Shown here: positions 1 through 39,308 of the stretch, piece after piece | Numbering within the stretch: position 1 is the stretch's first letter | Layout of the letters: each line of letters begins with the position of its first letter | Origin: an uncultured Candidatus Melainabacteria bacterium | Lineage (GTDB): Bacteria; Cyanobacteriota; Vampirovibrionia; Gastranaerophilales; Gastranaerophilaceae | Reading direction: 5' to 3' | Assembly (NCBI GenBank): GCA_947090755.1 | Contig: CAMUPF010000017.1 | Coordinates: 1 to 39,308, forward strand | DNA length: 39,308 nt | Position numbers and translations under genes: made by a program | The notes under the pieces: model-generated | What the model was told of the DNA's origin: nothing | Seen by the model: the letters and a program-made list of their open reading frames with translations, nothing else | Database searches by the model: none

Positions 1-50
1 TTTATTAAATTTTTTTCATAACTTTTATTTTTTGTTTCCTTTTGTTTTTT

Positions 51-77
51 AAAGGCCGAATTTTTACGGCCTTTTTT
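51..77 (+). terminator. Rho-independent terminator of an upstream gene
   Basis: An 8-bp perfect stem AAAGGCCG / CGGCCTTT (51-58 and 67-74) with an 8-nt loop is followed by TTTGTT. It closes a gene lying left of the window; the next promoter follows at once. Confidence 0.8.
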
Positions 78-93
78 GTTGTATAATAATTTT

Positions 94-777
94 ATGAAAA
101 ATTTTTTATTATTACTTGTTTTTGTTTTTTTAATGTCTCCTTGTATTGCAGATGACTGTGTTTATAATATGGGGATTCAACATCGGGTTGATGATGTAGG
201 GTTTAATATTTTGAATGCAAACAGGATTGATAAGCGTATGGTTTTCAGATATGACGAAACCGAACAAAAGAAAATAATGCTGACTGATAGTACGCTTACA
301 CGACGCCAAATTGTTCTTTATAAAAATCAGATAAATTATATTCGCGATGAAAATGAACTTGCGGCATTTCTGGCCCGTGAAATAGTAAAAGGAACGCTTT
401 CTTACGATGGTGGTGTGCGCGGCTGGGTAAGTGCTGCACAGATGAAAATGGCTCCGAAAAAATACGAAATGCTCTACGACAAACGTGCGGTTGATTTGAT
501 GGTTAACGCCGGATATCATCCTGTTGCTATGATTGTTTTGCTAAACAAAACAGGTGAGCAAAAACGTTTTAATTTCATATTGACAAATAATACAGTAAGT
601 AAGCGTCTGGCTGAGGTTTACGAATACATTACGGTTAAGTATCCTGACGCGTTGGAAAATAATATTTATTTGCAAAATGAATTTTACCAGAATTTTCTTC
701 TGACGTCTGAAAATAACAGAAAAATGCTTGAAGAAAAGCTGCGTACCGGATCAAAAGAGCGGTTAAAGTATGAATAA
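94..777 (+). CDS. Exported M48-like protein lacking the HExxH zinc site (pseudo-peptidase)
   Basis: A 227-residue protein with an N-terminal signal peptide (MKNFLLLLVFVFLMSPCIA). It looks like a paralogue of the M48 metalloprotease encoded at 1318-2157: the stretch NELAAFLAREIVKG lines up with AELAGVIAHEIGH of that protein, and AVDLMVNAGYHPVAMIVLLNK with GVDLMTKAGYNPLAMVSVLYK. The two zinc-binding His of HEIGH are replaced (AREIVKG), so peptidase activity is unlikely; a scaffold or regulatory role is inference. The start at ATG 94 is chosen over TTG 76, which lies in the preceding terminator. A TATAAT at 82-87 sits only 6 nt before this ATG and there is no Shine-Dalgarno, so the mRNA is probably leaderless. 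The next gene overlaps its end by 8 nt, so the two form an operon. Confidence 0.75.
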   Translation: MKNFLLLLVFVFLMSPCIADDCVYNMGIQHRVDDVGFNILNANRIDKRMVFRYDETEQKKIMLTDSTLTRRQIVLYKNQINYIRDENELAAFLAREIVKGTLSYDGGVRGWVSAAQMKMAPKKYEMLYDKRAVDLMVNAGYHPVAMIVLLNKTGEQKRFNFILTNNTVSKRLAEVYEYITVKYPDALENNIYLQNEFYQNFLLTSENNRKMLEEKLRTGSKERLKYE

Positions 778-1291
778 ATTATTTGCGTCAGGTTTGATAA
801 TATTTTTTATGTGTGCTCAGGCTTCACGCGCGGCTTTAGAACCGCGTGCGATGTGCAACTTTGAAAGCACTGTCAGTGTTCCTGTTGTTCTAAATTCTCA
901 GGTGAAAATTTCAAGTAAAGACGGGCTTGAAGGGCATATCGCAGAGTTTTGCGTGAAAAAGGATGTTGTTTATAACGGCGTCAAACTCGTGTCTAAAGGT
1001 CAGGTCGTAAAAGGACGTATAGAAACTATTGCAACTCAGGGGATGAACGGAATTCCGGCGATGATAATCCTTGATGATTTTGATATTGAAGGGCTTGACC
1101 CGAATAAACTTAAATCGTATTACATTAAAAGAGGATTTAACATGACGTATTTCGTCTTACCTCTGAAATGGGCATTAACACCTCTTCCTCCAACAGGTTC
1201 GCTGACTAATTTTATTGTAGGCGGCCCCGCGGCAATTAAGCCCAAAGATGATATTATTCTCAAATATTATCCGGAATGGGAATGCCAATAA
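770..1291 (+). CDS. Exported protein of unknown function
   Basis: A 173-residue protein with an N-terminal hydrophobic signal segment (about residues 4-21, ending ASRA). I do not recognise a family. The mature part is mostly beta-strand-like, with short alternating hydrophobic stretches (VVLNSQVKIS, VVYNGVKLVSKGQVVKGRI), a single-domain look typical of small periplasmic beta proteins, and a few Cys (MCNF, EFCVKK, final WECQ) that could form disulfides. Its ATG overlaps the last 8 nt of the upstream pseudo-M48 gene, so the two are probably translationally coupled and may act together in the envelope. It ends at the bidirectional terminator at 1292-1315. Confidence 0.7.
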   Translation: MNKLFASGLIIFFMCAQASRAALEPRAMCNFESTVSVPVVLNSQVKISSKDGLEGHIAEFCVKKDVVYNGVKLVSKGQVVKGRIETIATQGMNGIPAMIILDDFDIEGLDPNKLKSYYIKRGFNMTYFVLPLKWALTPLPPTGSLTNFIVGGPAAIKPKDDIILKYYPEWECQ

Positions 1292-1315
1292 AAAAGCACC
1301 CCGAAGGGTGCTTTT
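1292..1315. terminator. Bidirectional terminator
   Basis: The stem AAAAGCACCC / GGGTGCTTTT with a CGAA loop is followed by T-rich sequence on + and A-rich on the other side. It separates two convergent genes and can serve both. Confidence 0.85.
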
Positions 1316-1317
1316 AT

Positions 1318-2157
1318 CTATTCTGAAATAGCTCTGATTACGTTAAAGGATTTTTCCCATCCGTTAGAGTCTTTTGCATTTTTATATTTTTCAAGTTTTG
1401 CAATACGTTTTGCTTTCAATTTTTCTTGCTGTTTGTTGAATTTCGCAAGTTTTTTCGGATTAGAATTTCTTTCTTTTACGATAGGTGTTGCGTATTCAAG
1501 GAATTTTTTGTAAGAATCAGTAGAATATCCGAGTTTAGCCTTTGCCGGATAGGTATAGTTGATGTAATCGTAAATGTACATAGTTCTTTTATCGCCTGAC
1601 GGGTGAGTTGATGTGAAATCCGCATAGCTTCCACTGATTTTGTACAGCACTGAAACCATTGCAAGCGGGTTGTATCCGGCTTTTGTCATTAAATCAACAC
1701 CGGTGATATCTGCTTCATATTCTTCGCTTCTTGACATTTTAAGCATTGAAAGATTGTTCGTTACGTTCGCAGCCGCTTTAATTCTGTAATCAACATTCGC
1801 TGCGTAAATTGCAGTTGATGTTATTGCGTTTGTAACGTTTTGTTTTGCAACGTGGTTGTTTACGATGTGGCCGATTTCGTGGGCAATAACGCCGGCAAGT
1901 TCTGCATCATTATTTACAAATTTTAAAAGTCCTGTGTAAACATAAATCTGTTTGTCCGCGTTAGCAAAAGCGTTAATTTCATCTGTTTCCATGACTTTAA
2001 ACTCAATTTTAGTCGGAAGATTACTTTTTGAAAGTAATGCCTTACCAATTCTGTTAACCCTGTCAACGCTGGCCTGACTTGTCCAGTTAGTAGCCGCACA
2101 AGCAGAAATTTGTAGTGATAGGGCGAATGCAATGAATAATCCAAAAATCTTTTTCAT
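1318..2157 (-). CDS. M48-family metalloprotease, lipoprotein-like
   Basis: A 279-residue zinc metalloprotease. The N-terminus MKKIFGLFIAFALSLQISACAA ends in a possible lipobox (ISAC), so it is probably a membrane-anchored lipoprotein outside the cytoplasmic membrane. The M48 motif AHEIGHIVNNH holds two zinc His and the catalytic Glu; the third ligand is the Glu in SEEYEADITGVDLM about 60 residues on; TSTHPSGDKRTMYI is the usual conserved His-Pro segment. This is the layout of BepA/YfgC-like envelope quality-control proteases without the TPR part. I place the start at ATG 2157, 6 nt after AAGGAG, rather than further upstream. A promoter TTGTCA-N18-TATAAT lies upstream on this strand and its -35 overlaps the divergent promoter of the small gene at 2261. 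Confidence 0.88.
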   Translation of the reverse strand: MKKIFGLFIAFALSLQISACAATNWTSQASVDRVNRIGKALLSKSNLPTKIEFKVMETDEINAFANADKQIYVYTGLLKFVNNDAELAGVIAHEIGHIVNNHVAKQNVTNAITSTAIYAANVDYRIKAAANVTNNLSMLKMSRSEEYEADITGVDLMTKAGYNPLAMVSVLYKISGSYADFTSTHPSGDKRTMYIYDYINYTYPAKAKLGYSTDSYKKFLEYATPIVKERNSNPKKLAKFNKQQEKLKAKRIAKLEKYKNAKDSNGWEKSFNVIRAISE

Positions 2158-2183
2158 AAATTTCTCCTTATTAACTGATAACA

Positions 2184-2237
2184 TGATTATATAATAAACC
2201 GGTTTGTCTTGACAAATGTTATTTTTGTAATAGTATC
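2184..2237. promoter_or_regulatory. Divergent promoters with overlapping -35 boxes
   Basis: On +, TTGACA (2209-2214), 16 nt, TAGTAT (2231-2236) points to the small gene at 2261. On -, TTGTCA, 18 nt, TATAAT points to the M48 protease. The two -35 boxes sit in the palindrome TTGTCTTGACAA, so the two polymerases would compete for the same DNA. Confidence 0.65.
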
Positions 2238-2260
2238 GATTTATAAAGGAAATTTAATTA

Positions 2261-2347
2261 ATGAGAAAAAATAACACTATGATGATGCAAATGATGATGT
2301 GCGGCTTGAATAAAGGCGGTCATTGTTGTGCAAATCGAATGTGTTAG
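2261..2347 (+). CDS. 28-residue Met/Cys-rich small protein
   Basis: A short reading frame with a complete expression unit: promoter TTGACA-N16-TAGTAT (2209-2236), Shine-Dalgarno AAAGGAA (2245-2251) about 9 nt before ATG, and a strong terminator 28 nt after the stop. The product is Met- and Cys-rich: it contains the run MMMQMMMCGLNKGGHCC and ends RMC, giving 9 Met, 4 Cys and 1 His in 28 residues. I know no family for it. The composition suggests soft-metal (copper) binding or redox sensing, which is inference. The unit is not part of either neighbouring operon. Confidence 0.6.
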   Translation: MRKNNTMMMQMMMCGLNKGGHCCANRMC

Positions 2348-2372
2348 ATATAGATAAAGCAAAACAAGTTAT

Positions 2373-2400
2373 AAGGACCGCCAACAGGCGGTTCTTTTTT
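2373..2400 (+). terminator. Terminator of the 28-residue gene
   Basis: The stem GGACCGCC / GGCGGTTC around AACA is followed by six T. It is directional (+) and separates the small gene from the next one. Confidence 0.85.
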
Positions 2401-2432
2401 ATGCAAGATTTTAACACTAGAAGGAAATAATA

Positions 2433-3755
2433 ATGATTAAAGCAATAGGAAATGATATTAATTTTCAGGCCGCAGCGCCTAATTTAAAAGGAAAAACAAA
2501 GGCATTATATAAATTTTTGAAGTCACAGGAAAATTTATCATCCACAAGATTTATACAGGGCACACTTACAAACTGGTTCCCCAAAGCCGTACTATCAAGA
2601 AGTTTTATAGATTTTAGCGAGTTTACGTTCCTGGAAACCCTTGAATCCGGAATCTTTTACTTCGCGGCACCGTTTTTCGGTGAACATTTGTTTAGAAAAG
2701 GCCTTTTTAAAAATGTTCAGCCTGCAAAAGTTAAAGAAAATGTTGTGAAAAATTTAGCGACAGGACTCGACGAAATTAAAAAATCAAAACTGGATAAAAA
2801 TTTGAAAAATCGGCTCGTTACAACCAAAGCCGGTGTGGTTCTGGCATGTATAACAGTTCCGGCGATGGAGTATGCGCTGGGGTTCGCCAAAAATTTATTT
2901 ACATTGAAAGTGTTTAAGGTAAGCGATTTTAATAAAGTGGCTAATCTGGAAAAGGGAACGGCTCAGGATTCTAAGCAGGCTAATCGAGTCGAAACGCATT
3001 CCAAAAATGTTCTTCTAAAAACGGGAATTCTGGCTGCTTCCGGCATCGGAGCAGGCCTTGTTCTTGCCGCGCACGGTCATAATTCAAAAGCAGCACGCAA
3101 ATTTTCTGAAGCATTGCTTGAACCCGGGGAGCAAATTTCTAAACTTTTGCATAAAATCGGTTTGAAATCAGAAAAAACTGATAATTTTTTGAAAGATTAT
3201 CTTAAATTGGATTTTGAAAATAGTAACGGTAATCTTTCTTTAAGCAAAGGGCAACTGGCAGTAACGTGTATTACAGGGCTTTTTGGCTATGCAAGCGCCG
3301 CAAAAGACAGGGGCAAACTTGATTACTATGAAGTTTTAACCCGTGTACCGCTTGTTGTTTTGTATACGATTTTCGGTTCGTCAATACTTGATGCCGGATT
3401 TAAGAAAATTCTGGCAGACAAAGGCAAATACCCAGAATTGATTAAACGCGATGAAAAAGGAGTTATCGGAAAAATTCCGGCCCGCGCTGATTTGCCTGAA
3501 ATTGCGAAAAAACTTGCGGCGAAGAACAAAACTCCATACACCGATGAGTTGTCAAAACTTATAAAACAAAAGTCAGTAATAACGGGAGTTCCGTATTTGT
3601 TCAGCCTTGTCGCAATGGGCTTTATCCTAAGCGGTGTTTCACGCCTGTGGACAAAGTACAGATACGACCATCAGGTTAAAGACCGGTCTTTATCTGAAAC
3701 TTCACGTTCCTACCATCTGGCAGATTTTGGCAAGAAAATTAACAACCCCGATTAA
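2433..3755 (+). CDS. Lineage-specific membrane-associated protein of unknown function
   Basis: A 440-residue basic protein that I do not recognise outside gut Melainabacteria-type genomes. The N-terminus (MIKAIGNDINFQAAAPN) is not a signal peptide; such short 'F/NFQ' beginnings recur in lineage-specific proteins of this group. Hydrophobic stretches that could be membrane segments lie near residues 133-150 (AGVVLACITVPAMEYALGF), 195-215 (LLKTGILAASGIGAGLVLAA), 275-290 and 393-412 (GVPYLFSLVAMGFILSGV). Between them are Lys-rich amphipathic helices. Translation starts at ATG 2433 behind AAGGAA. It stands alone between the terminator at 2400 and the Xre pair. Confidence 0.75.
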   Translation: MIKAIGNDINFQAAAPNLKGKTKALYKFLKSQENLSSTRFIQGTLTNWFPKAVLSRSFIDFSEFTFLETLESGIFYFAAPFFGEHLFRKGLFKNVQPAKVKENVVKNLATGLDEIKKSKLDKNLKNRLVTTKAGVVLACITVPAMEYALGFAKNLFTLKVFKVSDFNKVANLEKGTAQDSKQANRVETHSKNVLLKTGILAASGIGAGLVLAAHGHNSKAARKFSEALLEPGEQISKLLHKIGLKSEKTDNFLKDYLKLDFENSNGNLSLSKGQLAVTCITGLFGYASAAKDRGKLDYYEVLTRVPLVVLYTIFGSSILDAGFKKILADKGKYPELIKRDEKGVIGKIPARADLPEIAKKLAAKNKTPYTDELSKLIKQKSVITGVPYLFSLVAMGFILSGVSRLWTKYRYDHQVKDRSLSETSRSYHLADFGKKINNPD

Positions 3756-3771
3756 CACGCTCAGTTTGTTT
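3756..3771 (+). repeat. Direct repeat upstream of first Xre gene (copy 1)
   Basis: CACGCTCAGTTTGTTT, identical to 4549-4564. Both copies lie exactly 48 nt before the ATG of an Xre gene. A partial copy, CACACTCAGTT, is at 4516-4526. A likely operator or promoter element of the pair. Confidence 0.7.
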
Positions 3772-3803
3772 TAATTTGTAAGAATTAAAATGATAATTAA
3801 ATA

Positions 3804-4022
3804 ATGGAAAAAGAAAACAATCTGTATGTTTTTGGACAAAGATTAAAATTCTTACGTAAACAAAATAAACTTACTCAGGCTAAGCTAGCTGAGAAGGTTG
3901 ATGTATCTACTAATTTTATAGGAATGGTTGAGCGTGGCAAGAGAAATACCACGATTGATAAATTATTTAAAATTGCAAAAGTGTTGGATGTATCGTTAGC
4001 TCAGTTTTTTGAAACATTGTAG
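3804..4022 (+). CDS. Xre-family HTH regulator (copy 1)
   Basis: A 72-residue single-domain Cro/CI-type helix-turn-helix protein. The HTH is at about residues 20-45 (LTQAKLAEKVDVSTNFIGMVERGKRN). It is a close paralogue of the 72-residue protein at 4597: both carry LTQAxLAEKVxxSxNFIGMxERGxRNT. GATAAT at 3792-3797 lies 6 nt before the ATG with no Shine-Dalgarno, as in classical leaderless repressor mRNAs. The shared CACGCTCAG element 48 nt upstream may be its own operator. It could be a phage-like repressor, an antitoxin-type regulator or a housekeeping regulator; the sequence does not decide. Confidence 0.85.
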   Translation: MEKENNLYVFGQRLKFLRKQNKLTQAKLAEKVDVSTNFIGMVERGKRNTTIDKLFKIAKVLDVSLAQFFETL

Positions 4023-4025
4023 TTT

Positions 4026-4490
4026 TTATATATTATCTATCCATCTGAAGTAGTAAAGTGATTCACCTATTTTTTTATAAATTCCAATAAATTGACTGTC
4101 CACATTGGTTTTAATCTTTCGATTACTTATGGCTCGCATATTTTCTAGTGCTTGTCGATATTCGCAGACAACAATAGGGCATATTTTATCCGGAGTAAAT
4201 CTAATCATGAACTCGAATTCTTGGTTACTTCTTGATACATATATAACTTCATAATGTTGAAGGTTAAAATGTTTACATATAATGTTTTTTAAATAATCAA
4301 TTATATGCTTGTTTTCGATAATCTTTTCTGAAAATTTTATGTTCATTGATATCGGCTTATATATGTAACCGTTATAATTTAAGACTAAGTTATCTTTATT
4401 TAAATCGATTATATGTTCTTGAGATAATTTTAGAAATTTGTTTTCAAAGAGATTTGTAATTTCCTCCGATGAAAGCTCAACTAATTTCAT
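4026..4490 (-). CDS. Protein of unknown function between two Xre genes
   Basis: A 154-residue cytosolic protein with no recognised family. It is rich in Ile, Lys and Asn, with alternating hydrophobic residues, no signal and no membrane segment. The start at ATG 4490 is chosen because GGAGG lies 6 nt upstream; a longer frame to 4520 lacks a ribosome site. It runs opposite to both Xre genes and its stop lies 3 nt from the stop of the first. Its position between two regulator paralogues suggests either cargo that arrived with the duplication or a regulated partner; neither is shown. Confidence 0.6.
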   Translation of the reverse strand: MKLVELSSEEITNLFENKFLKLSQEHIIDLNKDNLVLNYNGYIYKPISMNIKFSEKIIENKHIIDYLKNIICKHFNLQHYEVIYVSRSNQEFEFMIRFTPDKICPIVVCEYRQALENMRAISNRKIKTNVDSQFIGIYKKIGESLYYFRWIDNI

Positions 4491-4548
4491 AATGCCTCCA
4501 GCTCTTTTTAAATAACACACTCAGTTATACCATAAAAGCATTGAATCG

Positions 4549-4564
4549 CACGCTCAGTTTGTTT
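4549..4564 (+). repeat. Direct repeat upstream of second Xre gene (copy 2)
   Basis: CACGCTCAGTTTGTTT, identical to 3756-3771 and at the same distance (48 nt) from the next start codon. Confidence 0.7.
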
Positions 4565-4596
4565 ATTTTGTTACAAAAAGAAACGATAATTTTAAA

Positions 4597-4815
4597 ATGA
4601 ACGAAGTCAACATTGTTAATATCTTTGGTGCAAGGCTGAAAGAAGCTCGGCAAAAAGCTAATCTTACGCAGGCTGAACTCGCTGAAAAAGTTGGTATGTC
4701 GCCTAATTTTATCGGTATGATTGAGCGTGGTGAAAGAAACACAATATTAGCAAATGTTTATAAAATAATTTTAGCTGTGAACGGTAATCTGGAAGATTTT
4801 TTTAAGGGATTGTAA
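4597..4815 (+). CDS. Xre-family HTH regulator (copy 2)
   Basis: A 72-residue HTH protein, paralogue of the one at 3804, with the HTH LTQAELAEKVGMSPNFIGMIERGERN. GATAAT at 4585-4590 is 6 nt before the ATG, again without a Shine-Dalgarno (probable leaderless mRNA). Upstream region and coding region are duplicated together. It lies just outside the left end of the transposon (4936), so it is a flanking chromosomal gene and not transposon cargo. Confidence 0.85.
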   Translation: MNEVNIVNIFGARLKEARQKANLTQAELAEKVGMSPNFIGMIERGERNTILANVYKIILAVNGNLEDFFKGL

Positions 4816-4825
4816 TTGGTTTTAT

Positions 4826-4935
4826 GCGGATGATGGGATTGTCTTGCTCACTCGCGTTTAACGGCAATTCCGCGTTTTGTTTTCAGCGATTTCATCGCTG
4901 AAAACAAAAACGCTCCAGCCTCAGCTCGTTCGCGC
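4826..4935. repeat. tRNA-end repeat, His copy, left half (interrupted by transposon)
   Basis: It begins with GCGGATGATGGGATT (4826-4840), identical to the 3' end of tRNA-His as read at 20164-20178. Then follow TCTTGCTCAC, a GTTTAACGG segment, a long hairpin CGTTTTGTTTTCAGCGAT / ATCGCTGAAAACAAAAACG (4873-4912, TTC loop, one bulge), and GTTCGCGC where the transposon enters. The same order of parts is found beside tRNA-Lys (27591-27768). The right half of this copy is at 20080-20163. Confidence 0.7.
4931..4935. repeat. Target-site duplication, left copy (CGCGC)
   Basis: CGCGC directly precedes the transposon's TGTA; the identical 5 bases follow its TACA at 20080-20084. Five bp is the duplication length of Mu and Tn7-type transposases. 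Confidence 0.8.
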
Positions 4936-5044
4936 TGTAAAAAGGCACATGGTTTGATTACTTATGACAGATGGTTTTACCATTTTAGGCAATATTAATG
5001 TAAATTGACACCGATATTGAGAAAAAATGACAGGCAAGTTTGAG
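4936..5044 (+). repeat. Transposon left end with transposase-binding-site-like repeats
   Basis: The terminal TGTA is followed by repeats starting at 4943 (AGGCACATGGTTTGATTAC), 4965 (TGACAGATGGTTTTACCATT), 5006 (TGACACCGATATTGAG) and 5028 (TGACAGGCAAGTTTGAG). The starts are spaced 22, 41 and 22 bp. The first two match the right-end copies well; the last two are weaker. All four face the same way, inward. Confidence 0.65.
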
Positions 5045-5186
5045 AAAATTTTCAAACCTTTTTAAGTTTTTGGGGAATATTTAAAAACTAACTGATACAC
5101 ATTCTTAAACTCCCCAATAATTCATTCTTAAAGTTAATGATATTTTTTAATAAATGCAATTTACTTCAAAATTATTCTATAGCAAA

Positions 5187-8045
5187 TTATATATTATACT
5201 TCTGTTTTCTAAGGAAAAACGCAGGTTCTGTACCCTCTAAAATATCTACTATATATTTTTTTATTTCTGGATTTTCAATACTTCCAGAAGTATATTTAAT
5301 TTCATTATTATTTTTCTTATTTATTGAGCAATATATTATTTGCTCTGCATCGCAAGCTACAGCAATATTTGGATTATGCGTTACAATAATTAGCTGTCTA
5401 TTAACTTTAGCTTCTTGAATACATGGAACCAACTTACTATATACCGATTGATTATCTAAGTTATCTTCAGGTTGATCTATAATCAGAGGTTTACTTTCTT
5501 TGCTTAATGCCAAATAAAATACTAATAGCAATAGACCTTTTTCCCCAGCAGACAACTCTGAAATATTTCTATCGCCCATTTTTAATGCAAAAGAAATATC
5601 TAAAAATTCTAATGACAATAAATATTCATACAGAGACATTCTATCAGATACAAGTTTTCTAGGTTCCGCAGATTTTTCAATCTCTTCAAAAATGCTATTA
5701 ATAAAAGTATGAATGGTAGAAATTTCCAAAAGATCAATCTCTTTTTTTAATGAAGAAACATATGCTAATCCCTCTGTTTTTCCTCTAAATTGAGATGTCA
5801 TTTTCTGATCAATATAATCTAATATGTAACTATCCAAGTTGGTATTTTTATACGTTTTATCAATAGTAAATTGTACTTCATTATCTATTTTCCCAAGAAT
5901 TTTACTTAATTTGTCTTTTACTGGTTTATATATTTCCTCATAGATTTTCGATTTTTCATCCAATAGTTTATATGCCTTACTTATAAACTCTTTTCTTTCT
6001 TGTTTTGCATCACGCATATCTTTTTCTAAACTATGTTCAATATAATCTTTTTCGTTTTTATAAAATCTTAAAGATCCTTTTTGTTCTTTTGAACCAATGA
6101 TAGATAGTGCTTTTTCTTTCCAATCTTTGTATTTTGAAAGAAAATTTTGATAAATTTGTTGTTCAGCATTAGTGTTTTTAATTATATTATTTTTCTCAAG
6201 ATTTAGTTGACCTAATTTATATGAATAAGAAGATGTATTTGAATTATTATCACTACACAATATTTCAAGTTTATTTAACTTACATTCTAATTTGCTTTGT
6301 ACATCATCTAAATCTTTAATATTCATTTTTATATTTAATGAAATTTTTGATTTTTCAATTAAATTATTTTCTATTAGATATTTATTAATAGTATCAACAA
6401 GATTATTTGCATTTATTTCAAGTCTATGTATTTCATTTTTAAAATTTTTTATTTGTTCAAGGTGAATTGTTATTTTTGAATATTCATCATTAAGTATTTT
6501 TAAATATTTTTCGCGTTTTTTTATTTGACTGTTTAAAAAATCTAGTCTTTTTACTGATTTTTCATCTTGTATTCCATTAGGGCGAGAAACAAATTTGGGT
6601 TTAGTTTTTCTATGATTTATCAACTCTTCTTCTAACATTTTTATATGGTCATTTACGGATATTTTATAATTTTTTGTGTTTTTATCTTGTAAAATTATCA
6701 AATTTTTTAAAAAATTTATTATATCTTCTTTTAATTGAGCAAGTTTTATTGAAATTTCTGAATTTTTGGCATTTATTAAATCTCCTAGAGAATTTTGTCC
6801 CATTTTTTTATTATCATCAATATATGAAAAAATAACATTGTCTATTTCTTCTTGAAATTCATTACCTAAATTATTGCATACATCTTCAATGTACTTTTGT
6901 GGTAAATATTGTGCTTTTTCAATGGATGATGGGTAAAATTTGTCAATTAGATTTATTTTTTTATCAATCTGACCATTACTCCATATAATACATCCTTCAT
7001 AGTCCTCAGCATATTTTTTAGGAGATTTTCTAAATCTATCATCATTTAAAAAAGAGGCTTTATTCATTGACTTACAATAACAGAAATGACCAATAATATC
7101 AGACAATGCACTTTTACCACTTCCTTTACCGCCAATAATAGCTATCATGCCTGAGTTTATAGGGATAGAGTCAACAGAATCAAACCATTTGTCGGTTTTA
7201 TTTTTAGGATTTACAATTTTATTAATTACCACTTTGTCCATAAATTGACTTGGTTTATCTGTCATTTGCTTAAGTCTAGGTGGGATTTCTCCAATAAATA
7301 AGCGTTCCTTGGGTTGTATTATAGATTGTTTCAAGCCTTCAAAAGTTGGATCAGCCTTAACCCAGCAGTTTAACTTTAATTGATAGTCGCAAATATCATG
7401 ATTATCCGATCCTATTATTAAAGGTATTTCTCTATCTATATCAGGAAATACTTTTGTTTCATAAGTTTCAATATCAGTCTCAGAACCAATTTCATAAAAA
7501 TCTACCATATATGCAATATCTGTTTTGAGTGCTTGTTTGTAAGGGAAAGAATTTTTTATATTTTCAACCGAATTGGATTTTTTCCCAGAATGTATTGTTA
7601 CAAGACCATTAAGTTTCTTTATTATCTCAACGGCATCCTTAAAATTAACATATATATTATCATCACCTTTTTCCTTTACCTTTGTTTCCGAAATATCTAA
7701 CCCAACCTTTAATTTATCCCAAAGATCTTGTAATTTCATTTTATCATTAAAGCTAGGGAAAATAGCTGTAATATGAACAGATTTGGAACCACCAAGTTCA
7801 GTTCTTAACTCAATACCAGGAAGAAAAGTGAGTCTGCCTTGTGAAAGATTTTTTAATTCGAAATATCTATTAATATCTATAAAATGATGGTCAGTTATTG
7901 CCGCTAAAGCAATATCGTTTTCCACAAGTTTATTAACAATATTTTCATTTGTTACAGAACGATTTTTATAATCATAAGAACTTGGGGTGTGTAAATGCAA
8001 ATCCCATTTCCGCCACTCCGATCCTCTTGAAAAACTATAATTCAT
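5187..8045 (-). CDS. TrlF-like protein: PHP phosphoesterase fused to SMC/RecF-like ATPase
   Basis: A 952-residue protein. Residues 1 to about 245 are a PHP domain: DLHLHTPSSYD and AAITDHHF carry the metal-binding His and Asp, with HSGKKS and SDNHD further on. About residue 305 is a Walker A (IGGKGSGKSAL); residues about 390-760 are a long Lys/Glu/Leu-rich coiled coil; the C-terminus has the ABC signature LSAGEKGLLLL, Walker B PLIIDQPEDNLD and H-loop VTHNPNIA. This PHP plus SMC-like ATPase order is that of the TrlF family, which occurs in nucleic-acid conflict and repair loci; an anti-phage nuclease role is inference. The start is ATG 8045, in preference to GTG 8048. It is the leftmost cargo gene of the transposon and runs divergently from the R-M genes. 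Confidence 0.85.
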   Translation of the reverse strand: MNYSFSRGSEWRKWDLHLHTPSSYDYKNRSVTNENIVNKLVENDIALAAITDHHFIDINRYFELKNLSQGRLTFLPGIELRTELGGSKSVHITAIFPSFNDKMKLQDLWDKLKVGLDISETKVKEKGDDNIYVNFKDAVEIIKKLNGLVTIHSGKKSNSVENIKNSFPYKQALKTDIAYMVDFYEIGSETDIETYETKVFPDIDREIPLIIGSDNHDICDYQLKLNCWVKADPTFEGLKQSIIQPKERLFIGEIPPRLKQMTDKPSQFMDKVVINKIVNPKNKTDKWFDSVDSIPINSGMIAIIGGKGSGKSALSDIIGHFCYCKSMNKASFLNDDRFRKSPKKYAEDYEGCIIWSNGQIDKKINLIDKFYPSSIEKAQYLPQKYIEDVCNNLGNEFQEEIDNVIFSYIDDNKKMGQNSLGDLINAKNSEISIKLAQLKEDIINFLKNLIILQDKNTKNYKISVNDHIKMLEEELINHRKTKPKFVSRPNGIQDEKSVKRLDFLNSQIKKREKYLKILNDEYSKITIHLEQIKNFKNEIHRLEINANNLVDTINKYLIENNLIEKSKISLNIKMNIKDLDDVQSKLECKLNKLEILCSDNNSNTSSYSYKLGQLNLEKNNIIKNTNAEQQIYQNFLSKYKDWKEKALSIIGSKEQKGSLRFYKNEKDYIEHSLEKDMRDAKQERKEFISKAYKLLDEKSKIYEEIYKPVKDKLSKILGKIDNEVQFTIDKTYKNTNLDSYILDYIDQKMTSQFRGKTEGLAYVSSLKKEIDLLEISTIHTFINSIFEEIEKSAEPRKLVSDRMSLYEYLLSLEFLDISFALKMGDRNISELSAGEKGLLLLVFYLALSKESKPLIIDQPEDNLDNQSVYSKLVPCIQEAKVNRQLIIVTHNPNIAVACDAEQIIYCSINKKNNNEIKYTSGSIENPEIKKYIVDILEGTEPAFFLRKQKYNI

Positions 8046-8182
8046 CACTCTACCATACTCCCTTTGAACCTAATTATAATACAAATAAAAATTTTTCTAA
8101 ATATATGATTAAAACTTCTCAACAAAATAGACACGTATGGCATATTTGTATTACAATATAAACAGTTAAAGGAGTGTTTGAT

Positions 8183-9289
8183 TTGTCTGTTCAGACTTTA
8201 GAAAGGCAAAAAAAGAATAGTAGAACAAGTTCTAGTAATATTGGTTTAGAGCTTGTTGTGAATAACCAATATTCTTCATCGGCAAATTATTTTTCGATTA
8301 ATAACCGTCGTTATTTAGGTAATAAATACAAACTAAATGAATTTATAAAAAAGATAATTTCGAAAGAATGTGGTAAATTTGAATCATTTGCAGATTTATT
8401 TGCAGGAACAGGTGCGGTTGCTTCCATGTTTCAAGATAAGCATTTAATAGTAAATGATATTTTATATAGCAATTATATTTGTTATCAAACTTGGTTTGGA
8501 ACTGAACATTATTCTCAATCTAAAATTCAAAACTACATCCAAAAATACAATACTTTGATAATTAAAAAAGACAATTATTGGTCTAAAAACTATGGTAATA
8601 CTTACTTTAGCAAAGAAAATTGCAGAAAAATTGGATTTATAAGAGAAGATATTGAGCAAAATTATTCTGCTAATAATCTAAATAATAGAGAAAAGTGTAT
8701 TTTAATTACATCATTATTGTATGCTATGGATAAGATTGCTAATACATGTGGTCATTATGATGCATATCGTAAAAACGGAGAACTCAACAAGGATCTTGTA
8801 TTAGGTATGCCATTAATACAAAAAACAAATTCTAGAAATGAAATATACAACACTGATATAAACCAACTTGCAAAATTTGTTTCTGCAGATGTTGTATATT
8901 TGGATCCGCCTTACAATTCGAGACAGTATTGTGATGCTTACCATTTACTAGAAAATATTGCTCGTTGGGAAAAGCCTGACGTTTATGGCGTTGCAAGAAA
9001 AATGGATAGAACAGCACTAAAAAGTGATTATTGCACGATATCAGCGACTAAAGCCTTTGAAGATTTAATTAAAAATATTCAAGCTAAATATATCATTCTT
9101 TCTTATAACAACATGGCAAATAAAGGCAATGATAGATCTAATGCTAAGTTATCGGATGACGATATTTTTAGAATATTAAAATCAAAAGGTAAAGTAAAAG
9201 TCTTTTCACAAGACTACAAAGCGTTTTCAACAGGTAAATCAAATATTGAAGAAAATGCAGAAAGACTTTTTGTATGCCAATGCTTTTAG
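8183..9289 (+). CDS. DNA adenine-N6 methyltransferase, D12 class (M1 of type IIS R-M)
   Basis: A 368-residue amino-alpha (D12) methyltransferase. The SAM motif FADLFAGTGAVAS is at about residues 70-82 and the catalytic DPPY at about 241-244 (VVYLDPPYNSRQY). The start is set at TTG 8183 because AAGGAG lies 8 nt upstream; a GTG at 8174 is inside that ribosome site. The next methyltransferase overlaps its end by 16 nt. Asymmetric type IIS sites need methylation of each strand separately, which explains two methyltransferases beside one AlwI-type nuclease. It protects host DNA from the nuclease at 10232-12037. The exact recognition sequence cannot be read from the sequence. Confidence 0.9.
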   Translation: MSVQTLERQKKNSRTSSSNIGLELVVNNQYSSSANYFSINNRRYLGNKYKLNEFIKKIISKECGKFESFADLFAGTGAVASMFQDKHLIVNDILYSNYICYQTWFGTEHYSQSKIQNYIQKYNTLIIKKDNYWSKNYGNTYFSKENCRKIGFIREDIEQNYSANNLNNREKCILITSLLYAMDKIANTCGHYDAYRKNGELNKDLVLGMPLIQKTNSRNEIYNTDINQLAKFVSADVVYLDPPYNSRQYCDAYHLLENIARWEKPDVYGVARKMDRTALKSDYCTISATKAFEDLIKNIQAKYIILSYNNMANKGNDRSNAKLSDDDIFRILKSKGKVKVFSQDYKAFSTGKSNIEENAERLFVCQCF

Positions 9290-10218
9290 AATCTGAAATT
9301 GCATTAGAATTAATTCAATCGCCGTTAAACTATACTGGCGGAAAGTTTAAGTTGCTTCCTCAAATTCTACCATTATTTCCTAAAAATATTGATATCTTTG
9401 TTGATTTGTTCTGTGGTGGAGCAAATGTTGGTGTAAATGTACCAAGTAAAACCACTATTCTCAATGATACAAACGATAATTTAACTCTTCTGTTTAGTAT
9501 GTTTAAAAATCTGGGTAATGATTTTTTATCATTATTAGATGAAATCATTGATAAATATGGACTTTCTCAAAGTTCCAAGTATGGCTATGATTATTATAAT
9601 TGTGATAGCAATACTGGATTGGCTCCTTATAATAAAAACAAGTTTTTAAAATTACGAGAAGATTTTAATAATAGCAAAGATGTTGGATATTATCATTATG
9701 CAATGCTTTATACTTTAATTTTATATTCATTCAATAATCAAATTCGTTTTAATTCTAATGGACAATTTAATTTGCCGGTAGGAAAACGTGATTATAATGA
9801 AAAAATGCAATTAAAATTACAAAAATTTATTAACAGACTAAAAGAAAAAGAATATAAATTCTCCAACTTGGATTTCAGAGAATTTGATATTTCTACGTTA
9901 AATTCCAACAGTTTTGTTTATGTAGATCCCCCATATTTGATAACTTGTGCAACTTATAACGAACAAGGTGGTTGGAGTGAAAAAGATGAAAAAGATTTGT
10001 TGAAGTTACTTGATAACTTGCACTCAAATAATATTAAATTTGCACTATCAAATGTTTTGCGAAGCAAGGGAAAAGAGAATTCAATACTTATAAATTGGGT
10101 TAATAAAAATAGTACTAAATATAGAGTTATTAATTTAAATTATGATTACAATAATTCAAATTATCAAACAAAAAACAAAGATTCTGTTACTGAAGAAGTT
10201 TTAATTATAAATTACTAA
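9274..10218 (+). CDS. DNA adenine methyltransferase, Dam-like D12 class (M2 of type IIS R-M)
   Basis: A 314-residue protein of the Dam/D12 family. SPLNYTGGKFKLLPQI (about residues 15-30) is the Dam-type N-terminal SAM motif (NYTGGK), VDLFCGGANVG at about 42-52 is the FxGxG-type motif, and VYVDPPY ends at residue 221. The DPPY sits after the target-recognition region, as in Dam and M.DpnII. ATG 9274 lies inside the end of the first methyltransferase gene, so the two are translationally coupled. If the system has AlwI specificity (GGATC), a Dam-like enzyme would be a natural fit because the site contains GATC; that is inference. Confidence 0.9.
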   Translation: MPMLLESEIALELIQSPLNYTGGKFKLLPQILPLFPKNIDIFVDLFCGGANVGVNVPSKTTILNDTNDNLTLLFSMFKNLGNDFLSLLDEIIDKYGLSQSSKYGYDYYNCDSNTGLAPYNKNKFLKLREDFNNSKDVGYYHYAMLYTLILYSFNNQIRFNSNGQFNLPVGKRDYNEKMQLKLQKFINRLKEKEYKFSNLDFREFDISTLNSNSFVYVDPPYLITCATYNEQGGWSEKDEKDLLKLLDNLHSNNIKFALSNVLRSKGKENSILINWVNKNSTKYRVINLNYDYNNSNYQTKNKDSVTEEVLIINY

Positions 10219-10231
10219 GGAGAATTTTATT

Positions 10232-12037
10232 TTGGATACATTATGGAGTATGACAACAACCATTCGTGAAGCGGAAAGAATTCCTGCATTTCTTAAAACT
10301 GCAAAAGAAATGGAAAATGAATATTGGGATACTGATGCTCAAATAAAATTTCAAATTTTGTTAATCAAAAATAGAGAATATTTGAATACTGACTCAACTC
10401 AAACATTCAATAAATTAACAACTGAACAAATCAACTTGTTAAAAGACAAAACTATTGAAATGACTTATGATCAAGCAAGAGAAATATTTGAAGCAAAAGA
10501 ATATAGTGATCCTCCAATGAGGGGACGTCAATCAATGTCTCCATTAGAAAAATTAGGTTTGGTAGATAGAAGTTCTGGTAGAATTGTTCTTACCGATATT
10601 GGAAATAAATTACTAAATGAAGAAATAACATTTGATGAATTTATGTTTGAACAATTATTAAAGTTACAATATCCTAATGCTATAGAACGAGAAAGATTAA
10701 ATTGGAATTCTAAACCTTTTATAAATACATTACGATTAATTAAAAAAGTAAATGAGTTATGTCAACAAAATAATATGAAAGCAAAAGGGTTAACAAAAAT
10801 CGAATTTGGAATTTTTGCCCTATCTATTACAAATTATACAGATATAGATTCAATTGCTCAAAAAGTTATCGAATTCAGGCAAGAATATGAAAACCTTGCA
10901 TCCAATATTGATAAAGAAATCTATAGAAAAAGTTTTATTGCACAATATTTATCAACATTTAATAATCCTGAGAACAACACCAAAGAATATACCGATAATA
11001 TTATTCGTTATATGCGTATAACAAAATATATTTATATTCGAGGTAAGTATGGAAATACATGTATAGATCTAGAACCAAGAAGAATGGTAGAGATTAACTC
11101 TATACTTGATAATGATAACGGTGCAGCGAAAGAATTTACACAAGAAGAATGGATAAAGTATTATGGCACATACGGTGCATATGATTTACCATTTGATACT
11201 GTGGAAAAATTAACTGAAATCTTTAATGAGATATTGTCAGAAATAAATTCTTTGGAAAATAAACTTCATATTGACAGGACAATGCTTGCTTGTCCAGATT
11301 CAAAATCAGAAATAAAAGAAGCTATCGTTAAATTAAGAACCAAACGTGTTAGTTTACAAAATTTAGAAATTAAATTTGATTATAATAACGACTTATCAAA
11401 AATTGATGAAGCAATTGAGGCATTATCTAATATTCGAAATCTTGAACTAAAACCTTCAATAGCGCTTGAAAAATGGACAAATGTTGCATTGAATATAATA
11501 AACGATTCTTTGTTAATTAAACCTAATAGTATTGTTGGAGATGATAACGAGCCAACATTTACAGCACCAGCAGGAGTGCCAGATATTGAATGCTACTATG
11601 ATAATTTTAATGCAACTTGTGAAGTAACTATGTTAACAAGTAGAGATCAATGGTATAATGAAGGACAACCCGTAATGCAGCATTTAAGGGATTTTGAATT
11701 ATCTAATAATGATAATAAAGATTGCTATTGTTTATTTGTGGCACCATCCTTACATAGAGGTACCATTAACACTTACTACCAAAGTGTAAAATATGAATAT
11801 GAAGGTGCAAAACAAAAAATTATTCCAATTACAATTAAACAATTAATAGAAATTTTAAAAATCGTAGCTGATTTAAAAAGAGCCAACATAGAGTTTAAGC
11901 ATACATATATAAAACAATTGTATGATAATGTTCTTGAATCAATATTTGATGCAACATCCACATCTTGGGCAGAAGAAAAAATCCCTGCTGCAATCACTCA
12001 ATGGGGAAATACTATGAAAGAGTTATCAGTTGCTTAA
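10232..12037 (+). CDS. Type IIS restriction endonuclease, AlwI family
   Basis: A 601-residue nuclease. The N-terminal part (WSMTTTIREAERIPAFLKTAKEM) and the C-terminal catalytic block place it in the AlwI/BstNBI/Nt.BspD6I family. The block at about residues 447-490 has VPDIECYYDN, then ATCEVTMLTSRDQWYNEGQPV and MQHL, which supplies the Asp, two Glu and His of the family's active site. The preceding half is helical and should hold the DNA-recognition domains. TTG 10232 is taken as start because AAGGAG lies 9 nt upstream. It is 13 nt after the second methyltransferase, in one operon with both. No frameshift or lost catalytic residue is seen, so it is probably active. Confidence 0.88.
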   Translation: MDTLWSMTTTIREAERIPAFLKTAKEMENEYWDTDAQIKFQILLIKNREYLNTDSTQTFNKLTTEQINLLKDKTIEMTYDQAREIFEAKEYSDPPMRGRQSMSPLEKLGLVDRSSGRIVLTDIGNKLLNEEITFDEFMFEQLLKLQYPNAIERERLNWNSKPFINTLRLIKKVNELCQQNNMKAKGLTKIEFGIFALSITNYTDIDSIAQKVIEFRQEYENLASNIDKEIYRKSFIAQYLSTFNNPENNTKEYTDNIIRYMRITKYIYIRGKYGNTCIDLEPRRMVEINSILDNDNGAAKEFTQEEWIKYYGTYGAYDLPFDTVEKLTEIFNEILSEINSLENKLHIDRTMLACPDSKSEIKEAIVKLRTKRVSLQNLEIKFDYNNDLSKIDEAIEALSNIRNLELKPSIALEKWTNVALNIINDSLLIKPNSIVGDDNEPTFTAPAGVPDIECYYDNFNATCEVTMLTSRDQWYNEGQPVMQHLRDFELSNNDNKDCYCLFVAPSLHRGTINTYYQSVKYEYEGAKQKIIPITIKQLIEILKIVADLKRANIEFKHTYIKQLYDNVLESIFDATSTSWAEEKIPAAITQWGNTMKELSVA

Positions 12038-12065
12038 GATATATATAAATATAGGATAATAAAAA

Positions 12066-12722
12066 ATGAAAAATAACGATAATTATATAATTGAAGAATG
12101 CAGACATTGTGGAAACAAAACCAAATTAGATGTTGTCGGAAAATATACCGAATATGGAGACCCAGAATTTGATTATAGATGGGAGAAAAATTGGTTAATG
12201 TTAAAATGTTGTGCTTGTAAAAAAATTTCATTAGGTTCAATTTATTCTGGTGAAGATACTGTTATTTCTTATAATAATGGAGAATATGAATATGATGAAA
12301 TTTATACAATGCATTTCCCAATTGAAACTTATCATGGAACTAATGTACCCGAAAAAGTAAATGATGCATTCTCCTCTGCATTAAAGGTTCATTATGTGGA
12401 TAAAGTTATATGTTTAATTGCCTTAAGACGAACTCTTGAAATTATATGTAAAGATAAGGGAGCAAATGGAAAAACATTAGAAAAGAAAATTTTGGATCTA
12501 ACTCAAAAATGTGTTTTTCCACAAGTTATCAATGAAGCTTCAGATATATTACGCATACTTGGTAATGAAGCTGCACATGGTGATGATGTAAATTATGATG
12601 AACGAATAGTGCAAGAAATGATTAATTTTACACAAATAATCATTGAATATGTCTATGTCATCCCGTTTAGAATCAACCATATCAAATCTAAATTAATTTC
12701 CAAATCTAACTCTAATATTTAA
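12066..12722 (+). CDS. DUF4145-like protein with N-terminal zinc ribbon
   Basis: A 218-residue protein. An N-terminal zinc ribbon has C12-x2-C15 and C48-x2-C51. The rest is helical and carries ALRRTLEIICKDKGANGKTLEKKI and the ILGNEAAHG motif typical of DUF4145, a domain found alone or fused to nucleases in restriction and defence loci. The gene lies 28 nt after the restriction endonuclease with AGGAT before its ATG, so it is the last gene of the R-M operon. Its molecular function is unknown; a structural or regulatory part in the R-M system is inferred only from position. Confidence 0.75.
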   Translation: MKNNDNYIIEECRHCGNKTKLDVVGKYTEYGDPEFDYRWEKNWLMLKCCACKKISLGSIYSGEDTVISYNNGEYEYDEIYTMHFPIETYHGTNVPEKVNDAFSSALKVHYVDKVICLIALRRTLEIICKDKGANGKTLEKKILDLTQKCVFPQVINEASDILRILGNEAAHGDDVNYDERIVQEMINFTQIIIEYVYVIPFRINHIKSKLISKSNSNI

Positions 12723-12782
12723 CAAATCTATATTTTTGTAAACTATTAATGTAAAATAATCTTTTCTTGGTTATTTAAACCC

Positions 12783-12810
12783 TGTTCAAAAAGTGTTCAA
12801 AAGGTGTTCT
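12783..12810 (+). repeat. Tandem 11-bp repeat (TGTTCAAAARG)
   Basis: TGTTCAAAAAG and TGTTCAAAAGG are followed by TGTTCT, all in one direction, in the gap between the convergent R-M operon and the transposition operon. Function unknown. Confidence 0.5.
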
Positions 12811-12859
12811 ATTGAATTGAATTATAATAAGCAATGGTATTTTATTTGTTGAAAAAAAA

Positions 12860-12892
12860 GACTTGCTTAAAAGTTATTCAAGCAAGCCTTTC
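12860..12892. terminator. Terminator between R-M operon and transposition operon
   Basis: CTTGCTT (12862-12868) pairs with AAGCAAG (12880-12886) around an 11-nt loop, with an A-run on the left and CCTTTCT on the right. It mostly serves the minus-strand transposition operon, whose downstream side has the A-run (U-run in RNA). Confidence 0.65.
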
Positions 12893-12899
12893 TGATTTA

Positions 12900-13520
12900 C
12901 TATATAGAATTTGGTAGAGGAATTCTATGAACCTCATAATTTGGAATATTATACTTTTCTTTTACAACATCATCATAGTTTAAATACAAGTCATACAGTT
13001 TATATTCAAATAATGGAGTGTTATTGTATAAATTTGGAATTCGCTTAATATCGGAATAAGGAATATTTGAAACATAATTATTTCCCATTTCATTATACAT
13101 ATATTCAAGAATGAGATATTCTCTAACAATTTCAGCAAATTTAGGTGCTATTTCCATGTATTCTTTGGCAACTTTACTTTTAATGCCTTTTACATATTCT
13201 TGAAAAGCTTTTTGTTTTTTCATTCTTACTCTATAAATATCGTAATTTAAATTTTTCTTTTTCTCAGTAACGCCTTTTACCAAATCTTCTTTGAGTTCAA
13301 TATCTTCTTCAATTTTCTTTAGTCTTTTATTTATTTTTGCAACACTTTTACCTTCTGCTAATAGAGTTGGTCTTTGAGTCTTTAACTTTTGAATTTCTTC
13401 TTGAAGCTTTACAATATCGTTTTGAGCCTCAAATTTTCTGTTATCCATTTCATCAATTTCATCAAAAAACTTATTGCATTCTTTGAATATGATATCCATT
13501 TCTTCTCTTGTGATAGTCAT
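12900..13520 (-). CDS. Coiled-coil protein of unknown function (transposition operon)
   Basis: A 206-residue protein. Residues about 20-125 are a Lys/Glu-rich coiled coil (KLQEEIQKLKTQRP, IELKEDLVKGVTEKKKNLNYD); the C-terminal third is more compact and Tyr/Asn-rich (PNLYNNTPLFEYKLYDLYLNYDD). I recognise no family. AAGGAG lies before ATG 13520. It is the distal gene of the transposase operon, 79 nt after the small HTH gene. A structural or target-related role is possible; no motif shows it. Confidence 0.65.
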   Translation of the reverse strand: MTITREEMDIIFKECNKFFDEIDEMDNRKFEAQNDIVKLQEEIQKLKTQRPTLLAEGKSVAKINKRLKKIEEDIELKEDLVKGVTEKKKNLNYDIYRVRMKKQKAFQEYVKGIKSKVAKEYMEIAPKFAEIVREYLILEYMYNEMGNNYVSNIPYSDIKRIPNLYNNTPLFEYKLYDLYLNYDDVVKEKYNIPNYEVHRIPLPNSI

Positions 13521-13599
13521 AATAAACTCCTTTCTTGATTTGTTCGCATTAAACGAATATCGGCTCTGCCTTGCACTCTCCGCTCACAAATCGCTTTCT

Positions 13600-13794
13600 T
13601 TACTTTAAATTTCTGTAACTAAACCCAAGTTCATAATATATAAATATTTCAAACTCTTTGCTGTAACGTTCTCCGTTAATCAGTCTTGTAATATAAGATT
13701 CAGACTTATTAAGCATTTTTGCCATTTTCTTTTGATTCATATGCTTTATACGCATTTTTGCTCGAATATTATCGGCTCGTCTTTCTAGAAACAT
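13600..13794 (-). CDS. Small HTH protein
   Basis: A 64-residue Xre-like helix-turn-helix: MNQKKMAKMLNKSESYITRLINGERY at about residues 18-43 is the HTH. Its ATG at 13794 overlaps the end of the 243-residue gene by 10 nt, so the two are coupled. In Mu-like elements a small HTH protein (Ner type) near the transposase controls early transcription; by position this is the closest analogue, though in Mu the order differs. AAGGAAG precedes the start. Confidence 0.75.
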   Translation of the reverse strand: MFLERRADNIRAKMRIKHMNQKKMAKMLNKSESYITRLINGERYSKEFEIFIYYELGFSYRNLK

Positions 13795-14516
13795 AATTTC
13801 TTCCTTATATTTTTTACTTCTTCCGGTGAAAAATCTTTGCGTAGTCTTCGCCTGAATGTCATTACGCTAGGAAATTTTTCTAAAGGAATTTGAAAAATTT
13901 TTGCGGCATTTTCTCTGCTTTTCATGATAGATACACCGTAATTTGACAGATAAAATTTCTTAAATATTGCATAATATTCTTCCATATCCGGATAATAGGA
14001 TTTTCTTGGAGTTCCAAATTTTGAGATTAATGCAATATCTCCATATCTGACATAAGCATTTCGTTTTCGTATTAAATTTGCATAACTTGTTCGATTAGAA
14101 GGATTTAATTGGTTATATTCATCAATAAATTCCATTAATTTCTTACCATGCAATCCGTTTGTTATTTTTAACAAATGCAAATATTTATCTCTTTTCTTTC
14201 GATTGTATTCAGGAATTTCTTCCAACTCTTTTGAAGTTAAATTTTTAATATTTGGAGTATTAATCTCAACGAATTTAACAAAATCCTTATCCTGAATGAA
14301 TCTTGTTGTTGTATTTCTAACAACAGGCTCTGTTGGCGGAGGAATTTGTTTAAATTCGCAGAAAACAAAGCCTAGATTAGTCTTTTTCAAAACTCCTTCA
14401 TCTATCAATTCTTGTAATACACTTTGTAATTTTTCTTTTGGAGTTTCTGCAAGCAGAAAGATATCTTCAAAAGTAAATGCTTTTAGTTTTCTTGATAAAT
14501 AGCGTATTTTCTTCAT
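13785..14516 (-). CDS. MuA-like DNA-binding protein without a catalytic domain
   Basis: A 243-residue protein. Residues 1-55 look like a winged helix (TFEDIFLLAETPKEKLQSVLQELIDEGVLKKTNLGFVF). Residues about 105-235 resemble the bipartite DNA-binding region that precedes the DDE domain of Mu/Tn7 transposases: a helical block (YNRKKRDKYLHLLKITNG), an HTH block (SYANLIRKRNAYVRYGDIALI), then SRENAAKIFQIP and FRRRLRKDF, matching in order the AGKDFLRVYNEG ... SFRRYAKLY part of the neighbouring transposase. No DDE motif follows. Its ATG overlaps the ATPase stop by 4 nt (ATGA) behind AGGAGG. An end-binding or target-selection factor is inference; it could instead fill the role TniQ has in Tn7-like elements. 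Confidence 0.6.
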   Translation of the reverse strand: MKKIRYLSRKLKAFTFEDIFLLAETPKEKLQSVLQELIDEGVLKKTNLGFVFCEFKQIPPPTEPVVRNTTTRFIQDKDFVKFVEINTPNIKNLTSKELEEIPEYNRKKRDKYLHLLKITNGLHGKKLMEFIDEYNQLNPSNRTSYANLIRKRNAYVRYGDIALISKFGTPRKSYYPDMEEYYAIFKKFYLSNYGVSIMKSRENAAKIFQIPLEKFPSVMTFRRRLRKDFSPEEVKNIRKKLCF

Positions 14517-15208
14517 TTAGCCTCCTTTTTTAAAAATTTTGTAACACATTTTAAATCTATTTCTTTTAAATCATTCGCTTCGGCAAGTATTTCAGATTTA
14601 TTTACTAATTTAACAATTTGCCTGAAACCAAACCCTGTTTGATGTATGTATTTTATTGCGTCATCAGTAAACCTCACTTCTGATAACCCGTTTACCAAAA
14701 TTCCCGTTTCGTCAGTTGAGAATGGTTCAAAATGTAAAACTTCAGAAAATCTATCAGTTAAATGGGCATATTTATCTAAATTTCTTCTTGCAAAACGCAT
14801 TCCAATTAAAATAATAGGGGTATGAGTTCTGTCATGAATATCTCTCAAAATTTCAATACCACACTTGTCTTTTGTTAAATAATCTACTTCATCAACGATT
14901 AAGACTTTAGGGTCTTTAATCAGATATTGAACAACCTGATTAAATAAATCAGAACTTCTAAAAAGCGGCACTTCTCCCATTTCTTTTACGATTTCTTCTA
15001 AAAGTGAACGAGGAGTTGTAACTTGAGTTGCACTTACAAAAATTGCATCATTATTAGCTGACCACCAAGTAGCAACTCTTGTTTTACCGAGTCCCGGTTC
15101 CCCATATACAAGTGCCATTCCCGGAACTCCATTTGCTCGATTGATTAAATTATTCATAAGAGTAATAAAATTTTTTACATTGGTTGTTTTAATAAATTCG
15201 ATTTTCAT
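14513..15208 (-). CDS. Transposition AAA+ ATPase (MuB/TniB/TnsC type)
   Basis: A 231-residue AAA+ ATPase. Walker A is GEPGLGKT (residues 36-43), Walker B VLIVDEVD (102-109), followed by a sensor-like PIILIGMRFARRNL. In this family the ATPase binds target DNA, recruits the transposase and gives target immunity. The start ATG 15208 is preceded by GGGAGG and lies inside the transposase gene (20-nt overlap), so the two are coupled. Length fits the short TniB/MuB-type proteins rather than the longer TnsC. Confidence 0.9.
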   Translation of the reverse strand: MKIEFIKTTNVKNFITLMNNLINRANGVPGMALVYGEPGLGKTRVATWWSANNDAIFVSATQVTTPRSLLEEIVKEMGEVPLFRSSDLFNQVVQYLIKDPKVLIVDEVDYLTKDKCGIEILRDIHDRTHTPIILIGMRFARRNLDKYAHLTDRFSEVLHFEPFSTDETGILVNGLSEVRFTDDAIKYIHQTGFGFRQIVKLVNKSEILAEANDLKEIDLKCVTKFLKKEAK

Positions 15209-17192
15209 TTACAGCCTCCCCGTATATTTGTTTATATTCCTCAGACAATTCATACCTTTTAAACCAAACAAAATCCGCATCATTTTCAAATCCGTTTTTA
15301 AGATGCCATTCATATCTTTCATAGCGGGAGCTAAAAGCTGGTCTGCCATCATTTTCAAAAACTTCTTCAACTTCTCTGTTTTGGTTTGAGCGTGATGTTA
15401 TTTGAGGAACATTTTGCCATTCTAAAGGTTTAATATGCTCAGTTTTAAAATAATTTTTAATTTCTTTTATTGTTTGTTTTTCAAGAGTTTTTTGCTGTTT
15501 AATTTTGAATTTTAACTCTTGCTGATCCTTTATATCACCAAGATATTCAGCCATAGGATGAATTGGAGCAATTCTTTCTGCATCACAAATGAATTTATTT
15601 TTAAGAGAAAAGATTTTAATTTTAGTCAAATCTGATAAACTGTACTTGATAATTACTCTGCCCTGTAAACCATACAAAGCCTCGTTATAATAATCGGCTT
15701 TTAGGAATCTGATACCGTTGCGATTTATTGTTTTAATTTGTGTATGCATCATTAAATCGTCAAGTTCGTTAATATTAACACCTTTTCCTTTACCTTCTTT
15801 AAATATTTCACCAATAGTTTTTCCTTTAAAATTAGGACATTCCAAGCTTCTGTGAAACTCCATATAGCAATCAAGCATTTGTGTTAATTGTTCAACTGTC
15901 GGGATAAAATCATTATGATATTCTTTATGAAATTTTTCGTTACGTTTCATATAAGCAGGTTTATCCGTAATATTTGAGCCGACAAATGATGGTAATAATC
16001 TTTCAAAGCTGTCTTGTAGTTCTCTGAAAAATCGCTCGATAACTTTTGCTCTTGCATTATACGGTTGAGCAAAAACAGCAGTAATGCCAAGTTTATTAAA
16101 TAAGCCGTTAATGCCGCTTTCATAAAAATCACCTGTAAAAAATTTTGCCCTGAAAGCTTTTCCGTTATCCTGATAGCATATTTTAGGAATTTTCCCAAGA
16201 TTTATAATTGCATTTCTCAATGCAGAAGTTATTGCTTGAGTATTTTCTTCAAGCATAATCTCGTAACCGACAAGAGCTGTTGATTTCCAATCCAGATATC
16301 CTATAAGTCTTGCTCTGCATGGCTTACCCGTAAACGGATTTAAACATTGAACAGCCAGTCTGTGACCATCCGCAACCAAAACATCCCCGACTTCCAGTTG
16401 AGTAATATCACGTGTAATATATGGCTGAACTTTATCTCTTAATGCTTTTTGTCCCTCTCTTGCAAATACCCATTCATCATAGTGCTTTTGTTGATACAGT
16501 TTTGCATATCTGCGAAAACTTCTTTCGTTTGATGGAGACTCATATCCTTTCTTGTTTAAAATATACTTCGTTAATTTAGCAGCTTTTCCGATATTAATTT
16601 CGTTTGGGGATAACAATAGAGATTTAAAGCATATTTCTTCTTCCTTTGTTAAATTGACACTGCATTCTTTTTCTCCGTAATCATAATTGGGAATTAAAAG
16701 AGTATAGTCATCTTTTGTCTTAATTTGTTTATACCATCTGTAAATTGTTCCTATTGAAACTTGCCCGACAATATTAAAAATAATCGGGTACATTTGCCCT
16801 TCATTATATACACGAAGAAAATCTTTGCCTGCTTCGGTTTTATTTTTTGATTGCTTCTTGTAATCAACCCATAAATTTACTAAATCATATCTTGCCAATG
16901 CTATTTGTTTCGCATGCGCTGGAATTATTGTATTTTTTCTTAAATTTGGTTCCCTGTTTTTCTCGATTTCAATTTTATTTTTCTCAAAATCGATTAAATT
17001 TTGAGTGTTATAATTCAATGATTGAACAAGAATTTCATACTTAGAGCCGGTTGAACCGTCAACTAATCGGGTTACATATTTATTTTTGTTAACAGCTTTG
17101 CGAACAGCTCTTGGGGTTATACCCTGAATGTTTGCTAAGTCTTTTACTGTAATCCATTCTTTATTCAAGAACTTTCTCCTTAATTTTTTCAT
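15189..17192 (-). CDS. Mu/Tn7-type DDE transposase (MuA/TnsB-like)
   Basis: A 667-residue transposase that cuts and joins the transposon ends. Residues about 12-60 form an N-terminal winged-helix/MerR-like domain (WITVKDLANIQGITPRAVRKAVNK); residues about 100-240 are the end-binding domains; the RNase H-like core has D275 (VLVADGH), D342 (YQDNGKAF) and E386 (KVIERFF); the mu-C-like beta barrel follows (SLSDLTKIKIFSLKNKFICDA). D-D spacing is 67, as in MuA. The C-terminal tail after about 540 is helical and basic and probably contacts the ATPase. ATG 17192 follows AAAGGTGG. It is the first gene of a five-gene operon and is intact. Confidence 0.93.
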   Translation of the reverse strand: MKKLRRKFLNKEWITVKDLANIQGITPRAVRKAVNKNKYVTRLVDGSTGSKYEILVQSLNYNTQNLIDFEKNKIEIEKNREPNLRKNTIIPAHAKQIALARYDLVNLWVDYKKQSKNKTEAGKDFLRVYNEGQMYPIIFNIVGQVSIGTIYRWYKQIKTKDDYTLLIPNYDYGEKECSVNLTKEEEICFKSLLLSPNEINIGKAAKLTKYILNKKGYESPSNERSFRRYAKLYQQKHYDEWVFAREGQKALRDKVQPYITRDITQLEVGDVLVADGHRLAVQCLNPFTGKPCRARLIGYLDWKSTALVGYEIMLEENTQAITSALRNAIINLGKIPKICYQDNGKAFRAKFFTGDFYESGINGLFNKLGITAVFAQPYNARAKVIERFFRELQDSFERLLPSFVGSNITDKPAYMKRNEKFHKEYHNDFIPTVEQLTQMLDCYMEFHRSLECPNFKGKTIGEIFKEGKGKGVNINELDDLMMHTQIKTINRNGIRFLKADYYNEALYGLQGRVIIKYSLSDLTKIKIFSLKNKFICDAERIAPIHPMAEYLGDIKDQQELKFKIKQQKTLEKQTIKEIKNYFKTEHIKPLEWQNVPQITSRSNQNREVEEVFENDGRPAFSSRYERYEWHLKNGFENDADFVWFKRYELSEEYKQIYGEAVNENRIY

Positions 17193-17414
17193 ATAAAAAT
17201 TCCACCTTTAACTACTCCATACATTACCTCTAAAGTTAGTTATATTGGAGTGTTTATCGGTTTATTTAACTTTTGTGTAGCATGTAAATTTTAAAATGTT
17301 ATTCAACTTTTAGTAAACTTGCAAGTTGATTTTTCTAAATTTACATGATATATTTTACTCAGATTATAAATTACAAATTATTATTTGTCAACTGATAGGT
17401 TTACAAAAGAAGTG
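17193..17414. promoter_or_regulatory. Divergent control region between transposase and repressor
   Basis: It holds several symmetric elements: ACTCCA / TGGAGT (17214-17219 and 17246-17251), the 12-bp palindrome AACTTGCAAGTT (17316-17327) and the inverted repeat CATGTAAATTT / AAATTTACATG (17281-17291 and 17337-17347). GTTAGTTATATTGG (17234-17247) resembles the core of the transposon end repeats. These fit operators of the Xre repressor and perhaps transposase autoregulation; no hexamers are assigned with confidence. Confidence 0.55.
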
Positions 17415-17948
17415 ATGAATGAAAACGAAAAAATTAAAGAAATCAGAAAACAACTCGGTTTAACTCAACAAGAAATGGCTGACAGTATTGGGGTAAGTAA
17501 GCAATATTTCAGTAAAGTAGAAAACGGTTTAACAGAGTTAAGTAAGGAAAAAATAACAAAATTATGCAATTGTTATGGCATTTCATTAGATTGGATATTG
17601 TCAGATAAAGGCGGGATGTTTATTAAAGAAAATGAAATTATTAATAACTTAACTCATGATGTTGATAATATACATGGTGTATCTGCTATTTTAGGAGCTT
17701 TTTCCGTTTATATTGAAATAATTTTTCCTATTATTGAAAAAGAACATCCTCTGGCAATAATAAAAGATAAAATTTCTACTGTTCAAAGTTTATTTATTGA
17801 TGATTTATTTAAAAGTGATTATATAAAAAAAAGTTATACTGAAATTAGAGATATATTGAACAAAAAACTTTCAGAAACAGACTATAAGGACAAAATATTA
17901 AATACCTACTATAAGGTTTTTGTGCAAAGATGTGAAGGTAATAATTGA
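17415..17948 (+). CDS. Xre-family repressor of the transposon
   Basis: A 177-residue protein. The N-terminal HTH at about residues 18-43 is LTQQEMADSIGVSKQYFSKVENGLTE; the remaining 110 residues form a helical domain without recognised family. It is divergent from the transposase with 222 nt of operator-rich DNA between, the arrangement of a CI/c repressor over a transposition operon. ATG 17415 is taken as the start because it gives the usual MNENEKIKEIRKQL beginning; TTG 17385 would add ten residues. The terminator at 18035-18060 follows. Confidence 0.82.
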   Translation: MNENEKIKEIRKQLGLTQQEMADSIGVSKQYFSKVENGLTELSKEKITKLCNCYGISLDWILSDKGGMFIKENEIINNLTHDVDNIHGVSAILGAFSVYIEIIFPIIEKEHPLAIIKDKISTVQSLFIDDLFKSDYIKKSYTEIRDILNKKLSETDYKDKILNTYYKVFVQRCEGNN

Positions 17949-18034
17949 TTCAAAAGTCTCATTAACTTGACAAAAGAGTAATTTCAAAGTGATTTTTAAT
18001 TAAATTCTACAAAAATTTTATACAAAAACACCTT

Positions 18035-18060
18035 AAAAACTGCCGCAAAGGGCAGTTTTT
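18035..18060 (+). terminator. Terminator after the transposon repressor
   Basis: AAAAACTGCC / GGGCAGTTTTT around a GCAAA loop. Stem and T-run are strong. Confidence 0.85.
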
Positions 18061-18424
18061 ATTTGCAAAACATCGCAATTATTGACTTCAATTCGGAAGT
18101 CGGAATTCATATTGTCTTTTAGTTTAAGGGGGAACTCGGTTCCTCTTTGGTTCCTTCTTGACTAAAACGGACATTTTGAGAACTTTGCTTGAACTCCGAA
18201 ACTCTTGATTATATTTAAATTACAGCCGATATTTTTGTAAAAAGATTTTTTATAATGACCGTTTTGGGGACAGAAAAGATACTTTTGAACCCACTTTTGT
18301 CAATTCTACTTATCAGCCTCTATCTCAAACACCAAGCTGACTTCTACCCCCATTTCCCCCTTTATCATTCTCCTATTAATTTATAATTAACAAAAAATTT
18401 TCATTTTATGCTTGATTTTTGTAA
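18061..18424. other. Gene-free stretch inside the transposon, with a possible structured RNA
   Basis: No convincing gene. TTTTAGTTTAAG (18117-18128) can pair with CTTGACTAAAA (18157-18167); inside, one GGGGAAC can pair with either of two GTTCC copies. GACTTC / GAAGTC (18083-18100) forms a further small hairpin. Pyrimidine-rich sequence follows to the permease stop. Transcription of this part is not shown. Confidence 0.35.
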
Positions 18425-19408
18425 TTACAAAACTAAGTTATAAAAATACCCGACAATTGTAAAAGTTATAAACATAAAAATCACAAATCTAATAATCAAT
18501 TCTTTTTTCATTACTCTTGAAATAATAATCATTTCAGGTAAAGATAATGCAACAATCGCCATCATAAATACTAAAACAGTTCCGATGGCAGCCCCTTTAT
18601 CAATCAATACCTGCGCAATCGGTATAATTGTTGTTGCGTCAGCATACAGAGGAATCCCTGCAAGAACCGCTAAAGGAACTGCAAAGAAGTTATTGTTACC
18701 CATATATTTAATAAAGAACTCCTGTGGAACATAACCATGTAAAAATGCACCGACACCAACACCAAGAAGAACAAAAAGCCAAATCTTTTTCATTAAGTCT
18801 TTTGCATAAATAAATGCGTCTTTGATTCTTTCTTTAGTTGTTAATTTTTCTTCTTCGCCACCGCAACTGCAAGAGCAGCAACAAGAACCATTATCAGCTT
18901 TAGTACCTAATTTTAATAAGTAATCTTGTAAATATTTACCCCAACCAAATTTTTCCATAATCATACCGCCAAATGTACCAATGGCAATTCCTGTTGCAAT
19001 ATAAATTACTGTTATCTTCCATCCGATAATCCCTGCAAGAACTAAAATTGCAATTTCATTTATCATAGGTGAAGTTATTAAAAAACTCATTGAAACACCA
19101 AAGGGAACACTTGCTTCTGTAAAACCGATAAAAACAGGAATTGAAGAACAAGAACAAAACGGAGTTATTGCACCAAAGAATGAAGCAAAAAGATGAGCTA
19201 AAAATTTCGGTTGTTTTTCGATAAAGTGTTTTAATTTTTCATTATCGATATAACTTCTCAAAAATGAAATAACAGAAATTATTGAGAACAACAAAAATAA
19301 TATTTTTAGAACATCGTACATAAAAAAGTGCAAGGCTTCGCCAAAACTTGTTTCAGCCGACAAGCCTAAAATTCCATAAACAAACCAATCTGCAAATTTT
19401 AAAAACAT
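18425..19408 (-). CDS. Permease of the ArsP/YraQ (DUF318) family
   Basis: A 327-residue membrane protein with about eight transmembrane helices. It has the family's conserved FFGAITPFCSCSSIPVFIGF with a CSCSS cluster (about residues 75-95) and a second inverted half with AGIPLYADATTIIPIAQVL. The cytoplasmic loop between the halves carries a Cys-rich patch, NGSCCCSCSCGGEEE, which could take up metal or metalloid. ArsP-type members export trivalent organoarsenicals; other members are uncharacterised. GGAGG precedes ATG 19408. A divergent ArsR gene and a shared operator region make it a metal(loid)-induced efflux cargo of the transposon; the ion is not known. Confidence 0.85.
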   Translation of the reverse strand: MFLKFADWFVYGILGLSAETSFGEALHFFMYDVLKILFLLFSIISVISFLRSYIDNEKLKHFIEKQPKFLAHLFASFFGAITPFCSCSSIPVFIGFTEASVPFGVSMSFLITSPMINEIAILVLAGIIGWKITVIYIATGIAIGTFGGMIMEKFGWGKYLQDYLLKLGTKADNGSCCCSCSCGGEEEKLTTKERIKDAFIYAKDLMKKIWLFVLLGVGVGAFLHGYVPQEFFIKYMGNNNFFAVPLAVLAGIPLYADATTIIPIAQVLIDKGAAIGTVLVFMMAIVALSLPEMIIISRVMKKELIIRFVIFMFITFTIVGYFYNLVL

Positions 19409-19458
19409 TGTTTATTACCTCCGTTAGGTTATTAAGCATTGACTTTTTACAAGGTTTA

Positions 19459-19509
19459 TTCCATAATTGGAATATTTTATGCTACATATAATATTCCACT
19501 TTTGGAATA
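19459..19509. promoter_or_regulatory. Two ArsR-type operators and the arsR promoter
   Basis: There are two palindromes, TTCCATAATTGGAA (19459-19472) and TATTCCA-N4-TGGAATA (19492-19509), of the same half-site. TATAAT at 19487-19492 abuts the second, so repressor binding would block transcription of arsR and, from the opposite side, of the permease. Confidence 0.75.
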
Positions 19510-19525
19510 ATGTCAAGAGGTTAAT

Positions 19526-19810
19526 ATGGATAATAATTTAAACAATAAAAAAGCAGAAATATTTAAAGCATTGGCTAATCCTGCAAGATTGGATGTGATA
19601 GATCAATTATTGGAAGGTGAAAAGTGTGTGTGTGAAATTCAAGAGAATTTAAAAAAATATCAACAAGCACATATTTCTAAGAGCTTGCAAAAGCTCAAAT
19701 CTGTTGGATTACTCAAGGACAGACGAGATGGCATGAATGTTTATTATTCACTTAGGATTTGTTGTATGAGTGAATTTTTCGAGTGTTTGAATAAAATTTT
19801 AGATAATTAA
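19526..19810 (+). CDS. ArsR-family metal(loid)-responsive repressor
   Basis: A 94-residue winged-helix protein. The recognition helix is QQAHISKSLQKLKSVGLL, followed by the wing RRDGMNVYYSL. The sensor site has the ArsR-type EKCVCEI (C34, C36), and further Cys are at C79, C80 and C87. In this family metal or metalloid binding to the Cys releases the operator. AAGAGG lies before ATG. It controls itself and the divergent permease through the palindromes at 19459-19509. It is the last gene before the right end of the transposon. Confidence 0.9.
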   Translation: MDNNLNNKKAEIFKALANPARLDVIDQLLEGEKCVCEIQENLKKYQQAHISKSLQKLKSVGLLKDRRDGMNVYYSLRICCMSEFFECLNKILDN

Positions 19811-19842
19811 GCAAATTCAGATAAAATTCAAAACGGTCATTA

Positions 19843-20079
19843 CCGAAATAATCAAACTATTTGTCAAACGCCCAGTACAGGCTAAAACACAGACTATACT
19901 TTGCAGAAAACCCAAGTTGCCGAAATAATACAACTAGCTGTCAGACCATCAAAAGAGGCATTTGACCGTTTTGTTTGACACTTAGTTTGATTATTTCCTA
20001 CCCCTCAAACCCCGATATATAGCTAACTTTCCCAAATAATACAACTACCCGCCATAATCCAAATGCCTCAAAAAATACA
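19843..20079 (-). repeat. Transposon right end with transposase-binding-site-like repeats
   Basis: The copies of the roughly 24-bp repeat are at 19843-19866, 19919-19943 and 20031-20054 (each CC-AAATAAT-N2-AACTA and ending TGTCA or CGCCA on +), plus one in the opposite direction at 19976-19999. The three aligned copies face the left-end copies, as expected. The end itself is CAAAAAATACA (20069-20079). Between the repeats nothing else is recognised. Confidence 0.75.
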
Positions 20080-20162
20080 CGCGCTCGAACCCTCAAATGG
20101 GTTCTCACCCTCATCATGCAAAATAAAAAAGCAGATAACAAAAGTCATCTGCTTTTTTATGG
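20080..20162. repeat. tRNA-end repeat, His copy, right half, with target duplication
   Basis: It starts with the second CGCGC (20080-20084), then TCGAAC, GTTCTCA (20101-20107), CAAAATAAAA (20119-20128), a terminator hairpin and the tRNA-His 3' end. The same order (TCGAAC, GTTCTCA, CAAAATAAAA, hairpin, tRNA 3' end) is seen at 27697-27769 beside tRNA-Lys. Confidence 0.7.
20125..20158. terminator. Terminator of tRNA-His
   Basis: AAAAAAGCAGAT / ATCTGCTTTTTT around a 10-nt loop, directly downstream of the tRNA on the minus strand. It is symmetric and can work both ways. Confidence 0.8.
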
Positions 20163-20236
20163 GGCGGATGATGGGATTCGAACCCATGTATATCGGAACC
20201 ACAATCCGAGGCCTTAACCACTTGGCGACACCCGCC
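20160..20236 (-). tRNA. tRNA-His (GTG)
   Basis: A full cloverleaf: acceptor GCGGGTG / CATCCGC, D-arm with GCCAAGTGG, anticodon loop TTGTGGT with anticodon GTG, and T-arm GGGTTCGAATCCC. A G at -1 faces C73, the identity pair of tRNA-His, and CCA is encoded. The 3' end sequence is repeated at 4826-4840. Confidence 0.95.
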
Positions 20237-20327
20237 ATTTATCTGTATTTTTATACTAGCACGAAAATATTTTTTGTCCAGCACAATTTTATATTAAAAA
20301 AGCTCCGGTTTGGAGCTTTTCTTATTA

Positions 20328-21077
20328 TTAACTGATTCGTTGGAACATATAACCGATTCCGCGCGCCGTTAAGATTAATTCCGGATTCGCAGGGTCGGAT
20401 TCCAGTTTTGAACGCAATCTTGAAATGTGTACGTCTACCACGCGGGTATCAATTCGATGATCGGCAGGGTATGCCCATACGTGTTGCAAAATTTCGTTTC
20501 TTGAGAACGCTTGACCCGAATTGTTTACCAACAATTCTAACAGGCTGAATTCCATTCCTGTAAGACGGATTCGGTCGTTCTTTCTGTATACCTGACGTCT
20601 TGCGGTGTCGATTTTAATATTACCTGCTGTAATAACATTTTTTGTCACTTTGCCTGATGGTGTTACCATTTCGCGGTTATTTGTACGGCGAAGTACGGCT
20701 TTTACGCGCGCTTCAAGTTCTTTTGGGCTGAATGGTTTGATAACGTAGTCGTCAGCACCCAGTTCAAGGCCGGTAATTCTTTCGGATACATCGCCCAATG
20801 CTGTTAAGATAATAATAGGTACATCAGCGGTGCGTCGGATTTCTCGTGTCACTCCGTAACCGTCCATTTTTGGCATCATTACGTCTAATACTACAAGATC
20901 AGGGTTGTATTTGTTGAATGCATTTACTGCGGCTTCGCCGTCTTCTGCTGTGTAGACATCGTAACCCGCCATTTTCAAACGTGTTTCTAATATACGTCTG
21001 ATACTTGCTTCGTCATCTGCCAACAAAATTCTAGGACGATCTTCATTTTCTATTGTCATCTCAGCATTTTCTGTCAT
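20328..21077 (-). CDS. rpaB: RpaB-type OmpR-family response regulator
   Basis: A 249-residue two-component regulator. Residues 16-130 are a receiver domain with acidic pocket D21/D22, phospho-acceptor D65 (VVLDVMMPKMDG), switch T in IIILTAL and K in YVIKPFSP. Residues about 150-245 are the winged-helix DNA-binding domain (RLTGMEFSLLELLVNNSGQAFSRNEIL, VVDVHISRLRSKLE, ARGIGYMFQRI). The wording of both domains is that of cyanobacterial RpaB/Ycf27, which controls stress and light responses through HLR1 elements; in a non-photosynthetic relative its regulon is open. AAAGGAAAAAG precedes the start. No histidine kinase is adjacent; in Cyanobacteria the partner NblS is also unlinked. Confidence 0.88.
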   Translation of the reverse strand: MTENAEMTIENEDRPRILLADDEASIRRILETRLKMAGYDVYTAEDGEAAVNAFNKYNPDLVVLDVMMPKMDGYGVTREIRRTADVPIIILTALGDVSERITGLELGADDYVIKPFSPKELEARVKAVLRRTNNREMVTPSGKVTKNVITAGNIKIDTARRQVYRKNDRIRLTGMEFSLLELLVNNSGQAFSRNEILQHVWAYPADHRIDTRVVDVHISRLRSKLESDPANPELILTARGIGYMFQRIS

Positions 21078-21323
21078 CTATCTTTTTCCTTTTCTTTTGT
21101 AAAAGTGTTATTTCAGCACTTAATTATTAACAAATGTTTATTTTTTTATATTTTTTTGAATATTTGTAACTATATATTAACATAACATTTTAAAAATTAC
21201 AAGCACTTTTGTTAAAAACTTGACTTAGATGTTGGGGAGGTGAAATTACCTTGCAGGTGGTAGCTGATGAGGGGAATGTTTTTTTTCTCGGAAATTTTAA
21301 AATCCTATTGAGAGGAGATTTTT
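21078..21323. other. Intergenic region between rpaB and the exported protein gene
   Basis: 246 bases without a gene. It is very AT-rich near rpaB. On the minus strand GTTACAAA (near 21164-21171) resembles one half of an HLR1 site, which would fit RpaB autoregulation but lacks a clear second half. The G-rich stretch 21230-21280 (GTTGGGGAGGTGAAATTACC) has a small hairpin AGGTGAAATTACCT of unknown meaning. Confidence 0.3.
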
Positions 21324-21674
21324 ATGCGAAGAATTTATGTTGTTCTGGTTTTATTACTTGCGATAGCAATCCCGATGGCGGTAAAATATAGTATTAACCA
21401 TGCGAATGTGCACAAAGCATGTAATGACGGCCCTTGTTTGATAAATAATTTTTCTGATTTTTCAAACGACCCGCTTCAGGAAAGGCATTTGCCCAATAAT
21501 TTAGAGAAGATGTCTAAACCTGATGCGTTTCAGCCGAATCTTGATAACCATCCGAAGGATGAAATGATTAATATGGATGGATTTCAAGAGGATTCAGCGA
21601 ACCGTGTCGGTCAAAAATGTGAATTTGGTTTATGTTTGCCGGGGCAGCAGCAGCCGGGGAATAGGCAGGATTAA
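21324..21674 (+). CDS. Small exported or membrane-anchored protein of unknown function
   Basis: A 116-residue protein. Residues 4-20 are hydrophobic (IYVVLVLLLAIAIPMAV) and form a signal or anchor. The rest is hydrophilic, Asn/Asp/Pro-rich and probably disordered. Two short Cys pairs flank it, CNDGPC and CEFGLC, each C-x4-C and both ending in a similar way (GPCLINNF, GLCLPGQQ), which suggests an internal repeat or a metal/disulfide site. GAGAGGAG lies 6 nt before ATG. No family recognised. Confidence 0.65.
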   Translation: MRRIYVVLVLLLAIAIPMAVKYSINHANVHKACNDGPCLINNFSDFSNDPLQERHLPNNLEKMSKPDAFQPNLDNHPKDEMINMDGFQEDSANRVGQKCEFGLCLPGQQQPGNRQD

Positions 21675-21682
21675 AGCTGATG

Positions 21683-21704
21683 TGCGGCGGGTGCTTCCGC
21701 CGCA
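21683..21704 (+). terminator. Hairpin after the exported protein gene
   Basis: TGCGGCGG / CCGCCGCA around GTGCTT. The stem is strong but only TTATGC follows, so termination may be partial. Confidence 0.55.
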
Positions 21705-21710
21705 TTATGC

Positions 21711-21739
21711 TTGACATGTTGTAAAACATGGTACATAAT
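21711..21739 (+). promoter_or_regulatory. Promoter of the pilin-like gene
   Basis: TTGACA (21711-21716), 17 nt, CATAAT (21734-21739). The 15 bases ATGGTACATAATAAA (21728-21742) recur exactly at 39237-39251, also 17 nt after a TTGAC(T). The in-frame ATG at 21728 is inside this promoter and cannot be the start. Confidence 0.75.
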
Positions 21740-21764
21740 AAATTAAAAGAAAGGAAGGATAAAA

Positions 21765-22756
21765 ATGAAAAACGATATTGTAAGTATTTTGACAGGGGGG
21801 GGGGGCGTGCCTTAACAGGCACATCTAAGCGCTTAGCGTTTACCATGGCTGAAATTTTATTATCCTTGACAATCATCGGCGTGGTCGCAGCGATAACGCT
21901 TCCGTCGCTGACCGGTAATATTAACGAGCGCACATGGAACACACAGCGCAAAGCGCTTTATGCACGAATGAGTCAGGCAATTGCATTAATGCCTGCAATT
22001 AATGGCTATGGAACTTTAACCGAGGACGAAAACCACAGCGTGACAGCGGACACTGCGGCAGAGACCTTTGTGACGGAAGGACTTTCAAAAGTTCTAAAAA
22101 TTAATAATATTTGTGATTCTGACCACCTTGCTGATTGTGGTATTCCGTCTACTATTACACCATTAGACGGTTCATCCGCAGTTAAGCTTTCAGATATTTC
22201 AACTTTTCTAGATTTGTGTTATGCGATGGACTTTTCAGACCCGCACTGGTCTTATTCTCAAATAAATACAAAAACTGCGGCATTTGAAACTGTAAATGGA
22301 GAATCAATTCTGACCTATTATAATCCATATTGTGCGGGGATTCAAACGGAAGTTTATGCACAACCGCTAATATGCGCTAATTTTGTGTATGATTTGAACG
22401 GAAACAAAGGCCCGAACACTGTTGGGAAAGATATTGGAGTGATGACAGCGCTTTACCCGAGTGATACAGTATTAGTTGCCCCGCAGCCGTTGCAGCGTAA
22501 CGCGTCATCCTCTTCAAAATGGGAAGACGCTTCAAAGTTATGTACTACTCAGGACGCTGAAAGCAGGTTGCCGAATATTGATGAGTTATCTGCAATGTTT
22601 GCCAATAATAAATTGTTTAAAATTCAAACGGGAGTTGCATACTGGTCAGGAACAGTGGATTCTTCTGTAAAAGCGTGGCATCACGGTTTGGGCTCGGGTG
22701 AACGAAGATCTGTTTTAAAAACCACAAGTGACGTTGTAAGGTGTGTTAAACGTTAA
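21765..22756 (+). CDS. Type IV pilin-like protein, frame split by an 11-G tract (possible phase variation)
   Basis: The long frame encodes a prepilin leader (SKRLAFTMAEILLSLTIIGVVAAITLPSL) followed by about 300 residues of a pseudopilin-like protein with several Cys and a C-terminal region (SRLPNIDELSAMF, AYWSGTVDSS, VVRCVKR) resembling surface Fib-succ/DUF1566-type domains. The only good start is ATG 21765, behind AAGGAAGG and downstream of the promoter. From there translation runs MKNDIVSILT into eleven G (21795-21805) and stops at TAA 21813. With 12 or 9 G the start would be in frame with the leader. As sequenced the gene is therefore OFF, or read by slippage. It lies tail-to-tail with prepilin peptidase, which would process it. 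Confidence 0.75.
21795..21805 (+). repeat. Eleven-G homopolymer tract at the pilin start
   Basis: GGGGGGGGGGG lies between codon 10 of the ribosome-site start and the prepilin leader. Such tracts mutate in length and switch genes on and off; sequencing error is the rival explanation. Confidence 0.8.
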
Positions 22757-23720
22757 AGAACATTACGACGAATCCTGCAAGAACGAGGGCCGGTCCGAAA
22801 GGTACTGCAAGGCCCTCGGTTTTTGAGCCTAAAACCTTTCCTAATAACTGGCGGCAAACGTAAATTGCTGTGCCGATTAATGCGATAGTGTAGCCTAAAA
22901 GGTAAATAACGTTTTCTTCAAAAAGTCCGAATTTATTTGATAGACCATAGCCGACTGCTAAAATCGCGACGGCTAAAATTCCGCCAAAAAGTTTATAATT
23001 TTTTTCTTGTAAAAGTCTGTATTCAAAAAGTACGCCGGTGATGAGCGCTTGAATTAAAAATCCCAGAACGATTATTATCCAGATTTTTTCCCGGCCGTAG
23101 CAAGCGCCAAGTGCCATTGCAATGTAAATATCACCGTCACCCATCGCCATTTTCCCGCCGGCCATTATGTATGAAACGCCAAAGTATAAAAGCATGATTA
23201 TTCCGCCAAAAATCAAGCCCAGAACAGAACTGCTAAGCGGGTTGTCCAGCCATGTGATTTCGGTGCCGTTAAGCGCCATTATCCCTGTTGCGCCGGCATG
23301 GTAAATTAAACCGATTAGTGCGAAGGCAAAACAGTGCATTAGGAAAACAACATGTTCTTTTATATCTGTAATGGCAATTACGAGTGACATAAAAATTACA
23401 GCCCACAAGAATATTAAATGTGCACTCATCCCGAATTTTAAGAACGCAAGAAGGAATAAAATTGCTGTAATCGCTTCCACCAGCGGGTATTGCCAGCTTA
23501 TATGCGTTTTGCAAAAGTAGCATTTACCGCCCAATAGAAGGTAGGAAAGTAACGGGATATTATGCCACCAGTAAAGTGGTTTCTGGCAGGTCGGGCATTT
23601 TGAAGCCGGATATGAAATGGATTCACCGCTAAAGGCCCTTAGTACCACGACGTTTAGAAAGCTTCCGAAACAAAGCCCTGTAAGTAGCACGAATATTGAT
23701 GCCGCAATCATAATTTCCAT
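22746..23720 (-). CDS. Prepilin peptidase (type IV leader peptidase/methylase)
   Basis: A 324-residue, polytopic aspartyl protease that cuts and N-methylates prepilins in the inner membrane. Residues 1-80 hold the methylase-type domain with GSFLNVV and the zinc pairs C42-x2-C45 and C67-x2-C70; the first catalytic Asp is in VIAITDIKEHVV, the second in the GxGD motif AMGDGDIYIAMALG. About eight membrane helices. Its ATG overlaps the stop of the sigma-factor gene (TAATG), so the two are coupled, which would link sigma-factor level to pilus assembly. It is convergent with, and overlaps by 11 bp, the pilin-like gene. Confidence 0.92.
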   Translation of the reverse strand: MEIMIAASIFVLLTGLCFGSFLNVVVLRAFSGESISYPASKCPTCQKPLYWWHNIPLLSYLLLGGKCYFCKTHISWQYPLVEAITAILFLLAFLKFGMSAHLIFLWAVIFMSLVIAITDIKEHVVFLMHCFAFALIGLIYHAGATGIMALNGTEITWLDNPLSSSVLGLIFGGIIMLLYFGVSYIMAGGKMAMGDGDIYIAMALGACYGREKIWIIIVLGFLIQALITGVLFEYRLLQEKNYKLFGGILAVAILAVGYGLSNKFGLFEENVIYLLGYTIALIGTAIYVCRQLLGKVLGSKTEGLAVPFGPALVLAGFVVMFFNV

Positions 23721-24487
23721 TATTTCCCCTCTGTTCTTACTATTTCATATAGTTTGTTAAGTGCTTTTTTAATTTTTCTTGAAACTTGCATTTGTGATAA
23801 GCCGAGTTTTTCGGAAATTTGTTTCTGATTCAGGTCTTCAAAGTAATTTAATACAAGAATTTCTCTAAGTTCAGCGGGAAGTTTTTCTAACGCGGAGTTT
23901 AACATTAACCGGTTTTCCGAATTGTTTAAAAAATCTTTGTAATCCCCGTCAGGGATTTTGTCCATAAGGCTTAAATCTTCGTCGTCGCCTGAGTTCTGGT
24001 CAAGTGAGAGAATTTCCTGTCCTATTTCAAGCGATAGAACATCCTCAACTTTTTGGGCGGGAAGTCCGAGTCTTTCTGAAATTAATTCTATAGATGTTCC
24101 GTCCTTGCCTTCTTCGTTAAGTTCTCTGGAGGCCACGCTGATTTTGTATGAAAGCTCCTGAATTTCGCGCGGCGGTTTGATAAAGCTTGCTTTGTCGCGC
24201 AGGTAGTGCTTGATTTCACCCTTAATAAAATAGGTCGCGTAGGTTTTGAATTTGGTGTTTTTACTAAGGTCATAAAAATCAATAGCCTTCATCAAGCCTA
24301 TAGAACCCACCTGCATTAAATCCTCCTGCTGCCGGTAGTTTTTGTAAGCAGGGCCGGATACGATTTTTTTTACATACCCGAGCGAAAGTTCTACTATTTT
24401 AAGGTGTAGAACCCTTTTTTTCTTCTCATCGGTGCAATCTTTATATTGTAAGAGTAAATCCTTTAATTCTTCTTCCAAATCTAACAC
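23720..24487 (-). CDS. Sigma-70 family factor, group 3 (SigB/SigF-like)
   Basis: A 255-residue sigma factor. Region 2 has QEDLMQVGSIGLMKAIDFYDLSKNTKFKTYATYFIKGEIKHYLRDK, region 3 PREIQELSYKISVASRELNEEG ... SIELISERLGLP, and region 4.2 LNQKQISEKLGLSQMQVSRKIKKALNKLY with its HTH. The order and lengths fit the SigB/SigF/SigG group (general stress or development) or cyanobacterial SigF, which controls pili; the coupling to prepilin peptidase favours a pilus or surface regulon, as inference. The start is GTG 24487 behind GAGG. No anti-sigma gene is adjacent. Confidence 0.88.
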   Translation of the reverse strand: MLDLEEELKDLLLQYKDCTDEKKKRVLHLKIVELSLGYVKKIVSGPAYKNYRQQEDLMQVGSIGLMKAIDFYDLSKNTKFKTYATYFIKGEIKHYLRDKASFIKPPREIQELSYKISVASRELNEEGKDGTSIELISERLGLPAQKVEDVLSLEIGQEILSLDQNSGDDEDLSLMDKIPDGDYKDFLNNSENRLMLNSALEKLPAELREILVLNYFEDLNQKQISEKLGLSQMQVSRKIKKALNKLYEIVRTEGK

Positions 24488-24598
24488 ATTAACCTCGCGG
24501 ATATACTCTATCCTATCATAAAACCTTTATAATAACAAATTGTAAACTTAACGTTAAAAATCAACCTGTTTGTTGTATTATAGAATAAAGGTTAGTCT

Positions 24599-25882
24599 AT
24601 GGAAGTAAGAAAGCTATTTACTCTAATTATTTGTTTCGCGGTGCTGGCAATTTGTTCGCCTGCGAAGGCCGATGTCATAGGTCTTACTCTTGATGAAGCA
24701 ATTGATATGGCGCTTACTTATAACCTTGATTTGCAAGCCAAAAGGAAAGAACTTGGCGCGGCCAAAGAAGATATAAAAATAGCAAACAGACTTCAAAATC
24801 CGCGTGTGGTCGGTAACTTTTTAATCGGTAAGGTTAGACTTGGAAACTCCAGTCAGGTCGGGATTGACCAGCCTGTAGAATTTATGAAGCGCGGCCCGCG
24901 TAAAAAAGTCGCTAAAGCTAAATATTCTATTGCACAAAATAAGGTTCGAGAATACGAACACGACTTGAAAATTGAGGTTATGAGAGCCTATTTTGATGTG
25001 CTTTACCTTAAGTCTGTCGTTTCTATTATGAATGACCGTAAACTTCTCTTTGAAGAAATGGCAGATGTGGCAAAAACTAAGTCCCCGAATGCTGATAATT
25101 ATAAAATAGAACTTCTTCAATCAGATATCCGCTACAAGCGTATGATGATTGAATTAAATCAGGCAAAAGCAAATTTATTGAGTGCACAATTCCATTTGAA
25201 TAAAGTTATTAATATGGAAAAAACCGAGAATATGTACGATGCAACCGAAACTTCGCTTTTTGCGGAAGATTTATCAATCCTTTCAATTTCGCTTTTGCCA
25301 TACGATATTATTGAAAAAATAGCGATGAAATACAGTTATTCTTTGCGTATTGCGGATTATGACATTAAGCGTGCCGAAGCAGAAGTTTCTGTTGCAAAAA
25401 GTAAAAGAATCCCTGATTTCAATGTCGGTGGCGGTTATGCATGGCAGGCACACTATCGCGGTGGCGGAAACGATTGGCCCGGTGCGTTTGTAGGCGCAAG
25501 TATGGACATGCCGATTTTATATTTTTACGGCCCTGATATTAGAAAGGCTAATTTGATTCTTGAAAAATCCAAGATGGATAAAACCTCATTCGAAAATAAA
25601 CTTAAAATTGCTCTCAAACAGGATTATAATAATTTTAAATACGCAAAAGAAAATATGGAATATTACCGTGAAATTATGCAGGAATCGCGTGATATTCTGG
25701 AAATGTCGAAAGAAAGATTCAGTAAAGGCAAGACTACGTTCTTAAACCTTCTGATTGTTGAAAACACGCACCAGCAAACGCTTCAGGAATACCTTAAAGC
25801 TATGGGCTTGTATTATTCTGCTTACTTGAATCTTATGCATAACACCGGCCACGATGTTTTATTACAGGAAGAAATATTCTAA
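24599..25882 (+). CDS. TolC-like outer-membrane efflux protein
   Basis: A 427-residue exported protein: signal peptide to about residue 24 (PAKA|D), then the two-fold TolC repeat of long helices (LTLDEAIDMALTYNLDLQAKRKELGAAKEDIKIANR in the first, IEKIAMKYSYSLRIADYDIKRAEAEVSVAKSKRIPDFNVGGGY in the second, written here with the usual LxEAI...ALxxN start). It would form the outer-membrane channel of a tripartite pump or type I secretion system, which implies a diderm envelope. No pump or adaptor gene is next to it. TAGAAT at 24581-24586 gives a leader of only a few nt. Confidence 0.85.
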   Translation: MEVRKLFTLIICFAVLAICSPAKADVIGLTLDEAIDMALTYNLDLQAKRKELGAAKEDIKIANRLQNPRVVGNFLIGKVRLGNSSQVGIDQPVEFMKRGPRKKVAKAKYSIAQNKVREYEHDLKIEVMRAYFDVLYLKSVVSIMNDRKLLFEEMADVAKTKSPNADNYKIELLQSDIRYKRMMIELNQAKANLLSAQFHLNKVINMEKTENMYDATETSLFAEDLSILSISLLPYDIIEKIAMKYSYSLRIADYDIKRAEAEVSVAKSKRIPDFNVGGGYAWQAHYRGGGNDWPGAFVGASMDMPILYFYGPDIRKANLILEKSKMDKTSFENKLKIALKQDYNNFKYAKENMEYYREIMQESRDILEMSKERFSKGKTTFLNLLIVENTHQQTLQEYLKAMGLYYSAYLNLMHNTGHDVLLQEEIF

Positions 25883-25910
25883 CTGTATTTAGCGGAAGAA
25901 TAAATGCTAA

Positions 25911-27374
25911 TTATTTAAACTTTCTCATCATTGATTTGGCGCGATTTAGGGCGTGGTTGCCGAGTTTGCCGTTATGACCCATAACCTGCTGCAAACCCTT
26001 CATACCTTTCATATTTTTCATCATTTTGCCCATGTCAGGCATACCGCCGCCAAAACCGCCCATTTTGCCAAACATATTTTTCATATCAGACATTCCGGTC
26101 ATCATCATTCGCATTTGTTCAAACTGAGTCATAAACTGGTTTATTTCAACCAGACTTATACCGCAGCCTTTTGAAATACGTTTTTTGCGGCTTGTGTCGA
26201 TAAGTTTCGGGTTAGAACGTTCTTCCGGCGTCATACTCTGGATGAAAACTTCAAATCGCTTAAACTGTTTTTCGCTTTCGTGTGTAAGTTTTTGTTTATC
26301 GTCGCCTGAAATATTCAACCCCGGAATCATTCCCAAAATGTTTCCGAACGAACCGAAGGCGCTCATTTGCTTTTGAAGTTTAAGAAAATCGTTAAATGAA
26401 AATTCTGATTTTGCAAGTTTCGCTTCAAGTTCTAATGCCTGCTTTTCATCGAAAACTTCCTGTGCTTTTTCAACGAGAGAAACAATATCACCCATTCCTA
26501 AAATTCTTGTAGCCATACGGTCAGGGTGGAAATCTTCCAACGCATTAAGCTTTTCGCCGGTACCTGTCAATTTAATAGGTTTCCCTGTGCAGTGAACAAC
26601 ACTTAATGCCGCGCCGCCGCGGGAATCCCCGTCAAGTTTGGTCAGAACCAGCCCTGTAAGTCCGAGTTGCGCGTCAAAGTTTTCTGCAACATTTACGGAC
26701 TCCTGCCCGACCATAGCGTCAATTACAAGTAATTTTTCATCAGGGTGAAAAATTCTATCAATTAAAAGCAGTTCTGCCATCATTTCTGTATCAATTTGAA
26801 GTCGGCCCGCTGTGTCTAAAATTATAGTGTCAAAATTATTATTTCCGGCATACTCAATTGCACCTTTGACGATTTGTTGCACATCTGTCGAACCGTCAAT
26901 AGAGAACACTTCAACATCGCATTCTTTCCCGAGTGTCTTTAGCTGTGTTATTGCTGCCGGACGGTAAACATCACATGCAGTTAATAACGGCTTGCGGCCT
27001 TCTTTTTTTAGTTTTATAGCAAGTTTTGCGGAAGAAGTGGTTTTACCGGAACCCTGCAAACCTAACATCATAATTAAAGATGGTTTAGATTTGAATTCAA
27101 GCGGTTTAAGTTCGTTTCCTAGAAGTGCAACAAGTTCGTCATTAACGATTTTTATGAGTTGCTGGGAAGGGTTTACGCCCTGAACAATATTTTCGCCCTC
27201 TGCTTTATCGCGGATAGCGGAAATAAAAGATTTAACGACACGAAGGTTAACGTCAGCGTCTAAAAGCGCGCGTCTTATTTCACGTAACGCGTCCTGCATG
27301 TTTTCCTGCGTTAACTCTTTAGCGCCTGTATTTCTGATGATTTCCTGTAATTTAGAACTTAAACTGTCAAACAT
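25911..27374 (-). CDS. ffh: Signal recognition particle GTPase Ffh (SRP54)
   Basis: A 487-residue GTPase that binds 4.5S RNA and signal sequences and docks with FtsY. The N domain has ALREIRRALLDADVNLRVVKSF; the G domain has GLQGSGKT (105-112), DVYRPAA, LDTAGRLQID, the TKLDGD motif and GTGEKL; the M domain has the RNA-binding SGCGISLVEIN segment (here RISKGCGISLVEINQFM) and a very Met/Gly-rich tail (MRMMMTGMSDMKNMFGKMGG). Length is typical. A TGCTATTAT extended -10 lies 6 nt before ATG with no Shine-Dalgarno, so this essential gene is probably expressed from a leaderless mRNA. Confidence 0.97.
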   Translation of the reverse strand: MFDSLSSKLQEIIRNTGAKELTQENMQDALREIRRALLDADVNLRVVKSFISAIRDKAEGENIVQGVNPSQQLIKIVNDELVALLGNELKPLEFKSKPSLIMMLGLQGSGKTTSSAKLAIKLKKEGRKPLLTACDVYRPAAITQLKTLGKECDVEVFSIDGSTDVQQIVKGAIEYAGNNNFDTIILDTAGRLQIDTEMMAELLLIDRIFHPDEKLLVIDAMVGQESVNVAENFDAQLGLTGLVLTKLDGDSRGGAALSVVHCTGKPIKLTGTGEKLNALEDFHPDRMATRILGMGDIVSLVEKAQEVFDEKQALELEAKLAKSEFSFNDFLKLQKQMSAFGSFGNILGMIPGLNISGDDKQKLTHESEKQFKRFEVFIQSMTPEERSNPKLIDTSRKKRISKGCGISLVEINQFMTQFEQMRMMMTGMSDMKNMFGKMGGFGGGMPDMGKMMKNMKGMKGLQQVMGHNGKLGNHALNRAKSMMRKFK

Positions 27375-27407
27375 AATTAAATAATAGCATAAACAAATGC
27401 AAAAAAA

Positions 27408-27433
27408 AAGCTATGTACTTTAGGTGCATAGCT
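27408..27433. repeat. Hairpin upstream of ffh
   Basis: AGCTATG / CATAGCT with an 11-nt loop, beside an A-run; a possible terminator for transcripts coming from either side. The rest of 27434-27556 shows nothing recognisable. Confidence 0.5.
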
Positions 27434-27556
27434 GTTGATTAGGGATATGTGTATCTTAGTCTCTAAGGAGTATGGTTTTATATTACTCAAAGTTACCTGA
27501 TAACACATCATCCGTTTTTATGAGATTTTTTAAATTTTTATACATTATTTGAAGCA

Positions 27557-27591
27557 TAATAAAAAAGAGTCCAATGGACTCTTTTTATTAT
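27557..27591. terminator. Symmetric terminator beside the tRNA-end repeat
   Basis: The perfect hairpin AAGAGTCC-AAT-GGACTCTT extends with A and T runs to a stem of about 16 bp. It follows the duplicated tRNA-Lys end at 27591-27607 in the same way as the terminator at 27735-27769 follows the real tRNA. Confidence 0.8.
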
Positions 27592-27768
27592 GCGCTTGGC
27601 GCGATTCTCTTGCTCACCGGCGTTAAACGGGTCTACGTGTTTTGCTTTGGGGCTTTGCCCGCAAGCAAAAGCACTTCGCCCTCTGCCGGTTCGCGCTCGA
27701 ACGCCTGTTTACGTTCTCATCTTGGCATAACGGCAAAATAAAAGAGAGGTTATACCTCTCTTTTATTT
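27591..27768. repeat. tRNA-end repeat, Lys copy (uninterrupted)
   Basis: It begins with TGCGCTTGGCGCGATTC (27591-27607), identical to the tRNA-Lys 3' end at 27769-27785. Then TCTTGCTCAC, a GTTAAACGG segment, hairpin TTTTGCTT / AAGCAAAA with inner GGGGC / GCCC, CTCTGCCG, GTTCGCGCTCGAAC (27689-27702), GTTCTCA, CAAAATAAAA and a terminator. Order and spacing match the His copy (4826-4935 plus 20085-20163) although the tRNA parts differ. Confidence 0.7.
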
Positions 27769-27769
27769 T
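27735..27769. terminator. Terminator of tRNA-Lys
   Basis: A 16-bp symmetric stem, GAGAGGT / ACCTCTC extended by AAAATAAAA / TTTTATTTT, lies directly after the tRNA on the minus strand. Confidence 0.85.
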
Positions 27770-27841
27770 GCGCTTGGCGCGATTCGAACGCGCGACCTAT
27801 CCCTTAAAAGGGGAGTGCTCTACCTGCTGAGCTACAAGCGC
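27769..27841 (-). tRNA. tRNA-Lys (TTT)
   Basis: Acceptor GCGCTTG / CAAGCGC, D-arm GCTCAGCAGGTAGAGC, anticodon loop CTTTTAA with anticodon TTT, T-arm GCGCGTTCGAATCGCGC and discriminator A. CCA is not encoded, unlike in the tRNA-His gene. The first anticodon-stem pair is a C-T mismatch. Confidence 0.93.
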
Positions 27842-28007
27842 AAATGTCTATTTATATTCCTCTTTCAACTAACCTTTCAGCCAGTGATTTGATACTACCA
27901 AGAACAAAATTTAATGTCAAGCATTATTTTTTCTTACTATTTCGTCGGATGTTTTATAGCTTTAAATCAGTTGTAATAAACATGTTTACAAACGAAAGGA
28001 GTAAATT

Positions 28008-28313
28008 ATGTTTTACAATGTTTTAAAAGCTAAAGATTTAGTTGATTTAGAAGACCAAAAATTCAACAGGCAGGTTCTTATGGAATCGGAATCCGGTGAA
28101 TTATCAGCAATCGCACTTAAAAAAGAGGAGATTATTGATACTCACACTTCAACCTGTGACGCTGCCGTTCTCGTTTTAGAAGGCGAAATCGAAATACATT
28201 TTGACGCGGAAAAATTTACTGTCGAAAAAGGCGAGATTTTAATGTTCAAGCGCGATACCCAGCATAATGTCTTTGCGAAAAAAGATAGCAAATTTCTTTT
28301 AATTAAAATATAA
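28008..28313 (+). CDS. Small cupin-domain protein
   Basis: A 101-residue single cupin barrel. The first motif is degenerate (EEIIDTHTSTCDAAVLVLEGEIEI) with one clear His, and the second is KGEILMFKRDTQHNVFAKKDS with its His. Such small cupins bind a metal through these residues and act as sensors or enzymes on small molecules; here the substrate is unknown. GAAAGGAG lies 7 nt before ATG. It is a single-gene unit closed by the hairpin at 28319-28340. Confidence 0.8.
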   Translation: MFYNVLKAKDLVDLEDQKFNRQVLMESESGELSAIALKKEEIIDTHTSTCDAAVLVLEGEIEIHFDAEKFTVEKGEILMFKRDTQHNVFAKKDSKFLLIKI

Positions 28314-28318
28314 AGAGG

Positions 28319-28340
28319 AGGCGGACTTTAAAGTCCGCCT
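28319..28340 (+). terminator. Terminator after the cupin gene
   Basis: A perfect 11-bp palindrome AGGCGGACTTT / AAAGTCCGCCT. The T-run is short (TTAAAAATT), so efficiency is uncertain. The following 250 bases to 28592 hold no gene I can support. Confidence 0.65.
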
Positions 28341-28592
28341 TAAAAATTAATTTATTCCAAAACTCCTCATATAATAAAACATATGAGCCCTATTTCTATT
28401 CTTATCCCATTGGGGTAAGCCTTGATTTAATTCTACAACTAAAAACTTTTTTTGCATGAAAAAGGTTTCCGGCATGCCAATTTCGTTACAAAAAAATTTA
28501 CTAAAGTTTTGTAAAGCTACCGCACAAATCTATTGCAATTCGCTCGTAATAGTTCGCATGGCCATGTGGAGTATTTGTAATATAATTTTTTT

Positions 28593-29249
28593 ATGAAGTT
28601 TATTGAATATTCGGTTAATACCGGCGAAGAAAATATGCGTATTGATTCGCAATTGCTGGAGGATGCAATTGCGAATAATGCAACGGAACCGGTTTTAAGG
28701 CTTTATGGCTGGGCGCCTGCGTGCGTTTCACTGGGGCGTAATCAGAAAGATGATTTTTTGGATTATGAATACTTATCATCCCTAGGAGTGGATGTCGTTA
28801 GACGTTTGACCGGCGGCCGCGCACTTTTGCATGACGATGAAATTACTTATAGTTTTGTCTGTCCTGTGACTTATCTGAAAAACGGCGGCAATGTCGTTGA
28901 ATCATATAAAGAAATCTGCCAAATTTTAATAAGCCGGTTTGCGCAAATTGGTATTAAATTAACCCTCGGGGCTGAAAAAGGCGTTCATACGAAGTTTGAT
29001 TATTGCATGCTTGTTTCAACCGGCGCTGATTTATGCTATCAGGGGAAAAAATTAATCGGTTCTGCGCAGTTTAGAAAAGAGGGTTATATTCTCCAGCACG
29101 GTTCGATTTTGTATGATTATAACCGTGAACTTTTAGAAAAAATTTTTAAAGAGCCGGTTTCAACTGATGAAATCACCTGTATAAAGGAAATAAATCCATC
29201 TTTAACCCGTGAAGATATTATTAAATTGTTAAGTAATGTAACATTATGA
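28593..29249 (+). CDS. Lipoate-protein ligase / octanoyltransferase family protein (LplA/LipM-like)
   Basis: A 218-residue member of the BPL/LplA/LipB fold. Diagnostic motifs are LGRNQ, VDVVRRLTGGRALLHDDEITYSF (the RR-TGG-A-xHxxE/D-xTYS acyl-adenylate site) and GKKLIGSAQFRKEGYILQHGSILYD, with the conserved Lys in GKKLIGSAQ. It attaches lipoate or octanoate to the E2 and GcvH proteins. It lacks the extra C-terminal LplA domain, so it is closer to LipM/LplJ-type proteins; ligase and transferase cannot be told apart here. TATAAT (28581-28586) is 6 nt before ATG, so the mRNA is probably leaderless. Confidence 0.88.
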   Translation: MKFIEYSVNTGEENMRIDSQLLEDAIANNATEPVLRLYGWAPACVSLGRNQKDDFLDYEYLSSLGVDVVRRLTGGRALLHDDEITYSFVCPVTYLKNGGNVVESYKEICQILISRFAQIGIKLTLGAEKGVHTKFDYCMLVSTGADLCYQGKKLIGSAQFRKEGYILQHGSILYDYNRELLEKIFKEPVSTDEITCIKEINPSLTREDIIKLLSNVTL

Positions 29250-29279
29250 GCGCTTGAAATAAGCAATTCTGCCTTGTTT

Positions 29280-29298
29280 AAATACTTTATATATACAA
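29280..29298 (+). promoter_or_regulatory. 19-bp element shared by two large lineage-specific genes (copy 1)
   Basis: AAATACTTTATATATACAA, identical to 35533-35551. It lies 24 nt before the ATG at 29323. It probably contains a -10 (TATATA) and marks a common promoter type. Confidence 0.65.
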
Positions 29299-29322
29299 AG
29301 GAATTAAAACGAGGATACTAAT

Positions 29323-30882
29323 ATGTGTACAAATGGAGTTTTTGGATACGGATTATTTGGCAATGGATTTATGAATCCATATCTTCCGACGGCAGGATTC
29401 TTAACAAGTACTCTTGGACATTGTCCGGCTAATATTTGGCCTGCACGTAATTATACACAAATGGCTAATGTTTGGACACATTCTGCGGCATATCCTTATG
29501 GATTTTATTTTAATTTTTCCGGCAGACCGCAATATGTAGTTGCAGACGCTTTTCAAATGCCATATCAAACAGCTATGGGACTTCAAACCGGTGGAATTTA
29601 TAGTGCAGCACCATCTCCATACCAGTTACAAATGACATTTGCTGCAATGAATGAACAGGCTGGTGTTCGTATTGTGGCCGGTGAGGCTGGTACAAACCTT
29701 CAAAAAGCAAAATCTATTGCGGCTTGTAAAGATCAAGATTTCATGAAAGCTGATGATAATAAAGACTTGAGAGATGAAGCAATCGCTCTTGAGAAAAAGG
29801 CTGATGAATTGTTAAAGCAATTAGAAGAAGCAATGAAAGATTTTCAACAAGGAAAATTGTCCACAGAACAAGCAGCTGCAAAAGTTAAAGTTCTTGCGGA
29901 TAAGGCAAAAGAATTGGTCGGCGAATCTGACGCATTATATGAAAGAATTAAGGAAGCGCAAAAGAAATATACGGAAAAGAAAACGGAAGAAGCAGCTGTA
30001 GCAGCGGAAGAAGCGGCTGACGGTGCAGGATCTTCTGCCGGTGATGGTGAATCAAGTGTTACCACAACCGAAGGCGATAAGGAAATCAAGGGCAACGATA
30101 AATTAAGTGCTGAGTATGGCGTTAAAGTTCCGGTTGTTGCAACTGATGATGTTGAGCTTTCTTCTATCGTTCGTGATGTAAAAAATCATACTTCAAACGA
30201 CGATGACTCTAAGGATTACAATAAGATGAAAGAAATGTTCACAACCGGCGCTATTTCTAAAGGAAATGTCGTTGAAGTTATGGATGACCTTTTGAATTCT
30301 AAAAATCATGACTTATATGATGGTATCTATGAGATGGATAATAGCCGTGAAATAATGAATTACTTTATTGATTCACTTAAATTACGTATTAAGGATTTAG
30401 GTGAAGCCGGTTATTTAACTGCCGCTGAAAAATCTGAAGTATTAAAAATGATTTCAACGTTAGAATCCGGATTAGGTTCCGGCAAAGATATCAAATCAAG
30501 CACAACTGTTGAAATTGGCGGTAAGAAAATGAGTGGCAATGATGCATTAAAAGCAATTGTTGCGAAATTGAAAGGCAAAGGAACACAGGCTGACTTTGAC
30601 GCGAAAATTACAGCGAAGAAAACAGAACGTGAAAACAAAGCGAAAAAAGATTTCTACAAAGCACACGCTAAAACAAGAACAGTAAAAGATGAAAAAGCTG
30701 CGTTACCGGCAGGTTTGACATATCTTCCGAACTCAAAACAGTTCCAATTCAAAGTTGGTGATGTTGTTCTTAAGGCAGAATCTTATTCAAAATTAGAAGA
30801 AAAGGTATTTGCAACAAAGAAATCGGAAGTCACTGACGCTTGGAGTGCGTTAATGAAAGAACTCGATAAAAACTTAAAATAG
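29323..30882 (+). CDS. Large lineage-specific protein, helical, unknown function
   Basis: A 519-residue protein with no family I know. Residues 1-95 are Gly/Phe/Tyr/Pro-rich (GVFGYGLFGNGFMNPYLPTAGF); 125-215 are a Lys/Glu/Ala coiled coil; 215-255 an Ala/Glu/Ser-rich linker (EEAAVAAEEAADGAGSS); the rest alternates acidic and Lys-rich helices. No signal peptide and no membrane helix. GAGGA precedes ATG. The design (low-complexity N-terminus, helical body) and the shared 19-bp upstream element tie it to the protein at 35593-36702; both could be abundant structural or exported proteins, which is inference. Confidence 0.72.
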   Translation: MCTNGVFGYGLFGNGFMNPYLPTAGFLTSTLGHCPANIWPARNYTQMANVWTHSAAYPYGFYFNFSGRPQYVVADAFQMPYQTAMGLQTGGIYSAAPSPYQLQMTFAAMNEQAGVRIVAGEAGTNLQKAKSIAACKDQDFMKADDNKDLRDEAIALEKKADELLKQLEEAMKDFQQGKLSTEQAAAKVKVLADKAKELVGESDALYERIKEAQKKYTEKKTEEAAVAAEEAADGAGSSAGDGESSVTTTEGDKEIKGNDKLSAEYGVKVPVVATDDVELSSIVRDVKNHTSNDDDSKDYNKMKEMFTTGAISKGNVVEVMDDLLNSKNHDLYDGIYEMDNSREIMNYFIDSLKLRIKDLGEAGYLTAAEKSEVLKMISTLESGLGSGKDIKSSTTVEIGGKKMSGNDALKAIVAKLKGKGTQADFDAKITAKKTERENKAKKDFYKAHAKTRTVKDEKAALPAGLTYLPNSKQFQFKVGDVVLKAESYSKLEEKVFATKKSEVTDAWSALMKELDKNLK

Positions 30883-30884
30883 AA

Positions 30885-31057
30885 AGACCTGCGGGTCTGA
30901 GACAAAAGCTTACTGAGCGGGATGAGGATGATTGATCAACGGAAACCGTGAGCCAATCAGTCCAATATGGCTCTCGACTCAGTCGAGTAGAAGGTAAGTC
31001 GAAGAGGAGCGGTAGGTTAAGTTAAGGAAAAGGTATGGGATACATCTTATACCTTTT
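30885..31057 (+). ncRNA. Candidate structured RNA or long 3' UTR
   Basis: Three hairpins and a terminator follow the gene at 29323: AGACC / GGTCT (30885-30898); an outer TGATTG / CAATCA (30929-30934, 30954-30959) enclosing ACGG-AAA-CCGT (30939-30949); CTCGAC-TCA-GTCGAG (30973-30987); then AAAAGGTAT / ATACCTTTT (31028-31057) with a T-run. TAAAAT at 30874-30879 could be a -10 for a transcript starting near 30886. I could not assign it to a known RNA class. Confidence 0.4.
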
Positions 31058-31130
31058 ATCTTTTGCTTTACTTTTGCCCTTGGGCGTGGTTAAATTATAC
31101 TATAACTCTTATTGATTAGGATTAGTGTTT

Positions 31131-33116
31131 ATGAAGGTAACGCCTGTTATATCGCAAAATAATCTTGCGTTCAGACGTCGTTTAACGAATGACGAAGAAA
31201 CACAGCTGCGCAAAATTACAGGGCAGGCAAAAGAGGTTCTGGGTAATACCGGAAATTCTGTTTTGATTGTGCACGATGCTTGTTTACCGCAGGCGCAGAC
31301 GAGAAATACCGGTGTCGCAAATATTTCGGGCAAGGATTCAGCGCAGTTCTTTGATTTTGCAAAAACGTATTTTGGCGTGAATACAATTGAGGTATTGCCT
31401 CAGGGTGAATTTGTAAGGGCGCATTCAAACGGACTCGTCAGTGCTTATAGTTATTCTGCATTCGGGTTGAATGATTCATTAATCAACCCCGAAGCTCTAA
31501 CACGGCCGGCATGGCGTAATATTATGACGACGGAGGAATTCGATTCCATTGTTGCGGCGAATAACGCAGCGGATAAGGCATCGACTGTTCGGTTTGAGAA
31601 AATTAATGCCCCCGGGTCTGAGTTTCAGGTGCAAATAAAAAACGCTTTTGACAGATTTATGGCGCTTGATAAGAACGATAGTTTGCGTGTTGAATTTGAG
31701 GCGTACAAAACTGAAAATGCGGACTGGCTTGAACCAAAGGTTGTATATTCGATATTGAAACGTCGAAATGGCGGACGGGAGTTTGATAATTGGGCGGGTC
31801 AGCTTGATAAAAATTTATATAACCCGCGATATTCTGAAAGCGAACGGCAAGCAAGGATTGACGGGCTTTTACGAACGAATAAAACGGAGGCAGAGTTTTT
31901 CAGGTTTAAGCAATTTGTCGCGGAAAAACATCTTCAAGAAGGGCGGGAATTACTTCATGGCAAAGGTTTAAAACTTTTTGGCGACATGCCAATCGGGTTC
32001 TCGCCGCAAGAGCGCTGGGCAAATCCTGCGGCGTTTTTACCGGATTATTATACCGGTGCTAATGATTGGAAAATGCCGTGTTTAAATTTTCGGGATATAA
32101 CGGCTTCGGATTCAGCGTCCGCAAAGCTTTTGAGGCGTAAGGCTGCGTTGAATGCAAGGCGTTACGATGGAATAAGGTTTGATGTTTCGTGGCTCTATAT
32201 TATGCCGAAAATGGTGAATTCTCAGACGGGTTCGGTCGAGAGGATGTATTATGGCGATGAAGTTCTCAAAATGATGGAGGATGAAATCCGGCGGGTTCAG
32301 GGGGATAAGTTTTCAATGCAGAATTTAATTCATGAAGTTAAAGCCGGAAAGGACGACTTTTCGATTTTTAACGGAGGAAAACTTGATTCTGCACTGTCCG
32401 GACGGGTCGCGATTTTTGAATCCGAAAATCTGAGTCATTCGTGGGGAAACAATGATTATTACGCCAAAACACTTGGATTGTCCGGTGATTCTTATATTTT
32501 GGGCATAGGGGATCACACGGCGCAGCCGCTAAGACAGATTGCCGACGGAATTAATGATTTAGTCGCGTCCGCTAACAATGCGGGGCCTGTGATAAGAAAA
32601 GACGCGCAGGCTGAAGTACTTGCGCATATCTTTAACGAACCGGTTGAAAACTTTCTGAAACCCGCGGAGTTTATACGTTCAAAATTCGCAGACATTATGA
32701 GTGCCAGACATAATTTTATTTTTTTCATGGACGCACTTGGCGGAATGAGCCGATTTGATTCTCAGGGGTTGAATGGTAAAGCTAACTATGCTTATAAAAT
32801 TTCTGCAGATTTTAAAGAGAAATATCATGCTTTACTGCAAAAAGGTCTTGCGTTTAATTTACCTGATGTTCTTGCTCGTGCACTGGAAAAAGAAGGACTG
32901 CAAAATCAACACAGAGGCTTGTATGATAAACTTTGTAAGTTCGCAAAAATTTTAAAAGAAAAAGAAGTAAATGATACTTCTGCGATTATTAAAAAAACAA
33001 CCGGTTCAAACCGGTGGAAAACTATCGCAATAGCCGGAGTAAGCCTGTTTGCACTGGGATTTATGGCGTTGGCGCTCAGAAAAAAATCTGATGAAAAACA
33101 TTCAAAATCTTATTGA
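31131..33116 (+). CDS. Divergent GH77-like (4-alpha-glucanotransferase-type) protein with C-terminal membrane anchor
   Basis: A 661-residue protein. The body follows the MalQ/GH77 plan: FFDFAKTYFGVNTIEVLPQG at the start of the barrel, SAYSYSAFGLNDSLINPE, FFRFKQFVAEKHLQEGRELLHGKGLKLFGDMPIGF (GDxPI motif), ERWANPAAF, and RRYDGIRFDVSWLY, which aligns with the YDAxRIDHF nucleophile segment but lacks the His. HEVKAG and GIGDHT stand where GH77 has the acid/base AEDLG and THD. Glycogen or maltodextrin processing is likely but activity is not assured. A hydrophobic helix (about residues 628-645) and a basic tail end the protein, which is unusual for the family. Start ATG 31131, weak AGGA upstream. 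Confidence 0.72.
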   Translation: MKVTPVISQNNLAFRRRLTNDEETQLRKITGQAKEVLGNTGNSVLIVHDACLPQAQTRNTGVANISGKDSAQFFDFAKTYFGVNTIEVLPQGEFVRAHSNGLVSAYSYSAFGLNDSLINPEALTRPAWRNIMTTEEFDSIVAANNAADKASTVRFEKINAPGSEFQVQIKNAFDRFMALDKNDSLRVEFEAYKTENADWLEPKVVYSILKRRNGGREFDNWAGQLDKNLYNPRYSESERQARIDGLLRTNKTEAEFFRFKQFVAEKHLQEGRELLHGKGLKLFGDMPIGFSPQERWANPAAFLPDYYTGANDWKMPCLNFRDITASDSASAKLLRRKAALNARRYDGIRFDVSWLYIMPKMVNSQTGSVERMYYGDEVLKMMEDEIRRVQGDKFSMQNLIHEVKAGKDDFSIFNGGKLDSALSGRVAIFESENLSHSWGNNDYYAKTLGLSGDSYILGIGDHTAQPLRQIADGINDLVASANNAGPVIRKDAQAEVLAHIFNEPVENFLKPAEFIRSKFADIMSARHNFIFFMDALGGMSRFDSQGLNGKANYAYKISADFKEKYHALLQKGLAFNLPDVLARALEKEGLQNQHRGLYDKLCKFAKILKEKEVNDTSAIIKKTTGSNRWKTIAIAGVSLFALGFMALALRKKSDEKHSKSY

Positions 33117-33141
33117 CAGAATATATAAAATCGATTAGAAT
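33113..33141 (+). promoter_or_regulatory. Consensus sigma-70 promoter, leaderless gene
   Basis: TTGACA (33113-33118), 17 nt, TAGAAT (33136-33141), then 7 nt to ATG 33149. Transcription should begin at the start codon itself. The -35 overlaps the stop codon of the GH77-like gene. Confidence 0.8.
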
Positions 33142-33148
33142 TAAAAAC

Positions 33149-33832
33149 ATGAAAAAGAAATTATTGTTATTGGTTGGATTACTGGTTTTTGGAATGCAAG
33201 TTCTGGGAGCTACTTTTACGTTTAATTTTGACGGCAGTGGATTTATCTCTGACGGTGCGTCTGTTCTTGACGATTCGGATAAGGAAAAAATATCGTTTTA
33301 TCTTGATTATGTTAAAGCGCAAACCTCTTATTCGATACTGGTTGTTACTCTTGATACGCTTGACGGAATCCCTGCAAGTAAGGTGGCAAGAGTGGTTTCC
33401 GAGCGCGGTATAGCCGGCGAAAAAGATAATATTCTGGTGTTTTTGATTGCACCTACGGAAGGCAAAATCGGTGTTGAAATCGGCGAAAACCTAAAGTCTG
33501 AAATTTCATACGTTGCTTTGAAGAATATTATTCAGGAGGAAGTTTCTCCGTCTTTTAAAAACGGCGAATATTCTTCAGCGATTACAAAAGGTATTTATTA
33601 TATTTCCCGCGCAATTGAACCTTCTCTTGTTTTCGTAAAACAGGATTCAAATGCCAAAAATTTTGAGCCGATGAGTAAACCGATACAAAAAACTTTTTCG
33701 TTTCAAAAGGAATATTTGTTTGCGTTGATTTTTGTTTTATTGGGCGGAGGCCTTGTTCTTCTTCGAAAAACTGCGGCTAAAAAACCTAAAAAAGCAAAAC
33801 GTGGCGGCTTTGGAAATAATTTTAGTATATAA
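33149..33832 (+). CDS. TPM-domain (YgcG-type) membrane protein
   Basis: A 227-residue protein: signal peptide (MKKKLLLLVGLLVFGMQVLG), then a TPM domain (FISDGASVLDDSDKEKISFYLDYVKAQTSYSILVVTLDTL through GKIGVEIGENLKSEISYVALKNII) typical of extracytoplasmic TPM proteins with a Rossmann-like fold, a membrane helix at about 190-207 (YLFALIFVLLGGGLVLL) and a Lys/Arg-rich cytoplasmic tail. Members take part in envelope or photosystem repair in plants and Cyanobacteria; role here unknown. Its own consensus promoter gives a leaderless message. The nucleotidyltransferase-like gene starts 17 nt after its stop. Confidence 0.82.
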   Translation: MKKKLLLLVGLLVFGMQVLGATFTFNFDGSGFISDGASVLDDSDKEKISFYLDYVKAQTSYSILVVTLDTLDGIPASKVARVVSERGIAGEKDNILVFLIAPTEGKIGVEIGENLKSEISYVALKNIIQEEVSPSFKNGEYSSAITKGIYYISRAIEPSLVFVKQDSNAKNFEPMSKPIQKTFSFQKEYLFALIFVLLGGGLVLLRKTAAKKPKKAKRGGFGNNFSI

Positions 33833-33848
33833 GCAATTGGAGAAGCAG

Positions 33849-34550
33849 ATGAAAGATTTAAATTTGTTAGTTGATTCATTACAGGATGTTTTTTCAAATA
33901 AATTATTATCAGTTTTTATTTTTGGTTCAAAGGCAAATTCATCTGAACATCCGCTGAATTCAAATGTGGATTTGTTTGTTGTTGTCGACGAACTTACATC
34001 GGAAGATATTACAAAGTTGTTTCCGAATGTCCAACGTTGGATTGCAAACGGTAACCCTGCCCCGCTTATTATGAGTAAAGATGAATTCTTTGGTATGACT
34101 GATATTTATGCCATTGAGTTTTCAGATATAAAATGGAATTATCAACTCGTTTACGGTAACGACTTCGTAGAAACATTGAACGTTAACTATTTTGATTTAA
34201 GACTTCAATGTGAGCGTGAATTGAAAAATTTAATTATGAAGTTGAGAGCGTTTTATCTGGAACACGGCAGAGCAAAATCAGCGCTTCTGCCTGCTGCTGA
34301 AGCAATTGCCAAAACTGTTATTGTGATTTTTAGAGCACTGTTAAGACTGAAAAATATCAACCCGTCTGTTTATAAGCAGTATGTCGTTGAGCAACTGGCT
34401 TCTGTTATTAGGTTGGATAAAGTTTTCTTTAAAAAATTAATAGGCTATAAGGAAGGAACATATACTTTTGCGGCTTCTGAAATCTATGAATTTAGCGAAT
34501 ATATGCTGAACCAGCTTTCTAATATTTTGAAACAGGTCTCAGAAATGTAA
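33849..34550 (+). CDS. Nucleotidyltransferase-like protein with altered active site
   Basis: A 233-residue protein. LLSVFIFGSKANSS ... SNVDLFVVVDEL resembles the polbeta/MNT nucleotidyltransferase core, G-S-x(n)-S-D-I-D-L-x-V, but the first catalytic Asp is Asn (SNVD) and DLF replaces DLL. The C-terminal half is a helical HEPN/KNTase-like bundle (LRLQCERELKNLIMKLRAFYLEHGRAKSAL). It could still bind nucleotide or have lost catalysis. The start ATG 33849 is chosen because GGAG lies 8 nt upstream and a longer frame would overlap the TPM gene entirely. It is closed by the hairpin at 34573-34630. Confidence 0.68.
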   Translation: MKDLNLLVDSLQDVFSNKLLSVFIFGSKANSSEHPLNSNVDLFVVVDELTSEDITKLFPNVQRWIANGNPAPLIMSKDEFFGMTDIYAIEFSDIKWNYQLVYGNDFVETLNVNYFDLRLQCERELKNLIMKLRAFYLEHGRAKSALLPAAEAIAKTVIVIFRALLRLKNINPSVYKQYVVEQLASVIRLDKVFFKKLIGYKEGTYTFAASEIYEFSEYMLNQLSNILKQVSEM

Positions 34551-34572
34551 GCTCATACATAAATATGATACG

Positions 34573-34630
34573 AAAACCTTTCAAATATGCTATATTACAA
34601 ATGTTTATAGTATAACTTGAAAGGTTTTTT
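34573..34630 (+). promoter_or_regulatory. Long hairpin overlapping the ribosome site of the next gene
   Basis: AAAACCTTTCAA (34573-34584) pairs perfectly with TTGAAAGGTTTT (34617-34628). Inside, TATGCTATA (34586-34594) pairs with TATAGTATA (34606-34614) with one wobble. TTTTTT ends one base before ATG 34632, and GAAAGG, the Shine-Dalgarno, is in the stem. It is a terminator for the upstream gene and could also hide the ribosome site in read-through RNA. Confidence 0.7.
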
Positions 34631-34631
34631 A

Positions 34632-35474
34632 ATGGCTGGATATTTTGATTATTTAGGAAAAGTATTAACGGAAAAAGGCTCCTGGTATAAGATTTTAATG
34701 ATTTGTGCCCTGCAAGGAATAGCAATATTTTTTAGTCCTAAACCAATTATGAATCAGATGGCAGCAGGCTCTATGCCGCAATTTAATGTTCCGGGCATAA
34801 TCCTTTATTTATTGTGTTCGATGCTTGTTTTTGGATTCGTAATTCAAGTATATAATTATTTTATGAATAATAAAACACAATTACTGCCGGATGTAGATTT
34901 TGCGGATATGTTTTTGAAGTCAATACGAATTATTCCTTTTGTGCTTGTATGGATAGTTTATTTTACAATATTTGGCGTCCTGTTAGCATTTTTAAGCGCA
35001 GCAGGGCCTAAAAGCGGTTTTTCTTTTACGCTTTTGATGGTGATTTTTGTCGGATTTATGTTGTTTCTGGCATTTATGTTTGCCGTTATGCTGATTCTTC
35101 ATGCAAAAGATTTTTCTTATAAATATCTTTTGAACCCTCTCACTCCTTTTAATTTATTCTCAAAGGTCGCTGGGCCGGTAACTGTATTGGTTCTTTTATA
35201 CGGGCTGATTAATGTGGTTCTGTACGGTTTATTTTTCGGGGCGATGTTTCTCATTGGCATTTCCGGAGGCGAGGCTGCTACAGTTTCATCAATGGTCGCA
35301 ATAGGTATTGCCGGATTGGTATTTTTATATCTGAATAACGCTTTTAGTTTTGCATACAGCCTTAAGTTTGCGGATATCGTGAAATCTAAACTTGCCGGTA
35401 CAAAGTATCTTGGAGATGAGTTTGCAACGCCGGTATCATCAGGCGTTGAAAATGACGATGAATTAGATTATTAA
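34632..35474 (+). CDS. Polytopic membrane protein of unknown function
   Basis: A 280-residue inner-membrane protein with about six hydrophobic helices (for example PGIILYLLCSMLVFGFVIQVY, IIPFVLVWIVYFTIFGVLLAF, TLLMVIFVGFMLFLAFMFAVM, VTVLVLLYGLINVVLYGLFF, AIGIAGLVFLYLNNAFSFAYS), a DUF4013-like layout without clear signature. The start is ATG 34632 behind GAAAGG; the TTG at 34617 is within the hairpin. The acidic C-terminus (ENDDELDY) is cytoplasmic by the positive-inside rule. A terminator follows at 35496. Confidence 0.75.
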   Translation: MAGYFDYLGKVLTEKGSWYKILMICALQGIAIFFSPKPIMNQMAAGSMPQFNVPGIILYLLCSMLVFGFVIQVYNYFMNNKTQLLPDVDFADMFLKSIRIIPFVLVWIVYFTIFGVLLAFLSAAGPKSGFSFTLLMVIFVGFMLFLAFMFAVMLILHAKDFSYKYLLNPLTPFNLFSKVAGPVTVLVLLYGLINVVLYGLFFGAMFLIGISGGEAATVSSMVAIGIAGLVFLYLNNAFSFAYSLKFADIVKSKLAGTKYLGDEFATPVSSGVENDDELDY

Positions 35475-35495
35475 TTTGTATATTAAGAATTGTAA

Positions 35496-35525
35496 ATTGC
35501 CTCTCGTTTCGGGAGGCAATTTTTG
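35496..35525 (+). terminator. Terminator after the membrane protein gene
   Basis: ATTGCCTC / GAGGCAAT around a 9-nt loop followed by TTTTTG. Confidence 0.85.
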
Positions 35526-35532
35526 TATCTAA

Positions 35533-35551
35533 AAATACTTTATATATACAA
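35533..35551 (+). promoter_or_regulatory. 19-bp element shared by two large lineage-specific genes (copy 2)
   Basis: AAATACTTTATATATACAA, identical to 29280-29298. Here it lies 41 nt before ATG 35593. Confidence 0.65.
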
Positions 35552-35592
35552 GGTTAGGAATATTTTAATTTATAGGAAAGGTTAGGTTAGTT

Positions 35593-36702
35593 ATGGGAAT
35601 CAATCCGGCAATGGGCATGGGTATGATGGGTGGAAGCGAAGATTTTTATACCCAAATGCTTTATCAACAAATGATGGCTCAAAATGGTGGCGCTAATGCG
35701 TCAATCTGGAACACCGCAGCAGCAAACGGTGCTGTTAACGGGGGTGGGGCGGACTCCTCAGCAGTTCAACAGCAAGCGGTTAAAGGTTCAGGATTTGGCA
35801 AGGCGTTAACATACGGTATCGGCGCAGGTGCAGCGGTCGGCGCGGCAACTTATTTTACAAACAATAAGTTTAATGCTCCGGTTAAAGACGGTAAATTTAC
35901 ACCGGAATTTATGAGTAAATTCTCCGGTGAATACGCTGCTATGCAAAACGGTAACAAATTAGAAAACTTTTTCAAAGGTTTGGGCACACAAAAGAACCCT
36001 GTTACAGCTGAAAATTACAATGGTGTAATGGATTCTATTGAAGAATTTATCAAATCCGGTGATGTTGATGATTTGACGGATGATGCAAAACAGGTTTTGA
36101 AAAAGAAATTCGGTCTTGCAAAAGCTGATAAAGCAGCGCTTGAAGGCCTGCATAACACAAAATTGGCTGATATGAAGTCTTTCTTGACAGATACTCATTA
36201 CGGCGTGAATGATTTAGTCCATGCGAATAATCTTAATGCAAAACAAGGCTTGTTGGATTCTCTTGATGATATCCGTGACGGCTGGAAAGGTTTTGGTAAA
36301 GGCAAAGACTCAATCCCTGCGAAATTAGAATATCTCCGTGAACACGGCTACGCAATGGGTATGGAAAAAGCCGATTACGAAAAATTACTTCGTAACGCTG
36401 ATGATATCACAGATGTAAAAGAATTGGATGATATTTTCAAAAAATTCGGAGAAAAAGCGCCGTTCAAAGCAAGAAAAGCTGCATTAAAGGGTGAAGTTGG
36501 CACAATCGAAAAAGCGATGCAGAAATTTGCCGCAAAATGGGATAAGAGTACAAAATTGTTTGGCGGCGGCTTCAAAAAGACCGGAAATGCAAAAACAATG
36601 ACGGCATTAGAAAACGCGTTATCAGCGATGAAAAAAGGCAAAGCCGGAAAATATGGCGCCATTGCAGCCGCAGGCGCAGCAGTCCTTTCATTCCTCGTTT
36701 AA
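35593..36702 (+). CDS. Lineage-specific helical protein, unknown function
   Basis: A 369-residue protein not assigned to a family. The N-terminus is Gly/Met/Asn/Ala-rich and low in complexity (MGINPAMGMGMMGGSEDFYTQML); residues about 72-88 form a short Gly/Ala hydrophobic helix (GIGAGAAVGAATYF); the middle is made of regular Lys/Asp/Leu helices; the very end is a second Ala-rich hydrophobic segment (AAAGAAVLSFLV). It shares general design and the 19-bp upstream element with 29323-30882, so the two are likely expressed together. AGGAAAGG lies before ATG. The terminator at 36729 follows. Confidence 0.7.
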   Translation: MGINPAMGMGMMGGSEDFYTQMLYQQMMAQNGGANASIWNTAAANGAVNGGGADSSAVQQQAVKGSGFGKALTYGIGAGAAVGAATYFTNNKFNAPVKDGKFTPEFMSKFSGEYAAMQNGNKLENFFKGLGTQKNPVTAENYNGVMDSIEEFIKSGDVDDLTDDAKQVLKKKFGLAKADKAALEGLHNTKLADMKSFLTDTHYGVNDLVHANNLNAKQGLLDSLDDIRDGWKGFGKGKDSIPAKLEYLREHGYAMGMEKADYEKLLRNADDITDVKELDDIFKKFGEKAPFKARKAALKGEVGTIEKAMQKFAAKWDKSTKLFGGGFKKTGNAKTMTALENALSAMKKGKAGKYGAIAAAGAAVLSFLV

Positions 36703-36728
36703 TTCCTAATACCTGAACCTTTCTATAA

Positions 36729-36755
36729 AAAAGCCCGCTTAACCGGCGGGCTTTT
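36729..36755. terminator. Bidirectional terminator
   Basis: AAAAGCCCGC / GGCGGGCTTTT with a 6-7-nt loop between convergent genes; good on both strands. Confidence 0.88.
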
Positions 36756-37395
36756 ATAATGCTAAAATTATATTGTGCCTTTTGTCGGTTTTTGTCAGAC
36801 GGTAGGAGAAAAATCTATTGTTCTCGCAAACCGTACAGTTTGGCAAAATATCTATATTTTTAACTCCAATAGCTTCCAGTTGGCGGCGGTTCGTTTCTTT
36901 GAGGTCGACCATAAACTTTTCGCCCTTTGACTCAAATACGGTATATGGCTGCAGGGCTTCGACAACTTCTCCGGTAACTTCAAAACAGCATTTTGAAATA
37001 CACGGGCCGATTGCGGCACGTATGTTTTCAGGCTTAGAACCCAGTTCAATCATTTTTGACGCGGTTTTGCGTGCGATTTGTGCGGCGGTTCCGCGCCAGC
37101 CCGCGTGGACGCCCGCCGCTATGTTTAAAACAGGGTCATAAAGGATTATTGGCGTGCAATCCGCAAAATTCATCACCAATCCCCTGCCTTTTTCGGTTAA
37201 AATTATTGCATCGGCTTCAAATCCCTCGATTAGCGCCGGTTCGATTTCTATGTGGTCGCCGTGAACTTGTTTCGGACGTATAAAACTTTTAACCCCCATC
37301 ATTCGGGCATAAAAATCAACACGCTCAGCGCAGAGATAATCGCTCTGCTCTGTAAAACAGTGGTTCAATCCCTCTAACAACTTTGATTTAAGCAT
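36754..37395 (-). CDS. pgeF: Peptidoglycan editing factor PgeF (YfiH/DUF152 family)
   Basis: A 213-residue member of the YfiH family, also called multicopper polyphenol oxidase-like; E. coli PgeF removes wrongly incorporated amino acids from peptidoglycan precursors. The zinc-site motifs are present: KQVHGDHI (His), FADCTPI (Cys) and GVHAGWRG (His), followed by the family's AIGPCISKCCFEV. Length is slightly short of the usual 240 because the N-terminal strand is reduced (MLKSKLLEGLNHCFTEQSD). Its ATG lies 1 nt after the fliA stop (TAATATG), so it is coupled to the sigma gene. Confidence 0.92.
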   Translation of the reverse strand: MLKSKLLEGLNHCFTEQSDYLCAERVDFYARMMGVKSFIRPKQVHGDHIEIEPALIEGFEADAIILTEKGRGLVMNFADCTPIILYDPVLNIAAGVHAGWRGTAAQIARKTASKMIELGSKPENIRAAIGPCISKCCFEVTGEVVEALQPYTVFESKGEKFMVDLKETNRRQLEAIGVKNIDILPNCTVCENNRFFSYRLTKTDKRHNIILAL

Positions 37396-37396
37396 A

Positions 37397-38062
37397 TTAA
37401 TAACCGTATTGTTCTCTTGCGTTCAGGTATTGTTTGATGGAAACGAGTGCGGCCTGAACGATACGCGTAACGCGTGAAGATGAGAGGCCGACCTGTGTTG
37501 CGATATCTTTTACCTGCATATTTCTGTAGAAACGGTATTCGACAACGGTTCTTTCTTTTGGAGGAAGGTTTGCGATTGCTTCTTTAATCATTTTAGCCAA
37601 TTCGGAAATCTCAGCGTTTTCATCCGGCATTGCGTGCGGGTCTTTGACAAAATCAAACGGTGAATCATTATCGCTTGCCGCCGCTGCTAAACCGTCAATG
37701 GAAAGGATGGTTTCATAAATGGATTCACGAACCTTAGCCTTTTGTGCTTCCGGATCACTTTCATCATAAAGTGCTTCTTCTTCACCTTCTTCTTCTTTGT
37801 GTTTTAAAGAATACCATTTGTAACGGATACGGAGTTCGTTTCTCATTGCCCAACGCACTGCGGTCGCGACATAAGCCGCATTATATTTTTCAAGTTGTTC
37901 CGGTGTTTTGTTTTTTACTAAAACCTGTATTGCAATAATACCGATAGAAACTAATTCTTCGCAGTCAAGCATGTGCGCAGGGATTCTGCGGTATTCCACG
38001 CGGGCTACCTTCTGCACGATGTCTATATATTCCTGAAGTTTTTGTTTATCTACGTTTATCAT
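37397..38062 (-). CDS. fliA: FliA/WhiG-type sigma factor
   Basis: A 221-residue sigma-28-like factor. Region 2 is DCEELVSIGIIAIQVLV ... YNAAYVATAVRWAMRNELR and region 4 is LPPKERTVVEYRFYRNMQVKDIATQVGLSSSRVTRIVQAALVSIKQYL with its HTH. The linker is acidic and longer than normal (KEEEGEEEALYDESDPEAQ). Being between pgeF and flhB, it probably directs late flagellar or motility transcription; WhiG-like alternatives remain. Upstream, TTTACA-N16-TACAAT ends 7 nt before ATG, with no Shine-Dalgarno, again a likely leaderless start. Confidence 0.85.
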   Translation of the reverse strand: MINVDKQKLQEYIDIVQKVARVEYRRIPAHMLDCEELVSIGIIAIQVLVKNKTPEQLEKYNAAYVATAVRWAMRNELRIRYKWYSLKHKEEEGEEEALYDESDPEAQKAKVRESIYETILSIDGLAAAASDNDSPFDFVKDPHAMPDENAEISELAKMIKEAIANLPPKERTVVEYRFYRNMQVKDIATQVGLSSSRVTRIVQAALVSIKQYLNAREQYGY

Positions 38063-38129
38063 TGTCCCAATTGTATTCTAGCACATCTGGCTGTAAATAA
38101 TACCTTTATTTGTATGATTTTTGTTTAAG

Positions 38130-39200
38130 CTATCGAGGTCGCGAGCCGCCTTTTTTCATATTATAAACAAAAAGCAGGATTTCCGCTACCGCTTTGTAAA
38201 GTTCCGGCGGAATCATCTGGTTTAAATCGACCATTTTGTATAACGCTCTTGCAACAGGCGGGTTTTCAATGACCGGTACGTTGTGGTCTTTTGCGATTTG
38301 AATAATTTTTTTTGCGATAAGTTCTGTACCTTTTGCGATTAACATAGGGGAAGCCATTTCTTCCTGTTTGTATTTAAGTGCGCAGGCCACGTGAATCGGG
38401 TTAGTGACGACGAAATCCGCTTCCGGCACCGCGTCCATCATGCCTTGCTGCAGCATTTGCATACGGCGTTGGCGCAGTGCTGCTTTGACGTTCGGATCAC
38501 CTTCCGTGTTTTTATATTCATCCTTGATTTCTTTGAATGACATTTTCTGGTCTTTTAAAAACTTCCATTTCGTAACCCCGTAATCCGCGGCCGCAATGAT
38601 TAAAAACGCAATGCAGGCTTTGAAAATAAATTCGGTTATGAGTTTGCCGAATTCTATCATTACGGAGAAGTTATTATCAATGGAGGCAAGCATTAGAATA
38701 CTTTCGATGTGCTCTTTGTAAACGCTCCAGCCGATAAACCCGAGAATCGCAACTTTCATAATGTTTTTGAACAGTTCAAAAAGGGTTTTTACAGACATAA
38801 TATTTTTGAAATATTTGGTAGGGTTAAGTTTGTCGAGTTTCGGCACGAGTGGTGCGATTGCGACCAGCGGGCCAACCTGAATAAAGTCGGCAAGAATCGC
38901 AACAAGCCATGCCAGAAACAAAATAGGACCGATAATCATTGCCGCACACTTGATAGTTGTTGTCCAGATATAAGTCATACCGATTGAATCAAGGTGAGCG
39001 TTGGGGATTTGTTCATAAAGCAGTGTATAAATCTGTACGATTTGCTCCCAGATGAACGGAGCCAGTCCGAAAATGGCCGTAAAAAGTACGAGCAAAGACA
39101 CTGCCATCGAAAAATCTTTAGATTTAACGACCTGTCCTTCTTTTCTGGCTTGCTCTAACTTCCGCGGCGTGGCGTCGTATTGTTTATCTTCATCACCCAT
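38130..39200 (-). CDS. flhB: Flagellar type III export switch protein FlhB
   Basis: A 356-residue protein of the FlhB/YscU family. The N-terminus DKQYDATPRKLEQARKEGQVVKSKDF is diagnostic; four membrane helices follow to about residue 210; the cytosolic part has KDEYKNTEGDPNVKAALRQRRMQML and the self-cleavage site as N267-P268-I-H, with Ile in place of the Thr of NPTH. N-P cleavage itself should still be possible. It switches export from rod/hook to filament proteins. The start is ATG 39200, since TACAAT lies 6 nt upstream and would make ATG 39206 part of the promoter region. Confidence 0.92.
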   Translation of the reverse strand: MGDEDKQYDATPRKLEQARKEGQVVKSKDFSMAVSLLVLFTAIFGLAPFIWEQIVQIYTLLYEQIPNAHLDSIGMTYIWTTTIKCAAMIIGPILFLAWLVAILADFIQVGPLVAIAPLVPKLDKLNPTKYFKNIMSVKTLFELFKNIMKVAILGFIGWSVYKEHIESILMLASIDNNFSVMIEFGKLITEFIFKACIAFLIIAAADYGVTKWKFLKDQKMSFKEIKDEYKNTEGDPNVKAALRQRRMQMLQQGMMDAVPEADFVVTNPIHVACALKYKQEEMASPMLIAKGTELIAKKIIQIAKDHNVPVIENPPVARALYKMVDLNQMIPPELYKAVAEILLFVYNMKKGGSRPR

Positions 39201-39219
39201 AATCATATTGTATCATGGA

Positions 39220-39248
39220 TTGACTAATATTAAAATATGGTACATAAT
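39220..39248 (+). promoter_or_regulatory. Promoter at the right edge
   Basis: TTGACT (39220-39225), 17 nt, CATAAT (39243-39248). The bases ATGGTACATAATAAA (39237-39251) match the pilin promoter at 21728-21742 exactly. AAGGAG follows at 39257, but no start codon is seen before the window ends. Confidence 0.6.
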
Positions 39249-39308
39249 AAAATAAAAAGGAGTCAGGCTGAGCCTGTTCTACAATAGAACCCGAGCAAGA
39301 CTTGGAGA
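39249..39308. other. Unresolved edge sequence with small hairpins
   Basis: CAGGCT-G-AGCCTG and GTTCT-ACAAT-AGAAC hairpins are followed by GAGCAAGAC. No gene can be read. It may be the beginning of a pilin-like gene region, a tRNA neighbourhood or a genomic repeat. Confidence 0.3.

Follow-up and report, generated by a model that had tools for sequence, protein, structure and literature searches.

We have examined a 39,308-nt stretch of DNA (the window), which is contig 17 of the 53 contigs of a 1.78 Mb genome and carries a pilin-like gene with a run of 11 G residues near its 5' end (Table 1). The initial annotation gave this gene a TTGACA-N17-CATAAT promoter, a ribosome site, and an ATG at 21765 from which the frame meets the G run and stops at 21813, and all of these elements are present as described, to the base. 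The frame from the ATG reads MKNDIVSILTGGGGVP, with 30 nt preceding the tract, and the sole upstream ATG in the long frame (21728) does indeed lie between the -35 and -10 boxes and is therefore 5' of any likely transcript start, with the frame open to 22756. There are 316 codons 3' of the tract, close to the 310 originally estimated, and 305 of these belong to the mature pilin. The prepilin leader that had been proposed is also recognizable, with A preceding the cleavage site and FTMAEILLSLTIIGVVAAITLP following it, such that the gene has a leader, a G/A residue before cleavage, F at +1, E at +5, and a hydrophobic N-terminal helix; the match to Pfam N_methyl (PF07963) scores 16.1 bits, below the curated 21.2. 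No other tract of nine or more G is present in the window, and because shuffles of the window give an expectation of 0.04 such tracts, the G11 run is not a product of chance. At this length the gene is one base short of being in frame (the -1 state), which is the rarer of the two out-of-frame states.

A gene for the prepilin peptidase PilD is convergent with the pilin gene, and its product would cut the pilin leader; PilB/PilT-like ATPases are also encoded in the genome (PF00437 matches). Comparison of window positions 20001–25900 by blastn with the loci of relatives L109 to L112 gave no match, and we reject synteny of the locus with these named relatives. We also note, from reading of translations only, methyltransferase-like genes followed by Mu/Tn7-type transposase-like genes and an ATPase partner at 8174–17192.

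Table 1. Features of the pilin locus in the window.
Feature	Position	Strand	Basis or remark
Promoter TTGACA-N17-CATAAT	21711–21739	+	Sequence; sibling upstream regions
-35 box TTGACA; 17 nt; -10 box CATAAT	21711–21716; 21734–21739	+	Sequence
Ribosome binding site AGGAAGGA	21752–21759	+	Sequence; comparable sites before sibling ATGs
Short frame at present tract length: ATG, 16 aa, TAA (21813–21815)	21765–21815	+	Sequence; state OFF
G11 tract, proposed slippage switch	21795–21805	+	Sequence
Leader spacer RALTGTSKRLA, tract to predicted prepilin cleavage site	21806–21838	+	Absent from mature protein
Frame of the mature pilin (305 aa), from F1 to the stop	21839–22756	+	First 40 residues almost identical across siblings
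Hypervariable C-terminal domain, Lcl-like / C-type-lectin-like	22502–22750	+	Pfam below cut-off; Foldseek; sibling identity
Prepilin peptidase PilD, A24 family	22746–23720	-	PF06750 113.3 bits, PF01478 27.2 bits, both above cut-off

A dispersed family of tract-led pilin genes

The host genome has about 113 genes of this kind, the window gene among them, and the part in which they vary is the lectin-like C-terminal domain, neither of which was anticipated in the initial annotation. Genes were counted with a degenerate DNA pattern for FTMAEILLSLT, which occurs in 113 dispersed copies in the host and in 90–106 copies in each of five congeners, and is absent (0 copies) from 32 other relatives and from the congener G005. 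Tracts of nine or more G number 115 genome-wide (487 nine-G windows minus 372 ten-G windows), in agreement with a direct count of four tracts of exactly nine G and 111 longer ones. The DNA examined outside the window comprises the stretches around tracts and pilin genes, in which 100 distinct tracts were listed by script, and 78 of the approximately 100 tracts inspected have a prepilin on their 3' side; this figure is a lower bound, with a tract demonstrated for only part of the 113 motif genes, and several tracts lacking a scored prepilin are interrupted by a contig end and adjoin the same 5' segment. A search for G tracts before other FTxAE leaders had been proposed as a check on the window gene, and its outcome is thus massively positive.

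Nearly all 78 loci share a common layout of promoter, ribosome site, ATG, about 30 nt, G9–14, leader, FTMAEILLSLT, and a body of about 310 residues. The ATG lies 27–33 nt from the tract in class A loci and 46–49 nt in class B, and at most loci the leader spans 0–78 residues and is followed by FTMAEILLSLTIIGVVAAITLPSLTGNINERTWNTQRKALY and the body. A site matching TTGACW-N17-CATAAT at 10 or more of 12 positions is present in 58 of 73 sibling upstream regions, compared with one of 73 when shuffled, mostly about 52 nt 5' of the ATG, and most copies in the family have a promoter, a ribosome site and an ATG of their own. The leader spacers at several loci (including L010, L031, and L060) contain repeat-like peptides such as HPELVSESIQCDRKSVTPDRSRNKFGMT and look like dispersed repeats inserted in frame. 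Host contigs often end just past a tract (e.g. L018, L022, L044, L072, L076, and L079) and most of the loci sampled from congener G004 have N gaps at the tract, such that assemblies break at the pilin switches. One pilin tract (host contig C31, 10093–10103) is within about 150 nt of the end of mutS (C31, 10243–12756).

The sibling proteins have a mean identity of 95% over the N-terminal 60 alignment columns and 30% over the last 86. AlphaFold2 with 20 siblings gave a mean pLDDT of 80; most of the C-terminal part scores higher than 90, and the N-terminal helix is of low confidence (helices at residues 3–17 and 25–50, with pLDDT below 50 at residues 10–28). For this predicted model, Foldseek ranks the Legionella Lcl C-terminal domain first (8q4e; E = 2.1e-6; TM-score normalized by target length, 0.62) and C-type lectins next, and the C-terminal domain is predicted from the model to fold like the Lcl lectin domain. 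Pfam Lcl_C (PF07603) scores 26.1, 24.6, 19.7, and 27.5 bits across the sequences tested (26.1 for the window gene), all under the cut-off of 34.9.

Orthologues in the sister species G001 and G003 illustrate how the parts of these genes relate. The bodies can be aligned starting at about codon -1 or -2 of the mature protein, and they retain their downstream flank; in most pairs homology returns further upstream, and in two it includes the tract. Divergence is greatest between the tract and the cleavage site, which is fitting since the prepilin peptidase would remove this stretch. Promoter and leader type do not correlate with C-terminal similarity (Mantel r about 0), and this suggests past reassortment of the 5' region and the C-terminal domain, where saturation could hide an older linkage. 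Across the whole sibling set, silent sites are close to saturation over the entire gene. On this ground we reject a recent duplication burst as the origin of the family, and the same saturation argues against the variable domain having come from a diversity-generating retroelement.

The common N-terminal coding segment and the lack of correlation between 5' regions and C-terminal domains would also be expected if most copies were recombination donors for a few expressed loci, as in gonococcal pilin variation, with the tracts being incidental. However, most copies have the signals needed for their own expression (promoter, ribosome site, and start), the near-saturated silent sites of the shared segment give no sign of frequent conversion, and orthologue bodies keep their downstream flank between sister species, and we therefore think a system of silent cassettes very improbable.

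Reading states and the proposed switch

With the start codon and the mature N-terminus fixed, each locus can be given one of three states: 0 when the tract is in frame, +1 when it has one base too many, and -1 when it has one too few. Among 76 scored loci in the host genome, 18 are in frame and 58 are out of frame (53 at +1 and five at -1); a separate reading test gives 16 readable genes and 58 that are not, with two further loci in frame but encountering a stop. The out-of-frame readings yield peptides of 13–53 residues. The out-of-frame majority in the assembly could be taken to mean that the family is decaying and that these members are pseudogenes, but the bodies contradict this: all 57 complete out-of-frame genes have intact bodies (at least 290 residues), as do all 15 complete readable ones, and among the out-of-frame genes the first 40 mature residues are 99.5% identical, whereas four-fold degenerate sites agree at only 40%. 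Intactness and constraint in the face of such silent-site divergence mean that these genes must be expressed at times; judged by these sequence patterns they are under selection although off in this assembly, and we find the pseudogene reading scarcely credible. The proposal that this is a phase-variable pilin gene switched by tract length is thus supported by siblings in both reading states, with the out-of-frame bodies intact and constrained.

With the layout, the copy number, the two sibling states, the constrained out-of-frame bodies, the common promoter, the predicted lectin-like fold, and the PilD and ATPase genes in view, we consider it highly likely that the genome encodes a combinatorial, phase-variable repertoire of lectin-tipped pilins switched by G tracts, and that the window locus is one contingency gene among them. 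Two features by which such genes are recognized are present, in that the tract is longer than chance would give, its position is one where length changes shift the frame, and homologous loci with intact bodies are found on and off. Replication slippage in living cells would alter the tract length, with in-frame lengths admitting the ribosome to the prepilin frame (on) and other lengths ending translation early, as a short peptide (off). Whatever lies between the tract and the mature N-terminus would be cut off by the prepilin peptidase, and would be free to vary for that reason. The near-invariant N-terminal helix would allow any member to assemble into the same pilus, and, with the lectin-like C-terminus being hypervariable, each member would have a ligand of its own or present another antigenic face. 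If the genes switch independently, cells would show different pilin subsets, and we infer that expression differs between cells of one population. Four observations sit less easily with this interpretation: the imbalance of +1 and -1 states, the presence of MutS1 and MutL, the sub-cut-off Pfam matches, and an orthologous tract that is G12 in both sister species. In its favour are a second orthologous tract, which is G12 in one sister species and G15 in the other, the 90–106 copies in five congeners compared with the tract-free members of G005, and the separate prepilin expansion in G062 (below).

The imbalance extends beyond the host. Pooled over six species (with 62 scored loci providing the congener states, and the congener totals above being pattern counts), there are 90 loci at +1, 37 in frame, and 11 at -1, an eightfold excess of +1 over -1. 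This was not expected, since a simple off state predicts equal numbers of the two. The excess is present in all three classes of required length, with loci that need 12, 11, or 10/13 G residing mostly at 13, 12, and 11/14 respectively, and with classes of different requirement sitting at different lengths we reject a single equilibrium tract length as its cause. When lengths are shuffled among loci, a mean of 59 +1 states is obtained and 90 is never reached in 20,000 trials, although loci with a common 5' ancestor are not fully independent and the shuffling p values are optimistic.

There are two possible accounts of the excess, insertion-biased slippage from on alleles that were recently selected, or some expression of +1 alleles through a -1 slip. 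In the second, the tract would be a programmed frameshift or transcript-slippage signal that tunes dose, with the +1 state giving low expression when the ribosome or the RNA polymerase slips by -1 and the in-frame state giving high expression. The dominance of +1 in three length classes and six species is as this would predict, but insertion-biased slippage yields the same excess, loci that have a 5' ancestor in common do not count as independent observations, the bias is weak in a separate prepilin expansion (G062, below), and the window gene is itself at -1. We regard programmed slippage as possible and on the whole unlikely, and are similarly tentative about the idea that one G over is the preferred state because a -1 slip provides basal expression of the whole repertoire and a change to in frame turns a gene up, such that the tract is more than a plain on/off switch. 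If this were so, the display of a hundred genes at two dose levels each would be a contingency system of a new kind.

Assembly of long G runs is difficult, and the contig ends and the N gaps of G004 at tracts raise the question of whether every tract is really in frame, with constitutive expression of the genes. We think this quite improbable, as both states and several lengths are found inside a single assembly, and again across six separate ones, and errors of sequencing or assembly would not yield a frame preference that tracks the required length of each class; moreover, even in-frame tracts of 12–13 G near the start of some 78 siblings would call for a reason.

Relatives and other tracts

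The Ffh protein of the window is 93–96% identical to those in three records, including Candidatus Gastranaerophilus phascolarctosicola Zag_221, which most likely places the genome in the genus Gastranaerophilus (Vampirovibrionia), a lineage of gut-dwelling, non-photosynthetic Cyanobacteria. A sequence record with the label Fusobacterium sp. (L109, JAMPIJ010000028.1) has an Ffh 96% identical to that of the window, and the label looks wrong. In the congener G005 the family is reduced to six genes, and there is no run of ten G; in the fetched loci, copies with the variant motifs FTMAEILIS or FTMAEILISM, which were assigned to G005 by motif, have ordinary short leaders (e.g. MKKFA) and no tract. 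Tracts and family expansion thus appear to go together.

A tract-leader-FTLAEV pattern is present in 13 of 97 family genomes. In one of these, G062 (another genus, 1.5 Mb), at least 44 FTLAEV prepilin genes lie directly behind G9–11 tracts, with bodies of about 245 residues that are unlike the window family and are intact in 25 of 25 complete cases; this is a separate expansion of different prepilins, and its states (13 at +1, 11 in frame, five at -1) are only weakly biased. MutL was not found in G062 or in its congener G008. In some bacteria a large set of tracts goes with a loss of mismatch repair; such a loss is rejected as the cause for Gastranaerophilus, in which, surprisingly, MutS1 and MutL are both present.

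Tracts are also associated with non-pilin genes. On host contig C8, a G14 tract at 16310 (L046) is within a gene that towards its 3' end is similar to acyltransferase family 3 (PF01757, with a score under the cut-off), and G13 and G15 tracts 1.1 kb apart (22353–23474; L047 and L048) lie in non-pilin genes, the first tract being followed by a hexapeptide-transferase-like fragment; surface glycan genes may be phase-variable as well. A G14 tract on contig C1 (102608; L013) precedes a 520-codon frame matching PRTase-CE (PF24390), and a rabbit-gut relative (L184) has four G9–10 tracts within 21 kb, before non-pilin frames.

Comparison with known systems

Homopolymer phase variation itself has long been known, and what appears to be new is a single family of lectin-tipped pilins this large, mostly switched by G tracts, in a gut lineage. 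In the gonococcal pilE/pilS system the pilin N-terminus is invariant and the C-terminal part variable, with a large repertoire in each genome and with donor copies lacking promoters and starts. The family described here is alike in its invariant N-terminus, variable C-terminus, and large single-genome repertoire, and differs in comprising complete genes with their own switches rather than promoterless donor cassettes. An uncultured gut lineage that is not known as a pathogen here has about 113 genes of one pilin family with differing lectin-like tips, most of those inspected being preceded by a G-tract switch, which suggests that commensals may vary the fibres on their surface to evade antibodies or phages, or to sample other host glycans. 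The hundred or so parallel loci in one genome are material for measuring slippage bias and reading-frame selection, and we caution that automatic gene calling may truncate or miss genes with an out-of-frame tract.

A search of the open literature found no open paper on phase variation or a pilin repertoire in these organisms, which does not prove its absence elsewhere; single-cell work on a termite-gut member of the lineage described pilA and other pilus genes (PMC5877343). Legionella Lcl, which binds host glycosaminoglycans, shares the predicted C-terminal fold (8q4e; PMC11162425), but it is a single-gene, collagen-like trimeric adhesin and not a pilin, and the sequence match here is below the Pfam cut-off, with glycan binding being only putative. 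In the vlhA haemagglutinins of Mycoplasma gallisepticum there are likewise numerous paralogous genes for surface adhesins, every one with a repeat switch by which the displayed protein is varied, but the switch is a GAA repeat in the promoter acting on transcription of a lipoprotein (PMC6258824), whereas here it is G9–14 inside a prepilin reading frame; the two families have no sequence relation. There is also a likeness to the phase-variable genes of Neisseria and Campylobacter, in which gain or loss of a base in an in-frame homopolymer toggles translation (PMC5084427, PMC8437040, PMC11868660, the last of which also mentions gonococcal pilin antigenic variation), with 115 phase-variable genes predicted in the meningococcus (PMC5084427). 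Those repertoires are mixtures of unrelated surface genes, whereas most of the tracts described here serve one paralogous pilin family.
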